Shown here: piece after piece, positions 1 through 64,000 of the stretch
Layout: the number at the start of each line of letters is the position of its first letter
Numbering within the stretch: position 1 is the stretch's first letter
Assembly (NCBI RefSeq): GCF_018409545.1
Contig: NZ_AP024563.1
Span: 2,130,001 to 2,194,000, forward strand
Direction: 5' to 3'
Length of the DNA stretch: 64,000 nucleotides
Origin: Allochromatium tepidum
GTDB taxonomy: Bacteria > Pseudomonadota > Gammaproteobacteria > Chromatiales > Chromatiaceae
Notes under the pieces: model-generated
Told to the model about the DNA's origin: nothing
Database searches by the model: none
Seen by the model: only the letters and a program-made list of their open reading frames with translations
Position numbers and translations under genes: made by a program

Positions 1-78
1 GGAATAGCCGGGATGTCCTCACGAGGTCGGCGCATCGCTTACGTGTTCGGCGCCTGAGTGCAATGATCGTCCAAGACG

Positions 79-597
79 TCAGAACAGGAGCCGCAAGACC
101 AGCAATGTCAGGGCCGCCATGATCCCGGCCAGGATGTCGTCGAGCATGATGCCGAGTCCGCCCTCGACGCGCTCGTCGATGACCCGGATCGGCCAGGGCT
201 TCCAGATATCGAAGAGACGGAAGGCGAGGAAACCGGCCAGAACCCAGAGCCAGCCATGGGCGCCTGTCAACAGGCTGTAGGGCACGACCAGCATGGTGAT
301 GAAGAAGCCGACGAACTCGTCCCAGACGATGGCCGAGGGATCCTTGGCGCCGAGTTCGCGGGCAGTGCGATCACAGGCCCAGAGACCGATGACGGTGAAG
401 AGGACGACCAGTCCCAGATAATAGGGCCAGGCGAGCGGACTCATCAGGAGATAGACCGGGATCGCGGCCAGTGTGCCGAAGGTTCCGGGCGCCTTGGGTG
501 CGAGTCCGGAGCCGAAACCGAAGGCGATCCAGTGGTGGAGCTTGCGACTGTCGAAGCCCGTGGAACGAGATGCATTGGAATCCGTGACCTTTGGCAT
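79..597 (-). CDS. pgpA: Phosphatidylglycerophosphatase A
   Basis: This 172-residue inner-membrane enzyme removes the phosphate from phosphatidylglycerophosphate to give phosphatidylglycerol. The sequence shows the PgpA pattern: an N-terminal FGSGLAPKAPGTFGT loop, an acidic DPSAIVWDEFVG motif and a DDILAG segment near the C-terminus, separated by hydrophobic membrane segments. I chose the ATG at 597 because a longer in-frame start at 645 would run into the end of thiL. It is the last gene of the glyA-to-pgpA minus-strand run and follows thiL closely, the usual gammaproteobacterial order. The assignment is secure; only the start is chosen by context. Confidence 0.93.
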   Translation of the reverse strand: MPKVTDSNASRSTGFDSRKLHHWIAFGFGSGLAPKAPGTFGTLAAIPVYLLMSPLAWPYYLGLVVLFTVIGLWACDRTARELGAKDPSAIVWDEFVGFFITMLVVPYSLLTGAHGWLWVLAGFLAFRLFDIWKPWPIRVIDERVEGGLGIMLDDILAGIMAALTLLVLRLLF

Positions 598-607
598 GAG
601 GCGGCTT

Positions 608-1579
608 CTAATCGGTGCGGTCGTTGGCGACAGGAAAATGATCATAGCCCAGCGCCGGCATCATCAGTCGACCGCCATCGGTTCGACGGAAGTCCAAGCC
701 GGCGTCAGCGCGAATCCAGCCGACTCGGGTCAGCGGCAGTCCAAGTTCCCCGGCCAGTCGCTCGACGTTCGGAATATGCGCGGGCGGGATGCAGAAGCAG
801 AGTTCATAGTCGTCGCCGGAGGCGAGCGGCAGCGACCAGTCGTCCGTCAAGGCGACGACCCCGGCGACCTGGGGTGTCAGCGGCAGGCGCTCCAGCTCCA
901 GATCGGCGCCGACGGCGGAGGCGCGGAGGATATGCCCGAGATCGCCCGCCAGACCGTCCGAGAGATCTATCATCGCCGAGGCGATGCCGCGCAGATGCCG
1001 ACCGAGTTCGACCCGCGGCTCGGGGCATTCGAGACGGTGCCGCAGTTCGGGCGCGACCGGCTCGCCGGCCAGCATCCGGCGCAGTGCCAGACCGGCATCG
1101 CCGAGTGTACCGCTGACGAAGACGGCATCGCCCGGACGCGCGCCCGAGCGCCGGATCGCCGTTCCAGTCGGTACCAGACCATGCACCTGAACCGCTACGC
1201 TCAGCGGACCGCGCGTGGTATCGCCGCCGACCAGACGCATCCCGTGCGCACTCGCCAATCGCCCGAAGCCGACGGCAAAGGCGCGAATCCAATCTTCATC
1301 GGCGGCGGGTAGGGTCAGGGCCAGGGTCGCCCAGGCCGGCTCCGCGCCCATGGCCGCCAGATCGCTGAGCCCAACCGCCAGCGACTTGTACCCGATGTGT
1401 TCGGGATCACAGTCGGCGAAGAAATGCACGCCGGCCGAGAGCGTGTCGATGCTCACGGCCAGCACCTGTCCGGACGGGATCTCCAGCAACGCGCAGTCGT
1501 CACCCACGCCGAGCACAACGTCCGGGCGCTCAGGGCCGAGCGCGGCGAAACAGCGGCCGATCAGATCGAACTCGGACAC
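608..1579 (-). CDS. thiL: Thiamine-monophosphate kinase
   Basis: This is a 323-residue ATP-dependent kinase that converts thiamine monophosphate to thiamine pyrophosphate. It belongs to the PurM/AIR-synthase superfamily. Visible landmarks are the N-terminal metal-binding GVGDDCALL, the SIDTLSAGVHF strand, GGDTTRGPLS and the IDLSDGLAGDLGH segment. Length is normal for ThiL. The start appears to be GTG at 1579, 10 bases after the nusB stop, so it is probably translated from the same transcript as nusB and pgpA. Nothing looks damaged. Confidence 0.95.
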   Translation of the reverse strand: MSEFDLIGRCFAALGPERPDVVLGVGDDCALLEIPSGQVLAVSIDTLSAGVHFFADCDPEHIGYKSLAVGLSDLAAMGAEPAWATLALTLPAADEDWIRAFAVGFGRLASAHGMRLVGGDTTRGPLSVAVQVHGLVPTGTAIRRSGARPGDAVFVSGTLGDAGLALRRMLAGEPVAPELRHRLECPEPRVELGRHLRGIASAMIDLSDGLAGDLGHILRASAVGADLELERLPLTPQVAGVVALTDDWSLPLASGDDYELCFCIPPAHIPNVERLAGELGLPLTRVGWIRADAGLDFRRTDGGRLMMPALGYDHFPVANDRTD

Positions 1580-1589
1580 AGCGACCGGC

Positions 1590-2105
1590 TCAGAGCTTGC
1601 GATCCATGTCGCCGGCCTTGCATCGGGCGATCTTGTCGAGCACGCCGTTGACGTACTTGTGCCCCTCGTGTGCGCCGAGCAGCTTGGTCAGCTCGACGGC
1701 CTCATTGATGGCGACCCGGTCCGGGATGTTGTCCGAGAACAGGATCTCATAGGCGCCGAGCCGCAGGATCGCCAGCTCCACCGGATCGACCTGGCTGATC
1801 GGACGGTCGAGGAAGCGGTCGAGCTGGGCGTCGATCGCCTCGATATGGGCCGGCACGCCGCTCAACAGCTCGTCGAGCAGTTCGACGTTGAAGTTGAAGC
1901 GATCTTCGGTGGCCAGCTCGTCCTCGTCGCTCACGCCATTGAGCGAGGCGGCGACGGCATCGAGCCATTTGGGGTCGTCGAGCAGATGGCGCTTGATCGA
2001 CATGGGATCGTCGCCGGTCAGACGCCATTGATAGAGCACGAGCGCGGCATAACGGCGCGACTGACTGCGCGGACTGATCGGACGCGGGTTCTCGGATTTG
2101 GTCAT
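1590..2105 (-). CDS. nusB: Transcription antitermination factor NusB
   Basis: This 171-residue RNA-binding protein joins NusE (S10) on boxA in the rRNA antitermination complex. It has the all-helical NusB layout: [12 protein letters not shown] at the N-terminus, the ELLDELL helix and the C-terminal [14 protein letters not shown] plus [11 protein letters not shown]. Its ATG at 2105 overlaps the ribH stop as ATGA, which fixes the start; the reading frame stays open further upstream but only inside ribH. The ribH-nusB-thiL order is the classic one. An acidic insertion around residues 60-75 ([10 protein letters not shown]) is slightly longer than in E. coli. Confidence 0.95.
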
Positions 2106-2581
2106 GTCAGTTCGATCTGTCTCAGCAGATTCACCATCTCCAGGGCGGACATGGCCGCCTCGGCGCCCTTGTTGCCGGCCTTGGTGCCGGCGCGCTCGAT
2201 GGCCTGTTCGATGCTGTCGACGGTCAGCACTCCGAAGGCGACCGGCAGGCCATGCTGGAGGCTGACCTGAGCCATGCCCTTGACGCACTCGCCGGCGACA
2301 TAGTCGAAGTGCGGCGTGCCGCCGCGGATGACGGCGCCGAGCGCGATGATGGCGTCATAGCCGCCCTTGGTCGCGATCCGCTCGATGGCCACCGGCATCT
2401 CGAAGGCGCCGGGCACGCGCACGATGGTCAGATCCGACTCGCTCGCGCCGTGACGCAGCAGCGCGTCGATCGCGCCCTTCTCCAGACTCTCGACCACGAA
2501 GCTGTTCCAGCGGGACACCACCAGACAGAAGCGGGCCTTGTCGGCGCGCAGGGCGCCCTCGATCGTTGTGATACTCATCAC
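2102..2581 (-). CDS. ribH: 6,7-dimethyl-8-ribityllumazine synthase
   Basis: This 159-residue subunit makes lumazine from the butanone phosphate supplied by RibB and the pyrimidine supplied by RibD. The family motifs are all present: [10 protein letters not shown] near the N-terminus, [29 protein letters not shown] carrying the catalytic His, and [15 protein letters not shown]. It sits between ribBX (27 bases upstream) and nusB (4-base overlap), so supply of riboflavin precursors and nusB are co-transcribed. Confidence 0.96.
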
Positions 2582-2608
2582 CTGATTCCTGAAAATCGCT
2601 ACAAACCT

Positions 2609-3739
<1,131 letters not shown>

Positions 3740-3786
3740 AGGTCTTGGTTCATTCGGTTGTTCGTGTAGGCAGGCCGGAGACCCCG

Positions 3787-4446
3787 TCACTTGACGAAGC
3801 CGTGCTCGGCCAGGAATTGCAGCGTCAGGCCCGACGCCTGTGGGTTGGCGGCCTGCTCGCCGAGCAGCAGACGCTCCAGATAACGGGCGATCAGGTCGAC
3901 CTCCAGGTTGACCCGCGTGCCGGGGCGATAGTCGCCGATGATGGTCTCCTGGATGGTATGGGGCACGATGTTGAGTTCGAACATCGCGCCCTCGACCCGG
4001 TTGACGGTCAGGCTGGTGCCGTCGACGCAGATCGAGCCCTTGTGAGCGATGTAACGCGCCAGCTCATCCGGCGCCTGGATGCGCAATCGCCAGGAGCGCG
4101 CGTCCTCATGACGCTCCAGGAGCGTTCCGACCCCATCGACGTGTCCGCTGACCAGATGTCCGCCGAGCGGTGTCGACAGGGTCAGCGCCTTTTCGAGATT
4201 GACCCGCGAGCCGGGCTTGAGCGCGCCGAGCGTGGTCAGGGTCAGGGTCTCGCGCGAGACGTCGGCGGCGAAGCCGCGCTCGGTCAGCGCCACGGCGGTC
4301 AGACAGACCCCATTGACCGCGATGCTGTCGCCCAGGACGACGCCGTCGAGCGGCAGTTTGCCGGTATCGATGCCGAGTCGCACGTCGCCGCCGCGCGGCT
4401 CCAGACGCTGAATCAGACCGACCGATTGGATGATGCCTGTGAACAT
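3787..4446 (-). CDS. ribE: Riboflavin synthase alpha subunit
   Basis: This 219-residue enzyme dismutates two 6,7-dimethyl-8-ribityllumazine molecules into riboflavin. The two lumazine-binding repeats are visible: the first opens with MFTGIIQSVG and contains VNGVCLTAV, the second begins near GGHLVSGHVDGVG and contains VDGTSLTVN. The start at 4446 is fixed by the conserved MFTGI. It lies between ribD, 73 bases upstream, and ribBX, whose possible GTG start overlaps the ribE stop. Length is normal. Confidence 0.95.
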   Translation of the reverse strand: MFTGIIQSVGLIQRLEPRGGDVRLGIDTGKLPLDGVVLGDSIAVNGVCLTAVALTERGFAADVSRETLTLTTLGALKPGSRVNLEKALTLSTPLGGHLVSGHVDGVGTLLERHEDARSWRLRIQAPDELARYIAHKGSICVDGTSLTVNRVEGAMFELNIVPHTIQETIIGDYRPGTRVNLEVDLIARYLERLLLGEQAANPQASGLTLQFLAEHGFVK

Positions 4447-4519
4447 GGGTGGATTGGGTCTTCTCGGTATGGGGATCTCGCGTGGACCGGCGTCGACGGA
4501 GATCGTCACAGGAAAGGCT

Positions 4520-5665
4520 TCATAGATTCGGACGCGCCCGGATGCGCAGATCCACGCCGATGCGCCGGACCTCCAGGATTTCCAGGGCGACGCGATCGGC
4601 CATGGTATCGATCCCCGGCAGATCGAACAGCCCCTTGGCCGCCTGCCCCATGAGACAGGGCGCCTGATAGAGCAGGATCTCGTCGACCAGCCCGGCGCGC
4701 ACGGCCGCGCCCGACAGGGTCGATCCGGCCTCCAGCAGGACTTCGTTGATCTCGCGCCGCGCCAGCTCCGTCATCAGGGCCGCCAGATCGACCCGACCGC
4801 CGCGCTCCGGTAGACGGATCAACTCGGCCCCGGCCGCCTCGAGCGCGGTCGCGGCCCCGTTCATGAGGCCGATCCCGGCGATCAGCGTGCGGCCCGGAAG
4901 CCCGAGCATCCGTGATTCGGGCGGCGTGCGCCAATAGCTGTCGACCACGATGCGCCAGGGTTGACGGACCGGCTCGTCCGGCTCCATACCCGGCAGCTCG
5001 GCAGAGGTCAAGCGCACGTTCAGGCTCGGATCGTCGCCCAGCACCGTGCCCAGTCCAGTGACGATGGCCGAACTGCGCGCACGCCAGCGTTGCACGTCGC
5101 GCCGCGCGGCCTCGGAGGTGATCCATTTGCTCTCGCCCGTGGCCAGGGCCGTGCGGCCATCGAGACTGGCACCCAGCTTGCAGCGCACATAGGGCCGCCC
5201 CTGCTCATGGCGCTTGGTGAAGCCCGGATTGAGCGCGCGCGCCTCGGACTCCAGACAGCCGACCTCGACCGCGATGCCCGCCTGACGCAGACGTTCGATC
5301 CCGCGACCGGCGACGCGCGGATTGGGATCGACCATGGCGCAGACGACGCGCGCCACGCCGGCGCCGACCAGGGCCTCGGCGCAGGGCGGTGTGCGCCCGT
5401 GATGCGAGCAGGGTTCCAGGGTCACATAGACCGTGGCGCCGCGCGCGCGTTCGCCTGCTTGCGTCAGCGCCAGCGGTTCGGCGTGCGGCTCACCGGCACG
5501 ACGATGCCAGCCTTCACCGACCACCTGCCCATCGCGCACCAGCACACAGCCGACGCGCGGATTGGGATCCGTGGTGTAGCACCCGCGCTCGGCCAGCCGG
5601 ATGGCGCGCGCCATATGGAGTCGGTCGCGACCCTCACCGTCCGGAACCGGGCGTGGACCGGCCAT
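4520..5665 (-). CDS. ribD: Bifunctional pyrimidine deaminase/reductase
   Basis: A 381-residue enzyme for the second and third steps of riboflavin synthesis. The N-terminal zinc deaminase domain has HAE (GEPHAEPLAL) and the PCxxxGxxPPC-type site EPCSHHGRTPPCAEAL. The C-terminal reductase domain begins around residue 150 with VRCKLGASLDGRTAL and ends with the EVLLEAGSTLSGA motif. The ATG overlaps the nrdR stop by one base (TGATG), so translation is probably coupled. The order nrdR-ribD-ribE is typical of Gammaproteobacteria. Confidence 0.95.
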   Translation of the reverse strand: MAGPRPVPDGEGRDRLHMARAIRLAERGCYTTDPNPRVGCVLVRDGQVVGEGWHRRAGEPHAEPLALTQAGERARGATVYVTLEPCSHHGRTPPCAEALVGAGVARVVCAMVDPNPRVAGRGIERLRQAGIAVEVGCLESEARALNPGFTKRHEQGRPYVRCKLGASLDGRTALATGESKWITSEAARRDVQRWRARSSAIVTGLGTVLGDDPSLNVRLTSAELPGMEPDEPVRQPWRIVVDSYWRTPPESRMLGLPGRTLIAGIGLMNGAATALEAAGAELIRLPERGGRVDLAALMTELARREINEVLLEAGSTLSGAAVRAGLVDEILLYQAPCLMGQAAKGLFDLPGIDTMADRVALEILEVRRIGVDLRIRARPNL

Positions 5666-6177
5666 CAGTCGTCCGGCTCCAGATCACCGAGCAGATCGAG
5701 CTGCCGGCGACTGAGTTCGGGCGCCGGCTGGCGCTCCAGACGCTCGATCTCTTCGCGGAAGGCCGCCACGTCCTCGAAATGCCGATAGACCGAGGCGAAG
5801 CGGACATAGGCGACCTGATCGATCCGGCGCAGCTCGTCCATGACCAACTCACCGACCCGCAGTGCCGGTAACTCGCTCTCGCCGCTCGACATCAGTGAAC
5901 GCTGGATGCGCGCCACCGCCCGGTCGACCTCCTCGGTGCTCACCGGGCGTTTTTCGAGCGCCCGCATCATGCCGGCGCGCAGCTTCTGGCTATCGAAGGG
6001 CACGCGACTGCCGTCGCGCTTGACGATGCGCGGCAGATTCAGCTCGACGGTCTCATAGGTCGTGAAGCGCTCGCCGCACAGCTCGCACTTGCGCCGTCGG
6101 CGCACCTGATCGCCCTCACCCGCCAGACGCGAGTCGACGACCTTGGTGTCCTGTGCACCGCAGAAGGGGCAGCGCAT
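5665..6177 (-). CDS. nrdR: Transcriptional repressor NrdR
   Basis: This 170-residue zinc-finger/ATP-cone protein represses ribonucleotide reductase genes when dATP is high. The zinc ribbon uses MRCPFC and CELC within the first 35 residues, followed by the ATP-cone domain ([23 protein letters not shown]). A good ribosome-binding site, GGAGG, lies seven bases before the ATG. The C-terminal tail after about residue 150 is a little longer than in E. coli. It lies between glyA and ribD on the same strand. Confidence 0.95.
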
Positions 6178-6292
6178 GGGTCAGCCTCCAGCCGTCGGCG
6201 ACCGGCGACCGGTCGGCACGACGGCATGGGAAGGCAATGGCAACGAACCTGATGTCATACCTGCATCCGGCGGGATCGCGTCAGCGATGGAG

Positions 6293-7549
6293 TCAATGGC
6301 CGTAGACCGGGAAACGCCGGCAGAGATCCAGCACCCTGGCCTTGACGGCTTCGATGACCGCCGGTTCGCCGCGCGCGTCGATCAGATCGCACATCCAGCC
6401 GGCCAGCTCACGCGCTTCCTCAGTGCCGAAGCCACGGGTGGTGATGGCCGGGGTACCGATGCGGATGCCGCTGGTGACGAAGGGCGATTGCGGATCATTG
6501 GGGACGGCATTCTTGTTGACCGTGATGTTGGCCGCGCCCAGCCAGGCGTCGACGTCCTTGCCGGTCAGCCCCTGGCGGATGAAGCTGACCAGGAACAGAT
6601 GATCGTCGGTGCCGCCGGAGACGACGTCGTAGCCGCGCGCGATGAAGACCTCGGCCATGGCGCGGGCGTTGGCGAGCACCTGGGCCTGATAGGTCTTGAA
6701 GCCCGGCTCCAGCGCTTCTTTGAAGGCCACCGCCTTGGCGGCGATGACGTGCATCAACGGACCGCCCTGAGTGCCGGGGAAAACCAGCGAGTTGAGCTTC
6801 TTCTCGATCTCGGGGTTGGACTTGGCCAGGATCAGACCGCCGCGCGGGCCGCGTAGGGTCTTGTGGGTCGTGGTGGTGGTGACGTCGGCGATTTGCACCG
6901 GACTCGGATAGAGTCCGGCCGCGATCAGACCGGCCACATGCGCCATGTCGACCAGTAGATAAGCGCCCACACTGTCGGCGATGTCGCGGAAACGCTGCCA
7001 GTCGACGACGCGCGAATAGGCCGAGAAGCCGGCGACGATCATCCGCGGCCTGTGCTCATGGGCCAGACGCTCGACCTCGGCGTAATCGATCTCGCCGGTC
7101 TCGGGATTCAGGCCATATTGCACGGCGTTGTAGATCTTGCCCGAGAAGTTGGGCTTGGCCCCATGCGTCAGATGTCCGCCGTGGGCCAGGCTCATGCCGA
7201 GCACGGTGTCGCCCGGTTCGCACAGGGCCATGTAGACGGCGGCATTGGCCTGGGAGCCGGAGTGCGGCTGGACGTTGGCATAATCGGCGCCGAAGAGCTG
7301 CTTGGCACGGTCGATGGCCAACTGCTCGGCGACGTCGACATGCTCACAGCCGCCGTAGTAACGTTTGCCCGGATAGCCCTCGGCATACTTGTTGGTCAGC
7401 ACGCTGCCCTGCGCCTGCATGACGCGCGGACTGGTATAGTTCTCGGAGGCGATGAGCTCGACATGCTCTTCCTGTCGACGCTCCTCGTCCTGGATGGCCG
7501 CCCAGAGTTCCGGGTCGTAATCGCTGATCTGTTGGGTCTTCTCGAACAT
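6293..7549 (-). CDS. glyA: Serine hydroxymethyltransferase
   Basis: This 418-residue PLP enzyme converts serine and tetrahydrofolate to glycine and methylene-tetrahydrofolate. The PLP lysine lies in [27 protein letters not shown] and QPHSGSQAN are also present. I set the start at ATG 7549, giving the family N-terminus [16 protein letters not shown]; an upstream extension in the same frame has no family similarity. It is the first gene of the long minus-strand run leading to pgpA. The 115 bases between it and nrdR contain no obvious gene or riboswitch. Confidence 0.96.
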
Positions 7550-7701
7550 GGTCTGTCGCCTCGGGCGCCGAAAAGCAGTGTAGTGTATCGAGTTTTGACG
7601 ATGGCGTCGCGATTTGCTTGTAAACCAATGGCCGGCTACTTTTTCGCCGGATGCCTGTCTCGACCGAGTCCCTATCTCCAAAACACCTTCAGGAGCCCTG
7701 C

Positions 7702-8202
7702 ATGACAAGCACGACCGAATTTGCGCGTCCCCTGATCGCGTCAGCGATGGGTCTGGCCATCCTGACCGGCTGCTCGGGTATGCAGCCCACGCCCATGATG
7801 CCGACCTACCCCGCCCAGGTCGGCGGCCGGGGCGGCGTCTCGATGGAGGCCGACAGCCTCTGCCGCCAACAGGCCTATCAGGCCGCCGAGCAGGCCAAGC
7901 AGGATAATGTCAACAAGGAGGTCGCCTTCACGGCCATCGGTACCATTGCGGGCGCCGTGATCGGCAATCAGATCCAAGTCCCGAGCCATGGCGGTCCAGG
8001 ACCAAGAGGACCGGGCGGACCTGGTGGTCCCGGTGGCCCCGGTGGCCCAGGTCGCCCCAGAACCCATGACATGGCCGGCGCCGGCGCCCTGGCCGGCGCA
8101 GCCACGGGGGCGGCGCTCAGTCAGGGCACCCTGCAAAACACCCAGCAGGTCTATGACGTCTACTACAACAACTGCATCGAACGCTATCGCGCCTATCGCT
8201 AG
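7702..8202 (+). CDS. Gly-zipper lipoprotein with a collagen-like Gly-Gly-Pro tract
   Basis: A 166-residue predicted lipoprotein. The signal peptide ends with a lipobox (AILTGCSG, Cys about residue 25). A glycine-zipper hydrophobic segment ([12 protein letters not shown]) is followed by a low-complexity GPGGPGG tract at about residues 95-115 and then a second glycine zipper ([15 protein letters not shown]). Such zippers occur in outer-membrane proteins of the OmpA-linker and SlyB type. The start at 7702 is preceded by AGGAG. The C-terminus has a conserved-looking [12 protein letters not shown] motif. The function is unknown, and it is divergent from glyA. Confidence 0.75.
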
Positions 8203-8323
8203 CGCCTGATCACAGCGCGCATGATGCCCCGCATCCGCCGCCGGGACGTCACGCGCGCCCAACCGTCGACACGACAGGGCGATCACGGGTCGCCGCGCCA
8301 ACACAGGAGACGATCCTCGCGCC

Positions 8324-9229
8324 ATGGATACCCTCGAATCCTATCAAACCCAGCTCGCCGACCCCGACAGCCGGTTCATCGAGGTCGGCGGCTTCCGGCT
8401 GCACTACAAACGCCAGGGATCGGGTGAAACCCTGATCCTGTTGCTGCACGGCAGCTTCCTGAGCCTCAAGTCCTGGTCCGCCGTCATGGCTCCCCTGGCC
8501 GAACGGGCCACTGTGGTGGCCTTCGATCGGCCGGTGTGCGGACTGACCTCGCGTCCATTGCCCAAACGTGGCGACAGGGGGCCATCGCCCTACAGCGCCG
8601 AGGCGCAGGGCGAACTGGTCGCGGAGCTGATCGCGGCGCTGGGCTTCGAGCGCGCCATCCTGGTCGGCAACTCGACCGGCGGCACCATCGCACTCATGAC
8701 GGCGCTGCGCCGGCCCGAGCGCGTCCAGGGCCTGATCCTGGTCGATGCCATGGTCTACAGCGGCTATGCCACCAGCGAGGTTCCGGCGCCTGTGCTGGCG
8801 ATGATGCGCGCGCTGAAGCCGGCCTTCACCCGTCTCATGGGCTTCATGATCGATCGGCTCTACGAGAAGGCGATCCGCAAGTTCCGGTACCGCCAGGAGC
8901 GCCTAAGCGACGCGACCCTCGCCGAGTTCAAGCGCGACTTCATGCTCGGCCCCTGGGACAAAGCCTTTCTCGAACTCTTTCTCGCTACCCGACGGCTGAA
9001 TCTGGACGCCCGGCTCGGCGGGTTGGCCATCCCGACCCTGGTCGTGACCGGCGAGCACGATCGCGCCGTCAAGCCGGAGGAGAGCGAGCGTTTGGCCAAG
9101 GCCATCGCCGGGGCCGAGCTACAGGTCATCGCCGACGCCGGCCACCTGCCGCAGGAGGAACGCCCCGAGGCCTTCCTGGCCGCCATCGACGGTTTTCTGA
9201 CCCGGGCCGTTCGATCTTTTGAACTCTGA
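8324..9229 (+). CDS. Alpha/beta-fold hydrolase
   Basis: A 301-residue alpha/beta hydrolase. The catalytic triad is visible as Ser in VGNSTGG, Asp in TGEHDRAV and His in AGHLPQEE, with the oxyanion-hole stretch LLHGSF. The cap region (residues about 155-210) is helical and basic. No signal peptide is seen, so it is probably cytoplasmic. The substrate cannot be told from the sequence; epoxide hydrolases, haloperoxidase-like enzymes and carboxylesterases all share this fold. It lies alone between the lipoprotein gene and kdsB. Confidence 0.88.
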   Translation: MDTLESYQTQLADPDSRFIEVGGFRLHYKRQGSGETLILLLHGSFLSLKSWSAVMAPLAERATVVAFDRPVCGLTSRPLPKRGDRGPSPYSAEAQGELVAELIAALGFERAILVGNSTGGTIALMTALRRPERVQGLILVDAMVYSGYATSEVPAPVLAMMRALKPAFTRLMGFMIDRLYEKAIRKFRYRQERLSDATLAEFKRDFMLGPWDKAFLELFLATRRLNLDARLGGLAIPTLVVTGEHDRAVKPEESERLAKAIAGAELQVIADAGHLPQEERPEAFLAAIDGFLTRAVRSFEL

Positions 9230-9257
9230 GCGAGAGAGCATCCGGGGACTCGACAAT

Positions 9258-10052
9258 CTAATCGAGCGATGGCTTTAGCGATGCCCGTCCGGCCGACAGG
9301 TACTCCGTCACGCGCGCCAGATCGTCCGGGGTGTCCACCCCAGGTCCGGGCGCCTCGGCGGCCAGCCCGACATGAATGGGGGCGCCATGCCAGAGGGCGC
9401 GCAGTTGTTCGAGCGACTCGGCGATCTCCAGCGGCGCGGGCGCGAGCCTGACGAACCGGGCGAGAAAGGCGGCCCGATAGGCATAGAGTCCGATGTGGCG
9501 CAGAAAGTCGACCGATGTGGGAAGGTGGGCCTTGTTGCCCAGGAACTCATCGCGATGCCAGGGGATGGGGGCGCGCGAGAAATAGAGCGCAAAGCCGGCC
9601 GAGCTGATGGCGACCTTGACGACGTGCGGATCGAAGAGCGTGTCGATGTCCTCGATCGGATGGGCGAGCGTGGCCATGCCGATCTCACCTCGCGCGGCCA
9701 GATTGGACGCGACCTGATCGATGAGCGCCGACGGCATGCAGGGTTCGTCGCCCTGGAGATTGACGACGATGGTGTCATCGCTCCAGCCGCGACGCTCGAT
9801 CACCTCGGCGACCCGATCCGAACCGCTGCGATGGGTCGACGCCGTCATCTCGACGGCGACGCCGAACGTCTCGCAGACCTCCCGGATGCGCCGATCGTCG
9901 GTGGCGACCAAGACCTCACCGGCACCGCTGGCCTGGGCGCGCTCGACGACGCGCTGGATCATCGGCTTGCCGTCGATGTCGAGCAGCGGCTTGCCCGGCA
10001 GACGGGTCGAGCCGTAGCGGGCGGGGATGACGACCTTGAACTCTCTGTCCAT
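9258..10052 (-). CDS. kdsB: 3-deoxy-manno-octulosonate cytidylyltransferase (CMP-Kdo synthetase)
   Basis: This 264-residue enzyme activates Kdo with CTP for lipopolysaccharide inner-core synthesis. Diagnostic segments are IPARYGSTRLPGKPL at the N-terminus, VATDDRRI, the VNLQGDEP motif and SVDFLRHIGLYAYR. Its ATG directly follows the lpxK stop, so the two are translationally linked. Together with lpxK and msbA it forms a lipid A/LPS block. Confidence 0.96.
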   Translation of the reverse strand: MDREFKVVIPARYGSTRLPGKPLLDIDGKPMIQRVVERAQASGAGEVLVATDDRRIREVCETFGVAVEMTASTHRSGSDRVAEVIERRGWSDDTIVVNLQGDEPCMPSALIDQVASNLAARGEIGMATLAHPIEDIDTLFDPHVVKVAISSAGFALYFSRAPIPWHRDEFLGNKAHLPTSVDFLRHIGLYAYRAAFLARFVRLAPAPLEIAESLEQLRALWHGAPIHVGLAAEAPGPGVDTPDDLARVTEYLSAGRASLKPSLD

Positions 10053-11045
10053 TCAGTGACTCGCTCTGAGTTGATCGGTTTTGCGGAGAAGGTGCGACTC
10101 GAAATCCGGGTCCAGGATTGCCGTCACCGGCAGCATCCAGTGATCGCTCGCGGCGAAGGGCGCGCACTTGACGGCGTCCTTCTCGGTCATGACGACGGGC
10201 AGGCCGCGCCAGTGGTCGGCGTCTTCCGCGCGGTAGCGATGATGATCCGGATAGGGCCGGCGCTCGACCGCCAGACCCGCCGCCTCCAGTTGCCTGAAGA
10301 AGGGTTCGGGATGACCGATACCGGCGACGGCGTGTACCCGCTGTTCGCTCAGGTCCGACAGCGGGCGACGTCGGGTCGGATCGCGCAGATTCACCAGCTC
10401 GCCGGGGTGTAGCTGCATGTGGTGGCCCGGTCCCGCACCGCCCTTGTGGAGCACCAGATCCACGTTGTCCAGTCGCTCGAGCGGCTCGCGCAACGGACCG
10501 GCCGGGAGGCAGTGTCCATTGCCGAAGCCGCGCATGCCGTCGATCAGGACGATCTCGAGGTCGCGCGCCAGCCGATAGTGCTGGAGACCGTCGTCGCTGA
10601 CCAGGATGTCGCAGTCGCTCAGCTCGATGGCCAGACGTCCGGCCGCGACCCGATCCGGCCCCGCGACCACGACACAGCCCGAGCGACGCGCGAGCAGGAC
10701 CGGCTCGTCGCCGACCCGGTCGGGATCGGACTCGGGCGTGACCCGTTGCGGCCAATGCTCGGCTCGGCCGCCGTAGCCGCGCGTGATGATCGCCGGTGTC
10801 CAGCCCTGGGCGCGCAACAGTTCGACCAGACGCAACACCAAGGGTGTCTTGCCGGTTCCGCCGACGGTGAGATTGCCGACCAGAACCACGGGCACGGGCA
10901 GTCGTTCGCTGGCCAGCCAGCCCTTTTGGTAGGCGATGCGTCGGACACGGACGATGGCGCCGTAGAGCCAGGACAGCGGCAGCAGGAGCCAGGTGAGCGG
11001 ATGGCGGCGACCATACCAGATGTCTGTTGGATTCGGCTTGATCGT
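10053..11045 (-). CDS. lpxK: Tetraacyldisaccharide 4'-kinase (start codon unusual)
   Basis: LpxK phosphorylates the lipid A disaccharide at the 4' position at the inner-membrane face. The N-terminal membrane helix (WLLLPLSWLYGAIV), Walker A GGTGKTP and the HHRY and MTEKDAVKC segments are present. The frame has no ATG, GTG or TTG in the expected place. A ribosome-binding AGGA lies before ACG (11045) and ATC (11042), which give a normal-length protein of about 330 residues. The only in-frame ATG upstream, at 11141, sits inside an antitoxin remnant and would add about 32 residues foreign to the family. I annotate from 11045; the true start is uncertain. Confidence 0.85.
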   Translation of the reverse strand, partial: TIKPNPTDIWYGRRHPLTWLLLPLSWLYGAIVRVRRIAYQKGWLASERLPVPVVLVGNLTVGGTGKTPLVLRLVELLRAQGWTPAIITRGYGGRAEHWPQRVTPESDPDRVGDEPVLLARRSGCVVVAGPDRVAAGRLAIELSDCDILVSDDGLQHYRLARDLEIVLIDGMRGFGNGHCLPAGPLREPLERLDNVDLVLHKGGAGPGHHMQLHPGELVNLRDPTRRRPLSDLSEQRVHAVAGIGHPEPFFRQLEAAGLAVERRPYPDHHRYRAEDADHWRGLPVVMTEKDAVKCAPFAASDHWMLPVTAILDPDFESHLLRKTDQLRASH

Positions 11046-11088
11046 TGCTTTCCTCGGTTGATGCAGGCGGCATGCGTATCGCAGTCTG

Positions 11089-11232
11089 TCAGAGTCTCGA
11101 AGCGCGCGGCTGCGCCTGTATCCATTCCTTGAGGGCGGCATTCATGCGCGTTTGCCAGCCGGGACCGGACGACTGGAAATACGCCAACACATCCCGATCA
11201 AAGCGGATCGTGGTCGACCCAGGCGCGCGGCT
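11089..11232 (-). pseudogene. Remnant of a BrnA-family antitoxin
   Basis: Reading minus-strand from just after the msbA stop in the same frame gives about 47 residues ending at a TGA at 11089. They contain TTIRFDRDVLAYF, GPGWQTRMNAALKEWIQ and a short tail. This is the C-terminal DNA-binding part typical of BrnA antitoxins of BrnTA toxin-antitoxin pairs. There is no start codon with a ribosome-binding site and no BrnT toxin gene, so it is a truncated fossil. The match is from memory of the family pattern. Confidence 0.7.
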
Positions 11233-13014
11233 CTATGAAGAGAAGCACGTCGCAGGCAGCTCGTTGAACTGCAACCGATGCAGCCGCGCGTAATACCCAC
11301 CGAGCGCCAGTAGCTCCGGATGACGCCCCTGCTCGACGATCCGCCCGTCCTGCAACACCAGGATGCGGTCGGCACTCTCAATGGTCGAGAGCCGATGCGC
11401 GATGACCAGCGTGGTGCGACGCGCCATCAGCGTCTCCAGCGCCGCCTGGATATGACGCTCGGCCTCGGTGTCCAGCGCCGAGGTCGCCTCGTCCAGGATC
11501 AGGATGGGCGCGTCCTTGAGCATGGCGCGCGCGATGGCCAGACGCTGGCGCTGACCGCCCGAGAGCAGCACGCCCTTGTCCCCGATCAGGGTCTCGAACC
11601 CCTGGGGCAGCGCCTGGATGAATTCGAGCGCATGGGCACTGGCCGCGACCCGCTCCAGCGCCTCACGGCTCGGCGGCTCGGCACGCCCATAGGCGATGTT
11701 GTTGGCGACCGAGTCGTTGAAGAGCACCACGTCCTGACTCACCAGCGAGATCTGAGCACGCAGGCCGGCGAGCGTCAGCTCCCGGATCGGGACGCCATCG
11801 ATGCGGATCTCACCGACCGTGGGATCATAGAAACGCGGCAGCAGATTGGCGATGGTGCTCTTGCCGCTGCCGGAGCGCCCGACCAAGGCCACCTTCTCGC
11901 CCGGCTCGATGACCAGATCCAGCCCCTGCACCGCCGGTGCCTTGTCCTCCGAATACCGGTGACTGACGCCGCGATATTCGACCCGCCCCTCGACGCGCTC
12001 CAGGCTCCGGGTGCCGGTGTCGGATTCCTTCTCGGCATCGATCAGTTCGAACAGGCTCTCGGCGGCGATGATGCCGCGCTGCAACTGACCATTGACCGCC
12101 GTCAGCCGCTTGACCGGCGGCAGCAGCAGCCCCATGGCGACCACGAACGACATGAAGGTGCCGACCGAGATGTTCTCCTTGAGCCCCTGCATGGTCGAGA
12201 GATAGACCACCACCGCGATCGCCGCCGCCGAGATCAGCTGCACCAGCGGCACGCTCGCCGCCTCGGTGGCGATCATCTTCATCTGGAGCGAGCGGGTCTT
12301 CTCGTTGATGAGCCGGAAGCGCTGCGACTCGCGCGCCTGACCGCCGAACGCCTTGACCAGCCGCTGACCGTCGATCACCTCCTGGGCGACATGGGTCAGA
12401 TCCCCGACCCGATCCTGGATACGCCGGCTGTGGCGCCGGAAGCGCTTGGTGGCGTACTTGACCGCGCCGGCCATCACCGGGCCTATGACCAGGAAGATCA
12501 GCGACAACCCGGCGTTCAGATAGAGCATGTAGGCCATGAGCCCGATCACGGTGAAGCCGTCGCGCACCAGGGTCGTGACCGCCGAGGTCGCGGCATTGGC
12601 CACGTTCTCGACGTTGTAGGTGAGCTTGGCCAGGATGTGCCCCGAGCCATGGGTGTCGTAGAACCGCGCCGGGGCGCGCAGCAGATGTTCGAACATCTCC
12701 TGACGCAGATCGGCCACCACCCGCCGCCCGACCCAGCTCAGGAAGTAGGTGTTGACGAACCCGGCGATGCCGCGCACCACGAACAACCCCACCAGCAGCC
12801 AGGGCATGAGCCGCACGATCTCGATGTCGCGATCGACGAAGCTGCCGTCGATCAACGGCTTCATCATGGCCGCAAACAACGGCTCGGTGACGGCGAACAC
12901 CAGCATCCCGGCGATCGACAGCCCGAAGATGCGCCAATAGGGCCGGACATAGCCGAGCAACCGCCGATAGACGACACGCGCGTCTTTCGGGGAGATCACC
13001 GCGTCCCGACTCAT
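11233..13014 (-). CDS. msbA: Lipid A export ATP-binding/permease protein MsbA
   Basis: A 593-residue half-size ABC exporter that flips lipid A-core across the inner membrane. The N-terminal half has the six membrane segments of a type 1 exporter. The nucleotide-binding domain has Walker A GRSGSGKST, signature LSGGQRQRLAIARAM and Walker B ILILDEATSALD. The normal family ending HRLQF is followed by NELPATCFSS; these last residues are probably read into foreign DNA, since an antitoxin remnant continues in the same frame after the stop. The start overlaps the exbD stop by four bases. Confidence 0.95.
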   Translation of the reverse strand: MSRDAVISPKDARVVYRRLLGYVRPYWRIFGLSIAGMLVFAVTEPLFAAMMKPLIDGSFVDRDIEIVRLMPWLLVGLFVVRGIAGFVNTYFLSWVGRRVVADLRQEMFEHLLRAPARFYDTHGSGHILAKLTYNVENVANAATSAVTTLVRDGFTVIGLMAYMLYLNAGLSLIFLVIGPVMAGAVKYATKRFRRHSRRIQDRVGDLTHVAQEVIDGQRLVKAFGGQARESQRFRLINEKTRSLQMKMIATEAASVPLVQLISAAAIAVVVYLSTMQGLKENISVGTFMSFVVAMGLLLPPVKRLTAVNGQLQRGIIAAESLFELIDAEKESDTGTRSLERVEGRVEYRGVSHRYSEDKAPAVQGLDLVIEPGEKVALVGRSGSGKSTIANLLPRFYDPTVGEIRIDGVPIRELTLAGLRAQISLVSQDVVLFNDSVANNIAYGRAEPPSREALERVAASAHALEFIQALPQGFETLIGDKGVLLSGGQRQRLAIARAMLKDAPILILDEATSALDTEAERHIQAALETLMARRTTLVIAHRLSTIESADRILVLQDGRIVEQGRHPELLALGGYYARLHRLQFNELPATCFSS

Positions 13015-13439
13015 GGCGCGGCGCCGTCCGAGCGGGTCGCGGCGAAGGCGAGGCGGGTCAGACCGGCCTGACTGGCCGCGTCCATGGCGGTCATCACGGC
13101 CTGATGCGGCGTGGCGGCATCGGCCTGGATCAGCACCGGGATGGCGCTGTCCTCACCACGGCGTTCGGCGAGCAGACGCACCAGGGTCGCCGTCCGGGTA
13201 TCACTGACCTCCCGATCGTCGACGAAGAAGCGCCCGGCCCGGTCGATGACGATCCGGATCATGGCCGGTTCCCGGGCCGGGATGTCCTCGCCCTGGGCCT
13301 GCGGCAACTGCACGCGCAAACGCGCCTCGTCCTTGAAGGTGGTCGAGACCATGAAGAAGATCAGCAGCAGGAAGACGACATCGATCAGGGGCGCCAGATT
13401 GATGTCGACCGGCGGTCGGCGCTGCGGACGCAGATTCAT
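13011..13439 (-). CDS. exbD: Biopolymer transport protein ExbD/TolR family
   Basis: A 142-residue protein with one N-terminal membrane helix (APLIDVVFLLLIFFMVSTTF), carrying the conserved Asp of the proton-channel motif, and a periplasmic domain. With the upstream ExbB-type subunit it would form a proton-driven energiser complex. It overlaps exbB and msbA by four bases each. In many Gammaproteobacteria an ExbB-ExbD pair precedes msbA-lpxK-kdsB, and its link to LPS export is not well understood. There is no TonB or TolA here, so the partner is not visible. Confidence 0.92.
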   Translation of the reverse strand: MNLRPQRRPPVDINLAPLIDVVFLLLIFFMVSTTFKDEARLRVQLPQAQGEDIPAREPAMIRIVIDRAGRFFVDDREVSDTRTATLVRLLAERRGEDSAIPVLIQADAATPHQAVMTAMDAASQAGLTRLAFAATRSDGAAP

Positions 13440-14065
13440 CGCGACGCCTCGCCGGTCGCCTCGCGCTCGCCCTTGAGCACCTCGACCAGCCGCAGTGCCT
13501 GTTCCTCCATGTCGAGCGCGATCCGCCCGACCTTGCTGTCGAAGAAGCGGTGGAACATCAACGCCGGGATGGCCACCGAGAGTCCGGCGGCGGTGGTGAT
13601 GAGCGCCTTGGAGATGCCGCCGGCCAGGATACCGGCATTGCCGACGCCCGCCTCCATGATGACCCCGAAGACGTCGATCATGCCCAGCACGGTGCCGAGC
13701 AGACCCAGCAGGGGCGCGATCGCGGCGATGGTGCCGAGCGTATTCAGGAAGCGTTCGAGCTGCGCCACCACATGGCGTCCGGTGTCGTTGATGGCCTCCT
13801 TCATCACCTCGTGCGAGTGATGACGGTTGACCAGACCGGCGGCCAGGATGCGCCCGAGCGGCGAGCCGTCACGGATCTGGGCGATGGCGACCTCGTTGAG
13901 CCGCTGCTCCTGATGCAGGCGCCAGATCCGCTCGACCAGCCGCTCCGGCATGATGCGCGAGCGGCGCAGCGTCCAGGCGCGCTCGATCACGATCGCGGTC
14001 GCCAACACCGAACAGGCCAGGATCGGCACCATCAGCCAGCCGCCGGCATACATGAGTTCAAGCAA
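13436..14065 (-). CDS. exbB: MotA/TolQ/ExbB proton channel family protein
   Basis: A 209-residue membrane protein with the three helices of the ExbB family: one near the N-terminus (AGGWLMVPILACSVLATAIV) and two in the second half (TIAAIAPLLGLLGTVLGMID and GISKALITTAAGLSVAIPAL). The probable start is TTG at 14065, placed about eight bases after GGAGGA. A longer frame starting at 14158 adds a polar stretch without family resemblance. It forms an operon with exbD, msbA, lpxK and kdsB. The comEC gene that often precedes it is absent. Confidence 0.9.
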   Translation of the reverse strand: MLELMYAGGWLMVPILACSVLATAIVIERAWTLRRSRIMPERLVERIWRLHQEQRLNEVAIAQIRDGSPLGRILAAGLVNRHHSHEVMKEAINDTGRHVVAQLERFLNTLGTIAAIAPLLGLLGTVLGMIDVFGVIMEAGVGNAGILAGGISKALITTAAGLSVAIPALMFHRFFDSKVGRIALDMEEQALRLVEVLKGEREATGEASR

Positions 14066-14236
14066 GGACAGTCTCCTCCACGGTCTGCAAGCCCTGGGCG
14101 CATCGTCTATTTCAGACCGAGCATGATACTCGAAGCACGCCCCGATCGACATGAACACATTATGCCTGGATGCTCGACTGGACAGATCCGGGGAGATGGT
14201 CTATCTAAATCCTCTATGGAAAAGCTGAAACCCTGA

Positions 14237-14402
14237 CTTATTGACGACGTCCCGAGCGAGGCCGGCTGTCCGCGCTTCGCCCCGGACATCCGGGTGCATG
14301 GGATCGTCTATTACGAATCGGGCACGGCCCGTGCCAGTCAGGGCTGGGGCGGCGCCCGCCTTCAGGGCGCGGTTCTGTGGGAGGGCGATGTCCAGGCACC
14401 GG
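14237..14402 (+). pseudogene. Remnant of a PilX-type pilus assembly protein (C-terminal part)
   Basis: In the frame that follows a TGA at 14234, about 55 residues can be read with RVHGIVYYESGTA, then GWGGARLQGAVLWEGDVQA. This small beta-strand pattern (GxxYxE then GWGxxxxxGAVxxEGxV) resembles the C-terminal end of PilX-like type IV pilus assembly proteins. There is no start codon, signal or N-terminal hydrophobic helix. At about 14400 the similarity jumps to another frame. I infer a decayed minor-pilin gene; the family call is from pattern memory. Confidence 0.5.
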
Positions 14403-14669
14403 CGCCGGACCAAGGCCCAAACCACGGCCATCAATCTGGTGCTCGACAAGGTCGAGGAACTGCGTGATCTGGCCGCCGGCGGCGAGACGCTCCAGGACGG
14501 GGAGGACGTCGCCGCCGAGCGACCGGGAGACAGCACCAGTTTCGCGCGTTCCTGGATCATCCGGCCCGGCGCACAGCCCGGCGTTGAGGAGGTCCGGGTC
14601 GTCGCTCGCTGGGAAGGCGCAGGGGGCGAGCTCCGGACGACCGGCCTGCGCACCCTGATCGTCCCCTGA
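14396..14669 (+). pseudogene. Remnant of a PilV-type minor pilin (C-terminal part)
   Basis: About 90 residues ending at the TGA at 14667. They begin around QTTAINLVLDKVEELRDLAAGG and contain FARSWIIRP, VEEVRVVARWEG and LRTTGLRTLIVP. This matches the C-terminal half of type IV prepilins of the PilV type (helix, then SWxV, a VxVxW strand and a final TL strand). The prepilin leader and hydrophobic helix are missing: the frame upstream encodes only arginine-rich sequence without resemblance. It abuts the PilX-like remnant, consistent with a deletion fusing two minor-pilin genes. Confidence 0.55.
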
Positions 14670-14753
14670 GTTCGAGCGATCGCGGTTTGAAAATCGCCGA
14701 CGAGCGACCACATCGGGGAGGAATCCTTCAGCAACCAGTCAGGCGATTCGAGC

Positions 14754-16226
14754 ATGGACTATCTGAGCCTTTCACGCGCCGCGCGGCTCGTGGGCGTCAC
14801 CCGCGCCGAACTCCAGGCCCGCATCCGGCGCGGCGAGATCCCGACCTTCGAGGGCGCGGTGGCGATCAACGATCTATTGCGCGCCTATCCGAGCCTCAGC
14901 CTCGCCAACGACGACGCCCTGGAGCGGACCACCCGCATCAAGACGCTTGCCCACCCCAAATTCAACAACACCGGCGAAACCACACTGCCCGATCCCTCCG
15001 TTCTGCTCTCACGGCTCCAGGGATTGAGCGCCGGTCTCGCCGACCGTGCCGCGCGGCTGGAGGCGGCCACGGAACTGCTGGACCAGGTCGGCGAGCAGGT
15101 CGACGAACTCTGCCGGCTGCCGCGCGGTCGGCTCGAGGAGTCCCTGCTCGCGCTGCGCGACTGGCTGCGCGGGGAACGCGCGCGGCTGGCCGCCGACGCC
15201 GATCCGGACCGGCGCGCCCGACTCATCGTCAAAGATGCCTTTTTGCGACTCATGGCCGCCAACGTCAAACTCATACCCAGCGGGCACGACTTCTTCGTCG
15301 AGGGCAACGAATCCATTCTCGAGGCCTCGGTGCGCGCCGGCCTGACGCTCAACTACGGTTGCTCCAGCGGCAACTGTGGCGGCTGCAAGGCGCGCGTGGT
15401 CAGCGGCGAGACCTGGCGTCTGCGTGAGCACGACTATGTGATCAGCGAGCGCGAGAAGGCCATGGGCTATATCCTGACCTGCTCGCACACGGCTGTGACC
15501 GATCTGGTGCTGGAGGCCGCCGAGGCCAATCGGGTCGAGGATCTGCCCTACCAGGAAGTCCGCGCGAGTCTGCGCAAGCTCGAACGGCTCGGGCCGGATC
15601 TTGTCGCGCTCAACGTCCAGACCCCGCGCACCCAGACGCTGCGCTTCATGGCCGGACAGCGGGCGATCCTGACCCTGGAGAGCGGCGAGTCGCGCGAGCT
15701 GCCGATCGCCAGTTGTCCCTGTAATGGGCGCTATCTGTGGTTCTATGTCCGGCGTCAGGCGGATGCCTTTTCGGAGGCGGTGTTCGGCGGGCTGCGTCCG
15801 GGACAGCTCGTCACGGTCAGCGGACCGCTCGGCGACTTCGTGCTGCACGACGAGGCGTCGGAACCGGCGATCTTCATCGCTCACGGCGACGGCATCGCGC
15901 CGATCAAGAGTCTGATCGAGCATGCGGTCTCGATCGACCACATCGAGTCGTTCCAGCTCTATTGGGACACATCGTATCCGGAGGCCCATCATCAGGCCCA
16001 GTGGGGACGCGCGCTGCGGGATGCGTTGGACAACTTCGGTTTCACGCCGCTGGTGAGTGGGCGTGCGGAGGATCTGATCGCGTTGATTCGCTCCGATCTG
16101 CCCGAGCCGACCGGGGCGCGCTTCTATGTCGCCGGGCCGGCCGAGCCGGTCAGGGCGACGCGCGCGGCACTACTCGCCCAAGGTGTCGAGGCCGAGCGGA
16201 TCGCGACCGAAGAGACGGCCACCTGA
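14754..16226 (+). CDS. Ferredoxin-NAD(P)H-reductase-type flavoprotein with N-terminal HTH-like and helical domains
   Basis: A 490-residue protein in three parts. Residues 1-40 (LSRAARLVGVTRAELQARIRRG) look like a MerR/excisionase-type helix-turn-helix. Residues about 80-165 are charged helices, probably coiled coil. From about 165 a plant-type [2Fe-2S] domain has CSSGNCGGC plus a fourth Cys in YILTCSH. Then come a flavin-binding barrel (residues about 260-360) and a NAD(P)-binding domain with IAHGDGIAPIKSLIEHA. The C-terminal half resembles CDP-4-dehydro-6-deoxyglucose reductase/phenol hydroxylase reductase electron-transfer modules. The partner acceptor is unknown. Confidence 0.85.
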   Translation: MDYLSLSRAARLVGVTRAELQARIRRGEIPTFEGAVAINDLLRAYPSLSLANDDALERTTRIKTLAHPKFNNTGETTLPDPSVLLSRLQGLSAGLADRAARLEAATELLDQVGEQVDELCRLPRGRLEESLLALRDWLRGERARLAADADPDRRARLIVKDAFLRLMAANVKLIPSGHDFFVEGNESILEASVRAGLTLNYGCSSGNCGGCKARVVSGETWRLREHDYVISEREKAMGYILTCSHTAVTDLVLEAAEANRVEDLPYQEVRASLRKLERLGPDLVALNVQTPRTQTLRFMAGQRAILTLESGESRELPIASCPCNGRYLWFYVRRQADAFSEAVFGGLRPGQLVTVSGPLGDFVLHDEASEPAIFIAHGDGIAPIKSLIEHAVSIDHIESFQLYWDTSYPEAHHQAQWGRALRDALDNFGFTPLVSGRAEDLIALIRSDLPEPTGARFYVAGPAEPVRATRAALLAQGVEAERIATEETAT

Positions 16227-16245
16227 TCGCGCTCGCTCGTAGCGT

Positions 16246-16428
16246 TCAGGCCGCCCTTGGCCTGGACTGCTCCGGGGGCAGGAACACCGTGCCCTTGCCG
16301 AAGCGGTTGACCGCGACATCGCGCACCCAGCTCGGGGCATCGGCATAGAGGCGGATATAGGTGTAGCCCAGATTGCCACGCACCTTGGAAGCCACCCAAG
16401 CGTCCAATTCTCTGTGTCTTTTTTCCAT
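16246..16428 (-). CDS. Small conserved-looking protein of unknown function
   Basis: A 60-residue protein starting at ATG 16428, with GGAG eight bases upstream. It reads as a compact, well-formed domain: MEKRHRELDAWVASKVRGNL, then YTYIRLYADAPSWVRDVAVNRFG and a Pro/Arg tail. No membrane segment or signal is visible. It is convergent with the oxidoreductase gene. I do not recognise a named family. Codon use matches neighbouring genes, which supports it being real. Confidence 0.55.
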   Translation of the reverse strand: MEKRHRELDAWVASKVRGNLGYTYIRLYADAPSWVRDVAVNRFGKGTVFLPPEQSRPRAA

Positions 16429-16799
16429 CGCACTGACTCCGAACGAACGTCTGTCTCTCCTCACTGGAGCCTGGGAGACGACCTCGGGGGCGTATCCGCC
16501 CGCACGGCTCCGACTTCCTGAGTCGTTCGGGCTTGAGAGGCGCGAGCGCTCAGTGTTATTGAGTCCCAAGAATATGTTTTCAGTGGCGGGTGTTCAATAG
16601 TCGGCATGAGAGCGCATGCCCGACCCGATACGGCAGATCCGGGGCACATCTTGCGCCAAACCCAGAGATTCACTGTAATCACCACGCGCGCGGCTTGGTT
16701 CGATGGCTACCGAGCGGAAGACGATCCGGATGCCCGGACCGCTCTGCCCGCTGATGCCGACAGCGGATACTATCAATCGAAGAATCTGAGATCGGCTTC
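16429..16799. other. Intergenic region without recognisable gene
   Basis: This 371-base stretch separates the 60-residue minus-strand gene from hrpA. Short open frames exist on both strands, but they have no ribosome-binding sites or family resemblance. I see no hairpin with a T-run, no tRNA and no repeats. It presumably carries the divergent promoters. Confidence 0.5.
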
Positions 16800-19700
16800 A
16801 TGGATCTACCCAATGACCAGGACATCGCGGGCTGTCTGATCCGCGATCGTCACTCCATCCGGTCGCGTCTGCGCAATCTGCGCCGACGCGCGCGAGCCGG
16901 TCAGCCGATCGACGATGGTCTAAGCAAGCTCTGGGACTGTATCCGGGCCTCCCAAAGCGTGGTCGCCCAGCGTCAGGCACTGGTGCCCCGGATCGAGTAT
17001 CCGCCGGAACTGCCGGTCAGCGAGCGGCGCGACGAGGTCGCGGCACTGATCGAGCGCCATCAGGTGATCGTGCTCTGCGGCGAGACCGGCTCGGGCAAGT
17101 CGACCCAGTTGCCCAAACTGTGTCTGGATCTGGGACGCGGGCGGTTCGGACGCATCGGCCATACGCAGCCAAGGCGCATCGCCGCGCGCAGTCTGGCCAG
17201 TCGGGTGGCGCAGGAACTGGGGGTCGAGAACGGCGGACTGGTCGGCTACAAGGTGCGCTTCCATGATCGCGTGCGCCCTGAGACCGCGATCAAGCTGATG
17301 ACCGACGGGATGCTGCTGGCCGAGATCCAGCAGGACCGTTGGCTCAACGAGTACGACACACTCATCATCGACGAGGCCCACGAGCGTGGGCTGAACATCG
17401 ATTTCCTGCTCGGCTATCTCAAGGGACTGCTGCCGCGCCGGCCCGATCTCAAGCTGATCGTCACCTCGGCCACCATCGACCCCGAGCGTTTTGCGCGCCA
17501 TTTCGCCGACAGCGAGCGTCGGCCCGCGCCCATCATCGAGATCTCGGGTCGGACCTATCCGGTCGAGGTGCGCTACCGTCCGCCCGAGGAAGAGAGCGCC
17601 GCCGAGTGCGACGAGCCGATGCAGCGCGCGATCTCGGACGCGGTCGAGGAGCTGGCGCAGGTCGGGCGCGGCGACGTGCTGGTGTTCCTCTCGGGCGAGC
17701 GCGAAATCCGCACCACCGCCGAGACGCTGCGCAAGCATCATCCGCCCTCGACCGAGATCCTGCCCCTGTTCGCCCGTCAGGGACCGCAGGAGCAGGCGCG
17801 CATCTTCCAGCCGCACGGCACGCGCCGGGTGATCCTGGCCACCAACGTGGCCGAGACCTCGCTCACGGTGCCGGGCATCCATTACGTCGTCGATCCGGGC
17901 TTCGCGCGCATCAGCCGCTACAGCCATCGCACCAAGGTCCAACGGTTGCCGGTCGAGCGCGTCTCGCAGGCCAGCGCCAACCAGCGCAAGGGACGCTGCG
18001 GGCGCGTGGCGGCCGGTGTCTGCATCCGGCTCTACAGCGAGGACAATTTCCAATCGCGCGCCGCATTCACCGAACCCGAGATCGCGCGCGCCAATCTGGC
18101 CGCCGTCATCCTGCAGATGAAGCTGCTCGGCTTCGGCGCCATCGAGCACTTCCCCTTCATCGACAAGCCGGATTCGCGGCTCATCAACGACGGCTATCGC
18201 ACCCTGGAGGAACTCGGGGCGCTCGACGAGGCGCGCGAGCTGACCGCGCTCGGACGTCAGCTCGCGCGCCTGCCGGTCGATCCGCGCATCGGGCGGATGC
18301 TGCTGGCGGCCGGCGAGCATCAGTGTCTCTCCGAGGTGCTGGTGATCGCCGCCGCGCTCAGCGTGCAGGATCCGCGCGAGCGTCCGCACGACAAACAGCA
18401 GGCCGCCGACGAGATCCATGCCGGCTTCAGCCATCCCGAGTCGGACTTCATCACCTTTCTCAACCTCTGGCACTTCCTCGACAAAGAGCGCCGGCAGCTC
18501 TCGCGCAACAAGTTCGTCAAGCTCTGTCAGCGTCACTTCCTGTCCTGGAACCGGGTGCAGGAGTGGCGCGACATCCAGGCCCAGTTGCGCGAACAGATGC
18601 TGGAGATGGGCTTCAAGGAATCCGCCGCTACCGCCTCTCAAGCGCCATCACTGGATGCTGACGCCTACGAAAAGATCCACCGCGCCCTGCTGGCCGGCCT
18701 GCTCGGCAACATCGGTTTCCGCGAGGCCGAGCGCGAGTTCCAGGGCGCGCGCAACAGCCGCTTCCTGATCCATCCGAGTTCCGCCCTGTTCGCCAAGCCG
18801 CCGAAATGGGTGATGGTCGCCGAGCGGGTCGAGACCACGCGCCGGTACGGACGCATCGCCGCCGCCGTCCAGCCGGGCTGGATCGAGCGCGCCGCCGGCC
18901 ATCTGCTCCAGCGCAGTTATTCCGAACCGCACTGGCAGGCCAAGTCCGGTCAGGTCGCGGCCTTCGAGAAGGTCACGCTCTTCGGCGTCACCCTGGTGCC
19001 CAAACGGCGCGTCAACTATGGCCCGATCAACCCGGCCGAGGCGCGCGAGATCTTTCTGCGCTTTGCGCTCACCGAGGGCGATTTCGACACCCGCGCACCC
19101 TTCTGGCGTCACAACCGCGAGCTGATCGAGTACGTCCGGCATCTGGAGTCCAAGTCGCGCCGGCGCGATATCCTGGTCGATGAGGAAGCCATCTACGCCT
19201 TCTATGCCGAGCGGGTACCGGCGGGGATCTACTCGACGCCTCAGTTCGAGCGCTGGCTGCGTCAGGTCACGCGCCGGACGCCCAGGATCCTGCATATGCG
19301 GCTGAGCGATCTCATGCGCCATGAGGCGTCGGAGATCAGTGCGCAGTCCTTCCCCGATCAGCTCCAGGTGGGCGCCACCGCACTGCCGCTCGAATACCGC
19401 TTCGAGCCGGGCGCGGCGGCCGATGGCGTGACTCTGGTGGTGCCGCTGCCGCTGATCAATCAGGTCTCGCCCGACCGGCTCGACTGGCTGGTGCCTGGGC
19501 TGATCGAGGAGCGCATCACGGCCCTGCTGCGCGGTCTGCCCAAGACGCTGCGCAAGGCGTTCGTGCCGATCCCGGACACGGCCAAGCGGCTGGCGGCGCG
19601 GCTGGTACCGTCCGACCGGCCGCTGATCCAGGCGCTGGCCGAGGAGATCCGGGCCATGAGCGGCGTCCGGATCCCGGAAGACGCCTGGGATCAGTCGGTG

Positions 19701-20729
19701 ATCCCGCCGCATCTGCGCATGAAGATCCGGCTGGTCGACGAGTCGGGGCAGGCGCTGGCCGTGGGCGACGATCCGCTGGCGCTCAAGCGGCGGTTCGCGG
19801 CGCAGGGTGCTCAGGGGTTCACCCGGATTCCGAGTGCCGCCCCCGCTCTGGAGCGCGAGGGGGTGACACGCTGGACCTTCGGCGACCTACCCGAGTCGGT
19901 GGATCTGACGCGCGCCGGGATCAAGCTACGCGGCTATCCGGCGCTGGTCGATCAGGGCGAGAGCGTGGCGATCCGGGTGCTCGACTCGACGGAGAATGCG
20001 GCGGCCGCGCATCGGGCGGGACTGCGGCGGCTCATCATGCTGCATCTGGGGGCCGATATTCGCCAACTGCGTAAGCAACTGCCGGATCTGGATCGGATGC
20101 GGTTGCAATATGCCAAGGCGCCGATGCCGACGACTCAGCCCGCCGATCTGGCCGATGAGCTGATCGCGCTCATCCTGGATCTGACCTTCATCGAAGATCA
20201 GCTGCCGATCCGCGCCCAAGCTGTCTTCGAGCAGCGTCTGGCCGTCTGCAAGCCTCAGCTTTTTCCGACGGCCAACACGGTCTGCCGGCTCATCGGGACG
20301 ATCCTGGGCGAATACCAGGCACTGCGCAAACGTCTGGCCAGCATCAACCAGGTCAACTGGATGCCCTCCGTGCTCGACATCCGCGATCAGCTCGACGCAC
20401 TGGTGTTCCGGGGTTTTCCGCAGACCATCCCCTATGTCCATCTCAAGGAGTATCCGCGCTATCTCAAGGCGATCGGACAGCGCATCGAGCGTCTGGCCCA
20501 TGCGCCCGATCGCGACCGACGCTGGATGAGCGAGATGGCCGGAATCCAGTCACGCTGGCGCGAACGCGAGACGGCGGCGCGCGCGGCCGGTCGTCAGGAT
20601 CCGCGTCTGGACGAGATCCGCTGGCTATTGGAGGAATTGCGCGTCTCGCTCTTCGCCCAGCAGCTTGGCACCGCCTGTCCGGTGTCGGTCAAACGCATCG
20701 AGGCGCGTTGGAAGGAGCTGGGGCTGTGA
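16800..20729 (+). CDS. hrpA: ATP-dependent RNA helicase HrpA
   Basis: A 1309-residue DEAH-box helicase of normal HrpA length. RecA domain 1 has Walker A LCGETGSGKSTQLP and the DEAH motif in LIIDEAHERG, with motif III SAT (VTSATI). Domain 2 has TNVAETSLTVPGI and QRKGRCGRVAAG. The winged-helix/ratchet region follows, and a long C-terminal DUF3418-type domain begins around residue 700. E. coli HrpA works on mRNA processing and rescues collided ribosomes. It stands alone, convergent with the GGDEF gene. Confidence 0.96.
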   Translation: MDLPNDQDIAGCLIRDRHSIRSRLRNLRRRARAGQPIDDGLSKLWDCIRASQSVVAQRQALVPRIEYPPELPVSERRDEVAALIERHQVIVLCGETGSGKSTQLPKLCLDLGRGRFGRIGHTQPRRIAARSLASRVAQELGVENGGLVGYKVRFHDRVRPETAIKLMTDGMLLAEIQQDRWLNEYDTLIIDEAHERGLNIDFLLGYLKGLLPRRPDLKLIVTSATIDPERFARHFADSERRPAPIIEISGRTYPVEVRYRPPEEESAAECDEPMQRAISDAVEELAQVGRGDVLVFLSGEREIRTTAETLRKHHPPSTEILPLFARQGPQEQARIFQPHGTRRVILATNVAETSLTVPGIHYVVDPGFARISRYSHRTKVQRLPVERVSQASANQRKGRCGRVAAGVCIRLYSEDNFQSRAAFTEPEIARANLAAVILQMKLLGFGAIEHFPFIDKPDSRLINDGYRTLEELGALDEARELTALGRQLARLPVDPRIGRMLLAAGEHQCLSEVLVIAAALSVQDPRERPHDKQQAADEIHAGFSHPESDFITFLNLWHFLDKERRQLSRNKFVKLCQRHFLSWNRVQEWRDIQAQLREQMLEMGFKESAATASQAPSLDADAYEKIHRALLAGLLGNIGFREAEREFQGARNSRFLIHPSSALFAKPPKWVMVAERVETTRRYGRIAAAVQPGWIERAAGHLLQRSYSEPHWQAKSGQVAAFEKVTLFGVTLVPKRRVNYGPINPAEAREIFLRFALTEGDFDTRAPFWRHNRELIEYVRHLESKSRRRDILVDEEAIYAFYAERVPAGIYSTPQFERWLRQVTRRTPRILHMRLSDLMRHEASEISAQSFPDQLQVGATALPLEYRFEPGAAADGVTLVVPLPLINQVSPDRLDWLVPGLIEERITALLRGLPKTLRKAFVPIPDTAKRLAARLVPSDRPLIQALAEEIRAMSGVRIPEDAWDQSVIPPHLRMKIRLVDESGQALAVGDDPLALKRRFAAQGAQGFTRIPSAAPALEREGVTRWTFGDLPESVDLTRAGIKLRGYPALVDQGESVAIRVLDSTENAAAAHRAGLRRLIMLHLGADIRQLRKQLPDLDRMRLQYAKAPMPTTQPADLADELIALILDLTFIEDQLPIRAQAVFEQRLAVCKPQLFPTANTVCRLIGTILGEYQALRKRLASINQVNWMPSVLDIRDQLDALVFRGFPQTIPYVHLKEYPRYLKAIGQRIERLAHAPDRDRRWMSEMAGIQSRWRERETAARAAGRQDPRLDEIRWLLEELRVSLFAQQLGTACPVSVKRIEARWKELGL

Positions 20730-20751
20730 CATTCGAACGCGCGTTGCAGGA

Positions 20752-22062
20752 TCATTCGACCGAATCGTCGATCACGAATCGATTGCGCCCGCCCTGCTTG
20801 GCGCGATAGAGACAGGCATCGGCGCGGTCGATCATGGCTTGCAGACTGTCGCCCAACGCCAGGGTCGCGCCCAGACTGATCGTGACCGACAGCGACAGAT
20901 CCTCGTGCGCGATGGATGCTGATTCGACAGCGGCCCGCAGCCGCTCCAGGATCACGGCCAGATGTTCCTGATCGATCCCGGTCAGCAGGATACAGAACTC
21001 CTCACCGCCATAGCGCCCGAGCAGATCGGCCTGACGCACGCCGCAGGCCAGGAGGCTCGCCACCTGCTTGATGACCCGATCCCCGGCCAGATGGCCGTGG
21101 GTGTCGTTGACGCGCTTGAAATGGTCGATGTCGAGCATGACGGCCGCCAGCGCCAGTTGACGCCGCCGTGCCGCCGCATGGAGAGTCTCGCCGGCATTGA
21201 AGAAATGGCGACGGTTGTAGAGCCCGGTGAGATAGTCGCGCACCGAGGAGTCGCGGATGGCGCGCACCAGCTCGATCTGCTCGATGTTCTGGATGACGCG
21301 GCAATAGAACTCCTCGACCAGGAAGGGCTTGACGATGAAGTCGTTGGCGCCGTTCTTGAGCAGTCGCGCCGAGAGCGCCGAGGAGTTCTGCTCCGATAGC
21401 CCGATGATGGCCAGTTCCGAGCGCGGCTGACGCTGCCGTAGCGCACCGATGAGTGCGAGTCCGTCCATCTCCGGCATGTTGTAGTCGGTGATGACCAGGT
21501 CGACCCCCGGATCGGACTTCATGATCTCAAGGGCTGCACGCCCGTTCTCGGCCTGGAGCACCTGGAGACGATGCAGTTCGAGCAGCTTGGCCAGATAGGC
21601 GCGAAAGGAGTGCGAATCATCGACCACCAGCACCTTGATGTGCTGGTTGCGGTGAATGCGCCGCACCAGGGTCGCGACGTGATCGATTTCGTGCAGACTG
21701 CTCTTGAGCAGATAGTCGACCACCTCCTTGGCCAGCATACGCTCGCGAATCTCCTCGTCGTAGTGGGCCGTGAGCACGATCGCCGGGATGCCGTGTGCAC
21801 GCACCAGATCGATCGCCTCGCCCTCGCGCGAGTCGGGCAGATTGAGATCGACCACGGCCGCGAAGAAGCGCTCCGGCTCTGTGGCCAGCAAAGCCCTGGC
21901 CTCGGCCAGCGAACCGGCGATCTCGGACTCGACGCCGGCCAGATCCTGGCAGCGCGCACGCAGCAACCGGCTGATCGCCTGACTGTCGTCGATCAGCAAT
22001 AGACGCTCGCCCGCAACCGACGCTTCGACGTCGACCTCGGTTGAGCTGGGTATCGTGGGCAT
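20752..22062 (-). CDS. Diguanylate cyclase response regulator with two receiver domains
   Basis: A 436-residue protein with domain order REC-REC-GGDEF. Receiver 1 has LLLIDDS and the phospho-acceptor Asp in VVDLNLPDS. Receiver 2 has VLVVDDS and VITDYNMPEMDG with the conserved Lys in FIVKPF. The cyclase active site is GRYGGEEF and an inhibitory I-site RxxD (RQAD) lies five residues before it, so product inhibition by c-di-GMP is expected. No kinase gene is adjacent. I placed the start at ATG 22062; a GTG directly before it is an alternative. Confidence 0.93.
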   Translation of the reverse strand: MPTIPSSTEVDVEASVAGERLLLIDDSQAISRLLRARCQDLAGVESEIAGSLAEARALLATEPERFFAAVVDLNLPDSREGEAIDLVRAHGIPAIVLTAHYDEEIRERMLAKEVVDYLLKSSLHEIDHVATLVRRIHRNQHIKVLVVDDSHSFRAYLAKLLELHRLQVLQAENGRAALEIMKSDPGVDLVITDYNMPEMDGLALIGALRQRQPRSELAIIGLSEQNSSALSARLLKNGANDFIVKPFLVEEFYCRVIQNIEQIELVRAIRDSSVRDYLTGLYNRRHFFNAGETLHAAARRRQLALAAVMLDIDHFKRVNDTHGHLAGDRVIKQVASLLACGVRQADLLGRYGGEEFCILLTGIDQEHLAVILERLRAAVESASIAHEDLSLSVTISLGATLALGDSLQAMIDRADACLYRAKQGGRNRFVIDDSVE

Positions 22063-22138
22063 CACGTCGACATCACCTCGATCGTTGTCGGTTTCCTAGG
22101 GGCGCCGGGTGCTCGGCGCGGATGGTTGGGCCTGGCGG

Positions 22139-23263
22139 CTAGAGTCCGGTCGCCTCGGCCACGGCTTCCACGACACGCACCTGGGTGTCCCCATCCAGAT
22201 AGGGGTGCATGGGCAGACTCATCACCCGACGGGCGACGGCGGCGCTGACCGGATAGTCCTCGCCCGGCAGACCGACATGGAACACCGGCTGCTCGTTGAG
22301 CGGGATCGGGTAATGGACGGCGGTCGGGATGCCCTGTTCGTTGAGCTTGGCGGCGACGGCGTCGCGATCCTCGACCTGAATGGTGTACTGGGCATAGACC
22401 GACAGGTTGTGCGGATGGACATGGGGCGTGAGCACGGGCGCGCCGCCGACATCCGTGCCGACCGCGCCGCGCGCCTGGAACAGTTCGGTATAGCGCGCAC
22501 CGATCCGGGCGCGAGCCTCGACCTCCTCGGGGAAGATCGCCATCTTGGCGAGCAGGATGGCCGCCTGCAAGGTGTCCAGACGCGCGTTCAGCCCGAGACG
22601 CGGATGATGGTAGCGCCGGTCCTGGCCATGATTGCGGATCTCGCGCAGGGACTTGGCGAGCGCGTCGTCGTCGGTGAAGCAGGCGCCCGCGTCGCCATAG
22701 GCGCCGAGCGGCTTGGCCGGGAAGAAGGAGGTACAGCCGATGCGCGAGAGTGCGCAGGAGCGTCGTCCGTGATAGCTCGCACCGAAGCTCTGGGCCGCAT
22801 CCTCGATCACCGGCAGGCGATGGCGCGCGGCGACGGCGGCGATGGCGTCCATGTCGGCGCACTGGCCATAGAGCGAGACCGGCATGATGGCGCGGGTGCG
22901 TCCGGTGATGGCCGCTTCGATCTTGCTCGGATCGATATTGTAGGTGACGGGGTCGATGTCGACGAACACCGGACGCGCGCCCAGGAGCGCGATCATCTCG
23001 CCGGTGGCGATGAAGGTGAAGGGCGTGGTGATGACCTCGTCGCCACGGCCGATCTCGAGTGCCATCATGGCCGCGAGCAGTGCATCCGTGCCGCTCGACA
23101 GGCCGATGCAGTGACGCACACCGACGAACTCAGCCAACCGTTCCTCGAGTTCCTGGACTTCAGGCCCCTGGATGAACAGGCCATGGTCGAGCACGGCTTC
23201 GATGCGGGCCTTCACATCGCGGTCGATGCGGGCGTACTGGGTCTTCAGGTCGATGAATTGCAT
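22139..23263 (-). CDS. DegT/DnrJ/EryC1/StrS sugar aminotransferase (WbpE-like)
   Basis: A 374-residue PLP-dependent aminotransferase of the nucleotide-sugar family. The PLP lysine is in TSFFPAKPLGAYGDAG; other landmarks are SSGTDALLAAMMAL, VSLYGQCADM, IEDAAQSFGASY and NHGQDRRYHH. The start MQFIDLKTQYARI and the overall pattern are close to WbpE, which aminates UDP-2-acetamido-3-keto-glucuronic acid for O-antigen synthesis. No other wbp genes are nearby, so the exact substrate is not assured. Confidence 0.9.
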   Translation of the reverse strand: MQFIDLKTQYARIDRDVKARIEAVLDHGLFIQGPEVQELEERLAEFVGVRHCIGLSSGTDALLAAMMALEIGRGDEVITTPFTFIATGEMIALLGARPVFVDIDPVTYNIDPSKIEAAITGRTRAIMPVSLYGQCADMDAIAAVAARHRLPVIEDAAQSFGASYHGRRSCALSRIGCTSFFPAKPLGAYGDAGACFTDDDALAKSLREIRNHGQDRRYHHPRLGLNARLDTLQAAILLAKMAIFPEEVEARARIGARYTELFQARGAVGTDVGGAPVLTPHVHPHNLSVYAQYTIQVEDRDAVAAKLNEQGIPTAVHYPIPLNEQPVFHVGLPGEDYPVSAAVARRVMSLPMHPYLDGDTQVRVVEAVAEATGL

Positions 23264-23438
23264 GCGGGTCGCCTTGGCGAGTCTCTCGCCGTCTCTCTGG
23301 ATAGGGTGTCCCAGACCGCTGCGGGCGTGTTGCATCGGTCGTCGGGGGCATGGAGAATCGTTCGTTCGATTATAGGGGCGCTGCCCAATGCAGGGGCCTA
23401 TATTTCATCGCAACGTCGAGAAAACGCGGAGTCCGATC

Positions 23439-24311
23439 ATGCCCGACCCCTTGCGCGCACTCATTGGATGTGGACTGCTGTTGGCGTCGACCGGGCTGGT
23501 CCGGGCCCAAAGCGAGACGCCCGAATCTTCCGCGCCATCCGCTCCGATCGAGGAGGAATCGAGTCCGGAGCCGGTTCCGGTTCCATTCGAGGGACTCGAC
23601 TGGCATCTGACGACCTATCGAAGCGACTCCGGTCCGACCGCGGTCGAACCCCGCTCGCGCCCGACCGAGTTCAGGTTCGAGGCCGGCCGATTCTCAGGCA
23701 GTACCGGCTGCAACCGGGTTCAGGGCGGCTATGAGGTCGAGGGTACCGACTTCCGCTTCGGTGAGGGCCTGGCCGCGACCCGTATGGCCTGCCCCGAGCC
23801 GCTGATGAAGCAGGAAACGGCGATCTTCAAGGCCCTCCAAAGGGTGACAGGCTACCGCTATGTGCCGGATCGCCTGGAACTGACGGATGATCGGGACGAG
23901 ACTGTGCTGAGCTTCACCCGGATCGGCGCACCGACGAGCGGAGCGGATGACATGCTGCAAGGACGTAACTGGGTGCTCGAAGCCTATGCCGATGCTCAGG
24001 GAACGCTGGTCGGCCCGATCCGGGGCACCACGATCGACCTGAGCTTCGACCCGCGCGGACGGATCAGCGGTTCGGACGGCTGCAATCGCTATCTGAGCGG
24101 CTTCACGCGCGCGAAGTCGTCGCTGTCGTTCGGGCCGATCGCGACCACGCGCATGGCCTGCCCCGCCACCGATGGCCGGGCGGAGCAGGCGCGGGCCTAT
24201 GCCGGGTTGCTCGGGCGGGTCAGTGCCTATCGGATCGAGGACGGGCGTCTGCTCCTGCTGGATGCAAAGGGCACGACCCTGGCACGTCTGCGGGCCGCGC
24301 CTGCCGAGTGA
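23439..24311 (+). CDS. Exported protein with two META (HslJ-like) domains
   Basis: A 290-residue protein with an N-terminal signal peptide (ALIGCGLLLASTGLVRAQ). A Pro/Glu-rich linker is followed by two tandem META domains. Each has the hallmark GxxGCNxxxGxY-type core: FSGSTGCNRVQGGY then ATRMACPEPLM in the first; ISGSDGCNRYLSGF then TTRMACPATDG in the second. META domains occur in HslJ-type envelope proteins of poorly known function. The two copies suggest an internal duplication. Confidence 0.85.
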   Translation: MPDPLRALIGCGLLLASTGLVRAQSETPESSAPSAPIEEESSPEPVPVPFEGLDWHLTTYRSDSGPTAVEPRSRPTEFRFEAGRFSGSTGCNRVQGGYEVEGTDFRFGEGLAATRMACPEPLMKQETAIFKALQRVTGYRYVPDRLELTDDRDETVLSFTRIGAPTSGADDMLQGRNWVLEAYADAQGTLVGPIRGTTIDLSFDPRGRISGSDGCNRYLSGFTRAKSSLSFGPIATTRMACPATDGRAEQARAYAGLLGRVSAYRIEDGRLLLLDAKGTTLARLRAAPAE

Positions 24312-24422
24312 CACCCGCACCCTCGTATTCCTTCGCATCGGCTCGGGCGTCGAACCGAAACATCGCAGGACGTTCGGGTATACTCACACGTCCAAACCAC
24401 GCTTTACGGATCGGGGCCGGTC

Positions 24423-24635
24423 ATGCGCTGCTGGGCGAACAATCTCTTCATCCTCATCGTCGTCGTACTCGGCACGCTCGCCATGCTCGGCGCCTGTGGT
24501 CAGAAGGGCGACCTCTACCTGCCCGAACCGGCGTCCGAGTCCACCAGATCCAACGTGCCGCCGGGCACCGATGTCCCAACCCCGCTGCCGGTGCCGCCGG
24601 AGTCCGGGGTGAATGCCGACACCTCTCAACCCTAA
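24423..24635 (+). CDS. lptM: LPS-assembly lipoprotein LptM (YifL family)
   Basis: A 70-residue lipoprotein precursor. The signal helix (LFILIVVVLGTLAML) ends at the lipobox LGACGQKGDLYLPEP, and the stretch C-x-x-K-G-x-L-Y-x-P just after the Cys is the LptM/YifL signature. In E. coli LptM stabilises the LptD-LptE outer-membrane translocon. The tail is Pro/Ser-rich and disordered. It lies 21 bases before lysA, the conserved gene order. A TATACT element about 45 bases upstream may be its -10 box. Confidence 0.88.
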   Translation: MRCWANNLFILIVVVLGTLAMLGACGQKGDLYLPEPASESTRSNVPPGTDVPTPLPVPPESGVNADTSQP

Positions 24636-24656
24636 CACTCAGATTCCCCGACACGC

Positions 24657-25928
24657 ATGGATCACTTCAACGACCGCGACGGACTCCTCCACGCCGAGGA
24701 GGTGCCGCTCACCGAGATCGCCGAGCGCTTCGGCACGCCCTGCTATGTCTATTCGCGCGCCACGATCGAACGCCACTGGCACGCCTTCGAACGCGCCTTT
24801 CGCGATCATCCGCACCTGATCTGCTTTTCGGTCAAGTCCAATTCCAACCTCGCGGTCCTGAACGTGCTCGCGCGGCTGGGGTCGGGCTTCGACATCGTCT
24901 CGGTCGGCGAGCTGGAACGGGTGCTGGCCGCCGGCGGCGATCCGGCCAGGGTCGTCTTCTCGGGCGTGGGCAAGCGTGCCGACGAGATCCGGCGCGCGCT
25001 GGAGGTCGGCATCCGCTGCTTCAACGTCGAGTCCGAGTCCGAGCTGACCCGGATCGACCGGATCGCCGGTGAACTCGGGGTTCGGGCGCCGGTGTCGCTG
25101 CGCGTCAACCCGGACGTCGATCCCCAGACCCACCACTACATCTCCACCGGCCTGAAGGAGAACAAGTTCGGCATCGACATCCAGGAGGCCGAGTCGATCT
25201 ATGCGCTCGCCGCCGCGATGCCGAACCTGAAGGTCATTGGGATCGACTATCACATCGGCTCGCAACTGACGGATCTGGCGCCCTTCATCGACGCGCTCGG
25301 ACGGGTGCTGGCGCTGGCCGACCGGCTGTGCGCTTCGGGGATCGCCATCGAGCATCTGGATCTGGGCGGCGGACTCGGCATCCGCTATCGTGAGGAGCAT
25401 CCGCCGGAACCGGCCGCCTATGCCGCCGCCATGAGCCATCTGCTGTCCGATCGCCCCTATGAAGTGATCCTGGAACCGGGACGTGCCATCGTCGGCAACG
25501 CCGGTGTGCTGCTGACGCGGGTCGAGTATCTCAAGCACGGGTCGCACAAGCATTTCGCCATCCTCGACGCGGCCATGAACGACCTGATGCGGCCCGCGCT
25601 CTATCAGGCCGGTCACGAGATCGTGCGCGTGGTCCGGGAGACCGACGCCGATCCGAGCCGTTACGATCTGGTCGGCCCGGTGTGCGAGACGGCGGACTTC
25701 CTCGGCAAGGACCGTACCCTGGCGCTGGAGGAAGGCGATCTGGTCGCGGTGCGCGGGGCCGGGGCCTATGGCTTCACCATGAGTTCCAACTACAACAGCC
25801 GTCCGCGCACCGCCGAGGTCATGGTCGACGGCGACCGCGTCTATCTGGTGCGCGAGCGCGAGCAGGTCGCGGATCTCTACGCGGGAGAACATCTGTTGCC
25901 GTCCGAGACACTGACCGCCGCCGCATGA
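24657..25928 (+). CDS. lysA: Diaminopimelate decarboxylase
   Basis: This 423-residue PLP enzyme makes lysine from meso-diaminopimelate. The PLP lysine is in [17 protein letters not shown] and [11 protein letters not shown] bind phosphate, and [14 protein letters not shown] carries the active-site Cys of the partner subunit. Length is normal. The stop overlaps the next gene as ATGA. It belongs to the lptM-lysA-dapF group. Confidence 0.96.
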
Positions 25929-26596
25929 AACGTCGTCCCGAACCCGAATTGATGGATGGCGAGGCCCAGGCGCTCGCCTATGCCCAGGCCGATTTCAACG
26001 CCTCCAACAGGCTCTTCATCGAGCTGTTGCGCCGACTGGTGCCCGGATCGCTCGCCGGGGCCACGGCGCTCGATCTCGGGTGCGGGCCGGCGGACATCGT
26101 GATCCGCTTTCTGCGTGCCTATCCGGGCGCGACCTGTGATGCGCTCGACGGATCGCGCCCGATGCTGGATCTGGCCCGGTGTGCGCTCGACGCCCGGCCT
26201 GAGATCGCCGCGCGCGCCCGACTGCTGCATGACGTCATCCCGTCCGAACAGCTAGAACGTGGGCACTATGATCTGGTGATCTCCAACAGCCTGCTGCATC
26301 ACCTGCCCGACCCGGCCGTGTTGTGGCGGACGCTGCGTGAGACGGCCAAGCCCGGCGCGCCCGTGCTGGTCATGGATCTGATGCGCCCGGCCTCGCCCGG
26401 CTGGGTCGAGGCGCTGGTCGAGAGTTATGCCGCCGACGAGTCCGAGATCCTGCGCACCGATTTCCGCAACTCGCTCTATGCCGCCTTCGAGCCGGCCGAG
26501 GTGAGCGCGCAGCTCGCCGCCGCCGGTCTGGAGACGCTGGAGGTCGCGGTGGTCAGCGATCGGCATCTCGCCGTCATGGGGCATCTGCCGGCATGA
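25925..26596 (+). CDS. Class I SAM-dependent methyltransferase
   Basis: A 223-residue methyltransferase. Motif I is [12 protein letters not shown], followed by the acidic CDALDGS, and the post-I motif [11 protein letters not shown]. The substrate is unknown; the overall pattern (HHLPD with a C-terminal [10 protein letters not shown] helix) resembles small-molecule methyltransferases of the type 11 group. It overlaps lysA and dapF by four bases each, an unusual insertion in a normally adjacent pair, so it is translated together with diaminopimelate metabolism. Confidence 0.88.
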
Positions 26597-27435
26597 GACT
26601 GCGCTTCACCAAGATGCAGGGACTGGGTAACGACTTCGTCGTCTTCGACGGCGTGCGCCAGCGGGTCGACCCGGATGCGGAGTTCGCGCGACGTCTGGCC
26701 GATCGGCGTTTCGGCGTCGGCTGCGATCAGATCCTGCTGGTCGAGCCGCCGCGTCTGCCCGAGACCGATTTCCACTACCGCATCTTCAACGCCGACGGCT
26801 CCGAGGTCGAACAGTGCGGCAATGGCGCGCGCTGTTTCGCCCGCTTCGTCCGCGATCAGGGTCTGACCGACAAGGACGAGATCCCGGTCGGCACGGCGGC
26901 CGGCGCGATTCGGCTCTATTTGGAGCCGGATGGCCAGGTTCGGGTCGACATGGGCGCGCCCGAGTTCAGGCCGGCGCGCATCCCCTTCACGGTCGAGACC
27001 GAAACCGAGACGCCGGACGCGACCTATCCGCTGGAGGCTGGAGGCCGGAAGCTGACCATCGGCGTACTCTCCATGGGCAATCCGCACGCCGTCCTGATCG
27101 TCGACGACGTCGACTCGGCGCCGGTCGCCACGCTCGGCCCGCTGATCGAGCATCATCCGGACTTCCCGCGCCGGGTGAACGTCGGTTTCATGCAGATACT
27201 CGGACCGAACGCGATCCGGCTGCGCGTGCACGAGCGCGGCGCGGGCGAGACGCTCGCCTGCGGCACCGGCGCCTGTGCCGCCGTGGTCAGCGGACGCCGG
27301 CGCGGACGGCTCGATGAGCGGGTGCGGGTCGCGCTGCCCGGCGGCGAACTGGTGATCGAATGGCGCGGTCCTGGGCATCCTGTCTGGATGACGGGGCCGG
27401 CCGTCAATGTCTTCGAGGGCGAGATCGAACGATGA
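26593..27435 (+). CDS. dapF: Diaminopimelate epimerase
   Basis: A 280-residue enzyme interconverting LL- and meso-diaminopimelate for peptidoglycan and lysine. It opens with the family motif [14 protein letters not shown]. The two catalytic cysteines are in [13 protein letters not shown] and [12 protein letters not shown]. Length is normal. The ATG overlaps the methyltransferase stop. Confidence 0.97.
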
Positions 27436-27445
27436 GGGAACCTGC

Positions 27446-28141
27446 ATGATGCATCAGGCCGAACACAGCCGGGACGAGGCGTTCGACCAGGAACGACAGG
27501 TCGTCGACTATCTCATCGCCCATCCGGACTTCCTCGCCCGTCACCCCGAGGTGCTGAGCATCATCGAGGTGCCGCACGGCATCCGGGGCGCGGTGTCGCT
27601 GATCGAGTATCAGGTTCGCGTCCTGCGCCGCCAGCTCGCGATCGAGCGCAACCGGCTCGTCCATCTCATCGCGCGTGCGCGCCGGAACGAAGCCCTGGCG
27701 ATCCGTCTGCATGGTCTGTTCCTGCAACTGATGACGGTCGATGACCCCGAGCATCTCTGTCGCCTGCTACGCGAGACCCTGCTGCGCGAGTTCCACGCCG
27801 AGGCACTGGCGTTCAAGCTTTTCTCGCTTGCGACCCTCGAAAGCCGGCCGCACGATCCACTGGTCAACGCCTTTGCCGACTTCATAGACCGTCGCAACGC
27901 ACTCTGCGGTCCGTTGAGTCCCGAACGCGCGCTCGCCCTCTTCGGCGACGGCGGCGCGGGTATCCACTCGGCCGCCATCATCCCGATCCAGGCCGACGGC
28001 CAGTCCGGCATCATCGCCATCGGCAGCTCGGATGCCACCCGCTTCAGCCCCGAGATGGGCACCGACTTCCTGAACCGGCTCGGCGAGGTCATCAGCCGGA
28101 AGCTCAGGACGGTGCGTCTCGGCGACTGCGCACCGCACTGA
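27446..28141 (+). CDS. DUF484 family protein
   Basis: A 231-residue protein of the DUF484 family (E. coli YigA neighbourhood type). The N-terminus has the characteristic VVDYLIAHPDFLARHPEVL, followed by a helical segment (LIEYQVRVLRRQLAIERNRL) and a GAF-like C-terminal domain. It is consistently found between dapF and xerC, and is here 10 bases after dapF. A role with XerC is suspected only from this synteny. I chose the first of two adjacent ATGs, 27446, with GGGAA upstream. Confidence 0.9.
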   Translation: MMHQAEHSRDEAFDQERQVVDYLIAHPDFLARHPEVLSIIEVPHGIRGAVSLIEYQVRVLRRQLAIERNRLVHLIARARRNEALAIRLHGLFLQLMTVDDPEHLCRLLRETLLREFHAEALAFKLFSLATLESRPHDPLVNAFADFIDRRNALCGPLSPERALALFGDGGAGIHSAAIIPIQADGQSGIIAIGSSDATRFSPEMGTDFLNRLGEVISRKLRTVRLGDCAPH

Positions 28142-28154
28142 TCCGCCGCCGACC

Positions 28155-29117
28155 ATGCCCACACGCCCGGACGAACCGACCGCGCAAACCGCGATCGATA
28201 CGACTCGGATCGAGCGTTTCATCGCGCATCTGGCGCACGAGCGACGGCTGTCCGAGCATACGGTCCGCGCCTATCGGCACGATCTGACCCAGATCGCCGC
28301 CTGGCTCGCCGCTCAGGGCGAGCGGGACGCGGGGTCGATCGAGCGGCTCGACGAGGCCGGCATCCGACGCTATACCGCCTGGCGCCATCGTCAGGGCGTC
28401 TCGGGCAAGACGCTCCAGCGCGAACTCTCCAGCCTGCGCGGGTTCTATCGCTGGCTGTTGCGCGAGAATCAGGCCGTGGCCAATCCGGCCGTCGGCCTCC
28501 GCGCGCCCAAGAGTCCGCGCAAGCTTCCGCACACCTTCGACGCCGATCAGCTCGGTGCCCTGCTCGATCCGGTGGACGAAGATCCGCTCATGATCCGCGA
28601 CACGGCCATGGTCGAACTGTTCTATTCCTCGGGTCTGCGTCTGGCCGAGTTGGTGAGCATAAATCTGGGCGACATCGACATGCGCGACGGCGAGCTGGGC
28701 GTGATCGGCAAGGGGTCGAAGAGCCGGCGGGTTCCGGTCGGTCGGAAGGCACGCGAGGCGATCGAACGCTGGCTGGCGGTGCGTCCGGCGCTGGCCGATC
28801 GCGACGAGCGGGCGCTGTTCGTCAGTCTGCGCGGCGGGCGCATCCATCCGCGCACGGTCGAGAAGCGGCTGGAACGCTGGGCGGTCGAACGGGGCGCCAG
28901 TCAACATCTGCACCCGCATCTGCTCAGACACAGCTTCGCGACCCATCTGCTGGAATCCTCCGGCGACCTGCGCGCCGTGCAGGAACTACTCGGCCATGCC
29001 GACATCGGCACGACCCAGATCTATACCCATCTCGACTTCCAGCATCTGGCTCAGGTCTATGATCAGGCGCATCCGCGCGCGCGCCGGAAGTCATCGAAAC
29101 CGGACGAGCGGACCTGA
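28155..29117 (+). CDS. xerC: Tyrosine recombinase XerC
   Basis: A 320-residue site-specific recombinase that, with XerD, resolves chromosome dimers at dif. The N-terminal SAM-like domain (FIAHLAHERRLSEHTVRAYRHDL) is followed by the catalytic domain with Arg in SSGLRLAELV, Lys in GKGSKSRRVPV, HLLRHSFATHL, LGHADIGTTQ and the nucleophile Tyr in IYTHLDFQHL. It is the chromosomal housekeeping enzyme, not a mobile-element integrase, because it sits in the conserved dapF-DUF484-xerC operon. Confidence 0.95.
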   Translation: MPTRPDEPTAQTAIDTTRIERFIAHLAHERRLSEHTVRAYRHDLTQIAAWLAAQGERDAGSIERLDEAGIRRYTAWRHRQGVSGKTLQRELSSLRGFYRWLLRENQAVANPAVGLRAPKSPRKLPHTFDADQLGALLDPVDEDPLMIRDTAMVELFYSSGLRLAELVSINLGDIDMRDGELGVIGKGSKSRRVPVGRKAREAIERWLAVRPALADRDERALFVSLRGGRIHPRTVEKRLERWAVERGASQHLHPHLLRHSFATHLLESSGDLRAVQELLGHADIGTTQIYTHLDFQHLAQVYDQAHPRARRKSSKPDERT

Positions 29118-29136
29118 TCGAAGCGACGAATCCACC

Positions 29137-29805
29137 ATGCTCCTGTCACCCAAATACCGCTTCCTGTTCGTCCACATCGCCAAGACCGGCGGCACCAGCG
29201 TGCGCGCCGCACTCGAAGGGCTACGCTGGCGCGATCCCTGGTACTACCCGATGTTCCTGTGCAGCCGCTTCAGCCATCTGAGCGGACACCGGATCGCCGC
29301 CAAGCTGCCGCGTCACGCCAAGGTGGTCGCGGCCAAGGAGCTACTGCCTAAAGAGTATTTCGACAGCCTGTTCAAGTTCGCCTTCGTGCGCAATCCCTGG
29401 GATCTCCAGGTCAGCTCTTTCCATCACATCCGGCGCGAACGGCCGCAGTATCTCGGCGGACACGAGACCTTCGAGGATTTTCTGCGCTGGAAGCTCGATC
29501 CGGAGCGGCCCTATCAGTATCACATCGATACCTCGATCACGCTCCAGACCGACTATCTGATCGATCTCGGCGGCACGATCGTCGTCGACTTCATCGGGCG
29601 CTACGAGCGGTTGCATGATGACTTCGCGACCGTCTGCGAGCGCATCGGCATCCGCACTCCCGCCCTACCCCACGAACGTCAGGCTCGGGATCGGAAGCGC
29701 GACTACCGCAGCTATTACGACGACGAAACCGCCGAGCTGGTCGCGCGCCGGTTCGCGCGCGACATCCGGATGCTCGACTACCGCTTCGATCCCGTCGATC
29801 CCTGA
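29137..29805 (+). CDS. Sulfotransferase family protein
   Basis: A 222-residue protein with the PAPS-binding pattern of sulfotransferases: the 5'-phosphosulfate loop HIAKTGGTSVRAALE near the N-terminus and the 3'-phosphate motif FKFAFVRNPWDLQVSSFHH around residue 85. The C-terminal stretch has the RDYRSYYDDETAELVARRF pattern common in bacterial sulfotransferase-2-like proteins acting on sugars. It lies 19 bases after xerC. The substrate is unknown. Confidence 0.85.
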   Translation: MLLSPKYRFLFVHIAKTGGTSVRAALEGLRWRDPWYYPMFLCSRFSHLSGHRIAAKLPRHAKVVAAKELLPKEYFDSLFKFAFVRNPWDLQVSSFHHIRRERPQYLGGHETFEDFLRWKLDPERPYQYHIDTSITLQTDYLIDLGGTIVVDFIGRYERLHDDFATVCERIGIRTPALPHERQARDRKRDYRSYYDDETAELVARRFARDIRMLDYRFDPVDP

Positions 29806-29807
29806 GA

Positions 29808-30596
29808 TCAGGGACTGGGCACCAGATCGCGATAGGCATGCCAACTGGCGTGCCCCACGAGCGGGATGGCGATGAAGAGTCCCAGATAGAAGGTCGCCAG
29901 CCCCGCGCCCACGATCAGCACGATCAACCCGGCCCAGAGCAGCATGGGGCCGGGATTTTGCGTCACGGCGCGCACGCTGGTGCGCATAGCGGTCAGGGCG
30001 TCGACGTGCCGGTCGGTGAGCAAGGGCACGGTGATGGCCATGATGCCGAAGACGACGGCCGCAAAGCCGGCGCCGATGACGGTGATGGTCGCCAGCAGGA
30101 GCAGGTGATCCCCCGAGAAGAACACGACCGGCAGGAAGTTGTCGAGCGTCGGGAAGGGATCATTGAACAGCAACGCGATCGACACCAGCGAGACCACCAG
30201 CCAGGCTTGCAGGGTCACGAACAGAAAGGCCGAGACCATCCCCAACTGCCCCTGATTACGCTTGAACGCCTCCAGCGCCTGACAGGACTCCAGCGACTCG
30301 CCGCGCTCCAGATGGGCGCTCATCTGATAGAGCCCGATCGACAGCATCGGCGCCATCAGAAAGAACCCGGCGATCAGGAAGGGCACCAGAAAGGTCAGCT
30401 CGCCGACGATCATCAGCGTGGTGATCAGCAGGCTGAGCAGCACGATCCCGGTGCCGTAGGTCAGGCTGTAACCGGGTGCGGCACGCACATCGGACCAGCC
30501 CTTGCGCAGCCATTCCCAAGGATGGCTGAAATCGATGGTCGAGACGTTCAGACCCGCTTGGCCGTCGAATCGATCGGCCGTCATGACGTGTGGCAT
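29808..30596 (-). CDS. DUF2189 integral membrane protein
   Basis: A 262-residue inner-membrane protein. After a short N-terminus it has PWEWLRKGWSDVRAAPGYSL, typical of the DUF2189 family, and about six hydrophobic segments including YGTGIVLLSLLITTLMIVG and LLWAGLIVLIVGAGLATFYL. The start ATG at 30596 follows GGAGG by nine bases; the frame is open further upstream only through the decayed phosphatase region. The function is unknown; some members neighbour respiratory genes. It converges with the sulfotransferase gene. Confidence 0.87.
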   Translation of the reverse strand: MPHVMTADRFDGQAGLNVSTIDFSHPWEWLRKGWSDVRAAPGYSLTYGTGIVLLSLLITTLMIVGELTFLVPFLIAGFFLMAPMLSIGLYQMSAHLERGESLESCQALEAFKRNQGQLGMVSAFLFVTLQAWLVVSLVSIALLFNDPFPTLDNFLPVVFFSGDHLLLLATITVIGAGFAAVVFGIMAITVPLLTDRHVDALTAMRTSVRAVTQNPGPMLLWAGLIVLIVGAGLATFYLGLFIAIPLVGHASWHAYRDLVPSP

Positions 30597-30744
30597 CGGC
30601 AGGCTCCTCCAGAGTGTTCTAATCGTTATGGAACGCGCCCGAACACAATACATATCATTAAAAGCCTGGGACAGGCGCGTCGTTCTCTGGTGGGGACGAC
30701 TTGGACGGAGTTCAACGCTCGACCGCAGAAAACCGGGAGCGATC

Positions 30745-31376
30745 GATTCCGAGCCGCGATACTCGATCGCCGGCAGGGTGCTGTCGTCGAACTGGGGCGT
30801 CTCGCCGGCGCAGGACTGGACACGGCTCAGCAGACTCCGGATCAGGTCCGCAAGATCCTGTCGGGGCGCGGACGCGAGTGTGTCGAGCAGACGCGCCTCC
30901 GAATCTGGATGTCGCGCGCGATCGTCAGCTCGCTCTCGATATGCTCCTTGACCGCCGTCGTCGTCCTGAGCCGCTCGATGTGCCGGCGCAGTGCCGTGCG
31001 CATGGCCGCGAAGGCCCCGGTCAGCGTGCCGACCTCGTCGCGCCGCCTCACCTCGGGCAAGGGGGCGTCGAAATCGCCCTTGGCGATGTGGTCGGTCGAG
31101 TCGGCGAGCGCGCACAGCGGGCGGCTGATGGAGCGCGCGATCAGCCATACGATCAGCAGTGAGGCCGACAGACCCAGGCCGGCGACGATCGCGGCATTGC
31201 CGGTCGGAGATGATTGATGTCGTCGAACAGCTCGTCCTCGGGCTGTGAGAAGGTCGCGATCAGTTGGGTGTTGCCGGCCCCCAGCTCGTACCCAGGCCGG
31301 TACCGAGAATGATGGTCACGCACAGCATCACCGAAAGCACCAGCCATGCTCCGATTCCAGAGAGACGCGCCATCAT
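30745..31376 (-). pseudogene. Decayed sensor/HAMP/PP2C (SpoIIE-type) phosphatase
   Basis: Pieces of one protein lie in three frames. A start MMARLSGIGAWLVLSVM with a membrane helix begins at 31376 and overlaps the preceding gene remnant as ATGA. After a frame change come ATFSQPEDELFDDINHL, then GLGLSASLLIVWLIARS (second helix) with a HAMP domain, RRRDEVGTLTGAFAAMR, and ESELTIARDIQ, the opening of an RsbU-like phosphatase. The catalytic core is missing, but the end (SLLSRVQSCAGETPQFDD, then STLPAIEYRG) is recognisable in yet another frame. I infer frameshifts plus an internal deletion. Confidence 0.7.
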
Positions 31377-32053
31377 TGGACTCCGAGACGTTCGATATCG
31401 GCCGGCATGGTGTCGATCATCTCCAGACGCTGCAAGGCTTCGCCGACCCGCTCGACATCCTCGGGGTGCAGTCGCCAATCCCAGCCCTGTTCGCCCGGCT
31501 CACCCATGGCTGCACGGATCTGTTCCAGCATCCAGCGCTGATGGATGCGATTGGCCGGTACATGCGCCGCGCGCTGGTGCTGGAGCACGAGATCGAGTGC
31601 GCCCTCCGGGTCGGCGAAGGCCTGCTCCCAACCGCGCCGGGTGACGGCCACGAAGGCGGCGATCGCGGCGGATTTTTCGCGTTGTGTCTGTTCCAGCACA
31701 TAGTCAGCGCTTCGGGCTCCAGACCGGCATCGATCAGCAGGTGATGCTCGTTGTACGGCATCCCCGACATCGCCTCGACCCCGCCGCGCAGGAAGAGATT
31801 GACCGTCTGCGACTGCGGCACGCGCTTGACCTTTAGCCTCTGGGTGTGCAGCAGGGCCTCGACCGGCCGGGACGGATCGCCCATCCTCCAGACCCCGACG
31901 CCGTCGCCCATCGAGATCGGACAGACGGTGCACATTCGAGCCGGAGCGCGCGATCAGCAGGCTCAGCGCCGCCAGGCTCCAGGATCGCGCCGAGCGCCCA
32001 AGCCGACCGGACAGCAGGCGCCACCCAAACCGTCGCTCAACCACGTGCGGCAT
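31373..32053 (-). pseudogene. Decayed NMT1/ThiY-like substrate-binding protein
   Basis: The start at 32053 gives MPHVVERRFGWR and a signal-like helix (SLAALSLLIARSGS). The frame then changes and the similarity continues with TVNLFLRGGVEAMSGMPYNE and HHLLIDAGLEPE, then shifts again to DYVLEQTQREKSAAIAAF, GWEQAFADPEGALDLVL and NRIHQRWMLEQIRAAMGEP. This is the pattern of NMT1-type solute-binding proteins of ABC or sensory systems. Most of the first lobe is absent. It overlaps the anti-sigma kinase stop and the phosphatase start, so it was once part of one operon. Confidence 0.7.
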
Positions 32054-32489
32054 CCGGGGTACGCTCATCCTCGTCCGCGGGCTGGCACATGATCAGCGAG
32101 ACCAGATTGCGTCCCTGCTCGCGCCGACAGCTCAGTTCAGTCACCATCTGGCGCACCAGGAACCAGCCCAGACCGCCGACGGTGCGCTGCTCCAGGGTTG
32201 CGGCCAGATCCGGCTCCGGCAGGTCGGTTGGGTCGAACGGCTGTCCGTCGTCGAGCACATCGAGCACGAATCGCTCGGCATCCGGCAAGATCCGCAGCTC
32301 GATCTCGCCCGGCTGACCCGGCGGATAGGCATAGTGACAGACATTGACGAACACCTCTTCGAGCGCCAGTGCGAGCCGTCCGCCGAGACGCGGATCGAGT
32401 CCGGCCTGCTCGATCCAGGACTTCAGGAACGCCTGGGCTTCGGGCAGTTGCTCGACGGTTGCCGGCAGACGCTGGGTCACGGCGTTCAT
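32037..32489 (-). CDS. Anti-sigma regulatory factor (RsbW-type serine kinase)
   Basis: A 150-residue HATPase_c protein of the GHKL fold. The N-box is LALALEEVFVNVCHYAY, the G1 box DVLDDGQPFDPTD and the G2 region TVGGLGWFLVRQMV. RsbW-like kinases phosphorylate a STAS antagonist and bind a sigma factor or other target. The ATG overlaps the STAS stop, so the pair is translationally coupled. The phosphatase that would reverse the reaction is decayed just downstream. Confidence 0.9.
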   Translation of the reverse strand: MNAVTQRLPATVEQLPEAQAFLKSWIEQAGLDPRLGGRLALALEEVFVNVCHYAYPPGQPGEIELRILPDAERFVLDVLDDGQPFDPTDLPEPDLAATLEQRTVGGLGWFLVRQMVTELSCRREQGRNLVSLIMCQPADEDERTPDAARG

Positions 32490-32827
32490 GGGGCCTGCAC
32501 CAAGGCCATCGCCTCGGGCAACGAGTCGCACACCTTGAACAGTGACGGCAGGCCCGTCATCTCGAAGACCTCGCGCACACTGGGCTGAAGATTGGCGTAG
32601 ACCAGTGCTCCGCCTTGAGCCATCAGCGGCTTGCTCGTGTTCAGTAGGGCGCGCAGACCGGCGCTGCTGATATAGACCAATGGACCGAAATCCAGAACCA
32701 GCCGCCGCGCACCCTCGGCGACGAGACGATTGACTCCCTGCTCGTAGTCGGCGCCACTCAGCGCATCGAGCTGGCCAGAAACTTTCAGGACGTGGATACC
32801 GTCCTGGAGTGTGATTTCGATCTCCAT
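32486..32827 (-). CDS. STAS domain anti-sigma factor antagonist
   Basis: A 113-residue STAS protein of the SpoIIAA/RsbV type. The phosphorylatable Ser lies in VYISSAGLRALL, the usual D/YxSSxGL motif; GQLDALSGADYEQGV is the conserved N-terminal strand-helix unit. It is the first intact gene of a four-gene partner-switching operon whose last two members are broken. The target sigma factor or effector is not in this window. Confidence 0.92.
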   Translation of the reverse strand: MEIEITLQDGIHVLKVSGQLDALSGADYEQGVNRLVAEGARRLVLDFGPLVYISSAGLRALLNTSKPLMAQGGALVYANLQPSVREVFEMTGLPSLFKVCDSLPEAMALVQAP

Positions 32828-33049
32828 CGTGTAAAGCCCCTTTGAGCGTCAATGAAGGATCAGCGTCTGCGATCGGCGGACACCGAATCCGTGCGTTTCT
32901 GCAACCGCGAGCGCAACGCCCGCTCCAGCGCGTCGAGCGGCGTCTCCAGGCGACCCTCGACCACGCCGATCACGGTCTCCAGGATACAATCATCGCGTTT
33001 CAGACACCTATCCACTTTTCATTCCAACCCACTTTCGGAGTCATCGTCC

Positions 33050-34018
33050 ATGTCACACCCCCACTTCCAGGAGATCGCCGCGGGCATCTACTGCATCGAG
33101 ACCGGACTCTATCGCCACGGTCTGGCCGCCGCTTATCTGGTGCGCTCGGGCGAGCGTCTGGCCTTCGTCGACACCGGACCGGCCAACGCGGCCCCGAACC
33201 TGCTGGCGACCGTCGCCGCGCTCGGACTGACGCCTGAGCACGTCGACTATGTGATGCCGACCCATGTGCATCTGGACCATGCCGGCGCCTCGGGTCATCT
33301 GATGGCCGCCTGTTCCAATGCACGTCTGGTCGCCCATCCCAAGGGCGCGCCGCACCTGATCGACCCGAGCAAGCTGATCGCCGGCTCCAGCGTCGTCTAT
33401 GGCGAAGAGAACTTCGAGCGCGACTTCGGCGCCCCCCTGCCGATTCCGGCCGAGCGCGTCATCGTCGCCGAGGACGGACAGACCTTCGACCTGAACGGAC
33501 GCACCCTGACCTTCATCGACACCCCAGGGCACGCCAATCATCACGGCTGCATCCTCGACAGCCGAACGCAGAGCTTCTTCACCGGCGACACCTTCGGCAT
33601 CGCCTATCGCGAGTTCGACACCGCGAACGGTCCCTGGCTGTTCGCACCGACCACGCCGGTCGCCTTCGATCCGGAGACCTGGATCGCCAGTCTCGACAAG
33701 CTGATGACGCACGCTCCCCAGGCCATGTATCTGACCCACTATGGCCGTGTCGACCGCCCGGCCGAGCGCGTCGAAGCCGTGCGTCAGAGCATCCGCGACC
33801 TGGCCGAACTGGCCCTGCGTGAGGAAGGACGGCCCGAAGACGGACGACGGCAGCGGATCAAGGAATCGGTCACGGCGCATCTGATGCAGCGCGCGCGCGA
33901 GCATGGCGTGGATCTGAACGACGGCCATATCCAGGAGTTGCTGAGCGTCGATACCGAACTCAACGCTCAGGGACTGGAGGTCTGGCTCAAGCGGCGCGAG
34001 AAACGCACGGCAGGCTGA
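33050..34018 (+). CDS. Metallo-beta-lactamase fold hydrolase
   Basis: A 322-residue protein with the zinc motif THVHLDHAG (HxHxDH), further ligands in DTPGHANHHG, FFTGDTFG and YLTHYGR. The C-terminal 80 residues are helical and charged. This layout fits glyoxalase II-like or thioesterase-like hydrolases; no rhodanese domain is fused, so a persulfide dioxygenase role is not indicated. Start MSHPHFQEIAAG at 33050 is chosen because sequence upstream in the frame lacks similarity. It converges with the P-type ATPase. Confidence 0.88.
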   Translation: MSHPHFQEIAAGIYCIETGLYRHGLAAAYLVRSGERLAFVDTGPANAAPNLLATVAALGLTPEHVDYVMPTHVHLDHAGASGHLMAACSNARLVAHPKGAPHLIDPSKLIAGSSVVYGEENFERDFGAPLPIPAERVIVAEDGQTFDLNGRTLTFIDTPGHANHHGCILDSRTQSFFTGDTFGIAYREFDTANGPWLFAPTTPVAFDPETWIASLDKLMTHAPQAMYLTHYGRVDRPAERVEAVRQSIRDLAELALREEGRPEDGRRQRIKESVTAHLMQRAREHGVDLNDGHIQELLSVDTELNAQGLEVWLKRREKRTAG

Positions 34019-34027
34019 GCGCGGCGA

Positions 34028-36127
34028 TCAGCGCTCCAGTTGCACGCCCTTGAGCACATTGAGCAACACGCCCAGCGTCGTGCCGTTGTGCAGCACGGCG
34101 CTACCCAGGGGCGGCAGGCGACCGCTCACCGCGCCGGCGAGGATCGCGGTATTCAGCCCGACTGCGGCGCGGAAATTGGTCCGGATCAGCCCCATGGTCT
34201 TGGCGGCGATCTCGCGCGCATCGGCCACGGCATCCAGCCGATCGTCCATCAGCAGGATATCCGCCGTCGCACGCGCGATATCCGCACCGCGCGGCATGGC
34301 GATGCCGACATCGGCCACGGTCAGTGCCGGTCCATCGTTGACCCCGTCGCCGACGAAGGCGACCTTAGCTCCTTCGGCTTGCAACGCCTGCACCAGCGCA
34401 GCCTTGTCTTCGGGCACGACCTCGGCATGGATGGCATCGAACCCGAGTTCACGCCCCAGCGCCTCGGCCATGACGCGCCGATCACCCGAGATCATCACCA
34501 GCCGCTCGATCCCCAACCGCCGAAGACGCGCCAGCGTCGCCGGCGTCTCGGCGCGCAGGGTGTCGCGCAGCGCGATCAAGCCCACCGGACCGCGCTCATT
34601 GGCGACATACAGCAGCGTCTTGCCCTCGGACTGAAGCCGTTCGATCCGCTCATCGAAGGGCGAGAAATCGAAGCCTTCATGCGACTGGAGATAGTGACGG
34701 CTGCCGATGACCAGGCGTCCGCTCGCCAACTGCGCCGAGACGCCATGCGCGACCAGATACTCGATCTCGCCATGACTGACGTGCGGCAGATTGCGATCGT
34801 GCGCGGCCTGGACCACGGCATTGGCGATGGGATGACTGGCGTGCTCCTCGATCGAGGCCACCAGTGCCAGCAGATCGCGCTCGCTGCAGCCGGCCTTGGG
34901 TTTGAGCACCTCAACGTCTGTAACCATCAGCTCGCTGTGGGTCAGGGTGCCGGTCTTGTCGAACACGACCGTGTCGACCTCGGCCAGCTGCTCGATGGCA
35001 TCGCCTCCGCGCATCAGCACGCCATACTCGGCCGCGCGCGCCATGCCGGACTTGATGCCGATCGGGGTACCGAGCTTGAGCGCGCAGGCATAGTCGACCA
35101 GGAACACCGACTGCACCCGGCGCGGATCGCGCGTCACGGCATAGACGGCGGCGGCCGTGCCCAGAGTCAGGTTGACGCGCTGATCGGCGAGCCGCTCGGC
35201 CTCGCGCTGGGAGAACGAACGCTTGGCGAGCGCCTCGCGGATGAAGCGTGACACCCGCGCGGCCGTGGTGTCGGCGCCGACCTCGGTGGCCTCGATTCGC
35301 AAGCGCCCCTCGATGACCACGGATCCGCCGAGCGCGCGGCGGAACGGCTCCTTGCGTACCGGCGTGTGCTCGCCGGTGATGGCGGACTGATCGACCAGCG
35401 CCAGCCCCTCGACCACGCGCCCATCGATCGGGATCTGCTCGCCGGCGCCAACCGCCACCAGATCGCCGACGCGCACTTCGCTACCAGGTATCCGGATCAA
35501 GCGACCGTCACGCTCGACCCAGGCCGGCGCCGGATCCGGATGCAACAGCCGCTGCAACAGACGATCGGACTGACGCACCGTGCGCCGCTCCAGATAGGCG
35601 CCGAGTTCGAGCAGCAGCCCGGTGACGGTGGCGGCATAGACCTCGCCGCGCGCGGCGGACAGTCCGATCGCCAGTGCATCCAGCACCTCGACCTTGACGC
35701 CCTCGTTGACCAGCGTGTCCAGACCACGCGCCAGCGTCGGTCCGACCTTGAGTGCCGTCAAACCCAATTTCAGGGGCGCCGGCAGGATCGGCAGCAGGGC
35801 CAGCGTGAGCACCGAAGCGGCCAGCGGCGCCAGCTCGCTCTCAGACTCCTCGCCCGTGTCAAAGGTCTCGTCAGGCTCCGGCTCGCGATAGTCGTCGAGC
35901 CGCCGCAACACCGCCTCGCGGTTCGTCGTCAGTGGATCGAACTCGACGATCAGCGAACGGCTCGCGCGGCTGGCCTGGACGCCGAGCACGCCGGGCAGCG
36001 CCTCCATCCAGGCTTCGAGATCGCCCGGTCCATGGCCGGGCGCACCGAGTCGCGGCAGACGCAGACGCAGACGTCCGGGCAGTTCATGAACGATCCGATA
36101 CGAGAGCACGGCGGCGGCTTGGGACAC
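34028..36127 (-). CDS. P1B-type heavy-metal ATPase of unusual class (FezB-like)
   Basis: A 699-residue P-type ATPase. Residues 8-75 form an HMA-like domain with HELPGRLRLRL but no CxxC. Two or more hydrophobic segments follow (100-180). The actuator has TGE at 251-253, the phosphorylation site is D390KTGT, the HP motif is EEHASHPIANAV, and the hinge VGDGVNDGPAL is intact. In the metal-binding helix the usual CPC/SPC is replaced by DYACALKLGTP with a single Cys348. That departs from the copper, zinc and cobalt classes and fits the class described for ferrosome FezB ATPases. Probable GTG start, with AGGAAG upstream. It is the last gene of a five-gene operon. Confidence 0.88.
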   Translation of the reverse strand: MSQAAAVLSYRIVHELPGRLRLRLPRLGAPGHGPGDLEAWMEALPGVLGVQASRASRSLIVEFDPLTTNREAVLRRLDDYREPEPDETFDTGEESESELAPLAASVLTLALLPILPAPLKLGLTALKVGPTLARGLDTLVNEGVKVEVLDALAIGLSAARGEVYAATVTGLLLELGAYLERRTVRQSDRLLQRLLHPDPAPAWVERDGRLIRIPGSEVRVGDLVAVGAGEQIPIDGRVVEGLALVDQSAITGEHTPVRKEPFRRALGGSVVIEGRLRIEATEVGADTTAARVSRFIREALAKRSFSQREAERLADQRVNLTLGTAAAVYAVTRDPRRVQSVFLVDYACALKLGTPIGIKSGMARAAEYGVLMRGGDAIEQLAEVDTVVFDKTGTLTHSELMVTDVEVLKPKAGCSERDLLALVASIEEHASHPIANAVVQAAHDRNLPHVSHGEIEYLVAHGVSAQLASGRLVIGSRHYLQSHEGFDFSPFDERIERLQSEGKTLLYVANERGPVGLIALRDTLRAETPATLARLRRLGIERLVMISGDRRVMAEALGRELGFDAIHAEVVPEDKAALVQALQAEGAKVAFVGDGVNDGPALTVADVGIAMPRGADIARATADILLMDDRLDAVADAREIAAKTMGLIRTNFRAAVGLNTAILAGAVSGRLPPLGSAVLHNGTTLGVLLNVLKGVQLER

Positions 36128-36163
36128 GGGTCAACTTCCTAGATATGAACGACGAACGCCGGA

Positions 36164-36565
36164 TCAGTCGGAATCCTGACGTTGACTGGCGTGATGGACC
36201 TCGGCCTGGGCGTCGCCGAAGCGCTCCTTGATCTCCTCCAGACCACCCTGCAACAGCGACCAGGCCTGGACCACGCCCTTGATGGCGGTGCGCTGGACCT
36301 GCTCGTTGGTCAGCAGATAGGTCGCAGCGGCGCCGATCAGCAGCCCCTTGAGGAAACGGTCACGCGGCAGGATCGAGGAGGACTGGGCGCGTTGCGGCAG
36401 GCCCTGGTAGACAGACATCTGGGCCTGATAGCCGTAACCGGCCGACTGCCCCCAATGCGGAGCGGCCGCCGGACCCTGGCCGGCCGGCGGCGGTGTCTGT
36501 CCCGGCATCTGTTGCGACATCCAGGGGCCTTGACCCAGACCATAGGAACGATTGTCTTGATTCAT
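36164..36565 (-). CDS. Small membrane protein with FLKGxLxGAAA..LLTN motif
   Basis: A 133-residue protein. The first 65 residues are Gln/Pro/Gly-rich and low-complexity. A hydrophobic helix FLKGLLIGAAATYLLTNEQVQ follows at about residues 80-100 and the C-terminus is charged and helical (GGLEEIKERFGDAQAEVHH). The helix motif recurs in the 188-residue protein of the same operon. The start overlaps the upstream gene as ATGA. I do not know a function; the context suggests a membrane component of a metal-handling compartment. Confidence 0.75.
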   Translation of the reverse strand: MNQDNRSYGLGQGPWMSQQMPGQTPPPAGQGPAAAPHWGQSAGYGYQAQMSVYQGLPQRAQSSSILPRDRFLKGLLIGAAATYLLTNEQVQRTAIKGVVQAWSLLQGGLEEIKERFGDAQAEVHHASQRQDSD

Positions 36566-36753
36566 GAGGATTCTCCGGAAGTCTTGCGATCAGTGGTAGA
36601 CAGAACCGTCGTACCAGCGGAAGCGGGCGTCGCACGGCGCTGGAACAGACCGCGCAGCAGCAGAACCAGCGCCGCGCCGGTCAGAGCGCCGCCGATGCCC
36701 TCGACGAGATTCTTGCGCACGCCATGCTGATGGCGCTGACGTGTATCAGGCAT
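36562..36753 (-). CDS. Very small single-helix membrane protein
   Basis: A 63-residue protein starting at ATG 36753, with GGAG eight bases upstream; the start overlaps the preceding gene by eight bases. It has a basic N-terminus (RQRHQHGVRKN), one glycine-containing helix (IGGALTGAALVLLLRGLF) and a polar tail. Tight overlap with both neighbours supports its reality. No family is recognised. Confidence 0.65.
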   Translation of the reverse strand: MPDTRQRHQHGVRKNLVEGIGGALTGAALVLLLRGLFQRRATPASAGTTVLSTTDRKTSGESS

Positions 36754-37111
36754 GAGGGTTCTCCCGACCTTCGGTCCAATTGGACAGTCCATAGAGCACC
36801 GCCGAGCCGGCCAGGAACAGCAGACCGAGCCGCGATAGTCCCTGATCGGTGAGGCTGGAGGCGATAGCGCCGCCGGCGGCGGTCGCCAAACCGGCCGCCA
36901 CCGCACTCTTGCCGGTCTCCAGCACGGCACGTTGCGGTGTCTGCCCGCCCTCCTGCACCTGGCGCAGTTGACGCGAGGCGGCGAGACTGGCGCCGACGAC
37001 CGCCCCCAGGGTCGCCAGACGCATCAGGTTCGCGCAGTCCGGTCCGGCGGGGTTTGGCGGGGCCGGATACAGGGGATCGAATCTGTCGTGGCTGTAGTCA
37101 TGTGAACTCAT
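36746..37111 (-). CDS. MamC-like membrane protein
   Basis: A 121-residue protein with two hydrophobic segments. The first is LATLGAVVGASLAASRQL, then a polar loop (RQVQEGGQTPQRAVLETGKS), then AVAAGLATAAGGAIASSL and a final helix LGLLFLAGSAVLYGL. From memory, the order GAxVGxxxAxxxxxR, then TGK, then AGLATA closely follows the magnetosome protein MamC (Mms13), whose inter-helix loop touches magnetite. The start overlaps the previous gene as ATGA. The resemblance needs a profile search. Confidence 0.72.
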   Translation of the reverse strand: MSSHDYSHDRFDPLYPAPPNPAGPDCANLMRLATLGAVVGASLAASRQLRQVQEGGQTPQRAVLETGKSAVAAGLATAAGGAIASSLTDQGLSRLGLLFLAGSAVLYGLSNWTEGRENPHA

Positions 37112-37674
37112 GGGGCCGCGTCCGTTTTGTCGGTCTTGGCGCCCGCGCCGAACAGGGCCGACTGAACCGAGCCGTTGGTCAGGAGCAGCACGGCCGCCGC
37201 GCCGACCAGAGCGCCCTTCCAGAAATCGATGTCGTCGAGATCGAGCATCCGGGTCAGACTCGACAGACCGCTGCCGCCGCCGGCCACCTCGTTGACCAGA
37301 TCACTCACCCTGGCCCCGTGACCATGCCCTGCGCCCGCGTGCCCCATGCCGGGCTGTCCGGCGTTTCCGCTCGGACCGGGCGTCGGCTCGACATAGCCGT
37401 ATCCGGGAGGCGGCATGGCGCCTGACCAATAGGGCGCGGCATTCGGCGGCGGATAATAGCCGTGCGGCGGATAGGGATAGGGGTACGGATAGGGCGGCGC
37501 GGAATGGTAGCCCGGTCCTGGTCCGGGACCGCCGACGGGGGCCTGATGATAGGGGGCGCTTGCTTCGCTCCGGCGCGCATCCGGCTCGGCGCCGCCGGCC
37601 TGCCCCTGACTCCAATGATCCGAGCCGGAGCCGGAATCCGGCGTGTTCTTCGCTTCTTGATGGTGTTCGCTCAT
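37108..37674 (-). CDS. Pro/Tyr/Gly-rich protein with C-terminal membrane helix
   Basis: A 188-residue protein and first gene of the ATPase operon. Residues 1-130 are disordered and rich in Gly, Pro, Tyr and His, including a PYPYPYPYPPHGYYPPP run. A C-terminal helix follows with DFWKGALVGAAAVLLLTNGS and VQSALFG, the same pattern as in the 133-residue protein. The start at 37674 has GAGGA five bases upstream. The long disordered part could anchor or cluster material at a membrane; that is speculation. Confidence 0.75.
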   Translation of the reverse strand: MSEHHQEAKNTPDSGSGSDHWSQGQAGGAEPDARRSEASAPYHQAPVGGPGPGPGYHSAPPYPYPYPYPPHGYYPPPNAAPYWSGAMPPPGYGYVEPTPGPSGNAGQPGMGHAGAGHGHGARVSDLVNEVAGGGSGLSSLTRMLDLDDIDFWKGALVGAAAVLLLTNGSVQSALFGAGAKTDKTDAAP

Positions 37675-37775
37675 CGGTTCCTCTGCGGGTCGTTGACGGT
37701 TCCCAGACGTGATGGCGCCCAATGCGGCCAACCAGGATCCAACAGGGGACATAGCTTAAACAGACTGCTCGCAAA

Positions 37776-37804
37776 ATGTAAATAAGATTAAATGCTATTT
37801 ACAT
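37776..37804. promoter_or_regulatory. Perfect 9-bp inverted repeat in divergent promoter region
   Basis: ATGTAAATA at 37776-37784 and its exact complement TATTTACAT at 37796-37804 are separated by 11 bases. The stretch is AT-rich within otherwise GC-rich DNA and lies in the 196 bases between the two divergent operons of the metal locus. It looks like an operator for a dimeric regulator. Resemblance to a Fur box is weak. Confidence 0.6.
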
Positions 37805-37870
37805 CCAGCTTCGAATCCACTATAAAACTTCCATGGTTTTCGCCCTCAACGCCTTGAGAGTGTCCTGGTC

Positions 37871-38476
37871 ATGCCGAGTCCTGTGAAGACGATGGAGTTA
37901 AAGCCCAAGCAACTGGAGATCCGCCACCAGATCCCCGGACGGATTCGGTTGCATGTTCCGGCACTGCGGGACGATCCGCAGCTGAGTGAGCGTCTGACGC
38001 GCGCACTGACTCAGATCGAAGGGGTGCGTGGTGTGCGCTGGAATCCGGCCTGTTCCAGTCTGGTGGTGTGGCACCGGCGAGCCGGGCCGCTGACTCAGGC
38101 GGAATTGGATCAGGTGCTGTATCCAGTGCTCCATCGCGCGGCCGCACGCCGACCGGCGCGGATCGAGTCAAGCCGCGCGGCGCCCGAGGCGCTGAAGATA
38201 CGCACAGCACTCGCCAAACGACTCCCCTCCCCTACGCGGGCGCAATCTCTCGTCGAGACAACGGCGAACTGGCGTTCCCGGCTGGTGCGGCCGACCTCCT
38301 GGCGCCTGCCGTTGCCGATGCGCCTCTCCGCCGCGCGCAAGGTCGCGACGACACCGGCGACCAAACCTGTCTGTCGGCTCTGTCAGCTCAAACTGACGCT
38401 GGCGCGCTGGATCTTTGCCGATATCTGGCGTTGCTGGACGAATGAGCTGACGACGCAGCGTACCCAGGCGCGTTGA
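37871..38476 (+). CDS. HMA-like domain protein (possible FezC-type)
   Basis: A 201-residue protein. Residues 14-75 form an HMA-like fold with HQIPGRIRLHVP, GVRGVRWNPACSSLVV and no CxxC metal site. A basic linker follows. Near the C-terminus there is a CRLC pair (168-171) and a Trp-rich amphipathic or membrane helix (LTLARWIFADIWRCW). It is divergent from the ATPase operon, whose N-terminal domain it resembles. The start at 37871 is tentative; an internal ATG at 37892 is possible. Confidence 0.75.
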   Translation: MPSPVKTMELKPKQLEIRHQIPGRIRLHVPALRDDPQLSERLTRALTQIEGVRGVRWNPACSSLVVWHRRAGPLTQAELDQVLYPVLHRAAARRPARIESSRAAPEALKIRTALAKRLPSPTRAQSLVETTANWRSRLVRPTSWRLPLPMRLSAARKVATTPATKPVCRLCQLKLTLARWIFADIWRCWTNELTTQRTQAR

Positions 38477-38497
38477 GCGATCGCTGAAATCAGGACT

Positions 38498-38533
38498 TGC
38501 ATTCTCCTTTTTTGCTCATAAAATGAGAATGCA
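38498..38533. repeat. 9-bp inverted repeat upstream of second HMA-like gene
   Basis: TGCATTCTC (38498-38506) and its exact complement GAGAATGCA (38525-38533) are separated by 18 bases of T- and A-rich sequence. The right arm lies inside the Fur-box-like site, so the left arm may be a second half-site for the same regulator. Confidence 0.55.
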
Positions 38534-38540
38534 TCGCATT
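38522..38540 (+). promoter_or_regulatory. Fur-box-like operator
   Basis: The 19 bases AATGAGAATGCATCGCATT contain AATGC-ATC-GCATT dyad symmetry and match the canonical Fur pattern (AATGATAATxATTATCATT phase) at about 13 of 19 positions by eye. It lies 38 bases before the ATG of the 117-residue HMA-like gene, in an AT-rich patch. Iron-dependent repression is inferred from sequence only. Confidence 0.5.
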
Positions 38541-38577
38541 TAATTTTCATTTCCAGGCATCACCGAGCGAGGTCTCC

Positions 38578-38931
38578 ATGCATCACTCGATCCATCATGT
38601 CCCCGGTCGTTTGCGTGTCCGTTCAGCGGCATTCCGGTGCCGGCCCGGAACAGTCGATTCCGCACAAGCGCAACTGCGCGCACTCGACGGCGTCGAGCAG
38701 ATCCGCTTCAACCGCGCCGCCGGTAGTCTGGTCATCCATTACGATCCGGCACGCCTGGATCATCATCGACTGCTGGAGATGCTCAAAGAGACGGGCTGCG
38801 CCGATCTGTCGTCGGCGAGTGAGGCTGTGATCTCGAAGGCGGGTGCCCTGTTCGGCAAGGCGCTCGTCGGGGCGGTCGTCAACAAGGCCGTCGAGCGCTC
38901 GGCCTTCCGTCTGGTCAGCGTGTTGCTGTAA
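38578..38931 (+). CDS. Small HMA-like domain protein
   Basis: A 117-residue protein. Residues 3-70 form an HMA-like domain with SIHHVPGRLRVRS and GSLVIHYDPARLDHHRLLEML, again without CxxC. The C-terminal 30 residues are a hydrophobic, glycine-containing helix (AGALFGKALVGAVVNKAV) followed by SAFRLVSVLL. The PGRLR signature is shared with the P-type ATPase and the neighbouring 201-residue protein. A strong terminator follows. The AT-rich leader has a Fur-box-like site. Confidence 0.82.
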   Translation: MHHSIHHVPGRLRVRSAAFRCRPGTVDSAQAQLRALDGVEQIRFNRAAGSLVIHYDPARLDHHRLLEMLKETGCADLSSASEAVISKAGALFGKALVGAVVNKAVERSAFRLVSVLL

Positions 38932-38994
38932 GCGAGGAAGCGTGTTCCCGGCGACGAAGGCGCCGCTTCGTCAGCCGAGTCTGAAGCAACAGAT

Positions 38995-39047
38995 CCGGGC
39001 ACCTCGGTGCGGAAATCCGCTGCCGTCCCGAGGTGTCCGGATTTTTT
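38995..39047 (+). terminator. Rho-independent terminator
   Basis: A 13-bp stem (38995-39007 with 39028-39040, one G-U pair) encloses a 20-base loop and is followed by ATTTTTT. It ends transcription of the HMA-like gene and touches the 3' end of the convergent zinc-ribbon gene. Confidence 0.85.
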
Positions 39048-39243
39048 AGTCGACGAGCCGGTATCCGGCCCCGCAATAGGGACAGACGGCCTCGTGATGC
39101 GGGTCGTCCTCGATCGGCAGATAGACCCTGGGATGCATGTTCCAGACCGGAGCGTCCGGACGGGGACAACACAGGGGGAGATCCCGGCGGGTGACTTCGA
39201 TCGGCGGCGACTCCTGGAGCGTCGCCGTGGCTTTGCTCGGCAT
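39046..39243 (-). CDS. Zinc-finger domain protein (zf-CHCC family)
   Basis: A 65-residue protein with the CHCC zinc ribbon: LCCPRP, then NMHPRVYLP, then AVCPYCGAGY at the C-terminus. This family is related to the NDUFS6 subunit domain and is common next to ilvE in Gammaproteobacteria. Start at ATG 39243; sequence upstream in the frame is unrelated. The exact role is unknown. Confidence 0.87.
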   Translation of the reverse strand: MPSKATATLQESPPIEVTRRDLPLCCPRPDAPVWNMHPRVYLPIEDDPHHEAVCPYCGAGYRLVD

Positions 39244-39364
39244 GGTTGCGACTCCTCTCGTTGTGATGCGAATGCAGAGACGGTCTCGATCCGATCCTCG
39301 GGCGTTCGATGGGCATCGCGACGCTCTGCCCATCCGACGAATCAGGGCTTGACCGACAACGGCC

Positions 39365-40288
39365 TCAGACCAGTGCGAGCCACTCCGGGTGCTGTTCGCG
39401 CCGCCCGTGGACCTGATCGAAATAGAGCATCTGCAAGCGCTCGGTGATGGGGCCGCGCGTACCGGAACCGATGGCGCGTCCGTCGATCTCGCGGATCGGC
39501 GTCACCTCAGCCGCCGTGCCGGTGAAGAAGGCTTCGTCGGCGATATAGACCTCGTCGCGGGTGATGCGCTTCTCGACCACCTTCAGTCCCAGTTCCTCGC
39601 ACAGCGTCATCACGGTGCGGCGGGTGATGCCGTCGAGCGCCGAGGTCAGATCCGGGGTGTAGAGCACGCCGTCGCGCACGATGAAGATGTTCTCCCCGCT
39701 CCCCTCCATCACGAAGCCCGCGGCATCGAGCAGCAGCGCCTCGTCGTAGCCGTCGCGCAGGGCCTCCTGGAGCGCCATCATCGAGTTCATGTAGTTGCCG
39801 TTGGCCTTGGCGCGGCACATGGTCGTGTTGACGTGATGACGGGTGAAGGACGACACCTTGATACGGATGCCGTTGCGCATGTTCTCCTCGCCGAGATAGG
39901 CGCCCCAGGACCAGGCGGCGACCATGCAGTGGACCTTGAGGTTGTCGGCGCGCAGTCCCATGCCCTCCGAGCCGTAGAAGCACATGGGGCGGATGTAGGC
40001 CGATTCCAGCCCGTTCTCGCGCACCACGGCGCGCTGGGCGGCGTTCAGCGTCTCGCGATCCCAGGGCATGGGCATGCCCAGGATATGCGCCGAGCTGAAC
40101 AGGCGGTTGGTGTGCTCCTCCAGACGGAAGATGGCCGTGCCCGCCGCCGTCGGATAGGCCCGGACGCCCTCGAAGACCCCCATGCCATAGTGCAATGTGT
40201 GGGTCAGTACGTGGATCTTGGCCTCGCGCCAAGGCACCATTTCGCCGTCCAGCCAGATCAGACCGTCACGGTCCGCCATCGTCGCCAT
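39365..40288 (-). CDS. ilvE: Branched-chain amino acid aminotransferase
   Basis: A 307-residue class IV PLP aminotransferase for the last step of Ile, Leu and Val synthesis. It opens with LIWLDGEMVPWREAKIHVLTH, contains HYGMGVFEGVRAY, the PLP lysine in RAKANGNYMNS, and EGSGENIFIVRDG. The ATG at 40288 has GGAG nine bases upstream; a second ATG at 40279 is possible. It is followed by the zinc-ribbon gene and preceded by glnE on the same strand. Confidence 0.95.
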   Translation of the reverse strand: MATMADRDGLIWLDGEMVPWREAKIHVLTHTLHYGMGVFEGVRAYPTAAGTAIFRLEEHTNRLFSSAHILGMPMPWDRETLNAAQRAVVRENGLESAYIRPMCFYGSEGMGLRADNLKVHCMVAAWSWGAYLGEENMRNGIRIKVSSFTRHHVNTTMCRAKANGNYMNSMMALQEALRDGYDEALLLDAAGFVMEGSGENIFIVRDGVLYTPDLTSALDGITRRTVMTLCEELGLKVVEKRITRDEVYIADEAFFTGTAAEVTPIREIDGRAIGSGTRGPITERLQMLYFDQVHGRREQHPEWLALV

Positions 40289-40372
40289 GTGTCTTAACTC
40301 CGCTAGGCTCGGGATGCTGCGTCCCGAGTTCGATCTTTGAGAAGGGTCCGGGACCGACCAGCGCGCCCGGCG

Positions 40373-43225
40373 TCAGTCGTCCATCAATTCCTGCCACAAC
40401 GCCCGCACGCGCTCGCGTTCGGGCCGCAGCTCGTCGTCGGCCACGGTTTTGGGCTGCTCGCGCAAGGCACTGCGATGATAGGCCGCACGCAGCGACTTGT
40501 AGGCCTCGGTGAGATCCTGGGCACAGTGCCCCGGAAGCAGATCGAGCCGCGCCAGGGTGTCGAGCAACCGCACGTTGTCGGTCCAGTCCGCGAGCGCCGG
40601 CTGGTCGGCCGCCCAGCGCAGGACAGCGTATTGAACCATAAACTCGATATCGGCAATACCGCCCGCGCCCTGCTTGAGATCGAAACGGCCCTCGCCGCTC
40701 CTGTCGAGGTTCTCGCGCATCTTGGCGCGCATCTCGCGCACATCGCGCCTGAGCTGATCGGGATCGCGTTCGCGACACAGGATGGCGCGGCGGATGTCTT
40801 CAAAGCGCGCGGCCAGTCCAGGATCTCCGGCGACCGGACGCGCACGCACCAGGGCCTGATGCTCCCAGGTCCAGGCGCTTTCGTTCTGATAATGCTCGAA
40901 GGACTTCAGCGAGCGCACCAGCATCCCCTTGGTGCCGTCCGGACGCAGTCGCATGTCGACCTCGTAGAGCTGACCCGAGGGGGTGCGCGTGGTCATCATA
41001 TGGATGAGGCGCTGGCCGAGCCGGGCATAGAACTGCTCGTTACTGATCTCCTTCGGGCCGTCGGTCATGGCGTTGACCGAATCGCTGCCGTGCAGGAACA
41101 CCAGATCCAGATCCGAGCCATAGCCCAGTTCGATGCCGCCGAGCTTGCCGTAGCCGAGGATCAGGAAGCCGCTGTCCTCGCCCTCGATGGCGGTCGGACG
41201 GCCATGACGGGCGACCAGATGGGCGTATGAAAGATCGAGCACGCGCCGGACCGCGACCTCGGCGATCTCGGTCAGATAGTCACTGACGACCATCAGCGCA
41301 ATGGTTTCGGTCAGATCGGCGGCGGCGACGCGCAACTGATTGCCATGAGCGAACTGGTGCAGCCGCTCCATCTGTTGTTCCAGATCCTCGGCATCGACAT
41401 GGGCGAGCAGCGCGTCGAGTTCGGCCTCCAAACTCTCGCGACGCAAGGGCGCATAGAGTCGGCGCGGGTCGAGCAGTTCGTCGAGCAGCAGCGGATGGCG
41501 TCCGATCTGATCGGCGAACCAGGGGCTGAGACTGGAGAGCCGGATCAGATGGGTGAGGATCAGCGGATGTTCGGCGAGCATCGCCAGATAGGCACTGCGG
41601 CGCACGATGGCTTCGAGTACGCGCAACACGCGCTCCAGCGCCGGATCGGGATGGGTGCATCCCGCCGCGACACAGAGGACATGCGGCATGATCAGGCTCA
41701 GACGTTCGTGTCCGCGTGCACTCAGCCCCTTGCGCACACAGGCGTCGCGGAACTGCCGGACGCGGGTGCGGACGCCCTCGGGATCGGCGAAACCGGCGCG
41801 TTCGAGCAGTTCCAGCTCGTGAGCGGGGTCGCGGTCGCCGTGCCAGACGGCGCTCAGGGGCGCGTCCTCGACCTCGCTCTCGGTGGCCGGCAAGGCGAAG
41901 ACGGCGTCGAACTGCTCCTGGACCAGCCGGCGATGAGTGTTCAGGTCGACGATGAAGGACGCCCAATCCGCATAGCCCATCGAGCGGGCGAGCCGTAGCC
42001 GGCCGGGGCCGTCGTCCGGCAGGCGATGGGTCTGCTGGTCGCGGTGGGCCTGGAGCCGATTCTCGACCAGACGCAGAAACACATAGGCCGCATCGAGCTG
42101 GGCGACTGCCTCGGCCGGCATCAGCTCGCGTTGTGCCAGCAGCGCCAGCACGGCACGGATCGGGCGCACCTGGAGCTCGGGATCGCGTCCGCCACGCACC
42201 AGTTGGAACGCCTGGCCGATGAACTCGATCTCGCGGATGCCGCCGGGACCGAGCTTGATGTTGGCGTCCATGCCGCGCCGGTAGAGTTCCTTGGCGATCA
42301 GGCGCTTGAGTTCGCGCAACGACTCGAAGGCGCCGAAGTCCAGATAGCGCCGGTAGACGAAGGGGCGCAACATGGCCATCAGCTGTTCCATATCGTCGGG
42401 ATCGCCGGCGACCGGACGCGCCTTGATCATGGCGTAGCGCTCCCACTCGCGCGCCTGAGACTGGTAGTAGTCCTCCATGGCCTGGAAGCTCATGGCCAGC
42501 GGCCCGACCTCGCCGAAGGGCCGCAGCCGGGTGTCGACTCGGAACACGAAGCCGTCGACGGTCTTGTTGGCCAGCGCCTGCACCAGACGCTGCCCGAGCC
42601 GGACGAAGAATTGCTCGTGGCTGAGCGGACGTCGCCCGCCCTCGATCATCCCCGGCTGGGCGAAGGCCAGGATCAGGTCGATGTCGGAGCTGAGATTGAG
42701 TTCGCGCGCCCCGAGCTTGCCCATGGCCAGCACCAGCAGCCGCAGAGGACGGCCGGACGAATCGCACGGCGTGCCCAGCTCGGCGCAGGTCCAGGGATAA
42801 AGCCGGTCGAGCGCGCCCCGGATGCAGACGTCGGCCAGCTCGGACAGGTCTTCCAGGGTCTCTTCCAGCGGGGCCAGGCCGGCGATGTCGCGCCAGATGA
42901 TCCGCATCATCTCGCGGCGGCGGAACAGGCGCAGCGCCTTGTGGAGCGCGGTCTCGTCCTCGACGCCTTCCAGTCGCGCATCGAGTCGGGTCGCCAGATC
43001 ATCGGCTGCATAAGTCCGAGCGAGGTCGCCGCTCGCGATCAGCTCGGCCAGATCGGCCGGATGCCGTGCAGCCGAGATCGCGACATACTCGCTCGCCTCC
43101 CACACCCGCCGCCGTGCCGACTCGAACTCGGGATCGTCCGGTGGGGTCAGACCCTGCTCGCCGGCCCAGTTGAGCCAGTCTTGCCAGTGGGATTCGGTCA
43201 GGGAGTCGGACGGTGCATCGGACAT
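40373..43225 (-). CDS. glnE: Bifunctional glutamine synthetase adenylyltransferase/deadenylase
   Basis: A 950-residue enzyme that adds and removes AMP on glutamine synthetase in response to PII. Two nucleotidyltransferase domains are visible: the N-terminal deadenylase with LNLSSDIDLILAF and GPGGIREIEF, and the C-terminal adenylylase with GYGSDLDLVFLH and AGGIADIEFMVQ. Length is normal. The start is ATG 43225; the frame remains open upstream into the mutarotase without family similarity. Confidence 0.95.
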   Translation of the reverse strand: MSDAPSDSLTESHWQDWLNWAGEQGLTPPDDPEFESARRRVWEASEYVAISAARHPADLAELIASGDLARTYAADDLATRLDARLEGVEDETALHKALRLFRRREMMRIIWRDIAGLAPLEETLEDLSELADVCIRGALDRLYPWTCAELGTPCDSSGRPLRLLVLAMGKLGARELNLSSDIDLILAFAQPGMIEGGRRPLSHEQFFVRLGQRLVQALANKTVDGFVFRVDTRLRPFGEVGPLAMSFQAMEDYYQSQAREWERYAMIKARPVAGDPDDMEQLMAMLRPFVYRRYLDFGAFESLRELKRLIAKELYRRGMDANIKLGPGGIREIEFIGQAFQLVRGGRDPELQVRPIRAVLALLAQRELMPAEAVAQLDAAYVFLRLVENRLQAHRDQQTHRLPDDGPGRLRLARSMGYADWASFIVDLNTHRRLVQEQFDAVFALPATESEVEDAPLSAVWHGDRDPAHELELLERAGFADPEGVRTRVRQFRDACVRKGLSARGHERLSLIMPHVLCVAAGCTHPDPALERVLRVLEAIVRRSAYLAMLAEHPLILTHLIRLSSLSPWFADQIGRHPLLLDELLDPRRLYAPLRRESLEAELDALLAHVDAEDLEQQMERLHQFAHGNQLRVAAADLTETIALMVVSDYLTEIAEVAVRRVLDLSYAHLVARHGRPTAIEGEDSGFLILGYGKLGGIELGYGSDLDLVFLHGSDSVNAMTDGPKEISNEQFYARLGQRLIHMMTTRTPSGQLYEVDMRLRPDGTKGMLVRSLKSFEHYQNESAWTWEHQALVRARPVAGDPGLAARFEDIRRAILCRERDPDQLRRDVREMRAKMRENLDRSGEGRFDLKQGAGGIADIEFMVQYAVLRWAADQPALADWTDNVRLLDTLARLDLLPGHCAQDLTEAYKSLRAAYHRSALREQPKTVADDELRPERERVRALWQELMDD

Positions 43226-43248
43226 GGCTGGCTTCACAGTGCAAACGG

Positions 43249-44163
43249 TTACAGGGATTCGAGGCGATACTCGGCGCCGATCCGCACCTCCTGCCGGGGC
43301 GCGACTCGGATCACTTCGGAAGCGGCGTTGACGGTCTCGACACAGACAAAACGCCGGTAGTCCTCGTCGTCGAGGTCCGGCATCGACCGCGAGCCGACGA
43401 TCCAGGGGTTCCAGACCACGCAGGTGTGACTGTTGTGGCTCTCGATGCGGATACGTCGGCTGAGCGCCTTGTCCTCGATTGTGAGGCACTGCGGCACAGA
43501 CTCATAGATGCGGTTGACCTCGGCCTCGAGTCCCAGCGAACCGGACTGGACGCCGGCCGCATCCGGCGGCGCATCCGCCGCCTTGTCGAGATAGCGGCAG
43601 CCGTCGAGTCCGAGGACATGGGTCTGAGCCGGGTCGCCGATCTTGAAATAGGCGTGCAGCCCCTGAGTAATCGTGAAGGGTTCGTCACCGGCATTGCGGG
43701 TCGTGAGCGACACCGACAGGGTCGCACCGACCGTCACCTCGACCCAGAGATTGAAGTAATGCGGCCGGAGCGCGCGCGTCGACTCATCGTCCGCCAGCCC
43801 GAACCGCACCCAGATCGCACCATCAGGCCGCATCTCACACGCCGGCACCGACCAGTCCCGCAGACGCGCAAAACCGTGGATGATCCGCTCCGGGTCGTCG
43901 GGATCGCGCCCGAACCAGGGCCAGCAGATGGGCACACCGCCCTTGATCTCCTGATCCGGCGCGAAATAGGCGCGCTCACTGACGAACAGCAGATCGTCGC
44001 GCGCCTCGGCCGGGCGATAGGACAACACCTGAGCGCCATGCGCGGTCAGGGTCGCCCGCGCCAGGCCGTTGTCGACCTCGATCAGCGTCAGACCGCCCTG
44101 CCCCTCGACGAAGCGCAGGACGTTGGGGAGTGCGAAGGCTGCATTCAGGGCATCGAGATCCAT
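43249..44163 (-). CDS. Glucose-6-phosphate 1-epimerase-like (D-hexose-6-phosphate mutarotase)
   Basis: A 304-residue aldose-epimerase-family protein of the YeaD type. The sugar-binding His lies in TITQGLHAYFKIGD, and GGVPICWPWFG and SHNSHTCVVWNPW are family landmarks. It would equilibrate anomers of glucose 6-phosphate in the cytoplasm. It precedes glnE by 23 bases on the same strand. Confidence 0.9.
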   Translation of the reverse strand: MDLDALNAAFALPNVLRFVEGQGGLTLIEVDNGLARATLTAHGAQVLSYRPAEARDDLLFVSERAYFAPDQEIKGGVPICWPWFGRDPDDPERIIHGFARLRDWSVPACEMRPDGAIWVRFGLADDESTRALRPHYFNLWVEVTVGATLSVSLTTRNAGDEPFTITQGLHAYFKIGDPAQTHVLGLDGCRYLDKAADAPPDAAGVQSGSLGLEAEVNRIYESVPQCLTIEDKALSRRIRIESHNSHTCVVWNPWIVGSRSMPDLDDEDYRRFVCVETVNAASEVIRVAPRQEVRIGAEYRLESL

Positions 44164-44173
44164 GTATTTTGCC

Positions 44174-44590
44174 TCATTGGTTCCGGCATGGCCCTTCGCG
44201 CCCCATCGCCTCGCTAGCGACCTGGGTCAGAAAGGCCGAACGGCTCAGATGACGAGCCTTGGCATGCGCATCGATGCGCTGGAGCAACCGTCGCGGCACC
44301 CGGATATGGATCTTCTCGGTCGGTCCGAAATAGCGCTCGATCGGCGCATCGATCACCACCCACACCGCCCCGGCGAAATCCGGATTGGACTGATGCTCGG
44401 CGAGCGGGCGCGGACAGGGGACGGCGTCTCCATCATCCATCAGCAACTCGACATGGGCATCGATCGCCTCGTAAGCGTTCTCGATCGCCTGATCCAGACT
44501 CTCACCCGCCGAGAAACACCCCGGAAGATCGGGCACCGTGACCCCATAGGTCACACCATCATCAGTATGTAGGGCCAATGCCAATCGCAT
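44174..44590 (-). CDS. hicB: HicB-family antitoxin
   Basis: A 138-residue antitoxin. The N-terminal partial RNase H-like HicB domain shows VTVPDLPGCFSAGESLDQAIENA; the C-terminal half is a ribbon-helix-helix DNA-binding domain (KIHIRVPRRLLQRIDAHA, then LSRSAFLTQVASEAM). It neutralises HicA and probably represses its own promoter. It begins three bases after the hicA stop. Confidence 0.93.
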   Translation of the reverse strand: MRLALALHTDDGVTYGVTVPDLPGCFSAGESLDQAIENAYEAIDAHVELLMDDGDAVPCPRPLAEHQSNPDFAGAVWVVIDAPIERYFGPTEKIHIRVPRRLLQRIDAHAKARHLSRSAFLTQVASEAMGREGPCRNQ

Positions 44591-44593
44591 AAC

Positions 44594-44782
44594 TCACTTC
44601 CAGGGCCAGCCGGCCTGACGGTAGATGCTGCGCAGGGTCGGCAGCGGAATATCGGTTTTCGGATGCGGCACCGTGACCAATCCCGGCTGTCCGGGCCGCC
44701 GGAACTGATGATGCGAGCCTTTCACGCGCACCAGCACCCAGCCGTCGGACTCCAGGCGCTTGATCACATCGCCGCTTTTCAT
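44594..44782 (-). CDS. hicA: HicA-family mRNA interferase toxin
   Basis: A 62-residue double-stranded-RNA-binding-fold toxin. The family pattern is complete: GDVIKRLESDGWVLVRVKGSHHQF with the catalytic His, then VTVPHPKTDIPLPTLRSIYRQAG. HicA cleaves mRNA when not bound by HicB. The toxin-first order is the common one. The pair looks intact and may be active. Confidence 0.94.
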   Translation of the reverse strand: MKSGDVIKRLESDGWVLVRVKGSHHQFRRPGQPGLVTVPHPKTDIPLPTLRSIYRQAGWPWK

Positions 44783-44856
44783 GGTGGAGCGCCTAAATCA
44801 TCAGCCGAGCCTCGCGCGATCGTCAGACGATGGCACGAGGCCGGCCGGTTTTGCCC

Positions 44857-47625
44857 TCAACCTGACTTCAAGGCCGCATGCGCCGCCGCCAGACGCGCGA
44901 TCGGTACGCGCGGACCCGAGCAGCTCACATAGTCCAGCCCGGCCTGATGACAGAAGGCGATCGACCCCGGATGCCCGCCATGCTCACCGCAGATGCCGAC
45001 ATGCAGATCGGGCTTGACCGCCCGCCCCCAGTCCACGGCCAGTTGCATCAGCTTGCCCACACCCTTGACGTCGAGCACATCGAACGGATTGTCCTGCAGG
45101 ATGCCCGACTGATTGTAGAGCGGCAGGAACTTGTTCTCGGCATCCTCGCGCGAGAAGGAGAAGGTCGCCTGGGTCAGGTCATTGGTGCCGAAGGAGAAGA
45201 ACTCGGCTTCCTCGGCCAGCGAGTCGGCGCGCATACAGGCGCGGACCACCTCGATCATGGTACCGAACTTGAACTTGACCGGCTTACCGTAGCGCTCGGC
45301 CACCTCGGCATGGATGCTGTCGACATAGGCCTTGACCTTGCGAAGCTCCTGAGCGGTACAGACCTGCGGCACCTTGATCTGCGGATGGACCTCGATGCCC
45401 GACTTGGCGCATTCGGCGGCCGCCTCCAGGATGGCGCGCACCTGCATCCGGTAGATCTCGGGGAAGGTCATGCCGAGCCGCACGCCGCGATGTCCGAGCA
45501 TCGGGTTGGTCTCGTAGAGGGCGCGCACCTTCTTGAGCATCGCCTCCTTCTTGGCGATCGCCTCCTCGACCACGGCCGGATCGAACATGTGACGCGCGGT
45601 CTCGACCTCGCGGCGCAGACTCTCGGAGGCATGCAGCAGCCCCATGGCGCCGGCCAGCACGGCAACGCCGCGCGCGCTCTGCGCCAGCACCCGCAGCTCG
45701 GACAGCTCGCGTTCGAGCACATGCTCGTCGGGCAGGAACTCGTGGATCGGCGGATCGAGCAGACGGATGGTGACCGGATTGGGCGACATCACCTCGAACA
45801 GTTCGCGGAAGTCCTTGCGCTGCAGGGGCAGCAGCCGGTCGAGCGCTTCCTGACGCGCCTCCGGGGTCTCGGCGACGATCATCTCGATGACGATCGGCAG
45901 GCGCTCGACGTCGTTGAACATGCGCTCGGTGCGCGCCAGACCGATGCCGACCGCGCCATAGCGCCGCGCGCGGCGGGCGTCGTCCGGGGTGTCGGCATTG
46001 GCCAGCACCTTGAGCTTGGCCACTTCGTCGGCCCAGCCGAGCAGGATGTGGAGTTCGGGCGTGAAGTCCGGCTCGACGGTCGGGATCGCGCCCAGATAGA
46101 CCTTGCCCGAGGTGCCGTCGATGGTGATGACGTCACCCTCCTTGAAGCTGGTCAGTCCGACACGCGCCTCGCGCCGGTCGATGTCGACGCTGATGCCCTC
46201 GGCGCCGGCGACACAGGGCTTGCCCATGCCGCGTGCGACCACGGCCGCATGCGAGGTCTTGCCGCCGCGCGAGGTCAGGATGGCTTCGGAAGCGAAGAAG
46301 CCGTGGATGTCCTCGGGCTTGGTCTCCTCACGCACCAGGATGACCTTCAGCCCCTGCCCCTTGCCGAGCTGCTCGGCGCGGTCGGCGTCGAATACGGCGA
46401 TACCGGAGGCCGCGCCCGGCGAGGCCGGCAGACCCTGAGCGACCGCTTCGGCCTTGACGTTCGGGTCCAGACGCGGGAACAGCATCTGTTCCAGCGACTC
46501 GGGCGCGATGCGCAACAGCGCCTGTTCCTTGGTGATGAGTCCCTCACGCTCCATCTCGACCGAGGTGCGCACCATGGCGACCGTGTTCATCTTGCCGTTG
46601 CGGGTCTGGAGACAGTAGAGCCGACCCTGCTCGATGGTGAACTCGAAGTCCTGGACCTCGCGATAGTGGGTTTCGAGCTTGTCGCGCAGCTCGTCGAGCT
46701 GGTCGGCCAGCTCGGGCATCTCGACCTTGAGCCGGTCGAGCGGCTTGGGCGTGCGGATGCCGGCGACCACGTCCTCGCCCTGGGCGTTGACCAGATATTC
46801 GCCGTAGAGCTTGTTCTCGCCGGTGGCCGGATTGCGGGTGAAGGCCACGCCGGTGGCCGAGTCGTCGCCGCGGTTGCCGAACACCATGGTTACGACATTG
46901 ACCGCCGTGCCGTTGGCCATGTCCGGGGTGATGTTGAACTGTTTGCGATAGTCGACCGCGCGCTTGCCCATCCAGGAGTTGAAAACGGCCTTGATGGCGA
47001 TCTCGAGCTGCTGATAGGGGTCGGTCGGGAAGGGGTGCCCCGTGGCGTCCTCGACCACCTTGAGGAAGCGTTCGCAGGTCTCGCGCAGGTCGCCGGCGGA
47101 GAGGTCGACGTCCTGTTTGGCGTGCGCGGCCTCCTTGATGGCGGCGAATTCCTTGTCGAAGGCTTCGTCCGGCACACCGAGTGCGACCTTGCCGAAGAGC
47201 TGGATGAAGCGCCGGTAGGCATCATAGCCGAAGCGCGGATCGTCGGTGGCGCGGATCACGCCTTGCAGGGTGTCGGCGTTCAGACCTAGGTTGAGGATGG
47301 TGTCCATCATGCCCGGCATCGACATGGCTGATCCGGAGCGCACCGAGACCAGCAGCGGATTGTTCGGGTCGCCGAAGCCCTTGCCGGTCTTCTGTTCCAG
47401 GGCGCGCATCTGCTCGTGGACTTGTTCGATCAGACCGGGCGGCAGGGCGCGCTTGGGGTCAGCGAGATATTCCAGGCAGGCCGCCGTGGAGATGACGAAA
47501 CCGGGCGGGACGTTCAGCCCGATCTGGGTCATCTCGCACAGGTTGGCGCCCTTGCCGCCGAGTAGCTTTTTGTCCTTTCCATCGCCGTCCTCGAACGCAA
47601 AGACATACTGAGTCGTGGTGTCCAT
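44857..47625 (-). CDS. ppdK: Pyruvate, phosphate dikinase
   Basis: A 922-residue enzyme interconverting pyruvate, ATP and phosphate with phosphoenolpyruvate, AMP and pyrophosphate. The N-terminal ATP-grasp part has LLGGKGANLCEM; the phosphohistidine domain has GGKTSHAAVVARGMGKPCV; the C-terminal PEP/pyruvate barrel has FSFGTNDLTQATF and VGICGEHGGHP. Length is normal. In a phototrophic sulfur bacterium it would feed gluconeogenesis. The start at 47625 gives the family N-terminus ending in QYVFAFEDG. Confidence 0.96.
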   Translation of the reverse strand: MDTTTQYVFAFEDGDGKDKKLLGGKGANLCEMTQIGLNVPPGFVISTAACLEYLADPKRALPPGLIEQVHEQMRALEQKTGKGFGDPNNPLLVSVRSGSAMSMPGMMDTILNLGLNADTLQGVIRATDDPRFGYDAYRRFIQLFGKVALGVPDEAFDKEFAAIKEAAHAKQDVDLSAGDLRETCERFLKVVEDATGHPFPTDPYQQLEIAIKAVFNSWMGKRAVDYRKQFNITPDMANGTAVNVVTMVFGNRGDDSATGVAFTRNPATGENKLYGEYLVNAQGEDVVAGIRTPKPLDRLKVEMPELADQLDELRDKLETHYREVQDFEFTIEQGRLYCLQTRNGKMNTVAMVRTSVEMEREGLITKEQALLRIAPESLEQMLFPRLDPNVKAEAVAQGLPASPGAASGIAVFDADRAEQLGKGQGLKVILVREETKPEDIHGFFASEAILTSRGGKTSHAAVVARGMGKPCVAGAEGISVDIDRREARVGLTSFKEGDVITIDGTSGKVYLGAIPTVEPDFTPELHILLGWADEVAKLKVLANADTPDDARRARRYGAVGIGLARTERMFNDVERLPIVIEMIVAETPEARQEALDRLLPLQRKDFRELFEVMSPNPVTIRLLDPPIHEFLPDEHVLERELSELRVLAQSARGVAVLAGAMGLLHASESLRREVETARHMFDPAVVEEAIAKKEAMLKKVRALYETNPMLGHRGVRLGMTFPEIYRMQVRAILEAAAECAKSGIEVHPQIKVPQVCTAQELRKVKAYVDSIHAEVAERYGKPVKFKFGTMIEVVRACMRADSLAEEAEFFSFGTNDLTQATFSFSREDAENKFLPLYNQSGILQDNPFDVLDVKGVGKLMQLAVDWGRAVKPDLHVGICGEHGGHPGSIAFCHQAGLDYVSCSGPRVPIARLAAAHAALKSG

Positions 47626-47870
47626 CAGTGGGGTCCGCCTCTTCTCTTTGGTTGGTGTGATGGGCTTGGCGCTCCGGGTGACATGCTGCCATATCCGACG
47701 CGCGGGGGGTATCTCGGATCGAAGTCGAACATTCGGCGCTGCCCTTTGCAACCCCTTCAAGCGTCCGGGTGGCTTATGGGCTCAGAACGTATCTCCAGCG
47801 ATCCGAGTACCACTCAGCCATCGGTTATACTGCCTCATTCTCGCATCGCCCGACCACGAGCCTGAGCATC
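47626..47870. other. Divergent ppdK-valS promoter region
   Basis: These 245 bases hold no gene that I can support. A TATACT element at about 47826 may be the -10 box of valS, but no convincing -35 box is seen. No T-box-like structure is apparent. Confidence 0.4.
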
Positions 47871-50726
<2,856 letters not shown>

Positions 50727-50769
50727 GAGGTCTGGAGACGTCGAATGGAACCGCGCCCCGCCAAGGGGC

Positions 50770-50791
50770 GCCGCGCACACGGCGGCGCGGC
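50770..50791. terminator. Terminator-like hairpin after valS
   Basis: GCCGCGC (50770-50776) and GCGCGGC (50785-50791) can pair across an eight-base loop between the convergent valS and the 65-residue gene. No T-run follows, so it is a weak candidate. Confidence 0.35.
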
Positions 50792-50844
50792 TCCGAACGC
50801 GGTTTGAGGCGAAAGGGAGGGAAAGATGGCGAACCGAATCGAGG

Positions 50845-51042
50845 TCAGGCCGTGACCCACTGCTCGAAGTTGTCGGTACTCTTTTCCTCGCCGTCGCTGT
50901 AACCGGCCTCATAGGCCTCGGTCAGGCGCTGTTCCTCGCGCTTGGGGTTCTGCAGAAAGCCGCACTGCCACCCTTGGATGTACTCGTCGTCGACGCCCAA
51001 CTGTTCCATCTTGGTCACGGCATCGTAGTAGAACTGATTCAT
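50845..51042 (-). CDS. Small acidic protein of unknown function
   Basis: A 65-residue protein rich in Glu, Asp, Gln and Tyr. It reads MNQFYYDAVTKMEQLGVDDE, then YIQGWQCGFLQNPKREEQRL and an AYEAGYSDGEEKSTDNFEQW tail. The repeated aromatic-Gly pattern (GWQxGF, AGYSDG) suggests two short helical hairpins. The sequence is balanced and not a shadow. I believe similar small proteins occur in other sulfur-oxidising Gammaproteobacteria, but I cannot name a family. Confidence 0.6.
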   Translation of the reverse strand: MNQFYYDAVTKMEQLGVDDEYIQGWQCGFLQNPKREEQRLTEAYEAGYSDGEEKSTDNFEQWVTA

Positions 51043-51397
51043 TTCCGGTCTCCGAGCAATGTCATTTGGTTGAGGGCTCAGTCGTCGGGAGACTTCGCCG
51101 ACTCGATGTCGTTATGAAGGCGGGCCGATCGTCGCTGATTGCGGCCGCCCTGTCCTCTCTCGCTGCAACTCTCGGACGCAACGCCGTCCGGGTATGGGAC
51201 GCGATCACGGGGACGAGAAGAGCGATAAGAATACAGCGTTTTTCTAATAGGCGACAAGTACGCTTGGACGAATGGCGCGCCGTGCCCGACTCCAGGATTC
51301 CAGGACCGACCGCGGCGAACGGACTTGCGAAGCGTCAAGGGTGCACGCATCTTGGCTGGAATCCGCCCCCTGCCCAACCGGAGGACTCGAACCCATC
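51043..51397. other. Intergenic region without recognisable gene
   Basis: These 355 bases separate the small acidic gene from the MoxR-type ATPase gene. A locally AT-richer patch around 51230-51260 could hold promoter elements. I see no gene, repeat or hairpin that I can support. Confidence 0.4.
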
Positions 51398-52441
51398 ATG
51401 CGCCCCGCCCAACTGTTCCGCGTCCTGGATCGCGAATTCCTCAGCACGGCCGACGGCCATCATACGCCCGTGATGCTCTGGGGACCGCCGGGCGTGGGTA
51501 AGTCGCAGATGGTGGCCCAGATCGCCGCGCGCCATGCCGTGCCCGTGATCGACATCCGGCTGTCGCAGATGGAGCCGAGCGATCTGCGCGGCATCCCCTT
51601 CCGCCAGGGCGAGCGGGTCGAATGGGCCGTGCCCGCCATGCTGCCGGACGTCGAGCGCCACGGGCCGAGCGGCGTGCTCTTTCTCGATGAGATCACCTCG
51701 GCCCCGCCCGTGGTCTCGGCCGCCGCCTATCAACTCATCCTCGACCGACGGCTCGGCGAGTATCGCGTCCCGGACGGCTGGGCGATCTTCGCCGCCGGCA
51801 ACCGCCAGGGCGATCGCGGCGTGACCTACAGTATGCCCGCGCCGCTGGCCAACCGCTTCTCGCACTTCGAGGTCGAGACCCATCTCGACGACTGGGCGGC
51901 CTGGGCCTATGCGAGCGGCATCGACGAGCGGGTCATCGCCTTTCTGCGCTTTCGGCCCGAACTGCTGTTCGACTTCGATCCGGCGCACAATCCGGTCGCC
52001 TTCCCCTCGCCGCGTTCCTGGGAGTTCGCCCATCGCGCGCTCAAGAAGTTCGAGGACGCGCGCGATCTGCTACAGGGCGCGCTGCAAGCCTGCGTAGGGC
52101 CGGCCGCCGGGATCGAGCTGAGCGCCTTCGTCGACAACCTCGACCAGATGCCGGATCTCGACGCCATCACGCGCGGCGAGCCGGTCGCCGTCCCGCGCGA
52201 GATCGATCTCCAGTACGCCGTCGCCGCCGCGCTGGTCGGACGGGCGATCCGTGCGCTCGAAACGCCGGACGGCCGGCGGGTCATCGGCCACATTCTCGAC
52301 TATGCCGGACGCTTCCCCGAGCGCGAGATGGGCGTGATGCTGGTCTCGGATCTGCACCGGGCGATCGGCGGACGGCTGTTCGAGGTGCCGGCCTTCGCCG
52401 GCTGGGCGCAATCGGTCGCGGACGTGATGCTCCATGCCTGA
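51398..52441 (+). CDS. MoxR-type AAA+ ATPase
   Basis: A 347-residue AAA+ ATPase. Walker A is LWGPPGVGKSQMV, Walker B is GVLFLDEIT, and the sensor region is IFAAGNRQGD, with the arginine stretch PAPLANRFSH. MoxR ATPases act with a von Willebrand A partner in assembling or activating metalloenzymes and complexes. The stop overlaps the VWA-like gene by eight bases, so the two act together. The target is unknown; bepA and soxYZ follow. Confidence 0.9.
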   Translation: MRPAQLFRVLDREFLSTADGHHTPVMLWGPPGVGKSQMVAQIAARHAVPVIDIRLSQMEPSDLRGIPFRQGERVEWAVPAMLPDVERHGPSGVLFLDEITSAPPVVSAAAYQLILDRRLGEYRVPDGWAIFAAGNRQGDRGVTYSMPAPLANRFSHFEVETHLDDWAAWAYASGIDERVIAFLRFRPELLFDFDPAHNPVAFPSPRSWEFAHRALKKFEDARDLLQGALQACVGPAAGIELSAFVDNLDQMPDLDAITRGEPVAVPREIDLQYAVAAALVGRAIRALETPDGRRVIGHILDYAGRFPEREMGVMLVSDLHRAIGGRLFEVPAFAGWAQSVADVMLHA

Positions 52442-53612
52442 GCCCTTGCCTTCGACCGCGCCCGATCCGGTCGCCATCGAGACCAAGCTCACGGCGGCAC
52501 GCACCCGGCTGATCCTGGACAAGCCCTTTCTCGGCGCCCTGGTGCTGCGTCTGCCGCTGCGCGCGGCGGCGGGCGACTGGTGCCGCACCACGGCCACGGA
52601 TGCGCGCGCCTTCTATTACAACCCGGCCTACATCGATGCACTGAGCCTGGAGCAGACCCAGTTCATGCTCGCCCACGAGGCCCTGCACTGCGCCCTGTCG
52701 CATTTCGCGCGGCGCGGCCATCGTCAGCGCCGGCGCTGGGATCTGGCCTGTGACTATGCGATCAATCCGCTGCTGATCGAGGACGGTCTGACACCGCCGC
52801 CGAACGCCCTGGTGATGCCGCTCTACCGGGGGCTGACCGCCGAGGAGATCTATCCGCTCATCGACGAACGTGACGACTCGGAGACGCTCGACACCCATGC
52901 CTATGATCGCGACGAGCGTCAGGGCGGCCGCCGGCGGCGTCCGGACGAGACGCCCCAGCGGCCCGAATCTCTCAGCGCCGACGAACGCGAGCGACTGGCC
53001 GTACAATGGCGCCAACGCCTGGCCGGAGCGGCCCAGCAGGCGCTCCAGGCCGGCAAGCTCGGCGGCGAGCTGGCGCGTCAGATCGACCATCTGCTCCAGC
53101 CCAGCCTGCCCTGGCGGATGCTGCTCGCCCGCCATCTGACGGCGATCGCGCGCGAGGACTACAGCTATCAGCGTCCCTCGCGTCGCGAAGGCGATTTCAT
53201 CCTGCCGGGACTGCGCGGCCGGCAGGCCGAGCTGGTGGCGGCGATCGACACCTCGGGTTCGATCCAGGACGTCGAACTGAGCGAGTTCATCCGGGAGATC
53301 GACGCGCTCAAGGGGCAGATCCGCGCGCGCCTCACCCTGTTGCCCTGTGATCGCGTTCTCGCACCCGGAGCGCCCTTCCAGTTCGAACCCTGGGAAACCT
53401 TCGTGCGTCCCGAGCGTCTACAGGGGGGCGGCGGAACCAGCTTCAGACCCGTATTCGACTGGATCGACCGCCAGGACAGACGACCCGATCTGCTGGTCTA
53501 CTTCACCGATGCCCAAGGCGAGTTCCCCGAGCGCGAGCCGTCCTATCCGGTGATCTGGCTGGTCAAGGGCCGCGCCCCAGTGCCCTGGGGACAGCGTATT
53601 CAGCTCAATTGA
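52434..53612 (+). CDS. VWA-like domain protein with HExxH metallopeptidase-like N-terminus (DUF2201 type)
   Basis: A 392-residue protein in two parts. The N-terminal domain contains LAHEALHCALSH, a zincin-like HExxH motif, in an alpha-helical setting (LSLEQTQFMLAHEALH). The C-terminal part begins AAIDTSGSIQDVELSEF, the metal-ion-dependent adhesion site DxSGS of VWA domains, and later VYFTDAQGEFP. Linker residues about 160-195 are Arg-rich. This architecture is the usual partner of the upstream MoxR-type ATPase. Confidence 0.9.
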   Translation: MPEPLPSTAPDPVAIETKLTAARTRLILDKPFLGALVLRLPLRAAAGDWCRTTATDARAFYYNPAYIDALSLEQTQFMLAHEALHCALSHFARRGHRQRRRWDLACDYAINPLLIEDGLTPPPNALVMPLYRGLTAEEIYPLIDERDDSETLDTHAYDRDERQGGRRRRPDETPQRPESLSADERERLAVQWRQRLAGAAQQALQAGKLGGELARQIDHLLQPSLPWRMLLARHLTAIAREDYSYQRPSRREGDFILPGLRGRQAELVAAIDTSGSIQDVELSEFIREIDALKGQIRARLTLLPCDRVLAPGAPFQFEPWETFVRPERLQGGGGTSFRPVFDWIDRQDRRPDLLVYFTDAQGEFPEREPSYPVIWLVKGRAPVPWGQRIQLN

Positions 53613-53646
53613 ACCGCGTTCGGCACGAGACGACGTTTTTTCATCG

Positions 53647-55137
53647 ATGATACGGATAGCCTCCCTCCCCCGCTTGGCACGGCCGATGGTCGCCTTCGGC
53701 GCCCTGCTGCTGGTCGGCCTGCCCCAACTCCAGGCCCAGGACTACCGTCTCCCCGACATGGGCAGTTCGGCCGACACGCTCATGACCACGGGAGCCGAGG
53801 CGCGTCTGGGTCAGGCCTTCATGCGCCGCGTGCGCGAGTCGCTGCCGGTCCTCGACGACCCGCTGCTGACCGACTACATCGAATCGCTCGGCAACACCCT
53901 GGTCGCCGCCGACCGCGACGCCACGGGACGCTTCAACTTCTTCGTCATCGACCAGTCGGTGATCAATGCCTTCGCCGGACCGGGCGGCAACATCGGCGTC
54001 TATGCCGGACTCATCCTCGCCGCCGAGACCGAGAGCGAGCTGGCCGCCGTCATGGCCCATGAGATCGCACACGTCACCCAGCGCCATCTGCTGCGCGCGC
54101 TGGAGGACCAGAGCAAGATGACCGTCCCGACCATGGCCCTGATGGTCGCCGCCGCCATCCTCGGCGCCCAGGTCTCGGGCGATGCCGGGGCCGCCGCGAT
54201 GGTCGGCGTCCAGGCCGCCGCCCTGCAACGCCGGATCAACTTCACGCGCGAGAACGAGCACGAGGCCGACCGGCTCGGCATCACGACCCTGGCCAAGGCC
54301 GGGTTCGATCCCTATGCCATGGCCGGTTTCTTCGAGCGGCTGTCCAAATCCAGCCGCGTCTATGAGAACAACGCCCCCGAATTCCTGCGCACCCATCCGG
54401 TCAACGCCAACCGCATCGCCGAGGCGCTCGCCCGGGCCGACGACTTCGGCGCACGCCAGCGGCCCGACAGTCTGCGCTTCCAACTGGCGCGCGCGGCGCT
54501 GCGCGAACGCTCCTACAAACGCCCGGAACAGGCCGTCGCCCATTTCCGCGACACCCTGCGCGAAGGCCGGCATCGCAATGCCGTCGCCGAACACTATGGC
54601 TATGCACTGGCCCTGACGCGCGCGGGTCGGTTCGACGACGCCCGCGCCGCCCTAGCCACGGCGATGCAGTCGCATTCGAGCCTGCCCGAGTTCATCGTGC
54701 TGGACGCCCGGCTCGATCTCGAACAGGGTCAGGTCGAACGCGCCGTGCGTAACCTAGAACAGGCCGTCGATCTATCGCCGGGCCATTGGCCGCTGCGCGT
54801 GGCCTATGCCGAAGCGCTGATGAAGGCCAACCGGCCCGCGCCGGCCATCGATGAGCTGACCGCCGTTGCGCGACTGCGCCCCGGCAACCCCATGTTGTAC
54901 GATAAGCTGGAACAGGCGGCCTTTCGCGCGGGCAATCAGGGGGCGACCCACCGCTTCCGCGCCGAGAAGCTCTATGCCGAGGGCGACCGCGAGCCGGCGA
55001 TCCGTCAGCTCGAGATCGCACTGCGCCAGCGCGACCTCCCCTATCACGAGGCGGCGCGTATCCAGGCGCGGCTCGAAACCTGGAAAGAAGAAGAACGCGA
55101 AGCCAAACGCAAAGACAAGAGAGGAGAGAAACCATGA
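53647..55137 (+). CDS. bepA: BepA-like periplasmic M48 metalloprotease/chaperone
   Basis: A 496-residue protein with a signal peptide (MVAFGALLLVGLPQLQAQ). The zinc motif is VMAHEIAHVTQRH, with the third ligand in ENEHEADRLG. The C-terminal half is made of tetratricopeptide repeats. In E. coli BepA (YfgC) aids assembly of LptD and degrades stalled intermediates. The stop overlaps soxY as ATGA, an uncommon coupling of envelope quality control with sulfur oxidation genes. Confidence 0.92.
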   Translation: MIRIASLPRLARPMVAFGALLLVGLPQLQAQDYRLPDMGSSADTLMTTGAEARLGQAFMRRVRESLPVLDDPLLTDYIESLGNTLVAADRDATGRFNFFVIDQSVINAFAGPGGNIGVYAGLILAAETESELAAVMAHEIAHVTQRHLLRALEDQSKMTVPTMALMVAAAILGAQVSGDAGAAAMVGVQAAALQRRINFTRENEHEADRLGITTLAKAGFDPYAMAGFFERLSKSSRVYENNAPEFLRTHPVNANRIAEALARADDFGARQRPDSLRFQLARAALRERSYKRPEQAVAHFRDTLREGRHRNAVAEHYGYALALTRAGRFDDARAALATAMQSHSSLPEFIVLDARLDLEQGQVERAVRNLEQAVDLSPGHWPLRVAYAEALMKANRPAPAIDELTAVARLRPGNPMLYDKLEQAAFRAGNQGATHRFRAEKLYAEGDREPAIRQLEIALRQRDLPYHEAARIQARLETWKEEEREAKRKDKRGEKP

Positions 55138-55592
55138 TCGATGCCAAACGCCGGACACTCGTCAAAGGCTCGCTGGCCGCCGGAGCGGTCGTCGGCGCCG
55201 GACTGATCGCGCCGCGCGCCTTCGCCGATTGGAACGCAGCGGCCTTCCAGGCCAAGGACATCCCCACGGCCATGACCGGCCTGCTCGGCAGCGACGCCGC
55301 CGAGGTCAGCGACAGGATCAAGATCAAGTCCCCGGACATCGCTGAGAACGGCGCCGTGGTTCCGGTCACGGTCGAGACCGATCTGGAGGGCGTGACCTCC
55401 ATCAGTATCATCGCGTCCAAGAACCAACTGCCGCTGATCGCCTCCTTCGAGTTCGTCGATCCGTCCGTAGTGCCCTTCGTCGCCACCCGCATCAAGATGG
55501 CCGAGACCGCCGACGTCATCGCCGTGGTCAAGGCGGGCGACAAGCTCTACAAGAACGCCAAGACCGTCAAGGTCACGGTCGGCGGCTGCTGA
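55134..55592 (+). CDS. soxY: Thiosulfate oxidation carrier protein SoxY
   Basis: A 152-residue periplasmic protein with a twin-arginine signal (KRRTLVKGSLAAGAVVGAG, cleavage after AFA). SoxY carries sulfur intermediates bound to a Cys on a flexible C-terminal arm. Here the arm ends VKVTVGGC, so Cys is the last residue, whereas many family members end GGCGG. Thiosulfate oxidation in Chromatiaceae uses SoxYZ with SoxB and SoxAX encoded elsewhere; those genes are not in this window. Confidence 0.96.
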   Translation: MIDAKRRTLVKGSLAAGAVVGAGLIAPRAFADWNAAAFQAKDIPTAMTGLLGSDAAEVSDRIKIKSPDIAENGAVVPVTVETDLEGVTSISIIASKNQLPLIASFEFVDPSVVPFVATRIKMAETADVIAVVKAGDKLYKNAKTVKVTVGGC

Positions 55593-55656
55593 TCGACCTC
55601 TCGCGCCTGTCTCTCAAGTATCCAAGACCGAATACCGAACACGAGGAGTCGAGACG

Positions 55657-55968
55657 ATGTCCGATATCAAGATCCGCGCCAAGCTCGAAGGTGATGAGAC
55701 CACGGTCAAGTGTCTGATGAGTCACCCGATGGAAAACGGCATGCGCAAGGACAGCAAGACCGAGCAAGTCATCCCGGCGCACTTCATCCAGGAGGTGGTG
55801 TGCAAGGTCAAGGGCACCGTGGTGATGAAGAGTGCCTGGAGCGGCGGCGTCTCCAAGAACCCCTATCTGTCGTTCAAGTTCAGGGGCGGCGCCGTCGGCG
55901 ACGAGATCGAGATCGCCTGGACCGACAACAAGGGCGAGAGCCAGAGCCAGACCGCTCAGATCTCCTGA
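55657..55968 (+). CDS. soxZ: Thiosulfate oxidation carrier protein SoxZ
   Basis: A 103-residue immunoglobulin-like partner of SoxY. It shows the family strands: IRAKLEGDETTVKCLMSHPMENG, AHFIQEVVCKVKG and NPYLSFKFRGGAVGDEIEIAW. It lacks a signal peptide and is expected to travel to the periplasm folded with SoxY by the Tat route. It starts 64 bases after soxY and a hairpin follows its stop. Confidence 0.97.
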   Translation: MSDIKIRAKLEGDETTVKCLMSHPMENGMRKDSKTEQVIPAHFIQEVVCKVKGTVVMKSAWSGGVSKNPYLSFKFRGGAVGDEIEIAWTDNKGESQSQTAQIS

Positions 55969-55976
55969 TGGCGGAT

Positions 55977-56013
55977 CGAACCGCAAAGGCGCATTCGCAT
56001 TCTTTGCGGTTCG
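55977..56013. terminator. Bidirectional terminator-like hairpin between soxZ and pcm
   Basis: CGAACCGCAAAG (55977-55988) is repeated inverted as CTTTGCGGTTCG (56002-56013) with a 13-base loop. All 12 pairs are perfect. It lies between convergent genes; no clear T-run follows, so termination efficiency is uncertain. Confidence 0.6.
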
Positions 56014-56017
56014 AACG

Positions 56018-56683
56018 TCAGAACTCGAACCCGGCCGGTTCGGGTGCATTGCGCAAGGGCGCCACCTCGACCTCGAACAGCGACTCACGCCGATAGTCAT
56101 AGCGCCCGACACGGGTCACGCGCACGCACTCCATCGCCGGCGCCGTGCCCAGGATGCAGAACAGACGCCCGCCGATGGTCAGTTGATCGCGCAGCATCGG
56201 CAGTGCGTCCTCGGTCGGCATCGAACCCTTGACGGCGATCGCGTCGAACGGCCCACCGCTCACGGGTCCGGCCAAACCATCCCCCTCGCGCACCTCGACC
56301 CAATCGAACTTGAGCGCTTCGAGCCGCTCGGCCGCCTCGGCCGCCTGCGCCGGGTCGATCTCCAGACTGATCACGCGCGCACCGAGCCGGCTCAGACAGG
56401 CGGCGACGTAACCCGAGCCGGTGCCGATCTCCAGCGCCCGGTCGCCCGGCTGGACGGCGAGCGCCTGCAACAGATGACCGACCACCTTGGGCGCGAGCAT
56501 GAGGGTGCCGTTGGAATTCGGAATCTCGATGTCGGCATAGGCCAGCGCCCGATAGGCGTCCGGCACGAAGCGCTCGCGCTCGACCGCGCCCATCACCTCC
56601 AGCACCCGGTCGTCGAGCACGCCCCAGGGCCGGATCTGCTGCCGGATCATGTTGAAGCGGGCCAACTCACTGCTGTTGTCCAT
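56018..56683 (-). CDS. pcm: Protein-L-isoaspartate O-methyltransferase family
   Basis: A 221-residue SAM-dependent enzyme. The family signature [21 protein letters not shown] is followed by motif [20 protein letters not shown] and the post-[10 protein letters not shown]. The region of the usual GxxxxSQPxxxAxM motif here reads [14 protein letters not shown], as in a proteobacterial subgroup whose isoaspartyl activity is unproven. It is divergent from queF. Confidence 0.88.
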
Positions 56684-56759
56684 GGAATGGATGTCCCCCG
56701 TCTGAGTTCATGTTTTTGGAAAAGCGACCGCGTCCGGCGAGACGCAGGGCGAATGATTA

Positions 56760-56765
56760 TATAAT
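56760..56765 (+). promoter_or_regulatory. Possible -10 box of queF
   Basis: A consensus TATAAT stands in an AT-rich patch about 68 bases before queF. No good -35 box is visible at the expected distance, so the call is weak. Confidence 0.3.
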
Positions 56766-56832
56766 AGGAGGCCAAGCAGCCGACCGAGTCGACGCTCGGC
56801 TCGGCCCATCCTTGTCAGCGGAGAGTTCCTTC

Positions 56833-57222
56833 ATGCCCAGCGCCCCGAGCAAGTCGCTCGAAACCTTCCCCAATCCCCAGCCCGAGCGCGATTATACGAT
56901 CCGCATCCGGGTGCCCGAATTCACCTGCCTCTGCCCCAAGACCGGCCAGCCGGATTTCGCCGAGCTGACGCTCGAATACGTTCCCGAGCAGAAGTGCGTC
57001 GAGCTGAAGGCGCTCAAGACCTATATCTGGTCCTATCGCGACGAGGGCGCTTTCCACGAGGCCGTCACCAACCGCATCCTCGATGATCTGGTCGAGGCGA
57101 CCGCGCCGCGCTTCATGCGTCTGACCGCCGAGTTCAACGTGCGCGGCGGTATCTATACCACAGTCGTTGCCGAACACCGCGCGGACGGCTGGCAGCCGCC
57201 GGTGCCGGTCACACTGCCGTGA
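56833..57222 (+). CDS. queF: NADPH-dependent 7-cyano-7-deazaguanine reductase
   Basis: A 129-residue short-type QueF that reduces preQ0 to preQ1 in queuosine synthesis. The active-site Cys lies in [17 protein letters not shown], and [20 protein letters not shown] carries the substrate-binding Glu and His. The ATG at 56833 follows GGAGAG. No preQ1 riboswitch is recognisable upstream. Confidence 0.95.
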
Positions 57223-57270
57223 GCGGCCTGAACCGCCGCCACGTCACCGCCGGCCGGGTCGACTGACCCC

Positions 57271-58269
57271 GTGGCCAAGCGACGACTCTCTGAGCGCCAG
57301 ATCGCGCGCATCCAGGCCATCCAGGAGCGCCGGCGCGAACGGCTCGCCGCGCGGCCCGAACGGGCGCTGGCCGAACTCGACGAGGAACTGGAGCCGGAGG
57401 AAGGCCGGGTCGTCGTCCGGCATGGCGCCAATCTGGCGGTCGAGGACGCGCACGGCCATCTGATCCACTGTCTGGCGCGCCGGAACATCGGTCATGTAGT
57501 GTGCGGGGATCGCGTCGTCTGGCAGCGTCTGCCCGATGGTCAGGGTGTGGTGACGGCCATCCTGCCGCGTATCAGCACCCTGAGCCGACCCGACTACAGC
57601 GGACGCGACAAGCCGCTCGCGGCCAATCTGACGCGGTTGGCCATCCTCATCGCCCCGGAGCCGGAGCCGAGCGGCTATCTGATCGATCAGTATCTGGTCG
57701 CAGCCGAGCTCATCGGCGTCGAGGCGATCCTGGTCGGCAACAAGATGGATCTGTTGTCGGGATCAGAGGAACGTGCGGCCTTCCAGGCGCGTTTCGCCCA
57801 CTATGGCGCCATCGGCTACCGGACCTTCTGGATCAGTCTGCTCGAACCCGAGTCGATCGGCGGACTCGTCTCCGAGCTGGCCGGACAGACCAGTGTGCTG
57901 GTCGGCCAGTCGGGCGTGGGCAAGTCGTCGCTGGTCAAGCGGTTGCTGCCCGATCAGGAGATCCAGATCGGGCGTCTGTCACAGGCGACCGGACTTGGGC
58001 GTCACACCACCTCGGCGGCGACCTGCTATCGTCTGAGCGGCGATGGGTTTTTGATCGACTCGCCGGGCGTGCGCAGTTTCCGGCTCGGGGACATCGACCG
58101 CGCCGACCTCCAGCAGGGATTTCGCGAGTTCCGGCCGCATCTGGGGCGCTGCCGCTTCGGCGATTGTCGGCACGATCAGGAGCCGGATTGCGCGATTCGT
58201 CAGGCGGTCGAGGATGGGTTGATCGCCCCCGAGCGACTGGCCAATTTCCATCATCTGCTCGGCGACTGA
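57271..58269 (+). CDS. rsgA: Ribosome small subunit-dependent GTPase RsgA
   Basis: A 332-residue circularly permuted GTPase that matures the 30S subunit. After a basic N-terminus and an OB-fold, the GTPase motifs run G4 (LVGNKMDLL), then G1 (VGQSGVGKSSLVKRLL), then G3-like DSPGVRSF. The C-terminal zinc knuckle is CRFGDCRHDQEPDC. The start appears to be GTG at 57271. Confidence 0.95.
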   Translation: MAKRRLSERQIARIQAIQERRRERLAARPERALAELDEELEPEEGRVVVRHGANLAVEDAHGHLIHCLARRNIGHVVCGDRVVWQRLPDGQGVVTAILPRISTLSRPDYSGRDKPLAANLTRLAILIAPEPEPSGYLIDQYLVAAELIGVEAILVGNKMDLLSGSEERAAFQARFAHYGAIGYRTFWISLLEPESIGGLVSELAGQTSVLVGQSGVGKSSLVKRLLPDQEIQIGRLSQATGLGRHTTSAATCYRLSGDGFLIDSPGVRSFRLGDIDRADLQQGFREFRPHLGRCRFGDCRHDQEPDCAIRQAVEDGLIAPERLANFHHLLGD

Positions 58270-58283
58270 CTGGGTGAGTCCTG

Positions 58284-58748
58284 ATGCGCTACTGGTTGAT
58301 GAAATCCGAACCCGAAACCTTCAGCCTCGATGATCTCGCCGCGCGTCCGGGCCGGACCGAGCCTTGGGATGGCGTGCGCAACTATCAGGCGCGCAACATG
58401 ATGCGCGACGAGATGCGGCCTGGGGATCAGGTCTTCTTCTATCACTCCAACTGCGCGGTTCCGGGGATCGTCGGGATTGCCGAGATCGCGGGCGAGCCGC
58501 GTCCAGACCCCACGGCCTTCGATCCCGAGTCGAGCCATCACGATCCCAAAAGCACGCTGGAGAATCCGCGCTGGCATCTGGTCGATGTGCGCTATGTCCG
58601 GCATCTGCGGCGCGTCATCCCGCTCGCAGAACTCAAGACCCATGCGGCTGGTGTCCTGAACGGACTGCCGCTGGTGCGCCAGGGCAACCGGCTCTCCATC
58701 ATGCCGGTGACGCCTGAGCAGTGGGCCTTCATCCTTTCACTGGAATAG
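58284..58748 (+). CDS. EVE domain protein
   Basis: A 154-residue EVE (PUA-like) domain protein. The family pattern is YWLMKSEPETFSLDDL, WDGVRNYQARNMM, and GDQVFFYHSNCAVPGIVGIAE. EVE domains bind modified bases in DNA or RNA; the standalone bacterial form is widespread with unclear role. It begins 14 bases after rsgA and is probably cotranscribed. Confidence 0.93.
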   Translation: MRYWLMKSEPETFSLDDLAARPGRTEPWDGVRNYQARNMMRDEMRPGDQVFFYHSNCAVPGIVGIAEIAGEPRPDPTAFDPESSHHDPKSTLENPRWHLVDVRYVRHLRRVIPLAELKTHAAGVLNGLPLVRQGNRLSIMPVTPEQWAFILSLE

Positions 58749-58753
58749 GCCGC

Positions 58754-59110
58754 TCAAAGCAGCCGCACGATACCGGACTCGGGCAATCCCAGCATTTGGA
58801 CGCCGACCCTGAGCGCCTGCTCGGCGAAGCGGTCGAGATCGCCCCAGCCGTCATCGGTGTCGAGCGTCTCGGTCATGGCCTCGCTCACGACCCGCAGCCG
58901 ATAGGCGCCGGCGGCGCGTTCGACCGGCGGTGTCGGCTCGGAGCAGACATAGAGCACGGGTTCGGCCTGCCCCTGGGCCACGAAGGCGAGGATATAGCGA
59001 TAGCTCCGGCCATCGCCGCTCTCGATCTCGCCGAGCAGCGAGGCGGCATAGCGTCCGGCTTGATAGCGACGTTTGGGGATCGCGGTCTTGATGATCGGGC
59101 GTTCTTGCAT
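58754..59110 (-). CDS. Hypothetical protein
   Basis: A 118-residue protein, no signal peptide or membrane helix. It begins MQERPIIKTAIPKRRYQAGR, continues with a strand-rich SYRYILAFVAQGQAEPVLYV segment and ends in an acidic helix before ESGIVRLL. I do not recognise a family. Start at ATG 59110 rather than further upstream, because a terminator for the preceding gene lies at 59149-59177. Confidence 0.65.
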   Translation of the reverse strand: MQERPIIKTAIPKRRYQAGRYAASLLGEIESGDGRSYRYILAFVAQGQAEPVLYVCSEPTPPVERAAGAYRLRVVSEAMTETLDTDDGWGDLDRFAEQALRVGVQMLGLPESGIVRLL

Positions 59111-59148
59111 ATCGGCAACCCTCGTTGGCAAGCTCGATTTTCCTCCAT

Positions 59149-59177
59149 AAAAAAAGCGCGACGGGTTGCGTCGCGCT
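59149..59177 (-). terminator. Rho-independent terminator downstream of ubiX
   Basis: On the minus strand AGCGCGAC pairs with GTCGCGCT around a seven-base loop and is followed by seven Ts. It ends the mpl-ubiX transcript before the 118-residue gene. Confidence 0.85.
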
Positions 59178-59208
59178 CTAAGAATTACCACCAAAGGAGG
59201 ATGGAGGA

Positions 59209-59289
59209 GTGCACTGGAGCCAAGAGCTTCAGTACATCAACAGTTTCTTATGTACTGAGGTGCTTGTCAACCACTCAAATCGCATTTAA
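59209..59289 (+). CDS. Possible 26-residue micro-ORF
   Basis: A GTG at 59209 is preceded by AAGGAGG eight bases upstream and reads [18 protein letters not shown] and a short tail to TAA. The stretch is AT-richer than its surroundings and contains a 9-bp inverted repeat. A strong ribosome-binding site is the only evidence; it may instead be part of a structured RNA. Confidence 0.25.
59229..59258. repeat. 9-bp inverted repeat
   Basis: TCAGTACAT (59229-59237) and ATGTACTGA (59250-59258) form a perfect stem with a 12-base loop downstream of the ubiX stop on the minus strand. No T-run follows on either strand. Confidence 0.55.
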
Positions 59290-59930
59290 TCACCCCAGCG
59301 TTTGACGAGCGTGTGCGCCACACCGAGATGGTCCAGGACACGGGCGACCATGAAGTCCACGATATCCTCGACCCGGCTCGGGTTGCCGTAGAAGCCGGGA
59401 TTGGCCGGCATGATGGTAGCCCCGGCCTGGGCCAGACGCAGCATGTTCTCCAGATGGATGGTCGAGAACGGCGTCTCACGCACGACCAGGATCAGCGGGC
59501 GACGCTCCTTGAGCGAGACGTCCGCCGCGCGCTCGATCAGACAGCTCGACAACCCGGCGGCCAGCCGTCCCAGCGTCCCCGTGGTACAGGGACAGACCAC
59601 CATCGCCTCGGCCGGATGACTGCCGCTGGCCACGGGCGCCGTCCATTCCTGACGTCCGAACACCCGCAACTGACCCGGCGCGGCCTGGAAACGCTCGCTC
59701 AGAAAGGACTCGGCTTCACCGGAGCGTGCCGGCAGATCCAGGCCGGTCTCCATCTTGATGACGACCTGAGCCGCCTGCGAGATCAGCAGATAGACCCGAA
59801 CCTCGGCGCGGATCAGGCATTCGAGCAACCGCAGACCATAGTGCGCCCCAGAGGCGCCGGTGAAGGCGAGCGTGATCGTGCGCGGCCAGTCCCGCGCTCG
59901 ATCTGCCGCAGACTCGGACTCAAGCGCCAT
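59286..59930 (-). CDS. ubiX: Flavin prenyltransferase UbiX
   Basis: A 214-residue enzyme that builds prenylated FMN, the cofactor of UbiD decarboxylase in ubiquinone synthesis. It shows the flavin-binding [46 protein letters not shown], and [24 protein letters not shown] chose ATG 59930, which overlaps the mpl stop by 11 bases; the frame is open further upstream within mpl. No ubiD is seen here. Confidence 0.93.
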
Positions 59931-61287
59931 ACTTGACACGCAGCGCATCCAGCAGCCGTTGATGGATGCCGCCGAATCCGCCATTGCTCATGACCAGGAT
60001 CTGATCGCCCGGCCGGCTGTCGGCGACCACCTGGGTCACGATCGGCCCGATGGCGTCATGCACCGCCGCCCGCTCGCCCAGACCGGCGAGCACCGCCGCC
60101 GCGTCCCAGCCGAGATCGCTCGGCGCATGGACATAGACCCGATCCGCCGCCGTCAGCGAGCCGGCCAGCTCGGCATTGTGCGTCCCCAGACGCATGGTGT
60201 TGGAACGCGGCTCCAGCACGGCGAGAATCCGCTGTTCGGCGCCGACCCGACGCCGCAATCCATCGAGCGTGGCAGCGATCGCGGTCGGGTGATGGGCGAA
60301 GTCGTCGAAGACCCGGATACCCGCGACCTCGCCGCGCAACTCCAGCCGCCGCTTCACACCCCGGAAGCGCCCGAGCGCCTCGACCGCCACGCCGACCGGC
60401 ACCCCGGCATGACGCGCGGCGGCCAGGACCGCGAGTGCGTTCTCGACATTGTGCAATCCACTCTGACCCCAATCGACGACGCCGGCCTCGACACCATGCA
60501 GCCGGACCCGGAACCGCGAGCCGTCCGGCTCGATCAGCTCGGCGCGCCAATCGCCCGCGCTGCCGAAGGTCTCGCGCGGCGTCCAGCAGCCCAGACCGAT
60601 GACGGTCTCCACCGCCGGCACGCTCGCCGGATGCACGATCAGCCCGCTGCCCGGAACCGTGCGGATCAGGTGATGGAATTGGCGCTGGATCTGCCCCAGA
60701 TCCTCGAAGATGTCGGCATGATCGAACTCCAGATTGTTGAGGATGAGGGTACGCGGGCCGTAATGGACGAACTTCGAGCGCTTGTCGAAGAAAGCCGTGT
60801 CGTACTCATCGGCCTCGACGACGAAGAAGGGCACCGACCCCAGACGTGCCGAGACACCGAAGTCGAGCGGCACGCCGCCGATCAGGAACCCCGGATCCAG
60901 ACCCGCGTCCTCCAGCACCCAGGCCAGCATACTGGCCGTGGTCGTCTTGCCGTGCGTGCCGGACACGGCCAGCACCCAGCGCTCGCGCAGCAGGTTCTCG
61001 CGCAGCCACTGGGGGCCGGAGCAATAATGCAGGTCGCGATCGAGCATGGCCTCGACCGCCGGAATACCGCGCTTCATGGCGTTGCCGACCACCACCACAT
61101 CGGGCGGCGGGTCCAGATGCGCGGCATCATAGCCTTCCATGAGCTCGATCCCGGCCGCCTCGAGCTGGGTGCTCATGGGCGGATAGACATTGGCGTCCGA
61201 CCCCGTGACCCGATGGCCCAGCGCACGCGCCAGCAGCGCGATCCCGCCCATGAAGGTGCCGCAGATTCCAAGGATGTGTAGATGCAT
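59920..61287 (-). CDS. mpl: UDP-N-acetylmuramate:L-Ala-gamma-D-Glu-meso-DAP ligase
   Basis: A 455-residue Mur-ligase-family enzyme that reattaches recycled murein tripeptide to UDP-MurNAc. The N-terminus [20 protein letters not shown] binds UDP-MurNAc; the ATP loop is [14 protein letters not shown]; the C-terminal domain has [16 protein letters not shown]. The extra GICGTFMGG pattern separates Mpl from MurC. It leads the mpl-ubiX pair. Confidence 0.94.
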
Positions 61288-61354
61288 GAGCGCGTTCTTC
61301 CGCGAAGACCGATGGGGTGTGGCGGCGCCTGCCGAGCGTCGAGCGGCGAATCCG

Positions 61355-61870
61355 TCAGAGATTGCCGAACAAGCTGGTCACCAGGGTGACGGCGACGATC
61401 TGGAAGGCCACGGCGATCGCCGATCCCTGCCCCAGGGTGATGGAAAAGGTGTGTCTCAGGATATGGCCCGTGACCAGGATGCCCCAGATCACCAGACCCA
61501 GCAGCAGAAAGGCCCCGAGCGCGGCCAGATCGTTCTCCTGGCTGCCGGTCGGATTGAGACTGAGCGGCGGGATCGCCACCAGTCCGAGCAGCGCCCCGCT
61601 CCCGAGCAGGGCCGTGGCCGATTGCAGGAAGCGGGCGCGGAGCTTGAGTTGCATCAGGGCCACATAGAGCGCCGTCATCATCAACAGCACCTCGGCCACG
61701 CCCTGGAGCAGGCTCGTCAGCCAGGACAGTCCGGCCGTGATCCCGACCAGGATGCCGACCGCCAGATCGGCGGCCAGGACCAAGCCCAGCAGCATCTCGG
61801 AGGCCGGCAGATCCTGCGGCGGGCGGCGCAGCAGACAGAGTTCGACGAAGAATTTGATCAGTGCCTGCAC
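61355..61870 (-). CDS. Integral membrane protein of unknown function
   Basis: A 171-residue hydrophobic protein with about four membrane segments, including MLLGLVLAADLAVGILVGI, GVAEVLLMMTALYVALM and LGAFLLLGLVIWGILVTGHI. The start is probably GTG at 61870 (VQALIKFFVELCLL); the frame remains open upstream into sequence without membrane or family character. No named family is recognised. It precedes mpl on the same strand by 67 bases. Confidence 0.7.
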   Translation of the reverse strand: MQALIKFFVELCLLRRPPQDLPASEMLLGLVLAADLAVGILVGITAGLSWLTSLLQGVAEVLLMMTALYVALMQLKLRARFLQSATALLGSGALLGLVAIPPLSLNPTGSQENDLAALGAFLLLGLVIWGILVTGHILRHTFSITLGQGSAIAVAFQIVAVTLVTSLFGNL

Positions 61871-61951
61871 GTCATGATTTCCCAGATCGATCGACAGTGG
61901 TTCCAATGATAACCACAGCGGACGCAAATACGGAGCACTATCGACACTGGA

Positions 61952-61982
61952 GGCGCACCGCAGGCACCGTGCGCGGTGCGCC
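61952..61982. repeat. 10-bp inverted repeat
   Basis: GGCGCACCGC and its exact complement GCGGTGCGCC flank an 11-base spacer in the 262 bases between two divergent genes. It could be an operator or a hairpin in a leader; no T-run follows. Confidence 0.5.
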
Positions 61983-62132
61983 CGAGCGCACGCCGGACCC
62001 ATTGTAACCGCGTCGCGGGCCGTTATATATTTCACAGGCTCTCGTGGTACCCGTAGCCTGATCCCGGCTCCCACCCAAACACCACCTCCCCCATATTCCA
62101 CCCTTTATTGAATCGGCGCTCGCCGATGACTG

Positions 62133-63266
62133 ATGAGGCTCGAAGTGAATCCGCGCTTGAAGGCCATTGCCTGTTGCATCGCGATGTCGTCCCTGTTGCT
62201 CTCGGCCTGTGCGAGCAACCCCAGGAGCACCGCAGAATCGATGCCGTCGAGCGGTCCCGCACCGATCGACACCACCTATCTGCCGCGCCTGATACTGCCG
62301 GGTGCGACCACCGCGGAGGTCAGATCCCTGGCCCTGGGGGCGGCCCGCAGTCGCGGCTGGACGGTCAGACACGCCGATCTGACCGACGAGCGCCTGGTCG
62401 TCGAGCGCCCGGCGGATTCCGTGCCCGGTGTGGCGGCCGCGCCCGGCTCCACGCTCGAGGTCACGACCCTGCTCAAGAACTATGGCGGCGGCATCGAGGT
62501 CGCCACCCTGGCCGAGGTGGTCACGCCGGCCTATGCCGGACGCCCGGCCGAGCGCATCGACTACACCGATCAGTTCCGCGACCCGCTCATGCAGTCGCTC
62601 GACTCACTGCGCGAGCGCTGGATTCGCGATCGTGAGCGTCTGGCGCGTGCCACGCCGCCGGTCGGGGGTTGGCGGGATGCCTGGGAGGATTCCAACACCC
62701 CGCCCACCAGTCAGCCCGTGCAGGCCGCAGACGACAGCCCCCGAGCGGCTCAGGCCGTGCCGCCTGCTCCGGCCGCACCCACCTACACTCCGCCTCCATC
62801 CGCGCCGCCACGAACGGACCCGAGCGTCGGACCTCGTGCCGTGTCGACGCCGAGCCAAAGCGACTCGGGTATTCCGCGTCCGACCTATACGCGCCGTCCC
62901 ACCACGCCCGAACCCCGTTACAGCGCGCCCGGCGCGGCCCCTGTGGTCGATGCCGGCTTGAATCCGAACCGACAGCCTCCACGCGAACCCGCGCCCGTCT
63001 ACGACACTTCGGTCGTCGCGCAGGACAACATGATGTCGCTGCCGCGCCCGGATCCGGTGATCCCAACGGCAGGCGGAGTCGGCGCCCGCGTACTCTGGTC
63101 GGCCAATGCCGAGCAGTATGCCCGCCAGCGTGGTTGTCAGGTCTCGGGCAGCGGCTCGCAGTTGATCGAGTCGCGTCAGGACGGCGAGGTCTACAAGGTG
63201 CCCTGCCAGGGCAGCGACAGCTTTCTGATCCGCTGTCAGGACGGCCTCTGTCAGGGCCTGCTGTGA
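62133..63266 (+). CDS. Pro-rich outer-envelope lipoprotein of unknown function
   Basis: A 377-residue predicted lipoprotein with lipobox LLLSACAS. Residues about 45-165 form a compact domain (LILPGATTAEVRSLALGAA, GSTLEVTTLLKNYGGGIEV) that could be a TPR-free beta-alpha fold. Residues 175-300 are Pro/Ala/Arg-rich and disordered. A C-terminal domain has four Cys (GCQVSG, KVPCQG, IRCQDGLCQG). I do not recognise the family. Confidence 0.75.
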   Translation: MRLEVNPRLKAIACCIAMSSLLLSACASNPRSTAESMPSSGPAPIDTTYLPRLILPGATTAEVRSLALGAARSRGWTVRHADLTDERLVVERPADSVPGVAAAPGSTLEVTTLLKNYGGGIEVATLAEVVTPAYAGRPAERIDYTDQFRDPLMQSLDSLRERWIRDRERLARATPPVGGWRDAWEDSNTPPTSQPVQAADDSPRAAQAVPPAPAAPTYTPPPSAPPRTDPSVGPRAVSTPSQSDSGIPRPTYTRRPTTPEPRYSAPGAAPVVDAGLNPNRQPPREPAPVYDTSVVAQDNMMSLPRPDPVIPTAGGVGARVLWSANAEQYARQRGCQVSGSGSQLIESRQDGEVYKVPCQGSDSFLIRCQDGLCQGLL

Positions 63267-63325
63267 CCTTGCAGGTGACTGCGGCTCAGGATGGGCAGCG
63301 CGAACGCGATGCCCATCTCCCCCGG

Positions 63326-64000
63326 CTAAATCAGGCCGATCATCCCCAGACCGACCGCGAGCGCCAGCAGACAGGCGGTGAGGATCAGCCACAGGCCCCG
63401 GCGCAGATCCCCGGCGCCGAGATCGGCCGGCCAGTCGGGATCGCCCATATAGATCTCGGTGACGAGACGCCCCCGGCGCCAGACCGGCCCGATCAGACGC
63501 ACCCGCAGTGCCCCGGCGCAGGCGGCCTCGCTCCAGCCGGAGTTGGGGCTGGGCAGCAGGGCGTGGTAGCGCCAGGCGGCGCTGAAGGCCAGTCGGGGAT
63601 GCTCGCGTAACAGTACGGCAGCGAGCGCCAGTAGCGGCACCGAGAGCCGCGCCGGGAGCCAGTGGATCAGATCGTCGCTCCGCGCCCCGGCCCAGCCGAA
63701 GCGCGCGTAGCGCTCGTTCTTGTAACCGACCATGGAGTCGAGCGTCGAGATCGCCTTGACCGGGATCAGTCCGGGCAGACCGAACAGACAGAACGCCCAC
63801 AGCGGCGTGAGCACGCCATCGGTCAGGTTCTCCGAGAGACTTTCGAGCGTGGCGCGCACCACACCATCGCGCTGGAGCGGTTCGGTATCGCGTCCGACCA
63901 GCAGCGACAGTCGCCGGCGCACGGCCGGCAGATCGTCGAGATCGCGCAGGATGCGCCAGCCCTGCTCCAGCAGCTCGCGGGTGCAGAGCAGACTGTAGGC
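63326..64000 (-). CDS. cbiB: Adenosylcobinamide-phosphate synthase, partial
   Basis: The C-terminal 224 residues of CbiB/CobD, cut by the right window edge. It attaches aminopropanol phosphate to the corrin ring late in cobalamin synthesis. Diagnostic parts are RRRLSLLVGRDTEPLQRDGV, ATLESLSENLTDGVLTPLW, AISTLDSMVGYKNERYARFG and PSPNSGWSEAACAGALRV. Membrane helices are present around LLALAAVLL and the C-terminus. Cobalamin is needed for bacteriochlorophyll synthesis in many anaerobic phototrophs. The true start lies beyond the window. Confidence 0.93.
   Translation of the reverse strand, partial: AYSLLCTRELLEQGWRILRDLDDLPAVRRRLSLLVGRDTEPLQRDGVVRATLESLSENLTDGVLTPLWAFCLFGLPGLIPVKAISTLDSMVGYKNERYARFGWAGARSDDLIHWLPARLSVPLLALAAVLLREHPRLAFSAAWRYHALLPSPNSGWSEAACAGALRVRLIGPVWRRGRLVTEIYMGDPDWPADLGAGDLRRGLWLILTACLLALAVGLGMIGLI

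Follow-up and report, generated by a model that had tools for sequence, protein, structure and literature searches.

The window, the whole 64-kb stretch of DNA analysed here, contains a locus of seven genes in two divergent units (Table 1). We confirmed all seven open reading frames at the coordinates given by an earlier note on this DNA, which had read one unit as an overlapping operon of glycine-rich membrane proteins ending in a P1B ATPase. On the minus strand g5 overlaps the MamC-like gene by 4 bp, the MamC-like gene overlaps g3 by 8 bp and g3 overlaps g2 by 4 bp, and a gap of 36 bp separates g2 from the ATPase gene. The small proteins are indeed glycine-rich membrane proteins; g5 and g2 additionally possess long Pro/Gly/Tyr/His-rich N-termini and share homologous membrane domains, and the g2 family shows weak similarity to SARAF/YtxH.

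Table 1. Genes and sequence elements of the locus, with their positions in the window
Feature	Position	Strand	Description
FezB-type P1B ATPase	34028..36127	(-)	699 aa; GTG start
g2	36164..36565	(-)	133 aa; N-terminus rich in P/G/Q/Y; membrane segment KGLLIGAAATYLLTNE; C-terminal part rich in Glu
g3	36562..36753	(-)	63 aa; small membrane protein; mainly in Chromatiaceae
MamC-family membrane protein	36746..37111	(-)	121 aa; three helices predicted (mean pLDDT 69)
g5	37108..37674	(-)	188 aa; N-terminus rich in P/G/Y/H; FWKGALVGAAAVLLLTN membrane domain with homology to the g2 one
Inverted repeat ATGTAAATA-N11-TATTTACAT	37776..37804	n/a	within the divergent promoter gap
HMA_2 protein, longer	37871..38476	(+)	201 aa; QIPGRIR domain at N-terminus
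Fur-box-like palindrome AATGAGAATGCATCGCATT	38522..38540	n/a	top Fur-consensus match of the 64-kb window
HMA_2 protein, shorter	38578..38931	(+)	117 aa; HMA-like fold predicted, no CxxC; low-confidence C-terminal helix

Conservation of the gene set

A close ATPase was found in 18 other genomes of the family Chromatiaceae, and neither of the two other genomes searched within the genus gave a close match. We examined the surroundings of the gene in 17 of the 18 family genomes, the contig of the 18th being just 3.1 kb long. This synteny survey, which had been proposed before, showed the ATPase accompanied by g2 in 17/17 genomes, by the MamC-like gene and by g5 in 16/17 each and by g3 in 14/17; in one of the family genomes (L039) a contig end falls within the cluster. 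The recurrence of these genes beside the ATPase indicates that the gene set is not a product of chance.

Six of the seven genes (ATPase, g2, MamC-like, g5 and the two HMA_2 genes) also occur together in Shewanella, Vibrio, Photobacterium, Ferrimonas and Kluyvera. For a wider survey 80 named loci were kept out of at least 593 confirmed loci, and 71 of the 80, mainly gammaproteobacterial, were testable, i.e. had a full ATPase open reading frame and enough flanking sequence. Among these testable loci g2 and the MamC-like gene were each present in 71/71, g5 in 69/71 and a separate HMA_2 gene in 62/71. The loci of Shewanella and Photobacterium have the same six genes and keep the order g5, MamC-like, g2, ATPase, so that the complete six-gene set of the Shewanella-type loci is present in the window. 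Judging from genus and gene number, the Shewanella-type loci would correspond to the published six-gene fez operon, and by its distribution, mainly in Chromatiaceae, g3 is an addition to this set. Iron-uptake genes adjoin the cluster in two of four annotated plasmid relatives; beside the other two iron genes are absent.

The ATPase and the HMA_2 proteins

The ATPase possesses an N-terminal PGRLR domain without CxxC, the sequence VDYACALKLG in TM4, the DKTGT motif and HNGTT in the last membrane helix. In our tree, a branch with a support of 100/99 separates 36 P-type ATPases with the TM4 motif D[YF][SA]CxxK, that of the window among them, from 12 further P1B ATPases, to which E. coli CopA and ZntA belong; the tree has no labelled P1B-6, P1B-4 or P1B-5 rows, and S. 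meliloti Nia (P1B-5) was not seen in the searched stretch of pSymA. HN.[TS]T in the last helix is present in 120/125 D[YF][SA]CxxK ATPases vs 0/24 others, and CxxC is found within the first 110 residues of 2/122 of the former and within the first 300 residues of 21/23 other ATPases. We take the D[YF][SA]CxxK clade to be P1B-6. For P1B-6, Fe(II) is given in Table 4 of PMC7558416.

On tree and motifs, then, the window ATPase belongs to a P1B class of its own that is neither CopA-like nor ZntA-like, in keeping with the unusual class ascribed to it before. A grouping with copper, zinc or cobalt exporters had been named as a possible objection; the ATPase stands apart from CopA and ZntA (100/99), and the cobalt type, P1B-4, is not among the rows of the tree. 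It is nevertheless conceivable that the pump exports a different metal (Zn, Cd, Co, Mn) or serves to store it, as the ATPase scores 366.9 bits with TIGR01512, a generic Cd-family model with a cutoff of 313.5. However, we consider this very unlikely given the strongly supported position outside the ZntA and CopA clades (in a tree without P1B-4 and P1B-5), the absence of CPC and MxxSS motifs from the window ATPase in our motif check and the presence of Fur-like boxes in the cluster.

The two HMA-like proteins that the earlier note placed in the divergent unit both pass PF19991 on the plus strand, with 46.6 bits (201 aa) and 35.9 bits (117 aa) at a cutoff of 30, and 23/23 aligned relatives match this family at E<=0.05. 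The N-terminus of the ATPase stays below the cutoff (20.1 bits, E 7e-4). A PGRLR domain had been described as shared, and we do find the motif PGR[LI]R at the N-terminus of the ATPase as well as in the two HMA_2 proteins. The structure model of the 117-aa protein resembles HMA domains (best VIA, Z 10.3, 73 aligned, 2.3 Å), with a pLDDT of 83-97 up to residue 70 and at most 64 beyond. Foldseek gave no match to this model at E<=0.001, the best (1.2e-3) being an HMA domain.

A MamC-family protein outside magnetosomes

MamC has otherwise been known as a protein of the magnetic organelles in magnetotactic bacteria. When the MamC-like family was compared by hhalign with 11 over-cutoff MamC sequences, the match extended over 81 of 97 positions with a probability of 98.5% (E 1.5e-15), whereas the same profile-profile test gave 0.1% for g2 and 0.4% for g5. 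NF038051 is matched at E<=0.01 by 33/35 members of the MamC-like sequence cluster. By these profile comparisons the protein is truly homologous to MamC (Mms13) and the kinship is strong, although the window protein, with 38.7 bits, remains below the curated cutoff of the MamC equivalog (100 bits). Pfam offered no usable name for the family, phmmer found nothing meaningful among PDB sequences, and the structure model is of low confidence (pTM 0.32).

The earlier note regarded a MamC-like member as an unusual accessory. This view has to be given up: in addition to all of the testable, mainly gammaproteobacterial loci, the gene is present in 13/18 further loci, and it is missing from four intact alphaproteobacterial ones. 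Judged by these counts, the MamC-like gene is standard in gammaproteobacterial fez-type loci and is also found in many alphaproteobacterial ones.

The homology to MamC could be taken as a sign of magnetic mineral formation, with the locus being left over from a magnetosome gene set or related to one. We give this hardly any credence: a Pfam and NCBIfam scan of eight proteins names no other magnetosome family, and an over-cutoff MamC match occurs in 0/11 genomes examined. Moreover, the acidic pair of AMB-1 MamC to which a part in magnetite binding is ascribed, Glu66/Asp70 (PMC6584501), has seemingly not been kept in the fez MamC-like protein, since Arg/Glu occupy these positions in the window and Met/Lys in one Shewanella (the link to the AMB-1 numbering is inferred).

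We regard the MamC kinship as the most interesting result of the analysis. Through a common protein family it connects the ferrosome with the magnetosome, both of them iron organelles of bacteria. It is a tentative idea, somewhat short of an even chance, that both share a membrane-protein lineage, with MamC and the fez MamC-like protein descending from one iron-organelle ancestor. Magnetosomes may have recruited MamC from a far more widespread ferrosome-like compartment. On this idea, the seeming absence of the magnetite-facing acidic pair from the fez version would suggest that the older role of the MamC family was membrane shaping or scaffolding and not mineral templating. If this were true, MamC function could be studied in Shewanella or R. 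palustris with simple genetic methods, and there would be a testable molecular lead on magnetosome origin. Our literature search found no paper connecting MamC with ferrosomes; the founding papers (Grant 2022, Pi 2023) may already note the link.

Fur-like boxes, proposed function and known systems

The palindrome upstream of the shorter HMA_2 gene is an imperfect Fur site and matches 13 of 18 positions of the consensus, a score reached by 79/5000 local shuffles. In the divergent-promoter gap of the window the best site has 11 of 18 and is not above its own shuffles (1041/5000). In Chromatiales the scan took in the first 60 bp of the 117-aa HMA_2 gene and up to 200 bp before its start; 14/18 loci, including the window and three from Thiocapsa, have a Fur-like site there at p<=0.05. 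In 6/8 Shewanella loci an exact Fur palindrome precedes the divergent HMA_2 gene by 5-19 bp. A scan using another consensus phase, which preceded the palindrome-centred ones, gave p<=0.01 in 9/79 loci and is suggestive at most. In the palindrome-centred scan the best site of the region was the top site of the locus in 15/43 loci, with the regions making up 3% of the sequence. These putative Fur boxes suggest that the cluster is iron-regulated.

On the strength of the ATPase class (tree and signature motifs), the conserved gene set and the Fur-like boxes, we consider it quite probable that the locus is a fez-type, iron-regulated cluster of the six-gene kind with g3 added, whose ATPase would pump Fe(II) into membrane compartments. 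Membership in the fez kind would follow from class, gene set and regulation, FezB being likened by class. We infer Fe(II) as the substrate, the formation of vesicles and the role of each small protein as follows. Under iron starvation Fur repression would be lifted and the cluster proteins made; the MamC-like protein, g2, g5 and g3 might fill a vesicle or an area of inner membrane and give it shape, and the FezB-type ATPase would move Fe(II) from the cytosol into the lumen. At the transport site the TM4 Cys and the His-Asn-x-Thr-Thr of the last helix could replace the copper/zinc motifs, and the HMA_2 domains, without CxxC, might act as docking or regulatory modules and not as soft-metal chaperones. 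When iron returns, the compartment would fill and serve as store and buffer. The locus is thus probably the gene set for a membrane-bound iron-storage compartment in a purple sulfur bacterium. This suggests that purple sulfur bacteria, which are phototrophs and need much iron, store it in the manner of ferrosomes.

The ferrosome-like character proposed in the earlier note finds support in ATPase class, gene set and Fur-like boxes; besides the accessory role of MamC, its description of FezC as an HMA-domain protein falls. In Desulfovibrio magneticus and Desulfurispirillum indicum, FezC is described as a DUF4405-like haem protein or cytochrome, not an HMA protein (PMC10979944). The fezABC genes of D. 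magneticus RS-1 resemble the window, by description, in that the transporter FezB is encoded with other membrane proteins, but the window cluster has no gene for such a cytochrome. PF14358 found no match in the eight proteins scanned; the sole match of the genome lies elsewhere and below cutoff. This family is unspecific, matching also in 9/14 control genomes. In the genomes of Shewanella, Ferrimonas and Vibrio that were examined, its matches are likewise found at a distance from the ATPase, so the FezC cytochrome appears to mark only the D. magneticus type. C. difficile fezAB (CD630_05910-05920; PMC11651100), likened by description, is reported as a Fur-repressed membrane protein and transporter (PMC12574912), two named genes against six or seven here.

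The zinc efflux platform PacL1-CtpC is known from Mycobacterium, where the small membrane protein PacL1 is encoded in an operon with a P1B ATPase and is described as forming joint foci and large complexes with it (PMC9374683). The window, too, combines a P1B ATPase with small, scaffold-like membrane proteins in one operon, and one might imagine an inner-membrane platform of the PacL1-CtpC type that would export surplus Fe(II) and build no organelle. This appears improbable to us. None of the small proteins of the window matches DUF1490 (PF07371) at E<=1; relief of Fur repression under starvation, as the boxes suggest, would have the wrong sign for an efflux pump. Furthermore, the six fez genes of R. 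palustris are reported to make ferrosomes (PMC12016538).

We return, then, to the fez-type cluster and its nearest counterparts. S. putrefaciens reportedly has a six-gene operon with a P1B-6 ATPase (Grant et al. 2022). In R. palustris RPA2333-2338 are described as dropping in low light along with iron genes (PMC6879726). The fez operons of both species have six genes and are likened to the window by gene number, by way of the loci of other Shewanella species, whose six genes are homologous to six of the seven in the window. Compared with the six-gene operon, the window has g3 as an extra seventh gene, and both of its HMA_2 genes are divergent, whereas in Shewanella one is divergent and the other stands at the head of the operon.

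Gene set and ATPase class

The seven genes that the earlier note had proposed as a candidate fez (ferrosome) cluster were all confirmed at exactly the positions tabulated here. Five of them form an operon in the order g5, MamC-like, g3, g2 and ATPase; the first four overlap by 4, 8 and 4 bp in turn, and 36 bp separate g2 from the ATPase. Each of the remaining two codes for an HMA_2 protein, one of 201 aa and one of 117 aa. The shared PGRLR domain was borne out as well, as both of these proteins and the N-terminal part of the ATPase contain a PGR[LI]R motif. The two HMA_2 proteins pass Pfam PF19991 (HMA_2), which the ATPase matches below cutoff, and the membrane domain of g2 is homologous to that of g5 (hhalign 98.4%, E 6e-15).

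Features of the cluster and of related loci (L-numbers are fetched DNA stretches of relatives or of the own genome)
Feature	Location	Strand
ATPase	window 34028-36127	minus
g2	window 36164-36565	minus
g3	window 36562-36753	minus
MamC-like	window 36746-37111	minus
g5	window 37108-37674	minus
Inverted repeat, divergent promoter gap	window 37776-37804	
HMA_2, 201 aa	window 37871-38476	plus
Fur-like site	window 38522-38540	
HMA_2, 117 aa	window 38578-38931	plus
Truncated ATPase copy, own genome	L031:8804-9964 (G000:C1, ~1.273 Mb)	
Rhizobiales P-type ATPase	L168:7612-10116	
Chromatiaceae SCPCST ATPases	L066:8237-10399; L067:7206-9374	
Lys-rich protein	L122:4009-4473; L099:4258-4734; L206:12809-13288	

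The ATPase is P1B-type by NCBIfam TIGR01525 (491.6 bits, cutoff 346). It scores above cutoff with the broad Cd-family model TIGR01512 as well (366.9, cutoff 313.5), a match that taken by itself would point to an ordinary heavy-metal exporter. Its transport motifs are unlike those of the known exporters: TM4 reads VDYACALKLG, where copper/zinc pumps have CPC, and the last membrane helix carries HNGTT. Among 125 distinct ATPases picked by the motif D[YF][SA]CxxK we found HN.[TS]T in 120, versus none of the 24 other ATPases compared. Among the 122 long members, 2 have CxxC within the N-terminal 110 residues and 86 have PGRxR; of 23 long P1B ATPases outside this group in the comparison set, 21 have CxxC within the N-terminal 300. 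In a maximum-likelihood tree of 48 rows, a branch supported at 100/99 separates 36 D[YF][SA]CxxK ATPases, including that of the window, from E. coli CopA, ZntA and ten further rows. The unusual P1B class claimed in the earlier note stands to the extent of this separation, in a tree made up without P1B-4, P1B-5 and proven FezB rows. The nearest rows outside the clade, all on long branches, are one DYGTG-type and two CPCST-type ATPases. We take the clade to be the P1B-6 of the literature. A review table enters Fe(II) under P1B-6 (PMC7558416).

The long-branched nearest neighbour of this FezB-like clade is a Rhizobiales P-type ATPase with TM4 DYGTGIR, without the Cys. A distinct deep clade is formed by the ATPases of two Chromatiaceae loci, which represent a further type: their N-terminus is HMA_2-like and TM4 reads SCPCST.

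Distribution and conservation of the gene set

A close ATPase (E below 1e-220) was found in 19 of 77 Chromatiaceae genomes, A. tepidum included, and was absent from both other genomes of its genus; in a Pseudomonadota sample 8 of 397 genomes, again including its own, had an ATPase match at E 1e-97 or better. Scanning named genomes gave at least 596 stretches, 593 of these confirmed, and the best 80, nearly all Gammaproteobacteria by title, were used as named loci. Nine were dropped; in the 71 that remained the ATPase ORF is complete and has 3.5 kb or more of upstream sequence. Among these 71, from the best 80 of at least 593, g2 and the MamC-like gene were present in 71/71 and g5 in 69/71 (all but L116 and L143); 62 carry one or more HMA_2 genes apart from the ATPase, 50 of them at least two. 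The partner profiles were partly built from those loci; in a looser count over loci not used for building, in which distinct ORFs were not demanded, MamC-like was found in 50/50, g2 in 60/60 and g5 in 58/58. Loci of Shewanella, Photobacterium, Vibrio, Ferrimonas and Kluyvera show six genes: a divergent HMA_2, then HMA_2, g5, MamC-like, g2 and ATPase. By phmmer g3 occurs in 27 of the best 80 named loci, 22 with a Chromatiaceae title and five unclassified or Chromatiales MAGs.

In a further 18 loci from outside Gammaproteobacteria, g2 was found in 17, and 13 gave a MamC-like match at E<=1e-3, which is weak in three (Cereibacter and two Azospirillum, 22-26 bits). Four intact alphaproteobacterial loci among the 18 (L061, L063, L064, L182) had no MamC-like gene, and in the disrupted locus L065 no partner gene was found.

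Halochromatium/Lamprobacter-type loci (L075, L077, L079) and two of Rhizobiales (L162, L163) hold two MamC-like ORFs per cluster. In Shewanella-type and Photobacterium loci the divergent HMA_2 gene adjoins one for a Lys-rich protein of ~155 aa, ending CK[RK]CPA...CKCAMKKFNL, possibly a further component. The A. tepidum genome carries a second, truncated ATPase copy of 387 residues, 68% identical to residues 311-697 of the window's ATPase; no partner gene was found near it (tblastn, 18-kb stretch), and it is apparently left over from a further cluster of the fez type. ATPase relatives in three genomes (G313 C46, G936 C2, G1074 C1) have one in-frame stop codon each and are perhaps decaying genes.

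Kinship with MamC

The 121-aa protein of the window matches NCBIfam MamC at E 9e-10, with 38.7 bits well under the 100-bit cutoff; 33 of 35 aligned cluster members (Chromatiales, Enterobacterales, Rhizobiales) match it at E<=0.01. As true-MamC reference we used 11 over-cutoff proteins from one alphaproteobacterial order, where such a protein occurs in 11 of 48 genomes; we infer these 11 genomes to be magnetotactic. Judged by sequence comparison, the fez MamC-like protein is homologous to MamC and shared glycine-rich composition is not the cause, because the profile-profile match is strong (81 of 97 columns, probability 98.5%, E 1.5e-15), the g2 and g5 controls against the same true MamC are null (0.1% and 0.4%), the true-MamC profile finds the fez MamC-like ORFs and reversed sequences gave no match at E<=1. 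That profile matched 80 of 7,623 ORFs in the best 80 named loci, spread over 70 loci, and all 80 were also found by the fez MamC-like profile; it matched in 3 of the 18 non-gammaproteobacterial loci. The three known ATPase carriers in the reference-MamC order (G094, G157, G169) have no MamC match at E<=0.001, a point against a simple MamC-ferrosome story.

The acidic pair Glu66/Asp70 of AMB-1 MamC is linked to magnetite binding (PMC6584501). It seems not to be kept in the fez MamC-like proteins: by inferred alignment mapping, the corresponding positions hold Arg/Glu in the window and Met/Lys in a Shewanella. MamC-GFP serves as a marker in PMC12713370, and among the papers searched we recognised none joining MamC and ferrosomes; the shared family is the part that would surprise a specialist, provided that the founding ferrosome papers, which may already report such a link, do not.

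Possible iron control and comparison with ferrosomes

The 19-bp Fur consensus is AATGATAATNATTATCATT. Its best match in the 64-kb window (13 of 18 positions) lies between the two HMA_2 genes, in the gap preceding the 117-aa one, and eight window positions reach at least 11 matches, four of them in the cluster's two promoter gaps, which are AT-rich relative to the genome. When the gap with the best match was shuffled 5000 times with dinucleotides preserved, 79 shuffles reached its score of 13; for the other gap, whose best score is 11, 1041 of 5000 did. Upstream of the orthologous HMA_2 gene a similar palindrome was found in 14 of 18 loci, window included (p<=0.05, 300 shuffles each), three of the 14 being Thiocapsa and not independent. 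In 6 of 8 Shewanella loci the divergent HMA_2 gene is preceded, at a distance of 5-19 bp, by an exact TGATAATCATTATCA. Where a divergent HMA_2 gene is present, the best site of this region, 3% of the sequence, ranks first in its locus in 15 of 43 cases. Five of 12 plasmid relatives were viewed, one of them unannotated: iron-uptake genes adjoin two (Cereibacter, Azospirillum Cd), and the two other annotated loci have none alongside. The divergent promoter gap also holds a perfect inverted repeat, ATGTAAATA-N11-TATTTACAT, not seen in the corresponding gaps of the related loci L032 and L033.

The AlphaFold model of the 117-aa HMA_2 protein is well scored over a domain of about residues 1-70 and unsure in the C-terminal helix. 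Its solved-structure matches are mostly HMA domains (best VIA Z 10.3 over 73 residues, 2.3 A; best Foldseek E 1.2e-3). CxxC is absent from this protein and from the Shewanella relatives aligned, and several Chromatiales relatives retain one Cys ahead of helix 1. Docking or regulation would fit better as a role than soft-metal delivery.

In R. palustris a set of six fez genes yields ferrosomes (PMC12016538), and Grant et al. 2022 reportedly described a six-gene fez operon in S. putrefaciens. The case for a probable kinship with fez is an indirect one, built on the class of the ATPase, on how many and which genes are present, on the genus Shewanella and on the regulation. C. difficile ferrosomes need FezA and FezB, both repressed by Fur (PMC12574912). 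The earlier note was mistaken in taking FezC for an HMA-domain protein, because the published FezC is a DUF4405-like cytochrome (PMC10979944); the window cluster contains no gene of that kind. Upon Fur derepression the MamC-like protein, g2, g5 and g3 would most probably assemble a membrane compartment, which the FezB-type pump would fill with Fe(II). The cluster is most likely a new ferrosome-kind system of purple sulfur bacteria, enlarged by one small gene.
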